This document shows, piece after piece, positions 1-64,000 of a DNA stretch of 64,000 nt. Source of the DNA: Patiria pectinifera (taxonomy: Eukaryota > Echinodermata > Asteroidea > Valvatida > Asterinidae). Location of the stretch: positions 10,623,513-10,687,512 of the forward strand of contig CM057147.1 of assembly GCA_029964075.1 (NCBI GenBank), given 5' to 3'. The first letter of the stretch is position 1, and each line of letters begins with the position of its first letter. The notes below the pieces were generated by a model. That model was given only the letters and a program-made list of their open reading frames with translations. It was not told where the DNA came from and did no database searches. A program made the position numbers and the translations under genes.

Positions 1-158
1 GGTAAAAGTAGAGAGTTTTGTCACCTGAAACAGAGAACTCCTTTAATTTCATTGGATGTTAAAAAAAAGTTTACATGGAAGATAAATTACAGCAGAATTA
101 AGGTTGAACGAAACTGATTATTTTATTCAATAACAATGCAATGCCAATAGGAATTTAG

Positions 159-588
159 GTAATCCTTACTTTTAGGACCCCTTTCCTATATAAGGTTAAA
201 AGACTCACCCAAACAGCTGACTAAATGACACTCAAAAGTGACATTCTGATCTTTATTGACACATCTGAACATTATGGCAATGACAACTCTTGAATATCAG
301 CAGGTTTGATTTTGTAGAAAGAGGGCAGGGTTTTGATTTATGAGGGGCTAAAGACGATGATGACAAACAGAATATAAATTTTAAAAGCAAGATGGCGAAC
401 TGCAAAAAAAGGTAGGAAAGTCACATTTTCTTTGAAAGTGCTTTCAAAATTATTACTAACATGAGTTTGTCTGAAGAAAAAAGACTTCTTTAGCCTGCAA
501 AAGTCACTTTGGTACTGGACAGTCATTTGCAAAAGTCAGTTTTGAACAGAAATCGTACAAAATAGAGGTGTCCTAAAAGTAAGGATTT
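159..588. mobile_element. MITE, about 430 bp, inserted in the left arm
   Basis: The ends are inverted copies of AATCCTTACTTTTAGGAC (161-178 and 570-587). The right arm lacks the whole segment, so it is an insertion younger than the arm duplication. The flanks GGAATTTA and AGAATTGA look like an imperfect ~8-bp target duplication, which would fit a hAT-type element. A related copy in the opposite orientation lies near 59765-60080. It has no coding capacity. Confidence 0.75.
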
Positions 589-1240
589 AAAGAATTGATC
601 ACGTGCAGTGACATTGCGTTCGCACGTGGAACAGTTGAAGGGTAGCATTCCAGTGGAAGTTTTTTTTTCTTCAAATTGTCCCTGAATAATTAAACTCGCT
701 AATTTACACCAGTATTTTCAATGATAAACCTGTGACAGTGTCTCCTTCATTGTCACATTGACTTGCAGGTCTTATGTATACTCCCTTTCTGGAGAAGGTT
801 AAAAGACGTTCTCCACCTCAGTCTCAGAAACTAGAAATAAATTGAAACCATATAAAACCTAATCAACATTCTGGGCAAAACGTTGGTGCAAGTGATGCAA
901 ACAATTAATTAGTTTTTTTTGTAGGTCAAGTTGGGAGGAGTGCAGACGCTGCAGGCGTGCATTATGCAGCATCCGCAAAGCAAAGCAGCTGCTGGATCTG
1001 TAGGAGTGTTAGGATAATGTTATAGGCATTTAAATTCGGCGAAATATTCTCATACGCGTTTAGAAACATCCGCACCGCGTTCTATCGCTTTTCCGTTCGA
1101 TAATAAGGCATATTCATACGTAATGTTCGGCAAACTCGTGTTTTTGTTTGTTTTTTGTTTTGGCTAGACCGGAGACGGTTTGGTACGAAGACCGTGAAGG
1201 GACATGGGAGTTATTTAGTTTGTTCATAATGCTAATACGT

Positions 1241-1600
1241 ATGTGTTATTGTCACGTACATGTACGTACGTAACTCACGCACGTACTTGAATATTATCAC
1301 GTACGTAGGTAATATTATCACGTAGGGCCCACGTGATAATTATTACGGACGTAGGGCCCGCGTGATAATTATTAAGTACGTATAAACAACGTATACTCGT
1401 TTAAGGATACACGTATTATCACTTAGGTATGCAATACATGTACGTACGTAATATGTAGTTATTTATCAGGTATGTACGCAATAATAATACTAATATTGCG
1501 TTAGTACGTAATATTATATTATCACGTACGTATGTGATAAATTAAATGTATCACGTACGTACGTTGTGATTGTCATATGTATAGTAGTAGGCCCTAAATA
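1241..1600. repeat. ACGT/TACGTA palindrome-rich block (left arm)
   Basis: The block is a dense run of short palindromes (TACGTA, ACGTACGT, TCACGTGA-like, GTAGGGCCCACG-like) with alternating TTATCACGTACG and ATAATTATTA segments. The reverse complement is at about 31170-31505. No coding potential is seen. It would form many small cruciforms, and such subterminal palindrome arrays are common in DNA transposons as protein-binding sites, but that role is inferred. Confidence 0.6.
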
Positions 1601-1629
1601 AGAACAATGTTCATCTCCTCATGGTCTTC

Positions 1630-1697
1630 GTACCCACGTACCCGCGTATCCGCGTATCCGCGTATCCGCGTATCCGCATATCCGCGTACCTACGTAA
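1630..1697. repeat. 10-bp tandem repeat (CGCGTATCCG)
   Basis: About six head-to-tail copies of a 10-base unit reading GCGTATCC, with variants GCGTACCC and GCATATCC. The mirrored array is at 31058-31115 in the right arm. It is a short minisatellite next to the ACGT-rich block. Confidence 0.8.
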
Positions 1698-1749
1698 TCG
1701 CGCGATTTCGTGTACCATATTTCGAAGTGATACAATCTAGGGAACTGTT

Positions 1750-4143
1750 TAGCAAAGTGCATGATGAACAATGTTAGGGAAAATGAAGCAAACGAAAATT
1801 AGGGAGCAAGCACAGCCCGCGGCGAGCATGCGCACATTGAGCCTGCAGGCAGTGCGATGGGAAGTTTTAGAAGTTTTCTTAAAAAAAAAAAAAAATAGGA
1901 TAAAAATGCAAACGAAAATCAGTCTAATGAATAACACTGTCCCCCTAAACTTGAAAGTACTGGTGTATTTTATTTCATTTTCGCTATTAAAAAAACTTCA
2001 CTCGCAAATTTAAAGTCGATTTTGTAATTGATTGAAAGTAATTTGTGATTTTTTATCGATCAACTGGAATGCTGCCCTCTATACGGACATTGGCTGGTAC
2101 TTTGCCCTACTCAAAACAATAATTAAACAAAGTTAGTAAAACAACAGAAAGTGGCAATGCCTGGTGCGTTGTCCACCAACGCGTCGATGTAATTTCTTTA
2201 TAATTGTATAAAATGTTTAAGACCAAACAAGATTCATAAAATCTAGGCCATCGGCAATTGACAGTGACCATGCCTGGTGCAGTGTCACTTGTAAGGGATA
2301 CCCTCTTCGGTGCATATTAGTAGCGCCGATTTCCAAGAGGCCCCTTCCTTCAGAAGAACTTGAACATTAAAACTTAAACCATTTAACAATTAAACCATTT
2401 AACAAAAACACGGAAGGGCGTTACTACTTAAATAGCCATACAGAGAAACCTGTTGGTTAACAAGTAACACTAATTCCTAAATGAGCTCTCTGTTAAGGTG
2501 ACATACGCTCTTATAGTAACACTAAAAGGTCAAAAAATCTGGGATTAACAGCGTCTGTAAAAGCGCCGCATTGTCTATACTTCGCTAGTCTGTGAGCAGT
2601 GAGGGCACAGTTGACAGTTGACCATATTTTAATGATCGTAGTAAAATCAAAAGTCATAACTTTGGTTAATTATACTTTGCATAAATTTATATAAAAGACA
2701 TTTTTATTAAGTGAAGAGCTTTTAAGCTCGGTTCATTATTAAGTATTTAAAGGTAAACTTATCTGTGAGTAAAAAAATGCTTACAGAGAGAATGACTTTT
2801 GGGGGAAAAAACTCAAAAGTAGATTGTATTTTGTTTCATTGTAAATGTTGCATGTTTGATGTTTTGCCTTTGTGTGCATTGCTCTCTGTGTGGTGTGATT
2901 TTTTTAATGGTTTCCGTCTGTTGTCCCTGACAATAGACAAAATTATTTTTTTTTTTTAATCAAATCAACCGTTGCGGCTACGAAAATGTCAAATCGTTAA
3001 GCAAAATCGACGCAGATATTGAAAGGAATAATACTTGAAATCAGTGTCATTTTTTCTCAACTGCAATACGTCGGGCAAAAAAATGTTACGGTTTTGAAGA
3101 GGCAAACCTCAAATTGACGAAAATACGAAATCAACTTTAAAATGTTAGGCAGTATTGGAATAAATAATACCCACCCGGATATTTACTTGACTACGCGTAT
3201 GACGAAACTGAAAACAAACTTCAAATCGGCCCAAAATAAATTGTAACGGAAATTACATCGTAAGCGATTTTTTTTTTCCGAAAAAAGAAATTACTCCGCT
3301 TTCTACGTGTAGGCCTACACGCTAGGAAAATGATGAAAATAATGCGAGGAAAACATCACAGCGTTAGTGAGAGTAAAAATACCCGAAATCAGTATTATTT
3401 TTCTTGCCACAAAGTTATCGAAATAACAAATCAAAATGACGAAAATAACGGCATAAAAATTAATCATCCGCAACGAAAGAAGTAAATACATGTGTACTTG
3501 CAAATTGGTGCTAATTTCTAAACTTCCAAATTTGGCCACAAAAAAAAGACCGAAATTAAGATTTAAAAAAAGTATGAAATAATGCTGAACAGTAAATACC
3601 GGTTCTACGTTGCCAATATTCGCTTTCCGACTTTTTGAGGCAAACGGTGGGAAAATGACGGCAGCAAAAGAAAATAAAATTGACGAAATTACGAGAAAAC
3701 AAATCACACCATAATGAACAAAATATCTGTTTCGAAAATGACTGAATTTCAGTTATATACAGCGGCATTTCAAAAACATCAAAATTGTTGGAATTGTCGA
3801 GAAGTGCCTTCAAAAGACATAATTGCCCCCCCCCCTCCCACCAAAAAAAAAAGTACATTGTGAAGGGGTACAACTTATTGGCAACAAGCCGTTGTCGGTG
3901 TCGGCACATGTTCGTGTGCATTATGACAAAAAAGATCATGTTTGTCTTTAAAAGTAAATAGTGGAAACATGGTAGAATCGTGTAGTTTCTATTTGGTAAC
4001 AAGTGGCCTTATTACAGGTAGGCTTAGACATAATGCTTTGGAATGTTTCACTTCAGTAACAAATGGGCTAGGCCCAGTGTTTTCGTAACCCTGTTCACTT
4101 AGGAAAGAGCTGCATCTTTCATCAAAAAAACTGATGACCTAAA
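1750..4143. other. AT-rich arm interior, no gene seen
   Basis: Apart from open frames of 130-148 codons on the minus strand (3315-4002), which overlap each other, are low in complexity and resemble nothing known to me, this stretch holds no recognisable gene. It is repeated in inverted form at about 28850-31000. Its second half (about 3000-4140) is also repeated in direct orientation, more diverged, at 6300-8150. Confidence 0.5.
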
Positions 4144-6100
4144 AGTTGAGACTGCATGGATGAGCTACGCTGCTTTGTCTGGACGAAAATCAACCCTCCA
4201 AGGCTCCAACAGCCTCATCACACAGAAACTCAGGAACCGGAAGCAGGGAGGAGGACCGACAGATGAACGGATGACCTGCTTGCTGGGCTACCCATTACTG
4301 ATTCTTGAGGTTAGTTTACATGTTGGCCTCCTCCTCTTCGAAGGATCAATCAAGTCACAGAACTCATCAAAATGGGCGATCTGACTCTGTTATAATGTTC
4401 TTCCACACACGAGTTCTGGTAGCGGGCTTTGCTTTGTGGGGTTAATTCAATGTTTTCTTTCCCCTTTCTAGCCCTGGCACGAATATAGCTCAATAATTCA
4501 AATGTTTTCTTTCGTATCCTTTCAGAAAAATGAGGACCACTGACTGATTAGGGAATTGCTTTACTGAGATTGATGAGCCTGCCTCAAGACATCGGCAGGG
4601 CTCCAACAGCCTTATCACACAGAAAGTCGAGGAACTGGAAGCAGGGAGGAGGACCGACAGATGAACGGATGACCTGCTTGCTGGGCTTCCCATTACCGAC
4701 TATCAGGTTTGTGTACATGTAGCCTACTTAAACAGAAACAATCAAGAACTAAAATCAAAATGGGCGATCTGGCGCTCTTCTATGTTCGTCTAGTCTGCAA
4801 ACAACAAGTTCTGGTAGCGGGGCTTTGCTTTGTGGGGTTAATTCAATGTTCCCTTTCTAGCCCTGGCACGATTACAGCTCAATAAATCAAATGTTTTCTT
4901 TCGTCATTTGAATCCTTTCAGAAAAATGAGGACCACTGACTGATGAGAGAATTGCTCTACTGGGATTGATGAGCCTGCCTCAAGACATCGTCAGGGCTCC
5001 AACAGCCTCATCAAACAGAAACATGAGGAACCGGAAGCAGGAAGGAGGACCGACAGATGAACGGATGACCTGCTTGCTGGGCTTCCCATTCCTGATTATT
5101 AAGTTAGTTTACATGTAGGCCTCCTCTTAACAGGAACAATCAAGTCACAGAACTAATTTAAATGGGCGATCTGACTCTGTTATTATGTTCGTCTACAAAC
5201 GAGTTCTGGTAGCAGGGCTTTGCTTTGTGGGATTAATTAAATGTTTTCTTTCCCCTTTCGAGCCCTGGCACGAATACAGCTCAATAATTCAAATGTCTCC
5301 TTTCGTTATTTGAATCCTTCAGCAAAGTGAGGACCACTGACTGATGAGGGAATTACTCTACTGATATGGGGATGAGCCTGCCTCAAGACATCGTCAGGGC
5401 TCCGACAGCCTCATCAAACAGAAACCCGAGGAACCGGAAGCAGGGAGGAGGACCGACAGATGAACGGATGACCTGCTTGCTGGGCTTCCCATTACTAATT
5501 CTTGAGGTTAGTTTTTCGTTACATGAACCTAAAGAATAAGCAGAAACAAGTAATCAAAATGGGTGATCTGGCGCTCTTCTATGTTCTTCCACAAAATAAA
5601 GAGTGCTGGTAGTGGGGCACTGCTTTGTGGGGGTTAATTTGAACATTTCTGCCCCCCTCCTCTTGCTCTACCTTTCAGATATTTCTTAATAATAATTCGG
5701 ATATTTTCTTTCGTCATTTGAATCTTTTTACAGACATGAGGACCACTGACTGGTGAGGGAATTGCCCTAAGATGGATGCGCCTGCCTCGAGCTGCCATAA
5801 GCTGGGAGGACCGACGGTTGACTGACTCTGCCTGCTTGGTTGGCCATTACCGATTCTTGAGGTAAGTTTACTTGAAAAGAGACCATGGACATATAGGCCT
5901 ACACTTACATTTGTTATTCCTTTAATACTATGTGACCTCTTACGATGCTTGATTTCCTCTTTAAATATTAATTCTAAAATTTGCTAGTTAACTCTTTTTG
6001 TCATGTTTTAGAAGATGAGGACCGCCAAGCTTGGATGAGACTGGAAAATTACGAAGCTGCTCTATCTGGAGAAGGATGCCGTCATCAGACACTTTCCAAT
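4144..6100 (+). repeat. Tandem ~398-bp units with exon-like borders
   Basis: A shared core (GAGGACCGACAGATGAACGG) starts at 4251, 4649, 5045 and 5448, giving a period of 396-403 bp. A shortened, diverged unit follows near 5806. Each unit has a pyrimidine tract ending in CAG before AAAATGAGGACCACTGAC, about 180 bases of conserved sequence, then GAG followed by GTTAGTTT or GTAAGTTT. That is the layout of an exon with acceptor and donor sites. The last module (about 6013-6100) starts after TTTTAG. All three frames contain stops, the longest open frame being about 47 codons, so the product, if any, is more likely a spliced non-coding RNA than a protein. It may equally be a satellite whose splice-like borders are chance. 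Confidence 0.55.
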
Positions 6101-6109
6101 TTGCGGAAT

Positions 6110-8880
6110 ATTGGATCAAAAATCAGACTGCATATTATTTTGCATTATTATAAAACATAAAAACGACGAAAATACGAATTCTTACGCCAAAGTTACCGCT
6201 ATAATTGGAAGAATTAATAGCTTAAATCACTGTTACTTGTTAACCTTACTGAGATACCTATACCTGAAATATTTGACAACGAATATGACGAAAATTGAAG
6301 AAAAAGTAAAATGTGTGTGAAATACATTGCAGTGAAAATCAAATCATGAGCGGATTTTCTTCTCATAGAAATGCTTCTCCGCTTCCAAGTGGCGGAGAAA
6401 ATGATGAAATTTACGCCGAAAATAACTACAATCAGTGTTGTTTTTACCTTTACTGCGATACCTGCCCGAAATATTTGACTAAACGCGTGTGACGAAACGT
6501 GGAAACAAAAAACAAATCGGTCCAAATTAAATTACAACGAAAATCACATAGTACGTGGAGTTTCTTCTCGCAGCACGGCACTCTGTTTCTACAGGTAGCT
6601 ACAGGAAAATTACGAAAATTACACCGAAAATCAACGCGGCATATAAGTGAAGTGACGAAACATAGTTTACACGGCTAAAAAAATCACAGCGTTAGTGAGA
6701 GAAATAATACTTGATATCAGTGTTCTTTTTCTTACCTACAAAGTAAAAAAAATCGATTGCGGAAGAACGAAATTAAAGAGACGAAAATTACGGTAAAAAG
6801 ATTAACAGCGGCAGCGAAAGAAATAAATATTTGAGAAATCGGTAATTTTCTAAACTTCTAGGCCTTATGCCATGCAAAAATTTGCTAAGGAAAAAATACC
6901 GAAATAATGTAAAAAAAAAATCAAATTATAATCGGCAGCCACTTCCAGTACGGTACTACACTGCTTACAAAAAGTCGGAAAGCGAATTTCGGTAAATGGT
7001 GGGGAAAATGACGGCTGAAAAAAGGTAAAAAATTGACGGAAATTAAGGAAAAACTCCATTATATCGATGTAAAGAAAATGACTGAATTTCAATTAAAGCA
7101 GCATGTTAAAGGCATCCCCTCCCCAAGTTCTAGGCCTACACCACATCTTTTAAGTATTATTCGTCAGCGAAAAAAAAATGCAATTTGTGACATTGTCAAG
7201 AGGTTTGCCTTCAAAAAGGCCAGAAATAGCCAGGTTATGCATGTGAAAGGGTACAACTTAAGTGTAATCAACAAAGCGATAGGGAAAATGGCTGTATAAG
7301 ACATGCGACATATTTACTATCGCATGTGACATTTCTTCGTGTTTTTTGTAAAGGTTTAAACTTAATTTACATCATTTATGTGAGTCCGATTTGGAAAGAT
7401 CGGCAGGGATACATGTTTTCATCAAGTATATATTTCTCCTTTGAGTTACTCATTTTGTTGTCTTACTTTGACCTTTGATAACGTATAAGGCCGACAGTGC
7501 TGTTTTATTGAAGGGGAGAACATGAAAACCATAACGGAAAAAAGCGTTGCAGTAGTTAAAGAGATCGATCGGTCTAATATAGACTTTCACGATCAAATCT
7601 GTGTGGGCTACGAGTATACCGTACTTAACGTAAATTTCAAAAGAAAGCATTTCAAGATGTGCGACAGGTTTAGAGTAACATAGAAAACTACTATTTCCTT
7701 GTTGATTTTAGCCTACGTGTAACCCTCCTTCCTTATAGTACACGTACTATGTTCAATGTAAGTCCGATGTGGAAGGGATCGGCAAGGATTAACATGGCAT
7801 TTTGTCATCTTAATGTCACGTGAATTTCTTTTAATGGTTGTTTATAGTATGCGAGTTATATGCAGTTTCCAAAGTAACCTGCCATTATCAGCGTCGGCAC
7901 ATTATGACAAAGTAATCGTGTCTGTTTTAAAAGGGAAATAATGGAACCATGGGTAGAATCATTTGGTTTCCATTGGGTCCTACCCATGACCTGGTTATAG
8001 GTAGGCTTAGACATAATTATTGGCTACATTTGCAATGTTTCACTTCAGTAACAAATGGGCTAGGCCCAGTGTTTTCGTACCCCTGTCCACTTACGACAGA
8101 GTTGCAGCTTTCATCAAAGAAACTGATGATCTAAAAGTTGAGACAGACTGGATGAGCTAGGCTGCTTTGTCTGGACGAAAATGAACCCTCCAAGGCTCCA
8201 ACAGCCTCATCACACGGAAACTAGAGGAACCGGAAGCAGGAAGAAGGACAGACAGATGAACGGATGACCTGCTTGCTGAGCTTCGCATTACTGATTCTTG
8301 AAGTTAGTTTACATGTAGGCTTCCTCTTAGTCACAGAACTCAAAATTGGTGATTAACGCTTTTCTGTGTTCTTCCACAACGAGTTCTGGCATAGCGTTGT
8401 GTTGCTTTCTGGGGTAAAAATCGAAGTTTTCTTTCTCCTTGCACATATTTCTTAATAATATTTCAGATTTTTTTTTCGTCATTTGAATCCTTGTAGAGAA
8501 ATGAGGACCACTAACTGATGAGGGATTGTCTTACTGAGATGAGGATGAGCCTGCCTCAAGCCATCGTAAGCTGGGAGGACGGACGATGGACTGACACCGC
8601 ATGCTGGCCTGGCCACTTCTGATTCTTGAGGTGAGTTTACTTTGAAAACGAAAAAAGACCAGGGTATGAGGATTATAATTTGTTATTCCTCTGATTGTAG
8701 TTTGTCCCTCCTACAAAATCCACAGTGCTTGATTTCCTAATATATGTATTTTTTTTTAATTTGCTTGCTTATTTTGTCATGTTTAGGACAAGAGGACCAC
8801 CAAGCTTGGACGAGACTGGACAATGACGAAGCTGCTCTACTGGACAAGGATGCCCTCATCGGAAACTTGAGAAAAAACTA
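6110..8880 (+). repeat. Second, diverged copy of the arm interior and exon-like modules
   Basis: Segments of 3000-6100 recur here in the same order and orientation: the AATGACTGAATTTCA region (near 7078), the GTAGGCTTAGACATAAT segment (near 8000), a ~398-bp-type unit with the GATGAACGGATGACC core (near 8260), a shortened unit near 8480-8630 ending in GAGGTGAGTTT, and a last exon-like module from about 8787. In that last module one frame runs open for about 30 codons and ends at a TAG near 8880. The identity is clearly lower than between the two arms, so this duplication is older. No known protein is recognised. Confidence 0.5.
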
Positions 8881-9399
8881 GCTTGCATAATATGAAATGA
8901 TAAATCAGACTGCATAATGCAACGTCATTAATGTTATACACTAAGGCAACACCACTAAAATGAAATGAAAAGTAATTTTGATTTCATTAAATTATTTATG
9001 CCTCTTAAATAATCTTAAACTGAATACTGCAACAGAAAGTTAACAATGGACAATAATGGAAACTTGCTGAAAAATTATTGTAAGGGTACTAATTTGTCAC
9101 TGGCTTTTTAGCAGTGACATGTCTGGGAGAAGGGATGTTCCTTTGATCTGTCCTGGGTCATCCAAAATTATTGCATCAATAAGTTAATAATTTCATACTC
9201 CTTACCTTTAATGCATTTAATTGGATCTTTTCGCTAAATTATAAACGAGGTCTCGCCTAAGGCTTTCTATTTGCTTTTTGTTCAGTTGACAATGGAGAAT
9301 TTTGCTCTATATATTTAATTTGATATTGAAAGTGCATTTTTAAGAAAACCAATTTAAGTCATAAGAGTTTTGAAAAATTTCAAAAAGGATAAATTTATT
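8881..9399. other. AT-rich, no feature seen
   Basis: Low-complexity AT-rich DNA with no open frame, repeat border or RNA gene that I can support. Confidence 0.4.
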
Positions 9400-10143
9400 G
9401 TTTAAAAACTGAAAAAATGTAACAAACTTTATTTAAATTTAACGTCTTTAACAAGACGTCGGTTTAACTAAAACGTGACTTTCTTTCCATTGTATATTTA
9501 TTAGAAAACACAATAACGTTAAATTTTTAGGAAAATTTAAAGAATAAACTGTTCAGGAACTTTTATCCATCAAACTGCATTGCAACAGGTATTAGTGACA
9601 CTCAAATTACATTTGTGTTTGTCCTTTTGTGATTTATTTCATTGCACTTTTTTTTCTTGTTATATTTTTTACTTCGTATGCACAATTGTTTTTCTTGTTG
9701 GTTTTGCATGTCTTTTCATTTTCTTATTAATAATTAACTAACCTCACAAAAGGATAAACGCAATATATATCGTTTAAAAACTGAAGAAATGTAACAAACT
9801 TTATTTAAATTTAACGTCTTTAACAAGACGTCGGTTTAACTAAAACGTGACTTTCTTTCCATTGTATATTTATTAGAAAAGACAAGAACGTTTAATTTTT
9901 AGGAAAATTTAAAGAATAAACTGTTCAGGAACTTTTATCCATCAAACTGCATTGCAACAGGTATTAGTGACACTCAAATTACATTTGTGTTTGTCCTTTT
10001 GTGATTTATTTCATTGCACTTTTTTACTTGTTATATTTTTTACTTCGTATGCACAATTGTTTTTCTTGTTGGTTTTGCATGTCTTTTCATTTTCTTATTA
10101 ATAATTAACTAACCTCACAAAAGGATAAACGCAATATATATCG
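9400..10143. repeat. 372-bp direct tandem duplication
   Basis: Units 9400-9771 and 9772-10143 are nearly identical, with only a few substitutions and short indels in T runs. Both run from GTTTAAAAACTGAA to CGCAATATATATCG. Each contains the small palindrome GACGTC within AACAAGACGTCGG. There is no coding capacity. The high identity implies a recent event. Confidence 0.9.
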
Positions 10144-10918
10144 AGTGTTGAACTTGCCTCGCATCAAATATTTTTTTTCACATAATAGCTAAATTAGACA
10201 AAATATAGTCCTGAAATGTTTCAAAATAATCTATTTTTTTGGAGGAGGGGGGGGGGGGGCATTCCAAGGTTTTATCTTCCCGTTTTAAAATCTTATTCAC
10301 AAAATAGCGAAATACAAAAACCTGGCTTTACCGTGTACAGTCATGTGGTCGTTGCTTATGTAATAATCATCTATGATATTTTAAAGTGATTATTTATTTC
10401 TTAAATTTGTCGGCCTTCTGCCCAATTTTTTTCCTCATTTGGAATCTTTTGTATTTGTTTGTATGAATTGGTTTAATATTTGTATGTCAATAAGACTAAG
10501 GAATTAAACAAAATAAAAAAACTTGAAAGATGTGAGACCCTTGATATCCTTGGAGGAGGGTTGTCAGTATTTTGCCTATTTTTGTATAAGTTGTTGGTGG
10601 GGAAGGACAAGCTACTACAAAAGTAACAAAACCCAGCTGAAATGACGTTTTATTATTTATAGGTGATTGGGGCGGGGTGCGCACATAAAGGCACGTCAGG
10701 GAATATAAAATAATTAGGTGTTTTTGTAAGGGAAATCTTTACTCTTAAACGGAAATAAAAAAAATCTACTAGGCTCCGAGGTTCTACCTTTTAAGATTGT
10801 CCAATAAAAAGACCCGAATTTGCATACGCCGGCCAAATCACAATTTGCATGCCCCCGTGGGCTTTTAAAAAGAACTTTTGCAAATGGAAAAGACACTTTG
10901 GAAACATCCAATCAGTTT
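10144..10918. other. No gene; homopolymer-rich spacer
   Basis: AT-rich spacer with a poly-G run (near 10242) and short open frames only. I see nothing in it. Confidence 0.4.
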
Positions 10919-12257
10919 GAATATGCTTCATGAATTTCTGAATAAACGAGCACATTTTTAAACGGTATCTAATTACTACTATTTTTCGATGTAGTGATGG
11001 TGATGGTGGTGGGGGGTGGGGGGGGGGGTCGGGGCAGACAGAAGATATATCAGAAGTGGCGCTATAAAACCGACAGCGGGCGCAATAATTTTGATTACGG
11101 TTTCAAAAACTTCTACGCGAGTCGTTAATTTGCATAAAAAGTGCCCCCCCTACAATTTTTTGTAAAAAAAAGATACCGTCTAGCTTAAACATTGGTGGGA
11201 TCGTGCGAATATAGCCGAGGATCATCTCCCTAGCTTTTGGGCTATTATCTAAGAGCAGATTTGAAAAATTAGGGTTCCAAAATGGGTCCTATTTGCACGA
11301 GAAAATGTAGGGATGCCATTGGTAACTTTGGCAGTATGCAGGCTCAGCAATTTTTGGCCACTTTTGAAGAAAAATGTGCTAGAAAGATGCCCTAAGGGCA
11401 CTAGAACGTATTTCAAATCGATTTTTGGACGGATGTGCTACAGAAAGGGGAATTTCTGTCGAAAAATAAAGGTAAAATCGCTCAAAAAATTATTTCTGCC
11501 TTGTTTTACAATAGTAAATTTTTGGCCGATTTAGACTAAAAATGTAATGCTAACCCCTTGCATTTTTTTATAATTTGGCCAAAAATGAAATTTCTTGAAA
11601 TTTGCTAGAAATATGCCCTAAATAAGGGCCCTTGAACGTATTTCAAATCAGTTTCTGGACAGATGTGCTATTGAAAGGGAAATTCGGTCGAAAAATTAAG
11701 GTAAAATCGCTCAATTTTTTTTCCTCCAAAAATTGACAATTTTTTCCCAAATCTTCAAAATTATGAGTTTTAGAGTATTGATTGATGTTCCTCTTGCATA
11801 CAGAAGAATTTCTGCCTTGTTTCGAGAAAAGTCAAGTTTTGGCCGATTGTGACTAAAAATGTAAGGCTAACCCTTTGCATTTTTTTTTGTTTTTTGGCCA
11901 AAAAATGAAATGTCTTGAAAGTTGCTAGAAAGATGCCTTAAGGACCCTAGAACGCATTTCAAATCGATTGCTGGACAGATGTGCTATTGATGGGAAAATG
12001 TTTTCGAAAACTTAAGGTAAAATCGCTCAAAAAAATTTTTTTCTCCAAAAATTGACGAATTTTGCCCATTCTTCAAAATGATTTGTGTTAGAGTATTGAT
12101 TGATGTTCCTCTTGCATCCAGATGAATTTCTGCCTTGTTTTGAGAAAAGTACATTTTTGGCCGATTTTGACTAAAAATGTCAGACATTTTTTTTCGTTTT
12201 TGGCCAAAAAATAAAATGTCTTGAAAGTTGCTAGAAAGATGCCTTAAGGGCCTTAAG

Positions 12258-12351
12258 CCCCTGTCACACCTTTGCGTATCCTAATTCCTTATGAAAAAAA
12301 TGTCAATGCGCAACTCATAAGGAATTAGGATACGCAGAAGTGTGACAGGGC
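12258..12351. mobile_element. 94-bp palindromic insertion (mini TIR element)
   Basis: Two inverted copies of CCCTGTCACACCTTTGCGTA... and ...TACGCAGAAGTGTGACAGGG enclose about 20 bases. It interrupts one of the foldback units just after AGGGCC. A single end of the same family is at about 13012-13049, so these are TIRs of one family. Confidence 0.75.
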
Positions 12352-12559
12352 CCTTAGAACGCATTTAAAATCGATTGCTGGACAGTTGTGCTATTGAAGG
12401 AAAAATTCTTTCGAAAACTTAAGGTAAAATCGCTCAATTTTTTTTTTAATCTCCAAAAATTGACGTTTTTGCCCAAATCTTCAAAATTATTTGTGTTAGA
12501 GTATTGATCGATGTTCCTTTTGCATCCAGATGAATTTCTGCCTTGTTTTGAGGAAAGTC

Positions 12560-13050
12560 ATTTTTTGATTTGTGTAGGTTTTATGTACGCAGATATACGC
12601 ATGGTACGGCCCAGTACGCAGGATAGTTTTGGGCATGCCCAAAACTACGCTGCCTACGCTGTTACGCAGGTCATAAGTTATATATACGCAGCGCATCGGT
12701 CCCGCATCCGTCGAGTGCGTTACGAGTACGCTATACATAGCGTACTTGCAGCGCAGATGCAACGCACGCTGGACGGCGAGCGGCGAAAATGCGGCGGGAA
12801 TACGCTCGGCATGCGCACTGCATACTGACCTATTCGCAGCCCGAAAAATAATGTTGTGCACTGCATACTTAACTCATACGCAACTCATACGCAATGGATG
12901 CGCTGAATTCGTTACTTGTACGCTAGATGTGCGTCGCACATAAGTCAAAGTAATCAAAACATTTCGACGTTAATTGAGCGTACGGCTGCGTATTGATAAT
13001 TTTTGATCAGGAACTCATAAGGAATTAGGATACGCAAAGGTGTGACAGGA
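12560..13050. mobile_element. TACGC-rich insert at the centre of the foldback element
   Basis: A GC-richer block with more than a dozen TACGC/GCGTA motifs and several small palindromes lies between the two foldback arms. Its right end (GGATACGCAAAGGTGTGACAGG, up to 13049) matches the TIR of the 94-bp insertion at 12258-12351. No matching left end is seen, so it is a truncated or rearranged member. Open frames of 105-121 codons on both strands here mirror each other and are by-products of the repeats. Confidence 0.5.
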
Positions 13051-15132
13051 GCAAATGCAAGGGGTTAGCCTTACATTTTTAGTCAAACTCAGACAAAAAT
13101 GGACTTTTCTCAAAACAAGGCAGGAACATCAATCAATGCTCTAACACAAATCATTTTGAAGATTTGGGCAAAAAACGTCAATTTTGAAGATTTTTTTTTT
13201 TTTCAGCGATTTTACCTGAAGTTCTTTTGACAGAATTTCCCCTTCAATAGCACATATGTCCAGCAATCGATTTGAAATGCGTTCCAGGGCCCTTAGGGCA
13301 TCTTTCTAGCAACTTTCAAGACATTTCATTTTTTGGCAAAAAGTTTAGTCGGGCACCATTTGCAATCATCAGCCTACATTTTGAGGAAAAAAAATCAGGT
13401 AAAAAAAAAAAAAGCCGCGTCGCCGCACCACTTTTTTGGCAAGCTCCATACTAGAAACCGGAGACTTATTTTTTGTTGGCCTAAGGCATCTTTCTAGCAA
13501 CTTTCAAGACATTCTATTTTTTTGGCCAAAAACGAAAAAAAAATGCCTTAAAATTTTTAGTCAAAATCGGCCAAAAATTGACTTTTCTCATAACAAGGCA
13601 GAATTTCATCTGGTCGCAAGAGGAACATCAATCAATACTCTAACACAAATCATTCTGAAGATTTGGGCAAAAAAAGTCAATTTTTGGAGAAAAAAAATAA
13701 TTTTTTGAGCGATTTTACCTTAAGTTTTCAACATAATTTTCCCTTCAATAGCACATCTGTCAAGCAATCGAGTTGAAATGCGTTCTTAGGCCCTTAAGGC
13801 ATCTTTCTAGCAACTTTAAAGACATTTCATTTTTTGGAAAAAAACGAAAAAAAATGCAAGGGGTTAGCCTTACATTTTCAGTCAAAATCGGCCAAAAAAT
13901 GACTTGTTTTAAAAACAAAGAAACAATTCATCTGGATGCAAGAGGAACATCAATCAATACTCTAACAAACATAATTTTGAAGATTTCGGCAAAAAAACTC
14001 AATTTTTGGAGAAAAAAAAATTTGACAGATTTTATCTTAAGTTTTGGACAGAATTTTCCATTCTATAGCACATCTGTCCAGCAATTGATTTCAAATGCGT
14101 TCTTGGGACCTAAAGACATCTTTCTAGCAACTCTCAAGACATTTCATTTATGGCCAAAATTGAAAAAAATGCAAAGGGTTAGCCTGACATTTTCAGTCAA
14201 AATCGGCAAAAAAATGACTTTTTTTCAGAACAAAGAAGGAATTCATCTGGATGCAAGAGCAACATCAATCGATACTCTAACACATAATTTTGAAGATTTG
14301 GGCAAAAAACGTTAATATTTTTTTTAGCGATCTTACCTTAATTTTTTGGACAGAATTTCTTCTTCAATAGCACACATCTGTCCAGCAATCGATTTGAAAT
14401 GCGTTTAAAGGACTTTCAAGCAACTTTTCAGAAATTTCCTTTTTTGGCCAAAACAAAAAAAATGCAAGGGGTTAGCCTTACATTTTTAGTCACAATCGGC
14501 CAAAAATTGACTTTTCTCGAAACAAGGCAGAAATTCTTCTGTATGCAAGAGGAACATCAAGTAAAACTAAAACTCATAATTTTGAAGATTTGGGAAAAAA
14601 TCGTCAATTTTTGGAGGAAAAAAATATTGAGCGATTTTACTTTAATTTTTCGACCGAATTTCCCTTTCAATAGCACATCTGTCCAGAAACTGATTTGAAA
14701 TACGTTCAAGGGCCCTTATTTAGGGCATATTTCTAGCAAATTTCAAGAAAATTCATTTTTTGGCCAAATTATAAAAAAAAATGCAAGGGGTTAGCATTAA
14801 ATTTTCAGTCTAAATCGGCCAAAAGTTGACTATCGTCAAAACAAGGCAGAAATAATTTTTTGAGCGATTTTAACTTTATTTTTCGACAGAAATTCCCCTT
14901 TCAGTAGCACATCCGTCCAAAAATCGATTTGAAATACGTTCTAGGGCCCTTAGGGCATCTTTCTAGCACATTTTTCTTCAAAAGTGGCCAAAAATTGATT
15001 TTTCTCAAAACAAGGCAGAATTTCATCTGGATGCAAGAGGAACATCAATCAACACACATAATTTTGAAGATTTGGGCAAAAATCCTCAATACTCTTACAC
15101 ACATAATTTTGAAGATTTGGGCAAAAATTTAG

Positions 15133-15307
15133 AGACACACTCTTGGAAAAAAATGGTCCGGTTAACTTATTCCTTATGATGGGACTTGCGGTTTGGCCGA
15201 AGTCAATTTAACGTGATCGGCTGACTGATAAGGTTTACGCACAAAACCCCGAGCCAACGAGGTTTTTGTATAGAAAGCTGCCGGACCACATTTTGCGAGA
15301 GTGTGTC
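15133..15307. mobile_element. MITE, about 175 bp
   Basis: The imperfect TIRs are ACACACTC...ATGGTCCGG at the left and CCGGACCACATTTTGCGAG at the right. The interior (GATGGGACTTGCGGTTTGGC) recurs at 55372-55510 without the left TIR. It sits inside the right arm of the foldback element, so it is younger than that element. Confidence 0.7.
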
Positions 15308-15770
15308 CGTAATGCTTGAAGCCTGCCGGTAATGCTGAGCCTGCATACTGCCAAAGTTACCAATGGCATCCTACATTTTCTCGTGCAAATAGGACCCATT
15401 TTGGGACCCTATTTTTTTCAAATCTGCTCTTAGATAATAGCCCAAAAGCTAGGGAGATGATCCTCGGCTATATTCGCACAATCCCACCGATTTTTAAGCT
15501 AGACGGTATCTTCTTTTTACAAAAAATTGTGGGGGGGGGGGCACTTTTTATGCAAATTAACGACTCGCGTGGAAGTTTTTGAAACCGTAATCAAAATTAT
15601 TGCGCCCGCTGTCGGTTTTATAGCGCCACTTCTGATATATCTTCTGTCTGCCCCGACACCCCCCCCCCCGGCACCACCCCCACCACCACCACCATCACTA
15701 CATCGAAAAATAGTAGTAATTAGATACTGTTTAAAAATGTGCTCGTTTATTCAGAAATTCATGAAGCATA

Positions 15771-17397
15771 TTTACACTCGGACACGAATACATGTACAAT
15801 CAAAACATCATTAACCAAAATATTGGATTTGCTGCAGCCTGAATGTGTTTATTAAATCTTCATGCCAAATCAAAGCATGTTTTGTTTTCCGTTTTACCAT
15901 ACGCACCACCAACATGAATAGACGGCCAGATACCAGTCTTTCATTGCTGAAATCCTTTGGGCAAACTCTTACAAACCATTGGGTTGATCAGGCCCACCGA
16001 ACCTGGGGTACATAACCGGGCCCCCAATCCGGATCCACTTTAAACCGTACCTGGGGTAATAACGGTCCCCCACTCCGAAAACCACCTGTGGTATATCCAC
16101 GCCCCTTCTAAATTGCTCCGAAATTGACAGGACACTTGTAGAAACTTTTAAAGTAATTTCCTTAATTGAAACACAAAGTTCGCTGACATAAATAACTGGA
16201 ATGCTTCGCGGTCGGAACCGACTTCGTGGAAGCAAACCCTAGCCGGCACAGGCTGGGTTATTGTTGTCAAGGTTTGGACTTAAACAATTATAGATCAATG
16301 TCAACACATTTCACTGGACAGGCTCAGCGACCCTGGAATATGGCTTTCCGAACCCTGTCCCACGACCACAGTCGCGCTTTCCCACACTTTTTGCGGAGTG
16401 AAAAAACCCTCAAGGTAAACCCACTCTTCCTGTTTGCCAAAATGAAGAGTCAAAATCCCGTCGGGAAAAACTCCGCAAAGAAGCGCCGAGAAACCGCTTA
16501 GTGGCAGCAAAAGTCTTCAGAGCACTTACATCCGAATACTTCGGATAATTAATACTTAAAGGCGGCGAAGGGGAGGAGGCGGGATAACGATGTTTCCACA
16601 TTCAGTTACTGCAACAAAGTGGTCTTCTCCACGTGACAACATCCCACACCTTGCCTCTGTCTAACCACGTTGCTGCTGGGCTAGCCAATCCGCTCATTAA
16701 TGCATTATTCATGATCTCCAATAAATCATTAAACATAAAACATATTCGTGCTGCGTGTAAGATATTTTATCGTTCAGTCGATAAAATTGATTACACTCAG
16801 ACACGAATACATGTACAATCAAAACATCATTAACCAAAATATTGGATTTGCTGCAGCCTGAATGTGTTTATTAAATCTTCATGCCAAATCAAAGCATGTT
16901 TTGTTTTCCGTTTTACCATACGCACCACCAACATAAATAGACGGCCAGATACCAGTCTTTCATTGCTGAAATCCTTTGGGCAAACTGACTCTTACAAACC
17001 ATTGGGTTGATCAGGCCCACCGAACCTGGGGTACATAACCGGGCCCCCAATCCGGATCCACTTTAAACCGTACCTGGGGTAATAACGGTCCCCCACTCCG
17101 AAAACCACCTGTGGTATATCCACGCCCCTTCTAAATTGCTCCGAAATTGACAGGACACTTGTAGAAACTTTTAAAGTAATTTCCTTAATTGAAACACAAA
17201 GTTCGCTGCCATAAATAACTGGAATGCTTCGCGGTCGGAACCGACTTCGTGGAAGCAAACCCTAGCCGGCACAGGCTGGGTTATTGTTGTAAAGGTTTGG
17301 ACTTAAACAATTATAAATCAATGTCAACACATTTCACTGGACAGGCTCAGCGACCCTGGAAAATGGCTTGCCGAACCCTGTCCCACGACCACAGTCC
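15771..17397. repeat. Two ~605-bp direct repeats, 1.02 kb apart
   Basis: 15771-16374 and 16792-17397 are nearly identical, differing by a 4-base indel and scattered substitutions. The first copy abuts the end of the foldback element exactly. The 417 bases between them are unique. Neither copy has TG...CA ends or a primer site next to it, so I do not call them LTRs. The open frames inside are mirrored in both copies and resemble no known protein. Confidence 0.85.
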
Positions 17398-17489
17398 GCG
17401 CCACCCGCGCACTAGGGCGCGGCCCAAGGGACGAATGACAGCCACCCCAAAGGGAGCAGTCCAGGGAAATGAAAATGTAGTCATCTAAA

Positions 17490-17684
17490 GCTTTAATAAT
17501 AACAACTACGCAAAAGACTATTTATGCAAGACTGCAGGTTGTCCCTAAATAACCGAGTACCTTCCGGGGACAAATGAACTCCATCAAAGTGGAAAAGCTG
17601 AGAAGGACATGACTCAAACTGAGGATGATGTAAAATGTACGCATTCAATCTGTAAGCCATAGCCCTGGCCCATTTATTCAATAT
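17490..17684 (-). pseudogene. SGNH/GDSL-hydrolase-like C-terminal fragment
   Basis: About 62 codons on the minus strand end in a segment containing FHFDGVHLSPEGTRLF. The Asp-Gly-Val-His pattern matches the last catalytic block (Asp and His of the Ser-Asp-His triad) of SGNH hydrolase domains, which occur in several invertebrate retroelement proteins. The upstream part, including the nucleophilic Ser block, is missing, because the LTR starting at 17685 cuts the frame. The catalytic role is from family knowledge; the assignment from one motif is tentative. Confidence 0.4.
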
Positions 17685-17854
17685 TGTGACGGAATAGGAA
17701 TTAAGTCACCAACTGTATGTTTTAAATACACTAGCACACTGTGAGTCACCCACACTTTGCATATAAGGAATCCTTGTTTCTGATTGGTCAATTGAGTTTA
17801 TGCACTGTTGTATGGCAAAGAGAAGTTGTACACTAGCTTATAGGGATCAGAGTC

Positions 17855-17862
17855 TATAAAAG
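17855..17862 (+). promoter_or_regulatory. TATA box in the LTR
   Basis: TATAAAAG lies about 170 bases into the LTR and is followed by GGGGTTGCAGG, the usual place for the U3 promoter driving retroelement transcription. Confidence 0.55.
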
Positions 17863-18082
17863 GGGTTGCAGGGCCAGGATTTAGTCAGTTGATTGCTTGA
17901 TTCTCTGATGATTAGACTAATTGCTAGGGCTCTTGATTATGTGGAATGACATGACGGATGATGATGATTAAAGGCTTGACCACCGTACTTGATTACTGTT
18001 TCTGTTCACCAATTACTAGTCTGTCTTAGGGTATAGGGTCTACTTAGGACTAAGTCCAGGGCAAAGCCCCAAGGGATAAGTT

Positions 18083-18240
18083 GGTCCACCCCCATTCCAA
18101 CTCCGCCGGCTCCACCCACATTCCAACTCCGCCGGCTCCACCCACATTCCGACTCCGCCTATTCCGCCCCATTCCTACTCCACCCACATTCCGACTCCAC
18201 CACTTCCTACGACTCCACATTCCGATTCCCGATTCCCACT
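18083..18240 (+). repeat. ~23-bp minisatellite inside the LTR
   Basis: About six imperfect copies of CATTCCAACTCCGCCGGCTC, decaying to CATTCCGACTCC. The array is in the 3' half of the LTR and codes for nothing on its own. Confidence 0.8.
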
Positions 18241-18400
18241 CCCATTCCACTGTCCTGACTACTACTGGCTGATCCGGTCAACCGAGAAGCGGGGATAACC
18301 TGGTGCTGTGGCCCACCACTGCAGGGATAGGACACCATCGGGACGGCACGCTACCAATCAAACCAGCCTGACGCAGGAGAGCTGGCACGACACGTCACAT

Positions 18401-18418
18401 TGGTGGCAGCGGTGGGAT
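18401..18418 (+). other. Primer binding site, tRNA-Leu type
   Basis: TGGTGGCAGCGGTGGGAT is complementary to the 3' end of a eukaryotic tRNA-Leu carrying CCA (…ATCCCACCGCTGCCA-CCA). It begins one base after the LTR end and fixes the orientation of the element as plus. Confidence 0.75.
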
Positions 18419-18419
18419 C

Positions 18420-19390
18420 CACCAGGAGAGAAACTTCAGTGGAATTCAGCAGCTGAAGGAAGAAGACAACGGAATGGAACAAAGAGAGCAAGCAGTGCTT
18501 ACACCGGGGGAGACACCGAGTGGAAGAAGTCGACTCGGGAGTGGAGTTCCGGTATCAAGGCAGTGACTTATTTCCAGCGGCTGTGGGAAGTTCAGCGACG
18601 AGCGGAGCAAGCAGCATCCTTCAACCGGTCCAGGAAGCATCGCAGCTCCAGTTCTCTCCAATGACATCCACCGTGAACCCTGGGCTGTTTCTAGGGAGAT
18701 CAACAGGATGGACAACGGTTGGAGAAGAGTGGGCAAGGCAACCGATGGCGAGCATCAACCCTGCACATCTTGAGGGGTCTCAACAGAGAACTCCACAACG
18801 TGGATGGATGGGCGAGCTGGGGGAACCAGCCGGAGGATCGCCGAGGTTGAACCCACTGAGCACCTCTACTCCGGTGAGAAACTTACAGATGTCAGAAGCC
18901 AGAGTAGAGCAAGCACCCAGGCTACCAGTAACGATCGGGAAGATCGGAAACTGGTGCCCGGCGGGAGCAGGAGCAAGGGAATATTCCACCAGAAGTGTGA
19001 ATATTGGAACTTCCGCACCACCAGGAATCACTACCGTCAGGGGAGCATGGCAAGCACCACCAAGGTACGGCCCGTACGTGCCACAAGTCTTCAGCACTAT
19101 GACGGCAGGAATGCGGACATCCCCAGGGTATGCAGCAGCAGCAAGGCAGTCTACAAGCAGAGCAAGCATAAGCACGGCTTCTGCTCAAGGGAGACCGTTT
19201 GAGGTGCCAGGAGCGGGAGCCGGAAGCGAGTACCGGCCGGTTTCAAGTGAACGGTCAAGCACGTGGGGTCCAGGTTTTGCTACCAAGATGGAGTCGAGTC
19301 AACCACAGCTACCACCGAAGGTTTCCTCACCGATGAAGGTGGAGGGACTGGAGCAAGGGTTGGCGGGAGCGACAATTGGGAGCAAGAAAC
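18420..19390 (+). pseudogene. Remnant of the gag region, Ty3-type copy 1
   Basis: One frame is open from about 18520 to 19518 without a good ATG; the first ATG after the primer site (18474) is in another frame. The product is rich in Ser, Gly, Pro and Ala and I see no capsid, zinc-knuckle, protease or RT motif. Its position directly downstream of the LTR and primer site is the only reason to call it gag. From about 19390 the sequence changes character and shows a cluster of GCGGAAAAGCC repeats, so the element is cut off there. Confidence 0.4.
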
Positions 19391-19441
19391 CAGAGCTTTT
19401 CTGCTCTATGCGGAAAAGCCAAACAAATCCGAACCAAAAAA

Positions 19442-19469
19442 GGCTTTTCCGTAACTTTGCGGAAAAGCC
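19442..19469. repeat. Short hairpin, GGCTTTTCCG/CGGAAAAGCC
   Basis: The inverted copies of GGCTTTTCCG are separated by 8 bases. A third GCGGAAAAGCC lies just upstream (about 19410) and a similar hairpin is near 60432-60455. It marks a dispersed repeat end. Confidence 0.55.
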
Positions 19470-19539
19470 AAACAGGAAAAAACATCTGAACGAAAACAAA
19501 AGCTGTTTCGGTGTGTAACAGCTAAACAAAAAAGAGACG

Positions 19540-20056
19540 GCATTTTGAATGTGATGTGTTTCATGTACGAACCTTGTATTAGCAGGTTGTCAGCCCCCCC
19601 CCCCCGAGTCCCGAATCCTTCAGAGACTGCAGCTTTTAACCAACGTTGACTCATCCCGAAACAAACGTCTTTGTCTTTTCGGTCTTCAGTCGACATAGCA
19701 CCGGTGGTGTTTAGTGCTATGGGCTTGAAGGCACAGATGGAGGGTGCGCACACGGCTGCTTCTGGAAGTCTGTTCCATATCCTGATGGTTCTTGGAGATA
19801 AGGAGTAGGCGAAGGCATCAACATTGGAGCTTGGTTGTTGGTAGCATAGGGAATGGTTACGACGGGTGGAGGATGATAATGCTGGAAGTGTGGTGGAAAG
19901 GTGATATTGACTAGTTGATGCTGATTTTTTTTTAAACATAACTGACTGGTTGAGGAGACGTCTGGTTTGGAGGCTGTCCTCTCCTTTGCAATTTAAAACC
20001 ACCCGGTGGGTTTTCCGAAGCCCATGCATCCATGATACGCTTTCGTCGGAGGTCAA
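19540..20056 (-). pseudogene. CR1-like LINE, C-terminal RT-ORF fragment
   Basis: The minus-strand frame contains a block around SPRTIRIWNRLPEAA, the conserved tail near the end of ORF2 in CR1/Rex/L2 LINEs (usually SFFPRTI-x-WN-x-LP). The upstream residues (QTRRLLNQSVMFKK) also fit that tail region. The catalytic RT core and the endonuclease are absent. Later codons run into unrelated sequence, so the fragment is truncated at both ends. Confidence 0.65.
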
Positions 20057-20259
20057 TCTCCAATGTGGCTCACTACATGCTTTGCGAGGTCTTATTAGTT
20101 ATGCTCTTGCACTCGTGGCGTGATATTTCTCACAAACGCCCAGAGCCTCAACATAATGCATCCCGGGTCTCTTCCCGACGCGCTGGATGGAGTGATTCCA
20201 TTGGCTGGTCGACAGTTTCGCATAATTTGACTATGATGCCAGTCTTATCTTGAGAGCAG

Positions 20260-20800
20260 GCAGCAGTATGTGCGTGTAAGTAATGCTACTTCTAATTCCG
20301 TCGATTTTTCTGTACTGCAAGGTTCTGTTCTAGGCCTGCAATGGTTCACTCTGTACGTTTATCCGCTGAGATCAATCATCTTGCACTACGAATACATTAT
20401 CATATTTATGCTGATGACCCACACTTATATCTGAACTTTGAACACTGCAACAACAAGCCGATTCTAGCATCAATAGAGACTAGCTGCTACATTATGTGAA
20501 ATTTAATTTCCAATCTTTTATAGGATAAAAAAAAAAAAAATATTGTTGTTGGTCTACAAATCTTTAAAATGGCAAAGCCCCTCATATATCATGGACATGC
20601 TTTCCACTTACAGATCCTCCCGCACTCTTCGATCCAGTAGCTAGCATCTTCCGCATGAGCAGAAATCACACCGTATTGGGGGAGACAGGTCATTCTCTGT
20701 GTACCTCGTCGGTTGAATCCGCGACATATTCACATCAAAACCTCAGAACCATCCAGTCCTTCAAACATCTCTCAGAACTCATCTCATATCTTTAGCTTTC
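20260..20800 (+). pseudogene. Decayed CR1/L2-like LINE (plus strand)
   Basis: A frame-shifted remnant shows the order of an ORF2 RT: QGSVLG (about 20319), then a YADD box (20407-20418), then, after an internal deletion, a tail with PYRSSRTLRSSS, GDRSFSV and TSLRTHLIS-like pieces (about 20608-20790). These match the catalytic loop and C-terminal end of CR1/L2-type LINEs. Several stops and shifts make it inactive. It lies head-to-head with the fragment at 19540-20056 and is not the same copy. Confidence 0.65.
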
Positions 20801-23165
20801 AACTAATCCCTTGCAGTTATGTTCATTTCGTTTTCTGCTCTTCGGTTGCTGACTTTATTTTCTTTTTCGGTTTGCTTATAAATTCATATTGATTTTTATT
20901 ATTAGCAGCAGCTTCAATGGCAAAGGCGTGGGTCTTTTGGAGACTCGCCAAATGAGCATTATGCGGCGGGCTGGGGCACTTCGCCTGTTTGCTAGAGGTC
21001 AAAGATCGTATCTCTGAGCGGTGCTGTCTGATTTTTGGTAAAGATAACTGGAACATTACAAAAACTTGAACCGATAAATTCTGGATATATTTACTCCTAT
21101 TCTTTGTTGATCAAGCCATTAAAACGATCCCATGTGCGCTTTAACCAATTGCAGTTGTGTACACACCAAAACGTGTTTTTTTGGGCTCTTTTTTTTGTAC
21201 TGTTCCTAAATTCAATTAAGAACAGCCGTTGTTTTCGTTAAAGTTTTTGGTTTCTTTTTTGTTTTGTTGTTAGCTATTAACACTTTCAGTTGGTTACAGC
21301 TGTTGTTTTTGTGATGACTTCACTAGGTATCCAATTACAAATGAGTTTAGGTTATGATTTATGAGCCGCCAAAACGATCGTGTTCATAATTTGCTCATAG
21401 TCCGTAGTAGAACAAAATGATAAACATTTGTGATTTCCAGAAAGAAGACAAAAAAGGAAGCTAACCAGATTAAATTTGACGCTGAGCAAACAGCTCATTT
21501 GGTAGAGCGGTATTCGGAGTTTGCAGGTTCAAACCCTCTCCTGTCAATTCCTTTATTTAACTCATGATATTTTCCTACGATTGACTTGAACACCTTTCAT
21601 GATGTGGCCACTCCACACTTAATATTCTAACGCCCATTATTTGTTTTCACATTCAGTAACAGGAGAGAGAACAGCGACTGGAAGCGTACTGCCCGACACC
21701 TTGGAGACCCGACGGACTTGCAACATATTCTAACAAGCTGCTGTTTTGCAGGCTTTTAAAGTTATAAACATAATATTTTTCAAATTTTTCTGTTTGTTGG
21801 ATTGAATAAGAAAGGTTTATTTCATGGTTTTCACAAGGCCTCAAATTTGTCCCATGGTGGTACGTGGGTGATTACACTCAACTAAACATCAATATTCGTT
21901 ATATGATACCTGACCACAATATTATTAATCATTAAAGTATTGAAGCACGTCAGCAGGTTTAATATTGACAGTTGTTGAATTACAGTGTACTTCGGGACCT
22001 ACGATTCTTTCCAACGTTTCACTGAGATATCAGGGATCTAAGTCCAAATTGCGGGTTCTTTTGTCTTTTTTTTGCACTTTACCCCAAATGCACGGTGCGT
22101 TGTATCGGGGGATTGTGTCTTGAAAAGGTAAACAAAAGGCAAATATTGACCCAAACTCCCGTCACAAAAAGAAAGACGGAGGGGGAATGCAGTGTAAATT
22201 TAACCCCTTATGCATGGTGTGTGGTATCAGGTGATTGGCAATGTCAAAGTCTCGTACCTTTATGGACTGGTGATAAAAATATCTGGGTAGCGAGGTCGAG
22301 GCTGTTTCAACAGCGATTTTAAAAAAGACAAACATTGACTCAAACTAAAAAAAAAAGGTCAACAGGGTTGTTAAATATACATGTTTGACTACCGTCCTCA
22401 ACATACCAGTGTTGAAATAATGCAGTTTCACACGTTTCGTTAAATGTGTTTGTAAAAAAGTCAAATTTAATTTAACGTTTTACAAAAAAACAAAATAATA
22501 ATAATAATTATTATTATTATTGTGAGGTTACTCGTAATTGTTTGTAATCGTTTCCAAGTGCGTAATTATAGGCCCCCCGTGTAGTGAGGAGCTGTATCGC
22601 CAACTAACTACTGTTGTATCTGTGAGAATTATCGTCCCCTTTTTCCATAAGTTTTAATAAATGAAATACAAAATATGACTGTTTTTCTGAACATATTTTG
22701 ACCTAGTATACAGCCACACAAAAAGAAAAGAATATACAATAGGCAAAACAATCATAAGTACTTGTGGTTGAATGGTAGGCTTGTCATTGGTTATCAAATT
22801 AGACCTATTCCTAAATACAATTATTGTAAATCTCAATATATTTATAACCCAAGGGGCCTTTAGAATAATCGATTAAAAAACAACCCAATGTTTTGGGGGG
22901 CTCCCGAAATTGTGTGAGAGTGGGTCAAAAGAAATCGATAAAGAAACAAAATTCAGTTGTTTGCTATTAAATTAATAGAAAACAAATATAAAATTAAAAA
23001 GGGAAAGAACGTTCAGCGGCCTCTTTGATATTGTGTGTCATGTCTATCATGTAATGGCTGTTCCGTGTTTCATTTTGGGGGATATTTTTAATCTACGTTG
23101 TGCAACATATCCTGTTTTGTTCTCTCTAATTTAATGTTGTATATACAATGTACATAAGATATATT
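20801..23165. other. No recognisable gene
   Basis: This 2.4-kb AT-rich stretch holds a tRNA-like scrap (21485-21550), an AATAATAATTATTATT hairpin (about 22497-22520) and short open frames. One of 77 codons on the minus strand (20823-21056) is Ser/Lys-rich and unlike anything known to me. Nothing else is supported. Confidence 0.4.
21485..21550 (+). repeat. tRNA-derived scrap (possible SINE head)
   Basis: AGCTCATTTGGTAGAGCGG is a good D-arm/A box and GGTTCAAACCC a good T-loop/B box. Only 19 bases separate the D stem from TTCAA, where a tRNA needs about 28, so the anticodon arm is deleted. It is not a functional tRNA. Confidence 0.5.
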
Positions 23166-23325
23166 TATCCATTGAAATCGTCTGCTATCGCAGTTCACAG
23201 TGCTCGATACATCTCTGTAGAGCTATAATCTTGCAATAAATTCATTATATGAGCTAATCAAACTTTGACAAAATGATGCCAAAGTTTGATTAGCTCCTAT
23301 TCTGAATTTATTGCATGATATATCA
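23166..23325 (-). mobile_element. Penelope-like terminal-repeat fragment, folded back
   Basis: 23166-23270 is the reverse complement of the PLE terminal repeat at about 54968-55085 (shared CACAGTGCTCGATACATCTC, TAGAGCTATAA and GCAATAAATTCA). 23279-23320 repeats part of it in the other orientation (GCCAAAGTTTGATTAGCTC ... TTTATTGCAT). The result is a small palindrome made of two PLE ends. The hammerhead core is not present here. Confidence 0.65.
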
Positions 23326-23811
23326 ATATATATTTGTGTTAAATATAAATGTCTTACGCCTCCTTTGCCAGCATGAGGGCTGGCAAGTCTAAGAATTATA
23401 GTGATTTTCTTTGCTTTTGTCAGCCCTTGCCCATAAAGGTTTAATTTGTCCTGTTATTTTTGTCTTTCTTGTATTATCTGTTTTCCTTCGAAGTTGTTGT
23501 TTTTTGTATTTTTCGTGTTCTGAATTTTTTTTTTTTACTGTTGTTATACATTTTGTGTTGTTTTTATCAATTGGTAAAAAAAAATGAATAAATAAAACAA
23601 AAATAAATCATATTTAAGCAAACCACATTCAAAACAGCACAGCACAATGTTCATTTAAAAAAACATTATTAACGGATTTATAAAATCACCTTGATCATGG
23701 GAAACATGGCAGTAGGTCATTCGAATGTAAGATCACTGTAATACTCATTATTTTGTTTTATATCAAAAGTGTTTTAAATGCACTTTGTGTTTGATTAGGT
23801 TTTAACATGCC
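23326..23811. other. No feature seen
   Basis: AT-rich DNA with T runs and no supported gene or repeat border. Confidence 0.4.
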
Positions 23812-24270
23812 CTGTTCACATCCGAGACTAAAATAACAAAAATACTTCTACTCCAACAGCCTGGATGTACATGCATGAAGGTCAACAATTGTTTGCCGTT
23901 ACTTGAACCTTTGCACCCGATAGCCCAAATTTATGTCAATAATAACTGTCAATAATATCAGTTTGCCTGCTGCCTATTTTTGGGGCTTGTGTTCTGGGTA
24001 GTAGGCTAGTCAGTGGAGGTCACATCGGATCAGTGGCGGTTCTGGGGGGGGGGGGGGGGCTCCAACAATTTTGTCCAGCCTCCCCCAACCAAAAAGAAAA
24101 AATGCCATGTACACATCCAAGACTAAAAAAACAAGAATGCTTCAATCTGGTTCGACCTCTACCCCAATAACCTGGATGTACATGCGTGTAGGTCAACAAT
24201 TGTTCGCCACTACTTAAACTTTTGCACCCCGATAGCCCGAATTTGTGTCAATAATATCAGTCAATAATAT
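23812..24270. repeat. ~290-bp direct tandem repeat (two diverged copies)
   Basis: A segment reading CACATCC-AGACTAAAA ... CTGGATGTACATGC ... GGTCAACAATTGTT ... GATAGCCC occurs at about 23817 and again at about 24112. They are about 85% alike by eye. Between them is a GTGGCGGTTCTGG plus poly-G tract, like the end of a hAT-type MITE. Confidence 0.7.
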
Positions 24271-24667
24271 CCTTTGAACGGAAAGCAATTTCAGTATTTT
24301 TTTCATATAAAAGTAGCTAATACAATTGGCTTTTCAGTCATTATTATGTTTGGTTCTACATATATAGTTTTTTTAATATAAAATATAATTTTGGGGGTTT
24401 GGGGTCCGCTTTTTTTTACTCACCCTATACAGGCGGTAAGACTTCGAACGTTGTTTCAAAATTGATCGAGGGAGACTTCAGAGTGAGATCCTCGTGTAAA
24501 CAAAGATTGAAAAGAAGATTGCAGGATCACAGAGAGACCATATTCCGTCTCACCAAAAAGCATCTTGCTGGCACAAAAAAAACAACGCTGTGTACGACAC
24601 ATCTGGCCAGAACAGATCTGGTGAAGTTTGCTTTATAGTTTTTTTTCATGTATGGGTCGGGAAGATG

Positions 24668-24851
24668 ACATCATCATAACAGCTGAGCACGTAAGGATAG
24701 GCCCTAGCGATGTTGCGCTGTTTAAATTGAACTGTGATAAGCCCCTCATTATTTTTAGACATCATCATAACAGCTGAGCACGTAAGGATAGGCCCTAGCG
24801 ATGTTGCGCTGTTTAAATTGAACTGTGATAAGCCCCTCATTATTTTTAGAC
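24668..24851. repeat. 91-bp perfect tandem duplication
   Basis: Two head-to-tail copies begin ACATCATCATAACAGCTGAG (24668 and 24759) and end TTATTTTTAG. They look identical, so the event is recent. An open frame on the minus strand across both is a by-product. Confidence 0.9.
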
Positions 24852-26074
24852 AAAGCTAATTTGGAACATTTCATTAACAAATGAAAATATTGATTACAAA
24901 AAATAAAATTACAAAATCTATACAAACCAAAATATCAATATATATATAAAAACCTGTTAGTTATGAATTTGAAATGGACTGATGTAGGCCTCACGTATTT
25001 GTTTCCAATTCAGGGATGCTTCACATGGCAAAAACGAAGAATGGGACGGCCATCTCACTTCGTAACTGCATGTATTAATAAGCTAATAAAGCCTCAAACA
25101 AGCGGTGATAGATTCATTCTTCAATGACCTTGACAAGATCGACATCGTTATTCAACTGCTGCCTTTTGCTTACTACCACCTATCCCTATAACGTGGTGAC
25201 GTTCAGTGGCACACCCAGGATTTGGTTTTTAGGCGGGGCTCAATTTTTTTTTTAATTTTTTTTTTTACAAATGTCTTTAAAGTTGGGTTTTTTTTTTCAA
25301 AACAATTTGCCCAAAATTTTGGGCCGCAGAAAAATTGTGGTTTTTTTTAGGGGCAGCCTATTTTGACGTTGGTGGCGCCACTTACACCCCTATTTTACAA
25401 CTCGAAAACAGGCCACATTCATATCACCAAGGCCAAATCGTGGGACTAAAAAAAACGTTGACGTTTACCCCGACTGTAACATTGCCAAACTTCTTTGTTG
25501 ACAAACTTCAAATTCATTCAATTAAATACTGGTACTTTTACCTAATTAATGCTTGTTATTTAACCTCTGTGAACAATTACGGTGTTATGAAATTTAGTCC
25601 GAAGTTCAAAAACGGTGGCATCCGTTAATCGGGCACGAAAACGGCTGAGTATATCCCTAACGTGTATGGCGCACGTGAAAACAAATCTATGAAAATACCA
25701 AATTAACATTTACAAATGTCTGTAAAGTTGATATATTCTAATAAACCATTATTATTTCTACTTACAAACCCAAAAAAGTATGTATTTTCTTTTTTTTTGG
25801 GGGGGGGAATTTTTCAAAGGGTTCAATGTGCACTTCGAAATGAAATCAAGAAATCAACTTTTTAACCATGGTAACGGGTAAATAAACTCGTAATTATAAA
25901 CGGGAGTGTTAAGAAATTGATGAAATGTCACTTTCTGTGAAATTTCAGTTAACCCTTTTGCTCTTGCTAGGCGCTACATGCGAAAAATCAAAGTCCGCCA
26001 CGTCAGGGGCCGCGCCACGTTAGGGTACATCAAAAATATTTAAAAGAAAAATACGTTATTTGAGAGAGCTGAAG
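24852..26074. other. No gene; weak MITE remnants
   Basis: Near 25209 CAGTGGCACACCCAGGATTT and near 25370 GGTGGCGCCACTT look like the two ends of a small hAT-type MITE, but no clean target duplication is seen. The rest is AT-rich with a poly-T/poly-G tract near 25790. A 97-codon frame at 25335-25628 has no recognisable motif. Confidence 0.35.
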
Positions 26075-26800
26075 TGAGCTTTAAATAATCGACGAAACTC
26101 GCCCCCTTATTTGGAGGGCGAGTCAAAGTGAGCTTTAAATTGTCAACAGAAACTCGCCCCCTTATTGGGAGGGTATGTCAAAGTAAGCTTTAAATTATCA
26201 ACAGAATCTTGCCCCCTTATTGGGAGGGCGAGTCAAAGTTAGCTTTAAATCGTCAACAAAACCCGCCCCCTTAATGGGAGGACGAATCAAAAAGAGATCC
26301 AAATTGTCACTTGAAACTCGCCCCCTTAATGGGAGGACGGATCAAAGAGGGCTTTAAATTGTCCACAGAAACTCACCCCCATGGGCGTCGCCAGGATATT
26401 TTCTAGAGGTGGGCAAAAAAAAAATCTTGCCAAAAAATGCTTGTATTTCTCAACACATTCTCGATTTATCAGTTTTAGAGGGGGGCAGGGACATTTTGCC
26501 TCCCCCCCCAACTCATTACATTTACACCACTTTGTCTTCGCGCCTCTTTTTTTTTCTTCTTCTTTTCTTTTTTTTTTTTTTTTTTTTTTTCCAGGGGGGG
26601 GGGGGGGCAAGTGCCCCCCTTGCCCCCCCCCTCGCGACGCCCATGCTCACCCCCTAATTAAAACGGCGAGTCAAGTTGTGCTTTAAATTGCTAACAAGAT
26701 AGTGAGCTTTATATTGACTCGCCCCCTTATGGGGAGGGCGAATCAAAAAGAGCTTTAATTTGTCAACAGAAACTCGCCCTCTCATTGGGAGGGCGTGTCA
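26075..26800. repeat. ~55-bp minisatellite, about nine units
   Basis: Units contain ACTCGCCCCCTTATTGGGAG and then AGTCAAAGTGAGCTTTAAAT, repeating every 52-56 bases (unit marks near 26101, 26153, 26209, 26264, 26318, 26373, 26719, 26776). The array is split by the MITE at 26380-26645. Confidence 0.85.
26380..26645. mobile_element. hAT-type MITE, 266 bp
   Basis: The TIRs are CATGGGCGTCGC and GCGACGCCCATG, flanked by a perfect 8-bp direct repeat CTCACCCC (26372-26379 and 26646-26653). An 8-bp duplication is the hAT hallmark. The interior is a poly-T and poly-G/poly-C tract without coding capacity. A lone right end of the same family is at 63336-63372. Confidence 0.85.
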
Positions 26801-26805
26801 AACTA

Positions 26806-27156
26806 GTTTGAGGGGTTAGTATAACAGATCAAATATTGTTACACTGACATGTTTGAAGTTTTGTGTTCGAAAATGCTGGGAAAAAAACAAGAAAAAAAAT
26901 GTTCAAGTAGTCTGGTTCCCCGACTCCACTAAAGATGAAATGGTTCAATTTAAAGATGCTGGAAAATTGTAAGGTAATGGAATCAGTCTAACTGGCCTGC
27001 ACCCGTTCATGAACATGTAACCAATAGCAAACAAAATTAGGACTTTAAAAAAAAGGTACATTTGGAGCAGTAGTGGAAAAACAGTTAGGCTTTTCCAACG
27101 GTGGTCAGCCGACCACCGTTGGAAATGTATTCAAAATTTTTACCACTTTTCTTGAT
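26806..27156 (+). repeat. ~350-bp dispersed repeat, copy 1
   Basis: This segment is nearly identical to 47088-47443. It runs from CTAGTTTGAGGGGTTAGTAT to TTACCACTTTTCTTG. Near its 3' end is a perfect palindrome CCAACGGTGGTC-AG-CCGACCACCGTTGG-type hairpin (about 27096-27124). It contains AGTCTGGTTCCCCGACTCC, similar to the first 18 bases of the TIR of the transposon at 34022. It abuts the inner edge of the right arm exactly. Confidence 0.8.
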
Positions 27157-28850
27157 AATAATCAGGAATGGGAAGCCCAGCAAGCAGGTCATCCGTTCAT
27201 CCGTCGGTCCTCCTCCCTTCTTCCGGTTCATCGGGTTTCTGTTTGATGAGGCTGTCGGAGCCCTGACGATGTCTTGAGACAGGCTCATCCTCATCTCAGT
27301 AGAGCAATTCCCTCATCAGTCGGTGGTCCTCACTTTGCTGAAAGGATTCAAATAACGAAAGGAAACATTTGAATTATTGAGCTGTATTCGTGCCAGGGCT
27401 CGAAAGGGGAAAGAAAACATTTAATTAATCCCACAAAGCAAAGCCCTGCTACCAGAACTCGTTTGTAGACGAACATAATAACAGAGTCTGATCGCCCATT
27501 TAAATTAGTTCTGTGACTTGATTGTTCCTGTTAAGAGGAGACCTACATGTAAACTAACCTAATAATCAGGAATGGGAAGCCCAGCAAGCAGGTCGTCCGT
27601 TCATCTGTCGGTCCTCCTCCCTGCTTCCGGTTCCTCGGGTTTCTGTTTGATGAGGCTGTCAGAGCCCTGACGATGTCTTGAGGCAGGCTCATCAATCTTA
27701 GTAAAGCAATTCCCTCATCAGTCAGTGGTCCTCATTTTTCTGAAAGGATACGAAAGAAAACATTTGAATTATTGAGCTGTATTCGTGCCAGGGCTAGAAA
27801 GGGAGAAGAAAACATTGAATTAACCCCACAAAGCAAAGCCCGCTACCAGAACTCGTTGTTTGTGGAAGAACATTATAATTGAGTCAGATCGCCCATATTG
27901 ATGAGTTCTGTGACTTGATTGATTCCGCGAAGAGGAGGCCAACATGTAAACTAACCTCAAGAATCAGTAATGGGTAGCCCAGCAAGCAGGTCATCCGTTC
28001 ATCTGTCGGTCCTCCTCCCTGCTTCCGGTTCCTCATGTTTCTGTTTAATAAGGCTGTTGGAGCCCTTACAATCCCAGTAGAGCAATTCCCTCATCAGTCA
28101 GTGGTCCTCATTTTTCTGAAAGGATTCAAATGACGAAAGAAAACATTAGATTTATTGAGCTGTAATCGTACCAGGGCTCGAAAGGGGACAGAAAACATTG
28201 AATTAACCCCACAAAGCAAAGCCCTGCTACCAGAACTCGTTGTTTGTGGACGAACATAGAAGAACGCCACTCGCCCATTTTGATTAGTTCTTGATTGTTT
28301 CTGTTTAAGTAGGCTACATGTACACAAACCTGATAGTCAGTAATGGGAAGCCCAGCAAGCAGGTCATCCGTTCATCTGTCGGTCCTCCTCCCTGCTTCCG
28401 GTTCCTCGAGTTTCTGTGTGATAAGGCTGTTGAAGCCCTGACGATGTTTTGAGGCAGGCTCATCAATCTCAGTAAAGCAATTCCCTCATCAGTCAGTGGT
28501 CCTCATTTTTCTGAAAGGATACGAAAGAAAACATTTGAATTATTGAGCTGTATTCGTGCCAGGGCTAGAAAGGGGAAAGAAAACATTGAATTAACCCCAC
28601 AAAGCAAAGCCCGCTACCAGAACTCGTTGTTTGTGGAAGAACATTATAATTGAGTCAGATCGCCCATATTGATGAGTTCTGTGACTTGATTGATTCCGCG
28701 AAGAGGAGGCCAACATGTAAACTAACCTCAAGAATCAGTAATGGGTAGCCCAGCAAGCAGGTCATCCGTTCATCTGTCGGTCCTCCTCCCTGCTTCTGGT
28801 TCCTCGAGTTTCTGTGTTGAAGCTGTTGGAGCCTTGGAGGGTTGATTTTC
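27157..28850 (-). repeat. Five ~398-bp exon-like units (right arm)
   Basis: The GGTCCTCCTCC core lies at about 27206, 27610, 28008, 28381 and 28779, a spacing of 404, 398, 373 and 398. These are the same units as at 4144-5500 on the other strand, with one more full copy. The minus-strand frames of 69-77 codons here contain stops shortly after the splice-like borders and are not convincing genes. Confidence 0.75.
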
Positions 28851-31057
28851 GTCCAGACAAAGCAGCCTAGCTCATCCATGCAGTCTCAAATTTTAGATCA
28901 TCAGTTTCTTTGATGAAAGCTGCAGCTCTTTCCTAAGTGAACATGGCTACGAAAACACTGGGCCTAACCCATTTTTTACTGAAGTGAAACATTCCAAAGC
29001 ATTATGTCTAATCCTACCTTTAATTAGGCCACTTGTTACCAAATAGAAACTAAACGATTCTACCCATGTTTCCACTATTTACTTTTAAAAACAGACATGA
29101 TCTTTTTTGTCATAATGCACACGAACATGTGCCGACACCGTAAACGGCAGGTTGCCAATAAGTTGTACCCTTTCACAATGTACTCTTTTGGGGGGGGGGG
29201 GGGGGGGCAATTAGGTATTTTTGAAGGCACTTCTCGACAATGCCAACCATTTTGATGTTTGTGAAATGCCGCTGTATGTAACTGAAATTCAGTCATTTTC
29301 TAAACAGATATTTTGTTCATTATGGTGTGATTTTTTTGTCTCGTAATTTCGTCAATTTCATTTTCTTTTGCTGCCGTCATTTTCCCACCGTTTGCCAACA
29401 TTCGCTTTCCGACTTTTTGAGGCAAGTACATGTACATGTATTTACTTCTCTCGTTGCGGATGATTAATTTTTATGCCGTTATTTTCGTCATTTTGATTGT
29501 TATTTCCATAACCCATTTTGTTTACTTTGTGGCAAGAAAAATAATACTGATTTCGGGTATTTTTTACTCTCACTAACGCTGTGATGTTTTCCTCGCGTTA
29601 TTTTTATCATTTTCCTGGCGTGTAGGCCTACACGTAGAAAGCGGAGTAATTTCTTTTTTCGGAAAAACAAAAAATCGCTTACGAGCTTAAAGTTGATTTC
29701 GTATTTTCGTCAATTTGAGGTTTGCCTCTTCAAAACCGTAACAATTTTGTTTGCCCGACGTATTGCAGTTGATACATTTCCGTAGCCGCAACGATTGATT
29801 TTCTTTAAAAAAAAATAATAATTTTGTCTATTGTCAGAGACAGCAGACGGAAACCATTTAAAAAATCACACCACACAGAGAGCAATGCACACAAAGGCAA
29901 AAAATCAAACATGCAACATTTACAATGAAACAAAATACAATCTACTTTTGAGTTTTTCCCCCAAAAGTCATTCTCTCTGTAAGCATTTTTTTACTCACAG
30001 ATAAGTTTACCTTTAAATACTTAATAATGAACCGAGCTTAAAAGCTCTTCACATAATAAAAATGTTTTTTATATAAAGTTATGCAAAGTATAATTAACCA
30101 CAGTTATGACTTTTGATTTTACTACGATCATTAAAATATGGTCAACTGTCAATTGTGCCCTCACTGCTCACAGACAAGCGAAGTATAGACAATGGGGCGC
30201 TTTTACAGACGATGTTAATCCCAGATTTTTTTGACATTTTAGTGTTACTATAAGAGTGTATATGTCACCTTAACAGAGAGCTCATTTAGGAATTAGTGTT
30301 ACTTGTTAACCAACAGTTTTCTCTGTATGGCTATTTAAGTAGTAACGTCCTTCCGTGTTTTTGTTAAATGGTTTAAGTTTTAATGTTCAAGTTCTTCTGA
30401 AGGAAGGAGCCTCTTGGAAATCGGCGCTACTAATATGCACCGAAGAGGGTATCCCTTACAAGTGACACTGCACCAGGCATGGTCACTGTCAATTGCCGAT
30501 GGCCTAGATTTTATGAATCTTGATTGGTCTTAAACATTTTATACAATTATAAAGAAATTATATCGTCGTTGGTGGACAACACACCAGGCATTGCCACTTT
30601 CTGTAGTTGTTTTACTAACTTTGTTTAATTATTGTTCTGAGTAGGGCAAAGTACTAGCCAATGTCCGTATAGAGGGCAGCATTCCAGTTGATCGATAAAA
30701 AATCACAAATTACTCTCAATCAATTACAAAATCGACTTTAAATTTGCGAGTGAAGTTTCTTTATAGCGAAAATGAAATAAAATACACCAGTACTTTCAAG
30801 TTTAGGGGGACAGTGTTATTCATTAGACTGATTTTCGTTTGCATTTTTATCCTTTTTTATTTTTATTTTTTTTAAGAAAACTTCTAAAACTTCTCATCGC
30901 ACTGCCTGCAGGCTCAATGTGCGCATGCTCGCAGCGGGCTGTGCTTGCTCCCTAATTTTTGTCTGCTTCATTTTCCCTAACACTGTTCATTGCACTTGCT
31001 AAACAGTTCCCTAGATTTTATCACTTCGAAATATGGTACACGAAATCGCGCGATTAC
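28851..31057. other. Right-arm interior, no gene seen
   Basis: Inverted copy of about 1750-4143. It holds a poly-G run (about 29191), AT-rich DNA and no supported gene. Confidence 0.5.
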
Positions 31058-31505
31058 GTAGGTACGCGGATATGCGGATACGCGGATACGCGGATACGCG
31101 GGTACGTGGGTACGAAGACCAAGAGGACATGAACATATTGTTCTTATTTAGGGCCTACTACTATACATATGACAATCACAACGTACGTTCGTGACACATT
31201 TAATTTATCACATACGTACGTGATAATATAATATTACGTACTAACGCAATATTAGTATTATTATTGCGTACATACCTGATAAATAAGTACATATTATGTA
31301 CGTACATGTATTGCATATGTTAGTGATAATACGTGTATCCTTAAACGAGTATACGTTGTGTATACGTACTTAATTATCACGTGGGCCCTACGTACGTAAT
31401 AATTATCACGTGGGCCCTACGTGATAATATTACCTACGTACGTGATAATATTCAAGTACGTGCGGGAGTTACGTAGCCTACGTACGTGACAATAACACCT
31501 ACGTA
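31058..31505. repeat. 10-bp repeat and ACGT palindrome block (right arm)
   Basis: 31058-31115 holds the CGGATACGCG tandem repeat; about 31170-31505 holds the ACGTACGT / TATCACGTGGGCCC palindromes. They mirror 1630-1697 and 1241-1600, with small copy-number changes. Confidence 0.7.
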
Positions 31506-32114
31506 ATAGTATTATGAAAAAAATAAATAACTCCCATGTCCCTTCACGGTCTTCGTACTAAACCGTCTCCGGTAGCCAAATCAAAAAAACACAAACAAAA
31601 CACGAGTTTGCCGAACATTACGTATGAATATGCCTTATTATCGAACGGAAAAGCGATAGAACGCGGTGCGGATGTTTCTAAACGCGTATGAGAATATTTC
31701 GCCGAATTTAAATGCCTATAACATTATCCTAACACTCCTACAGATCCAGCAGCTGCTTTGCTTTGCGGATGCTGCATAATGCACGCCTGCAGCGTCTGCA
31801 CTCCTCCCAACTTGACCTACAGAAAAAAAACTAATTAATTGTTTGCATCACTTGCCCCAACGTTTTGCCCAGAATGTTGATTAGGTTTTATATGGTTTCA
31901 AATTATTTTTAGTTTCTGAGACTGAGGTGGGGAACGTCTTTTAACCTTCTCCAGAAAGGGAGGTACATAAGACCTGCAAGTCAATTATGACGATGAAGGA
32001 GACACTGTCACAGGTTTATCATTGAAAATACTGGTGTATATTAGCGAGTTTAATTATTCAGGGACAATTTGAAGAAAAAAAAAATTCCACTGGAATGCTA
32101 CCCTTCAACTGTTC

Positions 32115-32316
32115 CACGTGCGAACGCAATGTCACTGCACGTATCAAATTTCTATGCAAATTAACTCACGTGCGAACACAATGTCACTGCACGTGTCTGA
32201 CGAATTCTTTCGAAATTGTATTTTCTCCCCACGTGCGAACACAATGTCACTGCACGTATTTTATAAATTCCTATATGCAAATTAACACACGTGCGAACAC
32301 AATGTCACTGCACGTG
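32115..32316. repeat. Four copies of a palindrome-ended 29-bp motif
   Basis: Each copy begins CACGTGCGAACACAATG (or GAACGCAATG) and ends CACTGCACGT(G), at 32115, 32167, 32230 and 32288. The ends form CACGTGC...GCACGTG, an inverted pair of E-box-like CACGTG hexamers. The left arm has a single copy (600-628). The repeated frame seen across it is a by-product. Confidence 0.85.
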
Positions 32317-32473
32317 ATAAATTCCTATTGGCATTGCATTATTATTGAATAAAATAATATTTTCGTTCAACCTTAATTTTGCTGTAATTTATCTTCCATG
32401 TAAACTTATTTTTAACATCCAATGAAATTAAAGGAGTTCTCTGTTTCAGGTGACAAAACCCTCTACTTTTACC

Positions 32474-34012
32474 AGAGCTTATACATGTACACCTTATACA
32501 CATGTACATAATCAGAGACATGTAACGTACCTCTTTCTACTCTTGAAGACATTGCCCCTCTTGGTGTTGATCTTGGAGTAAATGGTAACGAGTCTTTGTT
32601 AATATAAATTGGACACAATGTGCTCGTTCAATTAGAATAAACAATTTTATAAAGAGCCAAAATGATAATTTTGAACAGTGTAATGAGTTGCATGCAGTGA
32701 GCGTGAGGAGCACAACGACAGTAATGAAGGCCTAGCCCAGCACCGAAACAACAGCTTAAGATAAAGCCTGTGCACGCTAGGTCGCTGTACCATGGTGATC
32801 AGCGAGGCATGAATGTAACAATAGGGCTGGAGTCTGAGTGGAAATCTTCTAAACACGTTATTTGCATAATGTGCATTCAGCGCAAGCCTGGGTTAGAAAT
32901 GAGAATCGGATAGAATGTTAATGCGTAATCCCGATGGGCGATTACATTTTGGTCACGAGACCTACTCAGAGGGGTGGCACAGTTTCATACTGATCAACTT
33001 GAGTTGAAAACAATTGCCTGTTTAAATACATTTGTGAAGGACGAAAACAAAATGTACTGCACCCACTTTTGGGGTTTGAATTTTTGGATTAACCGGTTAT
33101 AGTCGCATCACCGGGGCACTTGCTCAATAAAAGGCATCTTCCATTGGTGTAGCAGCGTATCCAGCTTTTTTTTGGGGGGGGGGGGGCACATCCGTGCCGA
33201 ACTTGATGCCTACATTTTTTTTTGACCAGACACTTGGCCTCCGTAAAATCAAATGTGGGCCGGGGGGGGGCTGGGCTGGTACCAAGTTTACAAAAATTAG
33301 AGCGCTCTTCGAAACCGGCCATTTTATTCTGGTTTTGTATCTGTTGGAATATACTGCATGCATAATCTCATCAGTAGGGATATAATATGCAGACGCCATG
33401 GTGACCGAGCAGATATTTACATGAAGTTGTAGCGTTTCAGATAATCAATTCTCAATTATCAATTCGTCTTACGTTTTAGTTAAATATCACACTTTAATGG
33501 TCAATGTTCCTTTTGAACTTTATTAATGATTAATTCTCTTGAATGCATCGCTCATTGTTTTCCTTGTATACACATACACCCATACAGAACCTATGCAATG
33601 TGTAGTCCCTATACTTTTATACGGAGCAAATGATCTTCACTGCCCACACACGTCTTTGGTCAGTTTCTTAGTACAACCAAGTTACTTTCAAGATCATTGT
33701 TTTAAGGAACTATTTACTCATTCCTAGTCATTTTTCTGAGACTCAAGGAAACCACGATATGACTAAGCTTCCCCATTCTTAAGTATTTCTTATTCTCAAG
33801 ACTTCATGTTTCCACCAGTATATAAGTGCTGCTCCACTAGCAGTATCTCATTCTGTTTCAATTCTGTTTCAATTCCAACTCTGTTCCATTTCCATTCTAG
33901 TCTATTTCAGTTCACCCAGTTCTCTTTGTCTCAGTTCACTGTAACCAGTTCAATCAATCAATGTGTATTAAAATATTAATGTGGAATAAACACTCAAGGT
34001 AAACACATTCCT
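32474..34012. other. Spacer between the giant repeat and the DUF6589 transposon
   Basis: No gene is supported. The last 300 bases carry a TATATAAG box (about 33820), several TTCCA/CTGTTTCA direct repeats and AATAAACACTC (about 33987), a layout like the R-U5 part of a solo LTR. No second copy or target duplication is visible, so I leave it unassigned. Poly-G tracts near 33174 and 33260 suggest MITE remnants. Confidence 0.35.
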
Positions 34013-34021
34013 CAACCAAAT
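34013..34021. repeat. Left target-site duplication CAACCAAAT
   Basis: Nine bases directly outside the left TIR, identical to 53016-53024 outside the right TIR. Confidence 0.9.
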
Positions 34022-34085
34022 TAGTCTGGTTCCCAGACCAAAAGATTCCGACTATTCCTGATGAATCTTAGGTCAGGCAGCCTCC
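34022..34085 (+). repeat. Left TIR of the DUF6589 transposon
   Basis: Perfectly inverted relative to the right end for 51 bases, then four differences in the next 13. It starts TAGTCTGGTTCCCAGACC, which is itself nearly palindromic. Confidence 0.92.
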
Positions 34086-34223
34086 ACCGACAAAAATAGA
34101 TCATGACGCAATGCAGGCGGCGCAGCTATTTTTAGATGCAGTGCCCTGCGAGTTTGTTTATGTATGGCCAGGTTTTAACTCCGAGTTAGACGCGCGAAAT
34201 TGGAGAAGTTTCCGACTGTCAGT

Positions 34224-36038
34224 ATGCAAAAAACACCGAAAAAAGGTTTGGAAAGTGAGATGAAGTGTGTGGCATGTGGGGAAAACGCAAAAGAAAGCAG
34301 AGCTTTACACAGTGCAATTGGAAAACAGAAAAACTTGTCGCAATTACTAGAACGTTTCGGTGGTGTAAATATCGTTTCGGGCACACTATGCAGGAACTGT
34401 GAAAGACGTATGCTGATGATCAACGAGAAATGTGCTCTATTTTATAACATGTGCCAGAAGACTCTGTCAGTAGGAAGGTTTAAGAGATTACATGTAGTTA
34501 AATCCCCTGCCAGTGAAGAGACTCTTCCTAAGAGGCAGTGTAGTGAAACCCATGATCATGCTGATCGTAGTAGGCAAATTCGACAGGCATTGGGCCCACA
34601 AAAATGGCCTTCTCCTTCTAAAATCCCTGTGCCAGTCGGTGTCAAAAGAAGTGGTGTGCCGAAGTCTAAAACAGAGCAGAAAAGTGATACAAAGTCTTGT
34701 TTTTCCACCTATAAATCACCAGACACAGGACTGCCCCAACATGTCTCCCAAATCCCTGTTGCTATCACTTCACCACGGCCCATGCCATCAGGCTCCCCTT
34801 TGAAGTCAACTACCAAGCAGCCAACAGTATGCCAGACATTATCATTCTCAAATACCCAGTTGCAATCGGGGACCCATGCCAATCAAGCTAGCAGTAGATA
34901 TCAGTCCATATCACCTCCTTCACCTCTGGCCTCCAAAATCCCTGTTGCTATCACTTCACCACGTCCCATGCCATCAGGCTCCCCTTTGAAGTCAACTACC
35001 AAGCAGCCAACAGTATGCCAGACATTGTTCTTCTCCAAAACCCAGTTGCAATCGGGGACCCATGCCAATCAAGCTAGCAGTAGATATCAGTCCATATCAC
35101 CTCCTTCACCTCTGGCCTCCAAAATCCCTGTTGCTATCACTTCACCACGGCCCATGCCATCAGGCTCCCCTTTGAAGTCAACTACCAAGCAGCCAACAGT
35201 ATGCCAGACATTGTTCTTCTCAAATACCCAGTTGCAATCGGGGACCCATGCCAATCAAGCTAGCAGTAGATATCAGTCCATATCACCTCCTTCACCTCTG
35301 GCCTCCAAAATCCCTGTTGCTGTCACTTCACCACGTCCCATGCCATGAGGCTCCCCTTTGAAGTCAACTTTCAAGCAGCCAACAGTATGCCGGACATTGC
35401 CATTCTCAATTACCCAGTTGGAATTGGGGAGCCATGCCAGTCAAGCTAGCAATAGATCTTGCACCAAAACTCCACCTTCACCTATGGACTCCAGGATTTC
35501 TGTACCTGTCCATCAGACCCCTGACAATTCTAGGATGCTTGCTGAAGATGCTCTCTTCTCACTAACCACTGATTCCTCTCCTCCTGTAGCATCTCACTCC
35601 TCATCTCAACCAGTAGCAGACAACCGCAGCAACCAAAAAGCTAAAAGGTCTTCACAACTTCTAAGTCCATTACGAGACCACTCATACTCGGCCAGCAACT
35701 CAAATCTTCGAGCACATTCATCAAAGTCAAACCCAAAAGGGAATGAGCATAGGATAACTGATTCCAAACCTGCGAAACACAGGTATAGAAAGAAACCAAA
35801 GCCAAGAGGGGTGTACCACGAAAATTTGACTAGTATTGTCAGCAGTGCCACGTCCGCCTGTAATACACCGGACAGACTGACAAGTAGCGAGGTTCACAAG
35901 ATCCGATCACTGTCAGCTGAATCCGTAGAAAGGTTAGTGGTATACATGCTTTCTATTCCAACTCTTAGAAAAACTTTGCTTCGTGCCATCACAAAAGAGC
36001 AGGACAGAAAGGCCGCATTGGCAGGAAACAGAAAATAT
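34224..36038 (+). CDS. Exon 1, first part: Cys-pair motif and 62-residue repeats
   Basis: The N-terminus has CVACGE (about residues 14-19) and, about 40 residues on, LCRNCERRM. This is a C-x2-C...C-x2-C arrangement as in ZAD-like zinc domains of insect and transposon-derived proteins. Residues of about 176-375 are tandem repeats, and the remaining ~230 residues are Ser/Lys/Pro-rich, probably disordered, ending with SSEVHKIRSLSAESVERLV. The frame continues past the TGA at 35346 for 230 more codons without another stop, so the nonsense change is recent. The reading frame is cut at the ATAT target site of the Ty3-type element (36035-36038). Confidence 0.8.
34751..35490 (+). repeat. 186-bp (62-residue) tandem repeats in exon 1
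   Basis: Unit starts (AATCCCTGTT) are at 34751, 34937, 35123 and 35309, exactly 186 bp apart. The first three units are almost identical and the fourth diverges after about 35370. Each encodes a Ser/Pro/Gln-rich unit with SPRPMPSGSPLKST and SRYQSISPPSPLAS. The whole-codon period shows selection on, or origin within, a coding frame. Confidence 0.92.
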
Positions 36039-36606
36039 TGTAGCGCAATGCATTTTATAGAGGGCGCACTTTAGTTATTTACTGGTAGCCAGCGGGGTGC
36101 GCGTGCACTCACCCAGGTTTATGGGGGCACCAGCAAATAGCGCCAGTGTATATAAGCGGCCACGCGCTCAGCTTCGCCCTCTTCTGCTGTGGCCGGAACC
36201 CGAACGCGGTCTCAGGAAAAGTTGCACTGTTCTAATCTCCCACAATTAACCAATCACCCATAGTCACAGTGGAGGGAGCCTCATACTTTGTGTGAGTGTA
36301 ATTGATAAATGATTCCTGCATCATAATCCAGATAATTATGTATTCTCGTAGGCGAGGCGCCTGGGTAGGCGAATAAATATTCTTCCGAAACACGTATCTG
36401 GTGTCAGGTCCCCATCCTTCCCCAGTCCCCCTGGTTAGTCCGATTGGGTTGTGTGAGCGAGAGTGCGTGTGTAAGGGTGATCCTTTGGTAGTCTGCTGCG
36501 GGCCTGGCGGTAAATCTCCTCCGAAACGGATCTGCGTACCCGACCGTAGAGGCTAGGCCGTTCGCCGCTACTCGCCGGGCTAGTCGCACGAGGCAGTACC
36601 GCTACA
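36039..36606 (+). repeat. 5' LTR of Ty3-type copy 2
   Basis: 568 bp, highly similar to the 3' LTR but lacking a ~38-bp segment present there (about 41988-42025). It has a TATATAAGC box (about 36148) and GAATAAATATTC (about 36370). Confidence 0.9.
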
Positions 36607-36609
36607 ACT

Positions 36610-36627
36610 TGGTGTCAGAAGTGGGAT
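36610..36627 (+). other. Primer binding site, tRNA-Leu type
   Basis: TGGTGTCAGAAGTGGGAT is complementary to the CCA-ended 3' terminus of eukaryotic tRNA-Leu species. It lies three bases after the LTR. Confidence 0.8.
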
Positions 36628-36690
36628 AGGCGCGGTTGCTTCACTGCTAAAAATCACCCCAACAATCTACAACTACCACTATTAACCAAC

Positions 36691-38108
36691 ATGGCCGCCG
36701 ACGAGATATTCGTGGAGGACGAGCTGATGTTGCTGCGAATGGACGTGCAGAAGGGCGAGGACGAGTTACAACAATCCCTTGCCGAGAACCGCGATCTGAC
36801 AGAGATCAAGGAGTTGCTTCTGGCGCAGAATCGCCTGTTAAGATTGCAGCTTCGCCAAAGTGAGGCCAAGTCAGAGGCAGCACAGCGGAGGGCAGATAAG
36901 ACGCCCAGTACGTCGATGACGACCCAGTTCGGCAGCCGTGAACTTTTCACATTCACAGACACCCCTACACCAGTACCATCACCAAGGCCTACCCCCAAAC
37001 CCAGAACGAGATTCTATAATCCCGTTGCACCAGCGCCTACGCCAGGGTCTACGATAGGCAGTCTAACGAAGTTGACGCCTACTGGTCATTCGACCGCATG
37101 CCGGCAGCCGGGGACCCAAGCAGGAGTTCCGTTGCAGTCTGTGAAAGACGCAAGCCAGAGGGAGGGCGAAAACTACCCGGACCTTCAAGGAAAGGAGGTC
37201 GAAAACAAAGGAGAAGTTGGGGTGAAAAGTGAAGTGGATGTTCCTTCCAGACGTCCAAACATCATCCCCGACAGATTCAGCGGGAAGATCCCGTGGCGAA
37301 ATTACAAGCAGCATTTTGAGGCCTGTAAATTGGCGAACATTTGGAGTGATCGCCAGGCGAGAGTGTTTTTGGCAGCGAGCCTGCAGGGTGATGCGGTCAA
37401 GGTGCGGTCAAGGAAATCTAGCAGCAGGCGGTAGTCAAGTGACTTACACTGAGTTGGTTGGGCTGTTGGAGAAGCGGTTTGGCCCAGGAGAGCTTGCAGA
37501 AAACCACCTAGCGGAGCTGCGGCATAGGCGACAAAAGCCTAAAGGGACGCTGCAGGAATTGGGACAGGCGATAAGGCAGTTGACTTCACTCGCCTACCCG
37601 GAAGTGTCAGAGGAGGGGCGTGATCGCCTAGCCAGGGGGCACTTCTCTGATGCGGTGGAGGAACAGGCTATCCGGGAAGGGATCTTTCGAGCAAGACCGT
37701 CATCACTGGACGAGGCTATCAGAGCTGCACTAAACACTGAAGGGTTCCTTAAGATAGAGGAACAGCGGGCTGGCCAGCGGCCCAAGTACGCCCGAGTAGT
37801 AGAGGGCGATGCCCAGTACCCCTTGGAAGAAATCAAGCGGGAGATGAAAGAGTCGGCTGAGAAAAATCAACGCGAGGTGAGGGAGTGGCTGGAGAAGATG
37901 ACACAGCGACTTGACACCCTCCGGCCTCAAGAGAGGAGCGATCGTTCGAGTGCCGCCTACAAGAGGCGAAAACCAACCCCAGAGGACGTTTGCTTCAGTT
38001 GCAAACGAAAAGGACATTTTGCAAGGAGTGGCAAACAACCCAGCGCAGAGAAGAAAATGAAGGTCAGCAGGAACAGCAGGGCCAGAAGGCGCCGTAGAGT
38101 ACCGCGCC
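36691..38108 (+). pseudogene. gag of Ty3-type copy 2 (frameshifted)
   Basis: The ATG at 36691 (AACATGG) opens a frame to 37434: a coiled-coil-prone Leu/Glu/Gln-rich N-terminus (residues 1-70), a Pro-rich linker, then the start of a capsid-like segment (IPWRNYKQHFEACKLAN). Around 37400-37430 a short GCGGTCAAGG duplication shifts the frame. The second frame carries on with capsid-like TYTELVGLLEKRFGPGELAE and later CFSCKRKGHFARSG, a CCHC zinc knuckle whose last Cys is lost. It ends where the LINE was inserted (about 38109). Gag packages element RNA; this one is broken. Confidence 0.75.
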
Positions 38109-39845
38109 GGAGAGAATTTAGGTGAGAAGAGTGAAGGCGACAAAGAAACATCACCAAGAGCAAGTAACGTTTTAAACAGTTTTTTTGAGTCCGTCTTCAC
38201 CCATGAGCCAGAGGGAGATGTACCTGAACTTGACCCTAGGCATGAGGGGGAACTGTTGACAGATTTTGAATTTTCAGTTGAAGATGTCAGAGAGCAGTTG
38301 CTGAAATTAAAGAACGACAAATCACCAGGCACTGACAGTATCCACCCACACGTGCTAAGAGCATGTGCAGATGAACTAGCACGTCCACTCTACATTATCT
38401 ACAGGAAATCGCTAGATGAGGGCAAGCTACCACGAGATTGGAAATGTGCAAGAGTTGTTCCCATTTACAAGAAAGGTGCCAAGAAGAGCCCCGGAAATTA
38501 CAGGCCAGTGAGTTTAACTTCAGTGCCGTGTAAAATGATGGAAGCCATAGTGAAGCAGTGGGTCCTTAGTCATGTGGAAGGTCTGGATTTGTTAACCAAA
38601 GATCAACACAGCTTTGTGAAGGGAAGATCATGCCTCACCAATCTGCTTGAGACATTCGAAGAAGTCATCAGGATGGTAGATGAAGGGGGCGGAGTGGACA
38701 TTATTTACCTTGACTACTCCAAAGCCTTTGACTCTGTCCCGCACAGAAGGATGCTGTCCAAGTTACAAGCGTACGGAGTGAAGGGCAAAGTTTGGACATG
38801 GATCCAGGATTTTCTGACAGGAAGAGTGCAAAAGGTATCTGTGGGTGATGCGGAATCAGACTGGACCAGCGTGGCAAGTGGAGTGCCCCAGGGCTCTGTC
38901 CTGGGCCTCATCCTGTTCGTTTTGTACATAAATGATCTGCCAGAAAATGTGAAATCAAACGTAAAAATGTTTGCAGATGACACCAAATTGTACAGGCACA
39001 TGGTTGATGAAGAAGACAAGCACTCGCTCCAAGAAGATCTCAACGCACTTCATAAGTGGTCCGAAACCTGGTTGCTGAGGTTTAATGCAAGTAAATGCAA
39101 GCGTATGCACATGGGTAATACCAACAAGGGAACATCTTATCATCTGGGCAATGAACAGATACCTCACGACAGTGAAGAGAAAGATCTAGGAGTCTATATA
39201 ACAGAGGACTGTAAGACCACCAAGCAGTGTGCAACAGCAGCAAGTAAGGCAATGGCTAATCTAAGAATAATCAAGAGGACATTCACACACTACGACAAAA
39301 AATGCTTCACTACCCTCTACAAGACATACATTCGTCCACACCTTGAATATTGTATCCAAGCATGGAGCCCAAGTCTCAAGAAAGATGTGACGGTGTTAGA
39401 AAAGGTACAGCGTAGGGCAACCAAGATCATTCCAAGCTTGAAAAACAAAACTTATACAGAGAGATTATTGGAGTTGGACCTGTACAGTTTGGAAGCAAGA
39501 AGACAACGAGGTGACCTGATCGAGGTTTATAAGATCCTAAACGGCTTGGAAGGCATTGAGGAGAGCAAGCTCTTCCAGAGACACGACAACCCATTCCAAG
39601 TCAGAGGTCACAACCTAAAGCTCTACAAACCAGGATTAAAGAAAGGGTTGAACTGCAGAAAAAACTTCTTTTCCATCCGAGTTATTTCTGAATGGAACAA
39701 CCTCCCATCCCATGTGGTGAATGCAACCTCAACAAACCTGTTTAAGAACCATCTTGATGCCTACTGGAAAGAAATTGGATATGGGGTCACAAAGGCTTAG
39801 CCTATTCTATTCCCATCAACCTAAGTAAGTAAGTAAGTAAGTAAC
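38109..39845 (+). mobile_element. 5'-truncated CR1-like LINE inserted in the Ty3-type element
   Basis: A single open frame of more than 550 codons runs from about 38109 to the stop at 39798-39800. It begins inside the finger region of the RT and has the classical order: KSPGTDSIHPHVL, NYRPVSLTSV, IYLDYSKAFDSVPH (catalytic Asp), SGVPQGSVLG, KMFADDTKLY (catalytic Asp pair), and the tail FFSIRVISEWNNLPSHVV. The endonuclease domain and 5' end are missing, as usual for truncated LINE insertions. A (TAAG)n tail (39823-39845) marks the 3' end. The RT frame has no stop, so insertion is recent relative to the other remnants. No clear target duplication was found. Confidence 0.9.
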
Positions 39846-41219
39846 ACAGCGGGCAATGGCCTATTCGTGCAGGCTATTGTGAGAGGAGTCAAAGTTAGAC
39901 TTCTTGTTGACACAGGGGCAACACACACTGTGTTGTCGTCTCAATTATATTTCGACATTTCCAGGGACCGCAGACCAAGGCTCATGACCGCAGGCGCAGG
40001 AGTAAGGAACGCTGATGGGAGCATGATAGAAACACTCGGTAGCGCATGGGTAGAGCTTCATGTTGGCAGAACAACTTGCTCAACTAATGTAGTCTTCGGC
40101 AACACGGGTGAAATTCAAGGAATATTAGGAATGGATTTCCTGCTTCAAATTCAGGGCACCCTAGACTTCCGGACGTTAAAGCTGAAATTAAACGGGGAGA
40201 TAATTAAGTGCACAGACGGCTTGTCACGTAAGCCACAGAGCGATGAACAGGCAGAAGTGCCAACGCTGACGACACCTGTAGGTGACGTGAGGAGTGTGAC
40301 CATTTCGCCTACCATCACTTGCACGGAGATAAGAGAGGCGCAGATGGAGGACACATCAAATAGCAGGGTGCTTAAGGCCAAAGAGGAGTCGACAGTTAGA
40401 CAATGTAGTGTCTGTGCTAAGTTAAAATCCACGGCCAAGGCTTGGAAGGCGCCGCCACAGCGGCCCAATAAACAGACAGCAAGGAGAAATGGGAAAAACA
40501 TGGAGGAGAAGAGTACACCTCGTAATCATTCTGATGGGGAGAAGACGAAGTGTCCAAAGTGTGGTCTGCAGCTGCACAAAAGAAGTCTGGAGAGACATCT
40601 GGCAGGCGAGCATGGAGAGAAACAGGTTTTCTTATGCCGTAGGTGTTCCCACAGAAACAACAGGCGAGACAATCTTAAAGCACACTATCGTGATTGCCAT
40701 CCGGCACATGTAGATGAGGTGGCAAACATCCAGAGTGAAGCGTACGAGTCCAGCAGGCGAGACAGGAGTCGAGGTGAAGGTGAGCCAAGGCGCATGGAGA
40801 CTCCGGGGAGCCGTGACCGTGTCGATGTAAAGGTGACAAGGCGAGCTTCCCCTGAGAGGAAGAGGAAGCCGGAAGGAGCCACAGGCAAGCGGCATGGAAG
40901 TAAGGCTATTCCAGAATGGAAGCCTATCAAGAAGCCCAGAAGAAGTGATGCAGTACCCTGTACTGTGTCCAAGGCACCTGAGGATGAGAAAGCTCTACCT
41001 AAAGGCGCGGAGGCGAAGAGAAGTCTTTCGAAATCAGCACGACCCCCGATGATCAACGAGGAGCTTGAGAGGAGCATGATCAGGAACATTACCGAGATAA
41101 CAGAAACGGAGACGCACAGCGTTTACCAAGAAGGAATGCTGGTGACGAAGGACCAGACCGAGCGGGTGTACCATGTGAATTTCCTGGCAGGAGTTCGCCA
41201 AGATGAACATAAACATTGA
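39846..41219 (+). pseudogene. Protease, pol scraps and C2H2 fingers of Ty3-type copy 2
   Basis: The frame is open from the LINE junction to a TGA at 41217. Residues 1-115 form a retropepsin-like aspartic protease: RLLVDTGATHTVLS (catalytic DTGA at 39909-39920) and GILGMDFL near its end. Then TDGLSRKP (about 40213) is the motif that joins RNase H to integrase in Ty3-type pol, and CSVCAKLK (about 40405) fits the last two Cys of the integrase HHCC finger. RT, RNase H and the integrase core are deleted in frame. Two C2H2 fingers follow: CPKCGLQLHKRSLERHLAGEH and CRRCSHRNNRRDNLKAHY. The rest is a basic, Arg/Lys/Ser-rich tail. The fingers are unusual in a Ty3-type element. Confidence 0.75.
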
Positions 41220-41329
41220 ACTGTAGGCGGGCAAATAGAAAAGATATCTGCGCCTTTTGTTAAACCTAAAGCCATGTTGTTTATCTTCTATATAAATGTT
41301 GCACCTAAGTTTTGTGCCTCAAAGTTCTC

Positions 41330-41510
41330 GTTAAGGTTTATATCAGAGTTTTAAAGTTGTTAGATTTATGATGCTGTTAAGGTTTATCAAACAGTTTTAA
41401 GCTTGTTCAATTTGTAAAGATGTTAAAGTTTATCTCAGAGTTGTAACCTTGTTCTTTAAGTCAAAGTTTAATGCCAAAGTTTATTTAAGAAGTTTAAACT
41501 TGTTGAGGAG
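41330..41510 (+). repeat. Degenerate ~55-bp repeats before the 3' LTR
   Basis: About four loose copies of AAAGTTTATCTCAGAGTTTT...CTTGTT lie in the untranslated stretch between pol and the 3' LTR. No gene is present in 41220-41677. Confidence 0.6.
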
Positions 41511-41677
41511 AATCACCTACTAATGTTCTAAGGCGATAGTCATGTAGGTGTCACTAGGATTATCACTGTAAAGTGCAGCAGACTTTTGGAAGTAATTTGA
41601 TTTAGAGATAATGCATTGCTTTTATTTAAGTAATCAGCTTTGAGGTCAGGGGCTGACCGAAACTTGGAAGGCGCCTG

Positions 41678-42286
41678 TGTAGCGCAATGCATTTTATAGA
41701 GGGCGCACTTTAGTTCTTTACTGGTAGCCAGCGGGGTGCGCGTGCACTCACCAGGTTTATGGGGGCACCAGCCAATAGCGCCAGTGTATATAAGCGGCCA
41801 CGCGCTCAGCTTCGCCCTCTTCTGCTGTGGCCGGAACCCGAGCGCGGTCTCAGGAAAAGTTGCACTGTTCTAATCTCCCACAATTAACCAATAACCAATC
41901 ACCCATAGTCACAGTGGAGGGAGCCTCATACTTTGTGTGAGTGTAATTGATAAATGATTCCTGTATCATAATCCAGATAATTATGTATTCTCCGAGTTGT
42001 AAGGGAAGTGATTGAGTATAAGATCACGTAGGCGAGGCGCCTGGGTAGGCGAATAAATATTCTTCCGAAACACATATCTGGTGTCAGGTCCCCATCCTTC
42101 CCCAGTCCCCCTGGTTAGTCCGATTGGGTTGTGTGAGCGGGGGTGCGTGTGTAAGGGTGATCCTTTGGTAGTCTGCTGCGGGCCTGGCGGTAAATCTCCG
42201 TCGAAACGGATCTGCGTACCCGACCGTAGAGGCTAGGCCGTTCGCGGCTACTCGCCGGGGCAGTCGTACGAGGCAGTACCGCTACA
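41678..42286 (+). repeat. 3' LTR of Ty3-type copy 2
   Basis: 609 bp from TGTAGCG to CGCTACA, near-identical to the 5' LTR apart from short indels. The tract before it (AAACTTGGAAGG) is only a weak polypurine tract. Confidence 0.9.
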
Positions 42287-42569
42287 ATATGATAGAACCT
42301 ATCTCATGAAAAAGGACTACCAGGATCTGAAGTCTCTTAATTGGGGTGCTGTTGTTCAGGAGTTCAAGGAGAATTATCCCGATATTTTCCACTTGGTATT
42401 AAATCTCATGCTCACACCCAAACAGAGATCCTCCATTCAGAAACTACAGACAGTAATGCCAAGACTTGGAATGGTGTATGCTATCTGTATGCAGACAAGA
42501 ATTCGAGAACTTAGCCGGATACAAAGAATAGTATCCATGCTTCTCATGGACCACATTTGTGACCAAAAG
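42287..42569 (+). CDS. Exon 1, second part (after the LTR insertion)
   Basis: After the duplicated ATAT the frame resumes exactly where it stopped at 36038. It continues through MKKDYQDLKSLNWGAVVQEF and IQKLQTVMPRLGMVYAICMQ to a donor AAG|GTAATT at 42569/42570, ending in phase 0. This helical segment commonly precedes DUF6589-type domains. Confidence 0.8.
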
Positions 42570-43807
42570 GTAATTTATTTTCCCTTTACACATCATAAAA
42601 AAATGAGGCCAAATGTACATTTCTACATGGGAATTTATGTTCAACAAATTGCTCATTCAGCATAGAAAGAAATGAATTAGAAATATTGATAATTGAGTAT
42701 TGAAAATCTGAGTCAATCAGATCCCCAATGCTCCAATATTCCAGTATTGGTCTTCAAATTAAGTTTGGCACAGTGAATTAAGAACATTAATGTTATGTAC
42801 TTGATTCTTTTAAAAAAGTGCCCAAATCAATGTATGGCTATCCTTTATTTCATGAGGATTAATGTTTGATTTAACAATTTTTTTGTTGAAAATGTACATA
42901 ATGCCATACAATAGAAATTAATAAAATCAGTGCGTTGAGACACTGTGAATCAGCGTAAGCCTAAAAAACTGTATGTTGCAGTAAACAAACAAAGATGGAC
43001 TACATGGTTACCTGTGAAACCTTCAATGAAACATTGCTTCCTAGTCCCAAAGGAGCACTTTATATCAAATTAAGTTCATTTGGCCTGATTTTTTTTCTCT
43101 AGACACTTGGTACTTACCACACTTCAGCTGCTGAACCTGGTTATTAATTTAAAAAAAGAGAGAACACAATCATCTACACGTTCAGATGGAGCTCCTTTCA
43201 CCTGTAAATGATCAAACTTTTTCCCTGATCTGTTCTAGAGTTAACATTTTATACACATCTTTGCTGAAACAAAAATGATACAGGATTGATAGTTGGTGGT
43301 GAAAATGTCATGATTATCATTCACAACTGCTGAATAATTACATAAGATTTTATCCAGGATGAATGTTTATGGCTCTGTGATTATCATGCTAAAAGATTTA
43401 TGTCCCACTATAACAGAAACATGCACTGGACAATGTGTTAAAGCCAAATCAGCAAAAAGTAATTGAGTGGTGATTGCATTTTGAGGCCACATTTTAAAAT
43501 ATTTTAACAGATTTTTGAGAGATTTTAAAAGATAACATTTAAAGTCTTTTTGCACAAGCTTCTCAGGTGCAGTGCAGCTGGTAATGTTTAGGAAAATACT
43601 AATATTAGCCCCTAATATTTACATGTATATAGGGACTCAGCAACTGCTACTTCCATGGTAGACACTTAACTGTGTTACCAAGGTAACCATTAAACCACAA
43701 TTGTTTAGGGTACATGTAGGTTAATAGTAATAGTCCAGTGGAATATTTATATCATTTTGTCAATTGCATAACACTGAAAGTGAACTAAATCTCAACTTTC
43801 TTTACAG
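42570..43807 (+). other. Intron 1 of the DUF6589-like gene
   Basis: 1238 bp, GTAATT...TTTACAG, AT-rich, with no gene or repeat that I recognise. Confidence 0.7.
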
Positions 43808-44895
43808 GTATTCGACAGACTGCACCCATTTGGGAGTGTGCATTAATTATTCCACCAGCCTTCGAGTGATGGAGATGATTGGTGGCCATTTCAACAGTGA
43901 GCTAATTGACTTGGTCAAGAGAGGGAAGCGATTTCGGCTCATCGGAGACAACGTGAATTGGGCAACTGGGGTTCATGATGAAAGAGTGACTCGCCAGAGA
44001 GGACATATGCACCACGCATTTGCCTCTGCTGCCCTAACTCAAGCAATGGATTTCGCGGACAAGTCAGTGTCATCAAGGCCACAAAAAGATTGTGCTCAAG
44101 TATCTGTCATGGACTTCATCCCCAGCAAGGATGAAATTAGGGAAATAAGAAATGAGTATGCTATTTTGATCACCCACACAGCCACCAGGCTCATTCCAGC
44201 CTTTCATCATCTAAAGAAACTCATTCCATCCATCGAATCAGGTGAATACAGTGACCGCTCAATGGAAAGGACAAAAGTCATCCCACTGCCAATCTTGTTC
44301 AAAAATGAACAATACTATGCCCAGGTTGTAGACATATTGGACTTTTATGAAAAATTCCTGGCAGATACATACAGATCAGCAAAGCAACCACTGCAAAAAG
44401 TTCACATTGGAGGGGATCAGCTCACTCGTGAACGATTTTCTGGTGCTAACAGACTTAGGGCAGACCATCAGACTGCTAGTGACAAGTTTGAGCATTTGTC
44501 CCCTATCACATTCGAGCTGTTCCACCTTATGATGAACTTTCTGTCCATGATGTTCAAGCAGCTGTACAAGGTGACCAGTAGCAGAGAACTGGGTACACTG
44601 AAGTCCCTCCAAGACCGCATAAGAAGGACAAAAGTAAAAGAAGATGTCAAGCTGGCATATGATGCTGATAAGGATTTCCTTGTCTCAGCTGTCAACGCAT
44701 ACATTTGTGAGGCTGCCTTGGAATTGTTTGGGATGGAGACTGTGTATGAAAATCCCAAAAGGCATGCGCCACCAGCAGATGCCACAGAAGAAGAGCTAAG
44801 TGTATGGTTCATGGAAAAGTGTCAACTCATGGTGGACGAAAATGTACTGGACACCTTAGAGGACAAACTGCTAGACCAAGAAAACAGTGTTGAAG
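43808..44895 (+). CDS. Exon 2: DUF6589-like core
   Basis: After one extra C (run 43825-43827) the frame is open to the donor GAAG|GTAAGC. Motifs are RLIGDNVNW (about 43936), KVIPLPILFKNEQYYAQVVD, VHIGGDQLTRERFSGANRL (about 44400) and FELFHLMMNFLSMMFKQLYK. They match the layout of DUF6589 proteins of fungi and invertebrates (GDN, then GDQLT-x-R, then a helix with FHL-x-MN). The two invariant Asp in strand-like contexts resemble the first acidic residues of an RNase H-fold DDE transposase; that is inference. Confidence 0.8.
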
Positions 44896-45263
44896 GTAAG
44901 CAAATACAAGAAAAGGGTTTTAAAAACTTCATTTTCTGTACTACTCCACCATGCAAGTACATGTACATGTTAGAAGAATACAAAACAATGACAACTGTTT
45001 GCATTAGAGCCGTGGAAAAATCTTTGTTAGCTGTTTCAAACTTTGGTAAATCAATTACATTTGCTTGTGGACTATTTTTGGCCCTCTTAGTTTGTGATTT
45101 ATTTATACTCATTCCCTAAAAACATATTGGGCACAAAGTGTGTGTCAAAATTGACTGTCAAAATTTTAAAAAGACAATGTTGTGTTGTTCTTTTTTTAAC
45201 CATAGAAATGGTAAAGTGTTTGGATTGACTTTGTATGCTACAATATTCTTTTTTTTTTGGCAG

Positions 45264-46015
45264 TTGAAGGACATGCTCTGACTGTCACAACAACTGATGG
45301 AAGGCTGGTTCAACTGTTCATCAGACATCATCAGCACAACAGCAATAGCAGTGATGATAACCTAGACCATGTGAAGAACTATGGCCATTTGATTCTTGAA
45401 TTAGGGCTACTCTTTAAAGATTTGACAGAGTTGATCCACCTTCCAGATAGGAAGAGGGGACTGAGAGTACTCAAGTTAACAATGGTGTACTTCCAGGCAA
45501 ATAACAATCTTTCAAAATACGCCTATGAAATTCTAAGATTCCCTGTGCATCAGGAATGCACACTGTCAGAAAGACAAGCCTATGAGTCCTTTTATGGCCT
45601 CTTTGTCAACACAAAGAGAAAAGTAGACTCCCATATTCCTGCTGATCTCCAAATGGAGTACATTGTTAAGATGACAAAGCGTCACATAAAACATATGTTC
45701 TCCAACAAAAATGAGGGTAATGTGACCAACAGAAGTCGAGCTATTGCTGGTATTAGTGAGATTGCCGATAATTTTGATCATGTGACAAGTGTTTTGATCA
45801 GATCAAAGAAACACGCTGACATATCAGCTGATGCAGACGAGCTTGATATGCTAGAAGATTTACGCCAGATCCGTCCATTTTCAGTTGATCCAGGAAGAAA
45901 ACATGAGTCCTTTAAACGCATTCCAAGAAGCATGGTGAACTATCTGAACATTCCACACTTTCATGACTGGATTTCAACCAAAAAGTATGAATTTGCAACA
46001 GAACTAGGAAATTAG
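45264..46015 (+). CDS. Exon 3: C-terminal part of the DUF6589-like protein
   Basis: Acceptor TTTTTTGGCAG at 45263, joined in phase 1 to exon 2. It is open for 250 codons to a TAG at 46013-46015. It has acidic and aromatic segments (LGLLFKDLTELIHLPDRKRG, MVYFQANNNLSKYAYEILRF), typical of the all-helical end of these proteins. It ends with a short tail FHDWISTKKYEFATELGN. Confidence 0.8.
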
Positions 46016-47087
46016 GATAACCTACTGACTGTCACCTTCAATTGAGTGTAAACCTGTTATACATTTTCAAATTTATTTTGTGATTGATTTTTCAAAGGGC
46101 CAAAAAGTGCATTTTTTTGTGGAATAGAAAAACTAATGTAACATTTTATAAGATTGTATAAGATGGCATATCTGCAAGTGATGGATACATTTTGTCACTG
46201 AACACATATCTTACGTAGACCCTTCCCTAAACCATGTGCAAGAATGGGTCAAAGAGTGAACTTTGATGGTGATGTTAAAGCAACACTTGCATCTAAAATA
46301 TGTGGGGGGTCAAAATGAAAAGACTTTGTTTTTTGGACCTTGAGTAATGTTCAAATGCATTGCACAGGATTGGTTTTGGGGACTAAATATTTCAGCCAAT
46401 TCAACAACTTTCCAAAAAATTGTTTTGATGCCTGTTAACATGTAATTTTGATCTGCAATGTAAATTTCGGACATTGATTTTGCACAATGCAAATTGATGG
46501 GGGTTGATGTAAACACTCCCAATACATTGACTCCGGTATCCATGGTAAGAACTTGGACAGCCCCAAGTAAAACATCCCATTAATCCAAGGGTACTTTCTA
46601 TGCCTAGATTTTAAAAAAAATAACCAGTTTTCAGAAGCATTTTTTATTTTTGATAAGTTATGGTCTTATTTTTTTTATTCGAAAGGTCGTCAGTCACCCA
46701 GCAAGGAAATTTATACTTAAAGCTTGGAAGCATACGAACCATTAGTCTCCTTATACTTTGTCACTGTTTCATTATGATACATGGTACAAGGCTCCATAAA
46801 TAATGACTTGTGTCCATAGCATACAGATATTGACTCTTTCGAGTGGTACAGTGAAATGAGGTTTTTTGTTGAACATTTCACTTTCCTGAAGTGAAGGAGA
46901 GAACATTTGGAACTCTATATTAGTCACCAAGGGAGGCTATTGTCACCCATACCATGAGTTAAAGACACGCAATATTCATAGAGTGTGCTGAAATGCATTG
47001 GGTGAATTAAACAAAAAAACAATGTAAATCTACTTCTATTTAAAGAGAATGTACATCATTGGCTTTTGCTGTAATTTTCAAAAATAA

Positions 47088-47443
47088 ACTAGTTTGAGGG
47101 GTTAGTATAACAGATCAAATATTGTTACACTGACATGTTTCAAGTTTTGTGTTCGAAAATGCTGGGGGAAAAAAACAAGAAAAAAAAATGTTCAAGTAGT
47201 CTGGTTCCCTGACTCCACTAAAGATGAAATGGTTAAATTTAAAGATGCTGGAAAATTGTAAGGTAATGGAATCAGTCTAACTGGCCTGCACCCGTTCATG
47301 AACATGTAACCAATAGCAAACAAAATTAGGACTTTAAAAAAAAGGTACATTTGGAGCAGTAGTGGAAAAACAGTTAGGCTTTTCCAACGGTGGTCAGCCG
47401 ACCACCGTTGGAAATGTATACAAAATTTTTACCACTTTTCTTG
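47088..47443 (+). repeat. ~350-bp dispersed repeat, copy 2
   Basis: Near-identical to 26806-27156, with the same CCACCGTTGG hairpin near its end. The flanks differ, so both borders are real insertion edges or recombination points. Confidence 0.85.
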
Positions 47444-47698
47444 AAAATGACTTCACACCTGGTGCCACAATTTTACAGAATGCTTTTAGACCGTCATTTA
47501 CCAACATCCTAGTAAGGTATTTCTTAATAAAATGGTAGTTTTGTTTTTCGATGTTTGCAAATGTTGTACATGTATATCCTTTTAAACTAAGTATCAGTTG
47601 AAAATAACCTGGAATTTCCAACAACCACCCTCACAAAATGTTTCCTCACAGTTCTACAGCGCATTAGAACAATTCATGTACATTTTTTGTAGTTTTTG

Positions 47699-47820
47699 AC
47701 TGCTGTGATGTGGGACATGAGGTTTTTAACAACCGAGGGCCGCATAACACCCGAGGCGAAGCCAAGGATGCTATGCGGCCCTAGGGGGTTAAAAACGTCA
47801 TGTCCCACATCACAGCAGTC
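47699..47820. mobile_element. 122-bp near-perfect palindrome (foldback MITE)
   Basis: GACTGCTGTGATGTGGGACAT...ATGTCCCACATCACAGCAGTC, with an inner GGGCCGCATA...TATGCGGCCC and a short loop around CCGAGGCGAAGCC. It could form a single long hairpin. It lies midway between the 3' ends of the two genes. Confidence 0.8.
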
Positions 47821-48858
47821 AACAAATGTTTTGTTGTATACAACTCCTGAAAAAAAAACCCTGTCACCTGATTGGAAGATTGTTGATCACATGTCATTCA
47901 ATTATTTGTCCCAATCATGTATGGCGTGGCCGCACCACAAAAAAATGGAAGTCCTATTGCACGGTGAACATAGTGAATGGAACTTCCATTGCAAGGTTTC
48001 ATTATACACAAAAAAAGCAAGTACATGTACAATATGCTGCCAAACAATTAGACAAATTAAATATGATAGTTCTGCACTTGTCGGGAACAATTTTTAACTT
48101 GAACAAATTGGATATTGAAAGAGAACCAACATTTTTTTTTCTCAGGAAAACAGTAGAATATTGATGTAAGTACCAGTTTACAAGTCAGGCAATCAGATGA
48201 CAAGAATTTATTCAGGTGTTACCTAATACATATAATGAATGTTGCACATCCTTGCAATGGAAAGAATAATTTTCTTCGTTGAAAGATAGCATATTCCATG
48301 GCACTCGGCTACGCATCGTGGAATGGAACATTCCATCTGTCAACTCATGAAATTATTGTTTCTATTGCACTCGCAAACATTCACTATTAGTATAATATTG
48401 TGCAAATAACTCAAAAACGTAAATGGTTATAACAATACTGTGTGAGAAATAAATTAAATCACTGCAATGTAACTTTGGATAATTGAAGGTTTTGATGTCC
48501 CGGCAGACTGAGCATTTGACTTTGCAGTGCTTGGATGCTGTAATTCCATTGGTCTAGGATGGCCACTGGGTTCCATACGCGCGTGCAATATCACCCTCAG
48601 TGTGTGACATGCATTTTTTTATTGTCCAGACACCTGGCCAACCTAGACAAATAAAATTTCAGCATCCAAGCACAACAATTGGGTTTCTGGGCAGCATATC
48701 ATTAAATGCTACAAATTGCAAAATAATATCCCACTTTTTCTCAGAGAATCAAGATGTCGTATCCTCAACATTTCTCCAAAGTATTACATGTAGCCGACAC
48801 TGCCTCACAATCTTGGGCATGTTTGATTTGACTTGAGAACATTATACATACCGAAATT

Positions 48859-49397
48859 CTAGGCAGTTTGATAAAAGATATGAGCTTGACCGATGATTCC
48901 AACTATATTCTGAACAATGACATCATCCAATGTTGGGTACTTGGCTTTTAGTATACTGACTGTGCATTCCTTTCCGAAACTGGCTAGATCATTCACCATT
49001 TCTTCATTCAGATCCTCATATTCACACTCTGAAGAAAAGTATTGTTCCAACAAGTCTTTCAGTATGAGGTACATATCACTATCACCTCCAAAAGCCATTG
49101 ACACTAGCATTTCGGTGTCATCTTCTTTGTTGTCTGCATCCTGTTTGTTGGCACATTCCTCGCATTTGCATACAGCTGCACAGTTGTCACAACAGAGGTG
49201 CCCCGGTCCAGTTTCCTCAACGTCAAACCCAAAGAACTCGCAAAGTGATGTTCTTCGGCAGGAATCAGATCTGTAGTAGTCCCGGACTGCTGTAGTCATT
49301 CCAGGCTTGTTGGCAGCAATATCTGTACTGTTGAAATGGAGGATGGCCTCACAGTATTGACCATCTCGTCCAGCTCGGCCTATCTCTTGCACATATT
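48859..49397 (-). CDS. RecQ-like exon 4 (motif VI and zinc region)
   Basis: Acceptor GTTTACAG. It contains YVQEIGRAGRDGQYCEAIL with the arginine-finger region, then the Cys-rich zinc-binding region and an acidic stretch (DADNKEDDTE). It ends at TAG 48859-48861. Confidence 0.85.
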
Positions 49398-49457
49398 CTG
49401 TAAACATAAAGGAGAATCAATAAATAGTTTTTATAATACTGCCCCATCTTATTCAAG

Positions 49458-49831
49458 CATGGGTGTCAATCGGGGGGGGGGGGGGGGTTGTTACTTTTGC
49501 AATTGGGTGGGGGATCATATAGTTTGGTACCCCAACCCACTTTTTTCATCCCTGAATAAAAAATGTGGCGTACATTTGATTCTATATTTCTGAATAGCTG
49601 ATTCAATGACTCCAAACTAGAAAGTGTTGTTCAAATGATTACAGTTTGTAAAAAAAAATTTTTTAAAGTGAACGGAAATCGATTCAGATCACACAACAGA
49701 GCGTCTCAAATCTGAGGCCCTTCAGCAGGCATGGAAAGCCAGGCCCGTTACGGCTTCGCGTTGCGTACTGGCATTTGCACTGATCAAGGTATATATCCCC
49801 CCTCACTTTTGAGTAGCAATTTACACCCTTG
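49458..49831. mobile_element. hAT-type MITE, 374 bp, in a RecQ-like intron
   Basis: The ends are CATGGGTGTCAATC and (inverted) CAAGGGTGTAAATT. A perfect 8-bp target duplication TATTCAAG flanks it (49450-49457 and 49832-49839). It has a poly-G run inside and no gene. It lies in the intron between exons 3 and 4. Confidence 0.85.
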
Positions 49832-50064
49832 TATTCAAGTACTGATTTGTATTAATTTTTGTTACTAATCTTTGGACTTATAACTAGCTGTGGTGCTGGC
49901 ACCCCAACCAACAAGGACATTTAAATAGTGAATGTACACATGTATTCACATGTTACGTGCTAAATTGTGATACAAACAGGAGCGTAGCATCTATTTTATT
50001 TGTCTGTTACATATTCCATCCTTGCACTGATGTAGACATTTCATGTCAATAGAATTCCACTCAC

Positions 50065-50202
50065 TTTCAAGGGAAGATGGGGGCCAATGTGTATCACTCT
50101 TCTGATATCTGGGGCATCGGTGCCCATAGTATAAGCCTCTGTTGCAAACAGAATCCTGGGTCCATCTTGCCTGGCGATACTTTGAACAGTCTGTTTCTTC
50201 AT
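50065..50202 (-). CDS. RecQ-like exon 3 (motif V), one base short
   Basis: Acceptor CTGCTCACAG, donor TTGAAA|GTGAGT. It encodes RILFATEAYTMGTDAPDIRR. The run of C in coding sense (50079-50083) is one shorter than the conserved frame needs; read literally it shifts frame into a stop early in exon 4. A sequencing error in the homopolymer cannot be excluded. Confidence 0.7.
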
Positions 50203-50995
50203 CTGTGAGCAGGAAATTACTTTTCATCAGTTGTTAAGCATCAAGAAAAATATATTTTGGTCGTTCCATAAAATTTGGGGTCAAATTTTGGTGTGTCCTT
50301 GTTACATCGGACGTGTTTAAGATTTGTACTTCATGACATATTCTTTAATGCCTTCCATGCCCAAGAGTGAATGTGTAAACAAGTCCCTGCCAAACAAGTA
50401 AAATACCTTGAAGTCAATTTTATGATACCTTTATGGTAAATTAAACAGGTCAGGTGTAACAGGGACACCCCAAACAGTCACACTTTTTGACCCCAACATT
50501 TATGGAACGACCCACTTGCAATCAGTCTTCCTGAAGTAAAAAAGCAATTACAAAAGCTTCAAATACATGATGTACTTGCTTTGAAATGGCAAGACCTTAT
50601 CACTAACCATCATATGAACAGTAGTGAATTTGAAATTCATTTGGTTGACAAATTTCATTTGAATCTACCTACTACCAGAGGGAAAATTTGTAGTCTCAGT
50701 AATGTTCAATGGATCATTAAATTACTGTGAATAATACAAGAATATTTAAAAATCTTGGTAAGTACATGTAAACATAGGAAAATAGCCATACACATGTACA
50801 AGCCCAGTCAGTGACTCGGTGTTAGTGATGCCAATAATCAGCCCAATTGAAGTCGATCGTGCACAAACGATCCTCCTTTATGTGCATAACTATATCAACA
50901 ACACTGATATTTTTCATACAGTGGAGGTGGTCTGTTAAACCTTGCTTTCATTACATTTTATGAACTGAATCAATGGCCCTCATAAGTGAAGTTAC

Positions 50996-51590
50996 CTCTT
51001 CTTTACAAGCAGCATGGTACTGACAGACCAGAGTGGCTGGAACTGTCCTAACACATTGCTCGTACCCACTTCCACAGTTCTTGAGATTACTGTACACAAT
51101 TGTTTTCTTGAAGTTGTCCCTCTCCTGATCGAGCTCCTTGATAAGGGGGTCCAGAACAGAAGCAAGTGATGACTCTGTAGTACTTTTTCCTCCAGTTACG
51201 GGGGGCCGTTTGTGCACGATCAACTTCAAGTTGGACCGATCGATATTGGTGGCAACTATGTGACAAGATTTCATCTGCATCGTCTTGCAGATTTCATCTC
51301 GGGTACTAACTGTCGCTGTAGCCGTCATAGCCACTACTTTTGCACGGGGAAACCAAGATAGTAAAACGGGCAGTTTTTGGAAATCTTTACGGAAGTCTCG
51401 GCCCCATTGTATTATGCAATGTGCCTCATCAACAATGATGTGTGATACCTTCTCCTGCCAGCATTTGTTGCGGAAGGTCTCCTCCTTCACCAGATCTTCA
51501 GGGTGCCCGATCGCGTAGGTGTACTTGGCCTCCTGAAAGAGATGGTCCCTCTTTGCCCCTCCTTTTACCTGCACAGCATATTCTCCATAC
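50996..51590 (-). CDS. RecQ-like exon 2 (DEAH, motifs II-IV)
   Basis: Acceptor TGCATTGCAG, donor GAAGAG|GTAACT. It contains YTYAIGHPEDLVKEE, VSHIIVDEAHCIIQWGRDF and the TATAT motif, then FKKTIVYSNLKNCGSGYEQC at the start of the second RecA-like lobe. Confidence 0.85.
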
Positions 51591-52442
51591 CTGCAATGCA
51601 ATAAGTAACAATATATCTTTCAGGTACCCTTTATGTACATATATAAGTACATGGTAAATTATTTCAGGAACTACACATGTAGCCTACAAAGTACAATGTA
51701 CATCCCTACTACTACTACAATTTCAAGTTAACGAAAGTCTTGTTTCAATGACAGGCTTTATTATTGATACCAGAAATTAAAAATATAATTGAAGTGATAT
51801 TTATAAGTGATTTTATATATTTTTCCCATTGATTTTAAATCACGATTTAAATTGAGTGACCAAACAACCCTGGTTTTTGTGCTACATTGTAGTTTTAGTG
51901 CTCCTACAAAATGTGGCTGGTCTTGCTAGTCCGAAAATTTGTGACTCTCAATACTACAAAGGTGTCCCCTTATTCCACTTGCAAGATTTATCTCAGATAA
52001 CACTCTAACATTTAAATTGGCTTCATTAGGTGATTCGTTTAGGTGATTTCGGCATTATGGCTAAAAAAGGGACAGATGTTATCCAGACATTGCCATACCA
52101 GACATAACTTTTTTGGTCTTGTTCATTGTTCAAAGTCTGTGCACGACTGTCGTCAACTTTTCCCAAGTAGGCCTATTTTTTAGAACAAAAAGATGGAAAC
52201 GAATTGGCAAGGGGCCGGCTAGCAAGTAGACCAGTCTCATCATACTTCATCATACATGTCATACTCATAGGCAGTTGAAAGGGTTTGTGCACAGGAATGA
52301 CAGGGTGAGATGTGGAAATCTTTCCCAAATGTGACATGCATTATCCTAAAGGTACACTGCAGCTGGTACTTGGAAACTCTGACTGAGGATGAGGTTCAAA
52401 ATGTTAAGCAATTACATAGCATATTATAGTATTATACACTAC
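51591..52442 (-). other. RecQ-like intron 1
   Basis: 852 bp, no recognised feature. The intron between exons 2 and 3 (50203-50995) is likewise empty. Confidence 0.6.
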
Positions 52443-52750
52443 CTGTTAATCTGCTCCTCGATGATTGAATTCAACGGAGTGCATATTATTACCGCACTGG
52501 CATGACTGGAACTTGACATCAATGGCAGCATTTCAAAAATCAAACTCTTTCCATATCCGGTGGGCAAAACTGCCAAAACATCGCCTTCCATCGCATGTTT
52601 CAGACACATTGATTGCAGTGGCTTTAAATACTGATATTTGACATTTCGCCTTCTGTTGATTTCCACCAGTGCCAGCTTCGACTTCAAAGAAAACTGAAAA
52701 ACATCTGGATCGACACTTTTGACACTGACAGACATGTTGTTCACGGCCAT
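52443..52750 (-). CDS. RecQ-like exon 1 (Walker A)
   Basis: Starts at ATG 52750, 265 bp from the right end of the transposon. It contains MCLKHAMEGDVLAVLPTGYG with the nucleotide-binding Lys, and ends at ATTAACAG|GTAGTG. A 16-codon upstream frame begins at an ATG about 50 bases earlier and overlaps this start in another frame. Confidence 0.8.
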
Positions 52751-52951
52751 GACAAATCCACACTGTATACTGTATCTATTCCTTCCTCCATGATCTAAAC
52801 TTCATTCCGGAAATACTCGAACATCGCGAACGTTAACGAAAATATCCGAATGTCAATACAACGTGTTCGGCAAACTTCGGTCAGTTTCAGAAAAAGGAGG
52901 AATTCCTCCCGTTTTAGTCACGTGATGTAAATTGTAATACCTTGTATTACC

Positions 52952-53015
52952 GGAGGCTACCGGGCCTAAGATTCATCAGGAATAGTCGGAATCTTTTGGT
53001 CTGGGAACCAGACTA
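52952..53015 (-). repeat. Right TIR of the DUF6589 transposon
   Basis: Inverted copy of 34022-34085, ending CCAGACTA. Confidence 0.92.
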
Positions 53016-53024
53016 CAACCAAAT
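53016..53024. repeat. Right target-site duplication CAACCAAAT
   Basis: Identical to 34013-34021. Confidence 0.9.
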
Positions 53025-53623
53025 CATCGACCTATTCATTCCCCAACAAAGTGGGCCCCCTGATGATGTCATCTATGTTATGAGACAGAAATTCCAATGC
53101 TTGGTGCTTGACGTATTTCCGGTTGAAATTTATAATGTGCCCATTTTCAAGGCCCATTGTAGAGGTTTAAGGGCTCGGGTTTTCATATTCCCCGCTCATA
53201 TCAGAACTCTCAGGCTATACCATTTTGGGAAAACAAATTATCCGAAATTTTAGAGCCAGTTTTGTTTTTATCTAGAGGGGGCCGGCACATTTTATGCTCA
53301 AGAGGGGGGGGGGGGGGGGGGGTTTTATGTCCACAGGAGAGGCACTTGGGAAAATTTAGGGGGGGGGTGGAGTGTTACCCCGGTTTCGCCGCCCCTGGGC
53401 CCGAACTAGGGACAACTAAGACGTACTAAATAATTTATTTCACGACACTGGCGATGATCGCAATTTTTATTCTAGACATTGAAGTTCTACAACATCGGTT
53501 TTTTTTCGCGACATGAAATTCACGATAAATGTATGGTGGCGTACGATAATGATCTTCGGGAATGCAACTAAATAAACGGAGTTTTTTCTAATAAAGGTAT
53601 ACGGTGTGTGGGTGGACTATGAT
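53025..53623. other. Flanking DNA, no gene
   Basis: Contains poly-G tracts (53305-53323 and near 53361) and a CGCCGCCCCTGGGCC end, probably of a small hAT-type MITE, but no second end is seen. The 103-codon frame at 52942-53253 starts in the transposon TIR and has no known motif. Confidence 0.4.
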
Positions 53624-53808
53624 TGACCGATCCAGTAAGCACCGCCCCATGGTGTTCTGACCAATCACAGCCGTGACTTTTATGTCCGACGTGCTCGCAC
53701 AAAAGTCACGCGCGTATGATGCGCGAGGCAGGAAAATGACGTGGCATTGGATAGGAGCACGTGTTGATTTGCCCAGTGCGCAGTGGGCGGGGTTTACTGG
53801 ATCAGTCC
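53624..53808. mobile_element. MITE, about 185 bp
   Basis: The TIRs are GACCGATCCAGTAAGCACCG and, at the other end inverted, GACTGATCCAGTAAACCCCG. The interior is GC-rich with CCAATCACAG and ACGTGCTCG. No coding capacity. Confidence 0.7.
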
Positions 53809-54187
53809 ATTAATCCGGTTCGCCTAAAACGTCGAAAAAATGGTCCGATAAGGCCCCCCAAAAATAATAAGTCGGTCTCTGGTCAGCGCGCGCGTCGATT
53901 TTAATCATGCGCGTCAATCTTTTTTTTTTTCAAAATGTTCCGCGGTAGCTCCAACAGCGCCCTCTATTGCCGCACTTCCTCAAAAAAAAATTACCAAAGA
54001 GTACCAAGGAATGAGAAATTGCACCAAGGCATATGATCGAGAGCACCAAGGCAAATTATGGAGGACACCAATGTACATGAAGACAAAAAAGCAAAATAGT
54101 ACCCCACCGGCCTTTTTTTGTACAATCCAAGCTTGAAAAAAAAAAAAAAGAAGCCGCATCGCCGCATCAATTCCGGAACTCTGGTCT

Positions 54188-54227
54188 GACCAGAGACCGA
54201 ATATATATATATATTCGGTCTCTGGTC
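54188..54227. repeat. 40-bp perfect palindrome
   Basis: GACCAGAGACCGAATATATA followed by its exact reverse complement. A single half (GGTCTCTGGTC) is also at about 53873. It directly precedes the PLE fragment. Confidence 0.85.
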
Positions 54228-54834
54228 AACATTGGAAAGAAATTCCTTCAGATAATAGACAAATGCTTCCACAAGGCACATAAGCTTCACAAAGTGCTCA
54301 ACCGGAACACAGTAAAGTTATCGTACAGCTGCATGCCGAACATGAAGGCAACGATCCAGTCAATCAACAAACGGAAGGTAAAACAAGAGGACGACGTCGG
54401 GGGTAGAACATGCAGTTGCCCCCGCAATGCCGAATGCCCGCTGAACGGGGAGTGCCTCAGCAAGAACATCGTGTACCAGGCCACCGTCACGAGCGAAGGC
54501 AGGAAGGAGGCATACGTCGGGCTGACATCTACAACCTTCAAGGCGAGACTGGCGAACCACAAGCAGTCATTCTGATCCGAGAGCAAGAGGGCGCAAACAG
54601 AGCTAAGTAAACATATATGGGACTTAAAGGACGAGGGGAAAGACTATGAAATCAAATGGGACATTGTTCTGAAAGCACTGCCATACTCTAACGTAAACAA
54701 GAGATGCAATTTGTGTATAGCAGAGAAGTACATAATCATATGTAGGCCAGATCTAGGTACACTGAATAAGAGAAGTGAAATCGTCTCCAAGTGCAGGCAT
54801 CAAGACAGATGTGTTCTTACTTCAGTGACGTAAA
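54228..54834 (+). pseudogene. Penelope-like element, C-terminal GIY-YIG fragment
   Basis: One frame covers NRNTVKLSYSCMPNMKA, then CSCPRNAECPLNGECL (Cys-rich zinc-binding linker), then IVYQATVT...AYVGLTSTTFKARLANHK, a GIY-YIG endonuclease core in the form used by PLEs, and TELSKHIWDLKD plus CNLCIAEKYIIIC downstream. A single TGA (54573-54575) breaks it, at a site where an Arg codon (CGA) would be changed by one C-to-T step. The RT domain is missing, so this is a 5'-truncated 3' piece. The frame stops at a TAA at 54832. Hammerhead ribozymes follow. Confidence 0.85.
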
Positions 54835-54929
54835 TGCGTACTAACTTCAATGACCTAACGCGCGTAACGCGTGCGCGCGCTTGATTCGAAATAAGGTAAG
54901 ATGCTACTTGTATTCTATTTTTTCGTCAT

Positions 54930-54973
54930 TCTGCTGATGAGTGCCTTATGGTACGAAACAGTCTGTCCAGAAG
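54930..54973 (+). ncRNA. Hammerhead ribozyme 1 (PLE terminal repeat)
   Basis: The conserved core CTGATGA (54935-54941) and GAAA (54956-54959) are in place. Stem II is GTGCC/GGTAC with a TTAT loop, stem III is ACA/TGT with a GTC loop, and stem I is TTCTG/CAGAA. Predicted self-cleavage follows the C at 54968 (TGTC). All core residues match a type I hammerhead with the short stem III typical of PLEs. It lies about 95 bases after the PLE stop codon, on the same strand. Confidence 0.88.
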
Positions 54974-55096
54974 AGAGATATGCCAAAGTTTGTTTAACTC
55001 ATATTCTGAATTTATTGCATGTTTATAGCTCTACAGAGATGTATCGAGCACTGTGAATTGTGATAGAAGACGATTTCATTGGATATATATATATAT

Positions 55097-55138
55097 CTGC
55101 TGATGAGTGCCTTATGGTACGAAACAGTCTGTTCAGAA
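55097..55138 (+). ncRNA. Hammerhead ribozyme 2
   Basis: Second copy, 166 bp downstream, with identical core, stem II and stem III. Stem I keeps four pairs (TCTG/CAGA). The cleavage-site triplet is TGTT rather than TGTC, which is permitted but usually slower. The sequence between the two copies is the tandem terminal repeat. Confidence 0.8.
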
Positions 55139-55178
55139 TAGAGGTATGTCAAAGTTTTAACTCATATTCTGAATTTAT

Positions 55179-55357
<179 letters not shown>

Positions 55358-55371
55358 GCCTTAGCATGGTT

Positions 55372-55510
55372 AACTTATTCCTTATGATGGGACTTGCGGT
55401 TTGGCCGAAGTCAATTGGGCGTGGTCGGCTGACTGATAATGTTTACACACAAAACCCCGAGCCAACGAGGTTTTGTATAGCTTCCGAACCACATTTTGCG
55501 AGAGATTGGA
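55372..55510. mobile_element. Truncated MITE (family of 15133-15307)
   Basis: The GATGGGACTTGCGGTTTGGC interior and the right end CCACATTTTGCGAGAG are shared with 15133-15307. The left TIR is replaced by the AT microsatellite edge. Confidence 0.7.
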
Positions 55511-56126
55511 GGGGACCCGTGCTTTACACGAATAAGTACGTGTTACCTCGGCATACATGTAATTAATGCGTGGTGTGATTCCTGGCGTGACCCTGGGCCC
55601 CTTCTCATGCGATTTAGTTCGTGGGGTTGCAAGCAAAAAAGGCGCTTGAAAACGTCAAGGGGACATTACTTTTAATGTGCCCGTAATGCATGAACGATTG
55701 TTCGTTGACGCTGCGAAGAAGTTCGCGAGAAGAGTTGTGTTTGTATTCTTACAAGTTACATGCTGAGACTGATGAGTGAGAATTACGAATCTTCCTAAAT
55801 AAAAGTAAAGTATAATTAATGTAGTAGAGTATAGTTTACCAGTAGTAGCGTTTTGAGGTAAATGTTTGAACTTTGTCTGTACACGTTATTGTCTTTGCCA
55901 TTCACTTGGTTGTCATCTTTTCAGCTGAGCCGGAGCTCACATTTAATGAAAACAAACAACCCAAAACAAAATTAGCCAATCACTAATACTATTAGGCCTA
56001 CTGCCAGTTTTCGTCAACAAATCAAATGCTTTTTTTACTTGTTTCTGTAGTAAATGTATAAATGTATAAATTGATAAATGTATAAATGTATAAATGTAAT
56101 TTGTATGTTTGTATTTCATTTTAGAT
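55511..56126. other. No gene seen
   Basis: AT-rich with a short TAAATGTATA tandem repeat (about 56053-56097). Nothing else is supported. Confidence 0.4.
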
Positions 56127-56899
56127 AGTGGATATTTTGCCGGAGGTAATGACGGCAAACTAACGTTTACTAAAGGTTTGCCGGCGGCAATCTATATCAA
56201 CAGAGGGCGCTGTACTCTTTAAGATAGGGCTGAATTATAAGATGTATTAAATTCCCACCAAAAGTTGTGTAGCACTTTTGGTGTAGTGGTTAAGCAAAAG
56301 CTCTAGTGAGCGGGATGGCTCGAGTTCGAATCCGATCGCCGCCACATTTTTAAGTTTGGAAAGATTTCCATATACGAAGTTCACTCAACACTCTGTGTAC
56401 AAACCCTATGAGAGCGGACTGAAAAATTCTAAGTGTTTTCTAAGAAAATGCTTGTATTTTATCACTGCTCAAATTGACTTTGATGACATGAAATTGCTAT
56501 CTGGGGGCTTGTTAGTCAAAACAGAGGAAAATTAGTGAACTTCGCATATGGTAATCTTGCCTTAAGTTTTATTTTCCCATCCCCAAATAAATAAGAATAT
56601 TCTTCTTTTACTATTTTAATATGTCTCAAACATTTTATTGCAGAGTATTACATTTTCTTTTTCAGATTTGTGGCTCTGGAGGATTTTTTTTAAAAGGAAA
56701 ATAAAGTCCGAAATTATAAAATGGTCTGAATCCCATCTTTTGAATACGAGGTTACAACAATAATATTGGCATGGAGCCAGACTAAAATTTGTCAGCGGAA
56801 AATGTTTGAAGTACAAAAAAACAGTAACTGCACATGTGCAGTGCATTTCTGGCAAACTAACGTTTACTAAGGTTTGCCGTCTCCGGCAAAATATCCACT
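56127..56899. mobile_element. TIR element, 773 bp, with a tRNA-like insert
   Basis: The TIRs begin AGTGGATATTTTGCCGGAG and extend about 55 bases with the shared GGCAAACTAACGTTTACTAA / TTAGTAAACGTTAGTTTGCC segment. Inside are a second, inner inverted pair (CCATATACGAAGTTCACT near 56370 and AGTGAACTTCGCATATGG near 56535) and a tRNA-derived head. No transposase frame is present. Confidence 0.7.
56280..56346 (+). repeat. tRNA-derived head (SINE-like)
   Basis: GGTGTAGTGGTTAAGCA is a good A box and GAGTTCGAATCC a good B box, with a tRNA-like CGCCGCCA end. The 5' acceptor strand does not pair with the 3' end, so it is not a functional tRNA. Confidence 0.5.
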
Positions 56900-57272
56900 G
56901 CCTTCATTTTAATAAAAAAAACGTACTTCTATTTACTTTGGACGTCTAATACCTGTTTAATGTTGCTTTTTTTTTGCACACAAACATGCAGGGCTGAAAG
57001 AAGAAACACAAAAGAAGGATTAGGTGTGAAAGGTGTGGAAAGATGGCAAACCACAAGGGGTCTTGTGTAAACAGGGGAGAGACCAGAAAGGGGAAGGATC
57101 AAAGGTCACAGGGCGTGGGAACGGACAAAAGAGTGTGAGCGTGAAGGGATGATGTGGGGGGGGGAACAGTATTGAGGTGGAAAGGGATGAAAGATGGGGG
57201 AAGATGGGTAAACACAAACAAGGAAGACCAGATGGATTATCTGTAACAGAAGACAATGGAGGAAGAAAAGGA

Positions 57273-59655
57273 TTAATCATTTCCAAGTTGGATGTTGAGA
57301 CCATGTGGTTGAATAGTTCGAAGACGATTCATCCACACTTTCTCTCTGCTGAGGCGAACTGAGTCCTTGCGATGGCCAAGAGATTCAATGCCTTGCAAAA
57401 TCATATCAGAAATGGAGTGGTTAGGCAGGTTGAAGTGATGACCAACAGGGGTGTCTAGTTTCTTGGTGTTGACCCTTGACCGGTGGGCATAGAAACGCTT
57501 CTTGAGCGTATTCTTAGTCTCACCTACATACTGCACTCCACAGACCCTGCAAGAAATGAGATATATGACATTAGAGGTGTTACAAGTGATGTTACCAATG
57601 GTTCTGTGGGTAGTGACAGAAGAGTGGCCAGAAAAGGAGTCAGACTCCTGGATATGAATCTGGCAGACAACACATCTGGAACTGCACTTGAAAGTACCAT
57701 GCTGGGTGGGAGGGGATGCATCTAAGGAAGGGCCTTCAGCTCGAACAATCAAGTCCCGTAGATTTCGAGGACGCCTGTAAGCCAATGTGGGGCCGTTGGG
57801 GATGGCGCGGGCAAGGCGATCTGAAGTATGGAGGATATAATGATTGTCATTAGTGATTTTGCGAAGGGGAGGGAGATTGGGGTGAAACGTGGTAACCAAG
57901 GGAATCATGGGTTTGGCCATGGCATCAGGAGCCTTTCCCGTGAGAGCTAGATTTCTGGGGATAGCTTTAGCTCTGGCAATGGCACGATGAACTTGGCGAG
58001 AGCTGTGACCCCTGGCCACCAAGTTGTTCCTCAGTATCTGTGTATGGCGGGAGAAATCGGAATCATTAGAACAAATTCTTCTTAGTCTGAGTGCCTGGCT
58101 AAACGCTATGCCAGTTTTGCAGTGCCCGGGGTGACAGCTGGAGGAGTGGAGGTACTGGTGGGTGTCTGTGGGTTTGGAATACAGGTCAGTGGTTAGTGAG
58201 TTGCCTTGCTTGCGGACGGTGACATCCAGAAAGTGGGTTTGGTGAGCTGAGGACTCCGATGTGAATTTGATGGTTCTGTGGAAGGAATTGATGTGGTTAG
58301 TGAAGGTCAAGAGACTGTCCTCATCACTGGTCCAGATGAAAAAAACATCATCAATATATCTCCACCAGATCCAAGGGCGACATGGGGCCGAGGCAAGTAA
58401 AGTCTCATGAGGGTGCCAACATCACTGATGGAAGGAGTCGTGTGTCCTGCCTTGGCCAGAGCCAAGGAGCAAGCACGAACACCCTCCTCATGTGGGATGT
58501 TGGTGTACAGAGATGAGACGTCGAAAGTCCCAATGAGGGCTGTGCTGGGAATCTGGTCCTTGATTCCTTCAAGCTTGCGTAGGAAGTCTGGGGTGTCGTG
58601 AATGTATGACGAAATCTGTGGGACAAGGGGTTTGAGAAAACTGTCAATGAACAGGGAGATGCGTTCCGTGGGCGAGCCATTACCGGAGATGATGGGTCTA
58701 CCGGGGTTGCCAGCCTTGTGAATCTTGGGTAGAAGGTAAAATCTGGCAGTCCTACAATCACAGGGAGAAAGAAATTTGTGAGCTTTCTTGGACAACTGGT
58801 CACGTGATCGCATATCGTCAAGTACCTGTTGTATATCTCGACAGAAAGTGCCTGTGGGGTCAGAGTCAAGGCGGGTATAGTTAGTGCGATTATCCAACTG
58901 GCGGTGGGCCTCATCAATGTACTGCTGACGATCCATGATGACCACAGCTGAACCTTTATCTGCTGGCTTGATGATGATGTCGGTGCGAGAGCGCAAGGAG
59001 TTGAGAGCCAGGCGCTCCTCTCTGGGGAGATTATCATGAGTCCTGTGGGGGAAGTTGTCCGGGTTAGTGACTTGGGAATTGATAACTTGAACGTATGTCT
59101 CTATGGCTGGCACACGATTCTTGGGAGGTACCCATGAACTCTTGACTCGAAAAGGCTCTGGCTCACACGGTTCACTGTCCAGGAAAAACTCACGCAGACC
59201 GATTCTACGGTAGTATTCCGTGAGATCTTGGCTGAGCTGAACCTGGTTCACAGAACGGGGAGCGGGACAAAAATTGAGACCCTTGGAGAGAAGTTTGTGC
59301 TCTGCGTCAGATATTGATGAGGAAGAAAGATTAACTACAGTGTTGACAGGGGGTTCTGGCGGTGGCGTGGTAGATGGAGACCTAGGACGTCTGAAACGTC
59401 TGTGTCTGCGTTGCTGTTGCTTGGCAAGCAAGCCACCAATCTGCTTGTTTCTCCTGTTGAGTAGGACAGAGTCAAGGTTAGACAAACCCCTTTCAATCTC
59501 ATCATGGAAATTCCTGTACGTGGAGTCAGAACAACTGGATTTGAGTTGGGAGTCAAAATGGGAAATATTCTGATGGAGGTCCTCACGTGTAAATTGACAC
59601 TGCTGAGAGAGAATATTGATGAGTTTAATAGAGGCACCATGTATAACATGCAGCA
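57273..59655 (-). pseudogene. Penelope-like element: RT and GIY-YIG (broken)
   Basis: The minus strand encodes, in one frame from about 59655 to about 58365, an N-terminal region and the RT start: TDIIIKPADKGSAVVIMDR, ARFYLLPKIHKAGNPGRPII and LIGTFDVSSLYTNIPHEEG (motif A Asp). In the next frame, from about 58370 to 57273, come WWRYIDDVFFIW (motif C Asp pair), then RT thumb-linker sequence, a Cys-rich CSSRCVVCQIHI, and NVIYLISCRVCGVQYVGETK (GIY-YIG endonuclease). The segment with motif B (usually Gln-x2-GTAMG) is deleted between the two frames, so the RT cannot work. The C-terminal 345 codons are otherwise open. PLEs copy by target-primed reverse transcription; this family differs from the one at 54228. 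No hammerhead was found near it. Confidence 0.85.
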
Positions 59656-59687
59656 GTTTTACTTTTTTTCATAAAAATAAATAAGTG

Positions 59688-59751
59688 AGTCTGGTTCTCA
59701 GACCAAAAGATTCTGACTATTCCTGAATCTTTTGGTCTGGGAACCAGACTA
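59688..59751. mobile_element. 64-bp TIR-to-TIR remnant of the DUF6589 transposon family
   Basis: The sequence AGTCTGGTTCTCAGACC...GACTATTCCTG meets GAATCTTTTGGTCTGGGAAC...CAGACTA after only about 38 bases. Both ends match the TIRs of 34022-53015 with two or three differences. The flanks are A-rich, so a 9-bp duplication cannot be judged. Confidence 0.8.
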
Positions 59752-59764
59752 AAAATAAAAAAAA

Positions 59765-60080
59765 GATGTTTATTTTTTATCAGCCAATCAGCATCGAGCT
59801 TTCATCGCATCGAGCTTTCAGTCACGTTTGCCATCTTGTTTTTTGAGTCTGTTTTCTGGTTGTCATCGTCGTCTTTTATCCCTGAATTTCCCTCATAAAT
59901 CAAAGCCCTGCCCTCTTTCCCCAAAATTAAACCTGCTGATATTCAAGAAGGTGTCATTTCCAATTGTTCAGATGTGCCAAAAAGTATCAGAATGTCAAGT
60001 TTGAGTGTCATTTAGTCAACTGTTTTGGTGAGTCTTTCCCTTCCTATATAGGAACGGGGTCTTAAAAGTAAGGATTACCA
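59765..60080. mobile_element. MITE of the 159-588 family (inverted)
   Basis: It ends GTCTTAAAAGTAAGGATTACC (60059-60079) and shares the CAAGATGGC / GACGATGATGAC and CTGACTAAATGACAC segments of 159-588 on the other strand. The left border is blurred. Confidence 0.65.
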
Positions 60081-60450
60081 AAATTTGCCCGAATACTTGC
60101 CATGACAACATGTACTCGTACTCCTAGAACTGCTCCGCAGAGTGGAGCATCATAGGGCCGTATCATAAAACTGACACCTCATAGGTCCGACACATAAGGT
60201 GTCGGACTAGTAATGAGGCATACACATTATTTATTCAGTCTCATAAGTGCGACGCCTCATACATGTAAGTCCGATACCTCATAGACTACTCTCCTCATCG
60301 AAGCGTCGTTGGACTGAATCGCAAGCCCTGCCAAACCATGGATGTAGATTCTAATTCTACCTCCATGGCCAAACAAAGCATTTATTTAGCAAGGACACAT
60401 TCTTTATTCGTTTTATAAGTACAGCTTTTTGGCTTTTCCGCTTAAATGCG
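60081..60450. other. No gene; short GACACCTCATA repeats
   Basis: 60165-60290 repeats GACACCTCATA/GTCCGACACATAAGG several times in both orientations. Otherwise nothing is seen. Confidence 0.45.
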
Positions 60451-61330
60451 GAAAGCCTTTGTTTCTGGATGTCATCATGGGTCATGTGACGTCATCTTAA
60501 AGGTGCATACTTTAGGGCCCTATATCGCGAGAATGGTAAGTCCAATTTGGTTCATACTTGGTATGTAGGTAGACCGGGATGTGTTATAGGTAAAAATGGG
60601 AGTGACGTCACGATGACGTCATCGTGTGATTTTATAAGAATTTTTGAAGTTTTGGACCCTCAAACCATATCTCATCAACGGAACATGGTAAATTCAAAAT
60701 TCTTTTTGCAATGGGTTTGTTAGGTAATGCATACTTGGACCAAAAAAGTGAAAAGTGCATGACGTCATGATGACGTCATCAAAAATGCGATTTTTGTATT
60801 TCACATATAAGGGTAAGTCTGATCGTCTTGAAACTTGGTGGATATGCAGATACAGTTACTAGTATGCAAAATCCGAAGTGACGTCATGATGACGTCATCG
60901 CTTGATTTGTTATAATTTTTTTAAACTTTGACATTTTCTTCTTCTTCTTGCAAAATTGTACATGAAATAGGATCATTATTAACTTTAAACTACGCACAGT
61001 ACAAGGCCCTTCGGTAAAGTTGGTCTTAAACAAGTCACATCATAATGACGTCGTCATTAGTCATGTGACCTCATCTTAGACCGGGATGTGTTATAGGTAA
61101 AAATGGGAGTGACGTCACGATGACGTCATCGTGTGATTTTATAAGAATTTTTGAAGTTTTGGACCCTCAAACAATATCTCATCAACGGAACATGGTAAAT
61201 TCAAAATTCAAATTACAAATTATAATTTAAACATTTTATACCTATCGTTCTAGCAAGCCAATTGGGCTGAAACTTGGCAAATATACAGTTATGTGTATGT
61301 TATATTTAAAATAAAAAATACGTCATGTTA
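60450..61330. repeat. ~120-bp degenerate repeats with paired TGACGTCA motifs
   Basis: A segment GACCGGGATGTGTTATAGGT ... TTCAAAATTC occurs at about 60571-60702 and again at 61078-61209, almost identical. Between and around them are degenerate units each with two back-to-back TGACGTCA-like palindromes about 10 bases apart (near 60604, 60761, 60881, 61111, with weaker ones at 60486, 61043 and 61320). Another pair lies at about 63858. TGACGTCA is the CREB/ATF site; any use as such is inference. Confidence 0.7.
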
Positions 61331-61631
61331 ACGTCATCATTATTTTTTTTAATTGATTTTTAATGTTTATTATTTTCAAAGTTTCATTACGTTTTTCAAT
61401 TGACAAGTTCGGAATTATCTTGAATCCGATCAATTACAAACTTCGAAACAAATTTAAAAGAACCAACCTATAGCCAGATTTTCCAGAAATTTAAAGGAGA
61501 CTTTTTAGTCTAAAAACGGACGAAATCACGTAATTCCCGATTTTGGGCAATAATGCGCACGTAGAGCAAGTATTCCTTTCGCCAACAGAGGGCAGCATAT
61601 ACATTTAATGGTTAGTTTTGTTTAGCATTCG
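61331..61631. other. No feature seen
   Basis: AT-rich DNA without supported features. Confidence 0.4.
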
Positions 61632-62090
61632 GGGTGCACACCGGTAAATCGATCCGCCAAGCTCATGAATAAAAGTTATACCCTCAAAATATTCTATATT
61701 AGAGAGTTCTGAGCGCCGTAAAATTGGGGAATTGAAGAGATATGGTAATGAACCTCTGGCCCGGACTTGGGGCTTCCAATTCTGAGCATTTTGGATGCTA
61801 TTGGGCTCGAAAGTGGCGCTATTTTGCCATGCTGTGGAGGGATCGTTTTTCAAGATGGCTACTTTTCCGCTTTGGGGAAAATAGGGGTCGTCTTCTTTGC
61901 GTGAAAATATCTCGAAAAGTCAATGGTCAACCCACCAAAAATTGAAAAGAAAATGAAAGATGACACATTGATCATCATTTTTCTGTGCAGCTTGAATACC
62001 TGTGAGAGTTTTGAGTATTTTAAAAATAATTTTGAAGTATGGGCATTTAGCACTAGTGTCTATGGGAGTTTATTTGCAGGTATGCATCCT
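61632..62090. mobile_element. 459-bp TIR element, copy 1
   Basis: Starts GGGTGCACACCGGTAAAT and ends (inverted) GGATGCATACCTGCAAAT, an imperfect TIR. Near-identical to 62508-62966. An 82-codon minus-strand frame and a 67-codon plus-strand frame are preserved in both copies, but neither has a known motif. Confidence 0.7.
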
Positions 62091-62507
62091 ATAAAGAATC
62101 ACAAAGATGGCCGTTTCGCGCATGCGCTGTGCCGCGGCAGTGGTCTTTTCAGTGGGCAGAACCTACGGGGAGGGGGAAAAAGTGTTTTAAAGGTATCAAC
62201 AAGGGTTTTTTCCGCAACAGATGCTTGCAAATCATAAGGGAGCAGTAGGCTATCACCCGATTACAACAATTGATAGTTGAAAAGGGGGGGGGGGCATGTT
62301 GAGCTTAAAAGTAGCTAAAACTCAATTTATTGTCGCTGGGGGCGCTCTACAGCTTAGCAGGGGAAAACAATCACTATTTTCGGGCTTAATATCGACCTCG
62401 GATAATATTTTTCTTTCATTTTTTTTTTCAAAATATTGACTTTGGAGATATTCTGCTTGTCCTGAATGTGGTTTTGTGTTAAAATTTAAAAGTTGCCTGC
62501 TATTATA
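62091..62507. other. Spacer between the two 459-bp copies
   Basis: Unique DNA with a poly-G run near 62285; no gene seen. Confidence 0.45.
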
Positions 62508-62966
62508 GGGTGCACACCGGTAAATCGATCCGCCAAGCTCATGAATAAAAGTTATACCCTCAAAATATTCTATATTAGAGAGTTCTGAGCGCCGTAAAAT
62601 TGGGGAATTGAAGAGATATGGTAATGAACCTCTGGCCCGGACTTGGGGCTTCCAATTCTGAGCATTTTGGATGCTATTGGGCTCGAAAGTGGCGCTATTT
62701 TGCCATGCTGTGGAGGGATCGTTTTTCAAGATGGCTACTTTTCCGCTTTGGGGAAAATAGGGGTCGTCTTCTTTGCGTGAAAATATCTCGAAAAGTCAAT
62801 GGTCAACCCACCAAAAATTGAAAAGAAAATGAAAGATGACACATTGATCATCATTTTTCTGTGCAGCTTGAATACCTGTGAGAGTTTTGAGTATTTTTAA
62901 AATAATTTTGAAGTATGGGCATTTAGCACTAGTGTCTATGGGAGTTTATTTGCAGGTATGCATCCT
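62508..62966. mobile_element. 459-bp TIR element, copy 2
   Basis: Direct repeat of 61632-62090 at a distance of 876 bp, with a one-base T-run difference near 62897. It could be a second insertion or a tandem segmental duplication. Confidence 0.7.
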
Positions 62967-63335
62967 TCGGCAGCTATAAATGCAATGCAAGTTAAACATT
63001 AAATGTATCTGCTGCCCTCTATTGACGTAAATTATATACTCACTTGGCTGTACTGTACGCACTTGGCTATTGCCACTCAACCGTGTGTGCATGGCTATCG
63101 CCGTTGAAATGATTTGCCGCCCTGTATATTTTTCTACCATAGAAGTTAACTACGCCAATGTTATTGATTGCAATGTTCTATAGCCCTCTACCCGTCTATT
63201 TTATTTACTTTTTTATTAGTAGAAAATGTCGTTATTAGTATTTGAAGTTTTGAAATATAAGGAGTCATGATTGCATCAGATTGTGCAGACCAGTAGTTGC
63301 TCAAAATGGCATTAGTATGGTAGGCCTATATGTCA
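62967..63335. other. No gene seen
   Basis: Nothing supported apart from short repeats of ACTTGGCTAT/TGGCTATCGCC around 63060-63100. Confidence 0.4.
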
Positions 63336-63372
63336 AGGCCCCCCCCCCCCTCGCGACGCCCATGCTGAATAT
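63336..63372. mobile_element. Lone right end of a hAT-type MITE
   Basis: A poly-C run followed by CTCGCGACGCCCATGCT matches the right end of the MITE at 26380-26645. No left end is visible. Confidence 0.6.
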
Positions 63373-63378
63373 GCATGA

Positions 63379-63506
63379 GGTATAGTAAAAAAATATAACA
63401 TGGTTTATTTCGGTTGACGAACTCAGTTTGTCAACTTCCAATACCCCGGGAAGCTAAAATCGATTATTCAACCTCAAACCATGTTATATTTGTATACTAT
63501 TTGATA
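63379..63506. repeat. Short inverted repeat element, about 128 bp
   Basis: TATAGTAAAAAAATATAACATGG at the left is inverted as CCATGTTATATTTGTATACTA at the right, around a GTTGACGAACTCAGTTTGTCAAC hairpin. Probably a small MITE. Confidence 0.55.
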
Positions 63507-64000
63507 ACCGTGTTAAACTACCTTCCATGCATAATCCTGGCTAAAAACCATATTATGCAGGAATGTTAAGGGCGGGGCTCAGATCGCCAATCACGATGCA
63601 ACTTGAAACTCAGGTTAAACATTTTTTCCCACTTTTCTGCAATAATTTGAACAGTAATGCAAATTCTGATACTATGGGAAATTCATTTCTAATTTGTTAT
63701 CATCATTTATGGCCGTTTTTTGTTCAGGCCTTAGCAAAAACAAAGTATTATAGAAAACAAAATCAACCACACGTTGGTGACCTTTCCGCGCGAGACTTAC
63801 ACACTCTATAAGCGACAATATGTCGATCCTACATGGGCTTTGATGACAAATGTGAAGTGACGTCACCATGACGTCATCAGTTCATTTTTAAAAATTAGTT
63901 TTCATTATTTCTTATTTTCTCCGAATTTCTAATATGCACATTATCCCAAGTCAAATCAATTTCAAAATACTTCATAATATACAATCTTCACATAATATCA
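63507..64000. other. No gene; one paired TGACGTCA
   Basis: The only notable item is GTGACGTCACCATGACGTCATC at about 63857, the same paired motif as in 60450-61330. Confidence 0.5.

What the first reader, a model, noticed from the sequence alone, without database searches (positions are those of the whole stretch)
34013..53024. A complete-ended ~19-kb DNA transposon carrying a DUF6589-like gene and a RecQ-like helicase
A 51-bp perfect TIR starting TAGTCTGG, a perfect 9-bp target duplication and two convergent spliced genes that start 202 and 265 bp inside opposite ends define one mobile unit. DUF6589 is a domain of unknown function; here it sits where the transposase should be. RecQ helicases are not a usual cargo of cut-and-paste transposons. 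The combination may be an undescribed or poorly described superfamily. I cannot check repeat catalogues.
Basis: partly seen in the sequence, partly recalled or inferred. Interest (0 to 1): 0.92.

Follow-up and report, generated by a model that had tools for sequence, protein, structure and literature searches.

The report
AcademH-type DNA transposon with RecQ helicase
This is a large but broken "jumping gene" that fits a kind already described (AcademH), which pairs a transposase with a DNA-unwinding enzyme; the useful extra is evidence that an unnamed protein domain, DUF6589, is its cutting enzyme.

Summary
In detail: 51-bp perfect inverted repeats, a perfect 9-bp duplication (CAACCAAAT), and two convergent genes starting 202 and 265 bp inside opposite ends. 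The interpretation needs three corrections. (1) The "19 kb" includes a 6.25-kb LTR retrotransposon in exon 1 of the DUF6589 gene; the element itself is about 12.7 kb. That gene also has a stop and a frameshift, so this copy is dead for transposase. (2) RecQ cargo is not new: RecQ helicase in Academ is in print (PMC3627910), and AcademH is described as helicase-bearing with 9-10 bp duplications (PMC10045372). Of 20 independently flanked gene-less relatives here, 17 show 9- or 10-bp duplications with at most one mismatch. (3) DUF6589 is very probably the transposase: conserved D-D-E triad, and a modelled fold closest to P-element, Hermes, Transib and RAG1 (Foldseek alone was not significant). 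DUF6589 and this helicase share a contig in 5 of 10 species listed with both. No second full-length copy was found here, and comparison with a Repbase Academ protein could not be run. I file it as a new member of AcademH.

The parts
34013..34021 (.). 9-bp target-site duplication, left (CAACCAAAT)
34022..34072 (+). left 51-bp terminal inverted repeat
   Evidence: similarity to genomic copies extends to base 91 of the element at most
34224..36038 (+). DUF6589 (transposase) gene, exon 1, 5' part: Cys-rich N-terminus, 186-bp x 3.8 in-frame tandem repeats (34745-35457), in-frame stop near 35346
36039..42286 (.). nested LTR retrotransposon inserted in exon 1 (ATAT at 36035-36038 and 42287-42290); aspartyl-protease frame and a reverse transcriptase frame (38061-39800, LINE-like by eye)
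42291..42569 (+). DUF6589 gene, exon 1, 3' part (continues the frame once the insert is skipped)
43808..44895 (+). DUF6589 gene, exon 2: first D (GDN, codon 43947-43949) and second D (GGDQLT, codon 44415-44417); frameshift near its start
   Evidence: homologue P0004 reads through the same place in one frame
45264..46015 (+). DUF6589 gene, exon 3: E (ADLQME, codon 45656-45658) and stop
52443..52750 (-). RecQ-like helicase exon 1 (ATG; motif I GYGKS)
50996..51590 (-). RecQ-like helicase exon 2 (DEAH, TATA motifs)
50065..50202 (-). RecQ-like helicase exon 3 (motif V); its 3' junction does not keep frame with the nearest GT-AG pair and is unresolved
48859..49397 (-). RecQ-like helicase exon 4 (motif VI QEIGRAGRDG, Cys-rich region that aligns with WRN's, then a C-terminal tail)
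52965..53015 (-). right 51-bp terminal inverted repeat
   Evidence: similarity to genomic copies extends up to 173 bp inward
53016..53024 (.). 9-bp target-site duplication, right (CAACCAAAT)

Best explanation
A ~12.7-kb two-gene DNA transposon of the AcademH lineage, later split by a 6.25-kb LTR retrotransposon. Inferred working: the DUF6589 protein is a DDE transposase. It binds the ends, perhaps through its Cys-rich N-terminus, cuts the element out with an RNase-H-fold D-D-E active site carrying a large helical insertion, and joins it to target strands 9 (sometimes 10) bp apart, which gives the duplications. The element's own RecQ-type helicase probably unwinds or remodels DNA during excision, or during gap repair at donor and target. 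Gene-less derivatives with the same ends have been moved by the same transposase. Shown: ends, duplications, genes, conserved triad, modelled fold of a homologue, same-contig pairing in some other species. Inferred: catalysis, end binding and the helicase's step.
For: Ends and 9-bp duplication. D, D, E kept in 49 of 49, 60 of 60 and 49 of 50 ungapped rows of 60 aligned DUF6589 homologues, all three present in the window. AlphaFold2 model of homologue P0004, pLDDT 86.8: first D in a strand, second D just after a strand, E in a helix, 278 residues between second D and E. VIA-align ranks 1-30 of the 50 shown are all P-element, Hermes, Transib, RAG1 or ISCth4. 39 other scored copies of the left end: 34 two-ended; 20 of these in their own flanks: 9 exact 9-bp, 3 exact 10-bp, 3 nine-bp and 2 ten-bp with one mismatch, 3 without a clear duplication. 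35 of 37 loci tested carry both window ends at opposite sides. DUF6589 and helicase homologues share a contig length in 5 of 10 species listed with both. AcademH: 9-10 bp duplications and helicase; RecQ in Academ.
Confidence: 0.87

Rival explanations
1. A separate, unnamed superfamily: DUF6589 is a DDE transposase unrelated to Academ that independently acquired a RecQ helicase.
For: No paper in the held library contains the word DUF6589 (0 papers). No Academ reference sequence could be compared. A RecQ helicase is also found in KolobokH, so independent acquisition happens.
Against: Meets the stated AcademH features that could be tested: helicase and 9 or 10 bp duplications (11), RecQ (71). Of the 29 DUF6589 hits with an organism name 22 are bivalves (39), where Academ is abundant (44); this is weak, since 4 are gastropods and 3 hemichordates.
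Confidence: 0.09
2. The helicase, not DUF6589, drives movement, and DUF6589 is an accessory or captured host gene.
For: DUF6589 is formally of unknown function. The DUF6589 gene is broken here, while the helicase exons are open except for one unresolved junction.
Against: RecQ enzymes are not known to join DNA ends (recalled). DUF6589 has a conserved triad and a transposase-like modelled fold (70, 114). Inverted repeats with fixed-length duplications are typical of DDE enzymes (recalled).
Confidence: 0.03
3. It belongs to another known superfamily (Mutator-like, KDZ/Zisupton, hAT or KolobokH).
For: 9-bp duplications are typical of Mutator-like elements (recalled); KolobokH has a RecQ helicase.
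Against: No Mutator, KDZ or hAT Pfam model was listed for the DUF6589 exons. Kolobok gives 4-bp TTAA duplications (40), not seen here.
Confidence: 0.01

Closest known systems
AcademH lineage of the Academ superfamily (Kojima 2020, itself not seen; known here through passages of PMC10045372 and PMC10799480)
   Same: DNA transposon with inverted repeats, a helicase gene besides the transposase, 9 or 10 bp target duplications
   Different: No difference found in the features tested; sequence similarity to a reference could not be tested, and whether this family is already catalogued is unknown.
KolobokH (passages of PMC9587614)
   Same: DDE transposon with a RecQ helicase
   Different: TTAA 4-bp duplications; a different transposase family; stated to be found only in fungi
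P element and hAT (Hermes) transposases
   Same: Best-ranked folds for the DUF6589 model: RNase-H-type core with a helical insertion between second D and E (the architecture of the known ones is recalled)
   Different: No sequence similarity to any solved structure at E <= 1; duplication of 8 bp (recalled)

Membership tests
AcademH | Helicase encoded together with the transposase | tested here: met
   RecQ-type helicase inside the ends; same contig in 5 of 10 species listed with both
AcademH | 9- or 10-bp target-site duplications | tested here: met
   9 bp in the window; 17 of 20 independently flanked derivatives 9 or 10 bp with at most one mismatch; definition from a passage of PMC10045372
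AcademH | Terminal inverted repeats (recalled as a feature) | tested here: met
   51 bp perfect
AcademH | DDE transposase (Academ listed among DDD/E superfamilies in PMC9587614) | tested here: met
   conserved D, D, E and transposase-like modelled fold of a homologue; catalysis itself not tested
AcademH | Sequence homology to a reference Academ transposase | not testable with these tools
   no Repbase; Kojima 2020 not held
AcademX | 3-4 bp duplications, nuclease instead of helicase | tested here: not met
   duplication is 9 bp; no XPG nuclease model listed for the frames scanned
KolobokH | TTAA 4-bp duplication | tested here: not met
   definition in a passage seen
Mutator-like / KDZ / hAT | Family transposase domain in Pfam | tested here: not met
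   no such model listed for the DUF6589 exons; PF20231 matched exons 2 and 3. Exon 1's repeat region matched only Phage_spike_2 (26 bits, cut-off 25), taken as chance

The most novel reading that the evidence does not exclude
DUF6589 plus RecQ defines a DDE transposon superfamily of its own, with a P-element/hAT/RAG-like catalytic fold, that only converged on the AcademH layout; the Pfam domain still labelled unknown would then be the signature of an unrecognised transposase class, some members of which may have been domesticated as tandem genes without inverted repeats.
Probability: 0.09. Interest if true: 0.7.

Novelty: new member of a known kind. Interest (0 to 1): 0.33.

Why it matters
It gives a likely function to Pfam DUF6589, a label that 60 of 60 aligned homologues match and that many sources list as "uncharacterized". 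It supplies a conserved D-D-E triad for bench tests, and it gives a source element for a repetitive family of ~0.7-kb derivatives in this genome (1,230 and 1,274 first-look candidates for the two ends, 40 scored each). It does not add a new superfamily.

Tried and rejected
A new superfamily was considered and set aside because AcademH fits. A DUF6589-XPG fusion (a link to AcademX; the XPG feature is recalled) was sought: the last protein search, with alignment A2, was badly posed (words come from the first 500 residues, poorly conserved in its first member) and returned only that member itself. Long-frame DUF6589 relatives in this genome show no XPG model. A literature search for Academ with XPG and transposase found no paper. 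Viral contigs and prokaryote genomes gave no relative by tblastn (71 and 72 pattern matches, none confirmed). Profile search of solved structures by sequence: nothing at E <= 1. VIA-align rows span model residues 101-648, so no claim is made about the fold of the N-terminus; the long N-terminal part of the window's protein was not modelled.

A group of 14 derivatives with the TSD GCGTTTAGT first looked like target preference. Their nearest flanks agree on both sides, and a 110-bp joined flank found pieces that stop at the junction, never an uninterrupted site (58 matches, 40 of 82 candidates scored). I count them as one site, an insertion spread with a host repeat. Against a single event: three of the 14 are longer (712-717 against 656-673 bp), some outer flanks differ, and a crude orientation test put one (L046) the other way round, so a second insertion at this site is not excluded. 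An earlier count gave 13 for this group; 14 is the recount. The window's own empty site could not be tested. Own-genome scans for PF20231 and XPG did not complete.
Full report
What is in the sequence. The left end is at 34022 and the right end at 53015. The terminal 51 bases are identical in inverted orientation, and CAACCAAAT lies on both sides. Total length is 18,994 bp.

Nested insert. LTR segments 96.2% alike (316 and 264 bp) belong to LTRs that begin at 36039 and end at 42286, with ATAT on both sides. Inside are frames with Pfam aspartyl-protease models and a reverse transcriptase (the latter reads like a LINE's, by eye). The insert lies inside exon 1 of the DUF6589 gene: skipping it and one ATAT gives an uninterrupted frame across that point. 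Without 6,252 bp the element is about 12.74 kb. The DUF6589 gene also has an in-frame stop near 35346, in a 186-bp x 3.8 tandem repeat, and a frameshift at the start of exon 2, where homologue P0004 reads on in one frame. This copy therefore cannot make a full transposase.

The two genes. DUF6589 exons: 34224-36038 plus 42291-42569, 43808-44895, 45264-46015. Pfam PF20231 matches exon 2 at 1.2e-22 and exon 3 at 2.4e-14. Helicase exons on the minus strand: 52750-52443, 51590-50996, 50202-50065, 49397-48859. The joined protein matches DEAD (2.7e-19) and Helicase_C (1e-13), not Pfam's RecQ zinc-binding model, and recQ_fam (2.3e-60, 204.7 bits, cut-off 219.8). Among solved structures the best matches are WRN, RECQ1, RecQ and BLM. 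The exon 3-4 junction is unresolved. The exon structures are predictions from splice signals and homology; no transcript was available.

Copies in the same genome. The left 101 bases give 1,230 first-look candidates, 40 scored; the right 100 bases give 1,274, 40 scored, the best others 97-98% identical. I read the 39 scored left-end matches other than the window's own (for three the locus was used). 34 are two-ended, 534 to 1,224 bp, median 711; 5 are one-ended in the stretch read. Of the 34, 14 share near flanks and are counted as one site (L042 is put there by its flanks although the script labelled it otherwise). The other 20 have 9 exact 9-bp, 3 exact 10-bp, 3 nine-bp with one mismatch, 2 ten-bp with one mismatch, and 3 no clear duplication. 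In 35 of the 37 loci given to (L017 and L018 left out), the left and right parts of the window element sit at opposite ends in inverted orientation (median 87 bp at 90.8% and 172 bp at 88.3%); ten pieces from the element's interior gave 2 hits in all. The genes are rare: the helicase exon has one exact copy and 6 weak matches. DUF6589 exon 2 has one other close copy, a fragment on contig 7, about 81-91% identical in DNA, and 13 distant matches. No second full-length copy with both genes was found.

Other genomes. I count ten species named for both kinds in those tables; in the other five (Mytilus edulis, M. galloprovincialis, M. coruscus, Pecten maximus, Haliotis rubra) the listed lengths differ. 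The 118-kb contig is the strongest case; for chromosome-size contigs chance is not small, and distances are unknown.

Trees. On 9 transposases and 18 helicases that I chose, both trees join Mya with Mercenaria (100/100 and 100/98), and in both the window's nearest rows by path are Mytilus and Ptychodera. Support for the window's group is 93/97 in the transposase tree; in the helicase tree window plus Mytilus has 97/94. Neither tree settles Haliotis and Saccostrea cucullata. The element-type helicases stand apart from four bacterial RecQ and three arthropod WRN rows (100/100), but one coral row that I had picked as a WRN falls on their side on a very long branch. Few host RecQ proteins were included, so the origin of the helicase is open.

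Literature. PMC3627910 (passage) states that RecQ helicase in Academ had been reported. PMC10045372 (passage) states that AcademH gives 9 or 10 bp and AcademX 3 or 4 bp duplications and ties the difference to helicase versus nuclease. PMC9587614 (passages) describes KolobokH and lists Academ among DDD/E superfamilies. PMC10294476 (passages) reports bivalve abundance of Academ. PMC10799480 (passages) mentions AcademH helicases in fungi. PMC12210899 and PMC12730594 (passages) added nothing on structure. Kojima 2020 itself was not readable. No held paper contains the word DUF6589.

Verdict. A member of AcademH, transposase-dead in this copy, with a probable assignment of DUF6589 as the Academ catalytic domain. 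The host was not identified; the 613.5-Mb assembly of 1,020 contigs is unnamed.

Noticed in passing
window 36039-42286: LTR retrotransposon with aspartyl-protease and reverse-transcriptase frames; by eye the reverse transcriptase is LINE-like and the element's own polymerase region seems mostly lost, so it may be a defective element with a LINE inside.
   Followed up: partly
L070 1-8001 (contig 10, 11388500-11396500), L059, L062-L065, L067: DUF6589 proteins with long open frames (663-1,208 aa), 21-23% identical to the window's, three on contig 10 about 4.3 kb apart. Two (L063, L067) have a weak PHD match inside the domain, below its cut-off; by eye GDN reads CDS in L070. In L070 the only inverted repeat found is a short 79% one. 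Possibly domesticated or another element type.
   Followed up: partly
L058 1288-2679: Another DUF6589 frame (5.1e-26) with a BED-type zinc finger inside the domain stretch (8.9e-05, above its cut-off).
   Followed up: no
contig 7, 19.036-19.057 Mb (L053-L055, L069, L013, L057): The second close DUF6589 fragment has, about 5.4 kb further on, a weak helicase-like match (37 aa, 46%; frame with stops) and, at 19056454, a distant DUF6589 match on the other strand: possibly remains of related elements.
   Followed up: partly
L016, L020, L021, L023, L024, L026-L028, L031, L032, L037, L038, L042, L046: Fourteen ~0.7-kb derivatives with the same near flanks and TSD GCGTTTAGT, in a repeat rich in ACGTACGT; no empty site among the scored matches.
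   Followed up: partly
window 34745-35457: In-frame 186-bp x 3.8 tandem repeat (62-residue unit, Ser/Pro-rich by eye) in the transposase N-terminal half.
   Followed up: no
window about 34263-34440: Cys-x2-Cys pairs at the N-terminus of the DUF6589 protein; 3 of 60 homologues match zf-AD weakly (best 0.004), the window's own N-terminus does not.
   Followed up: no
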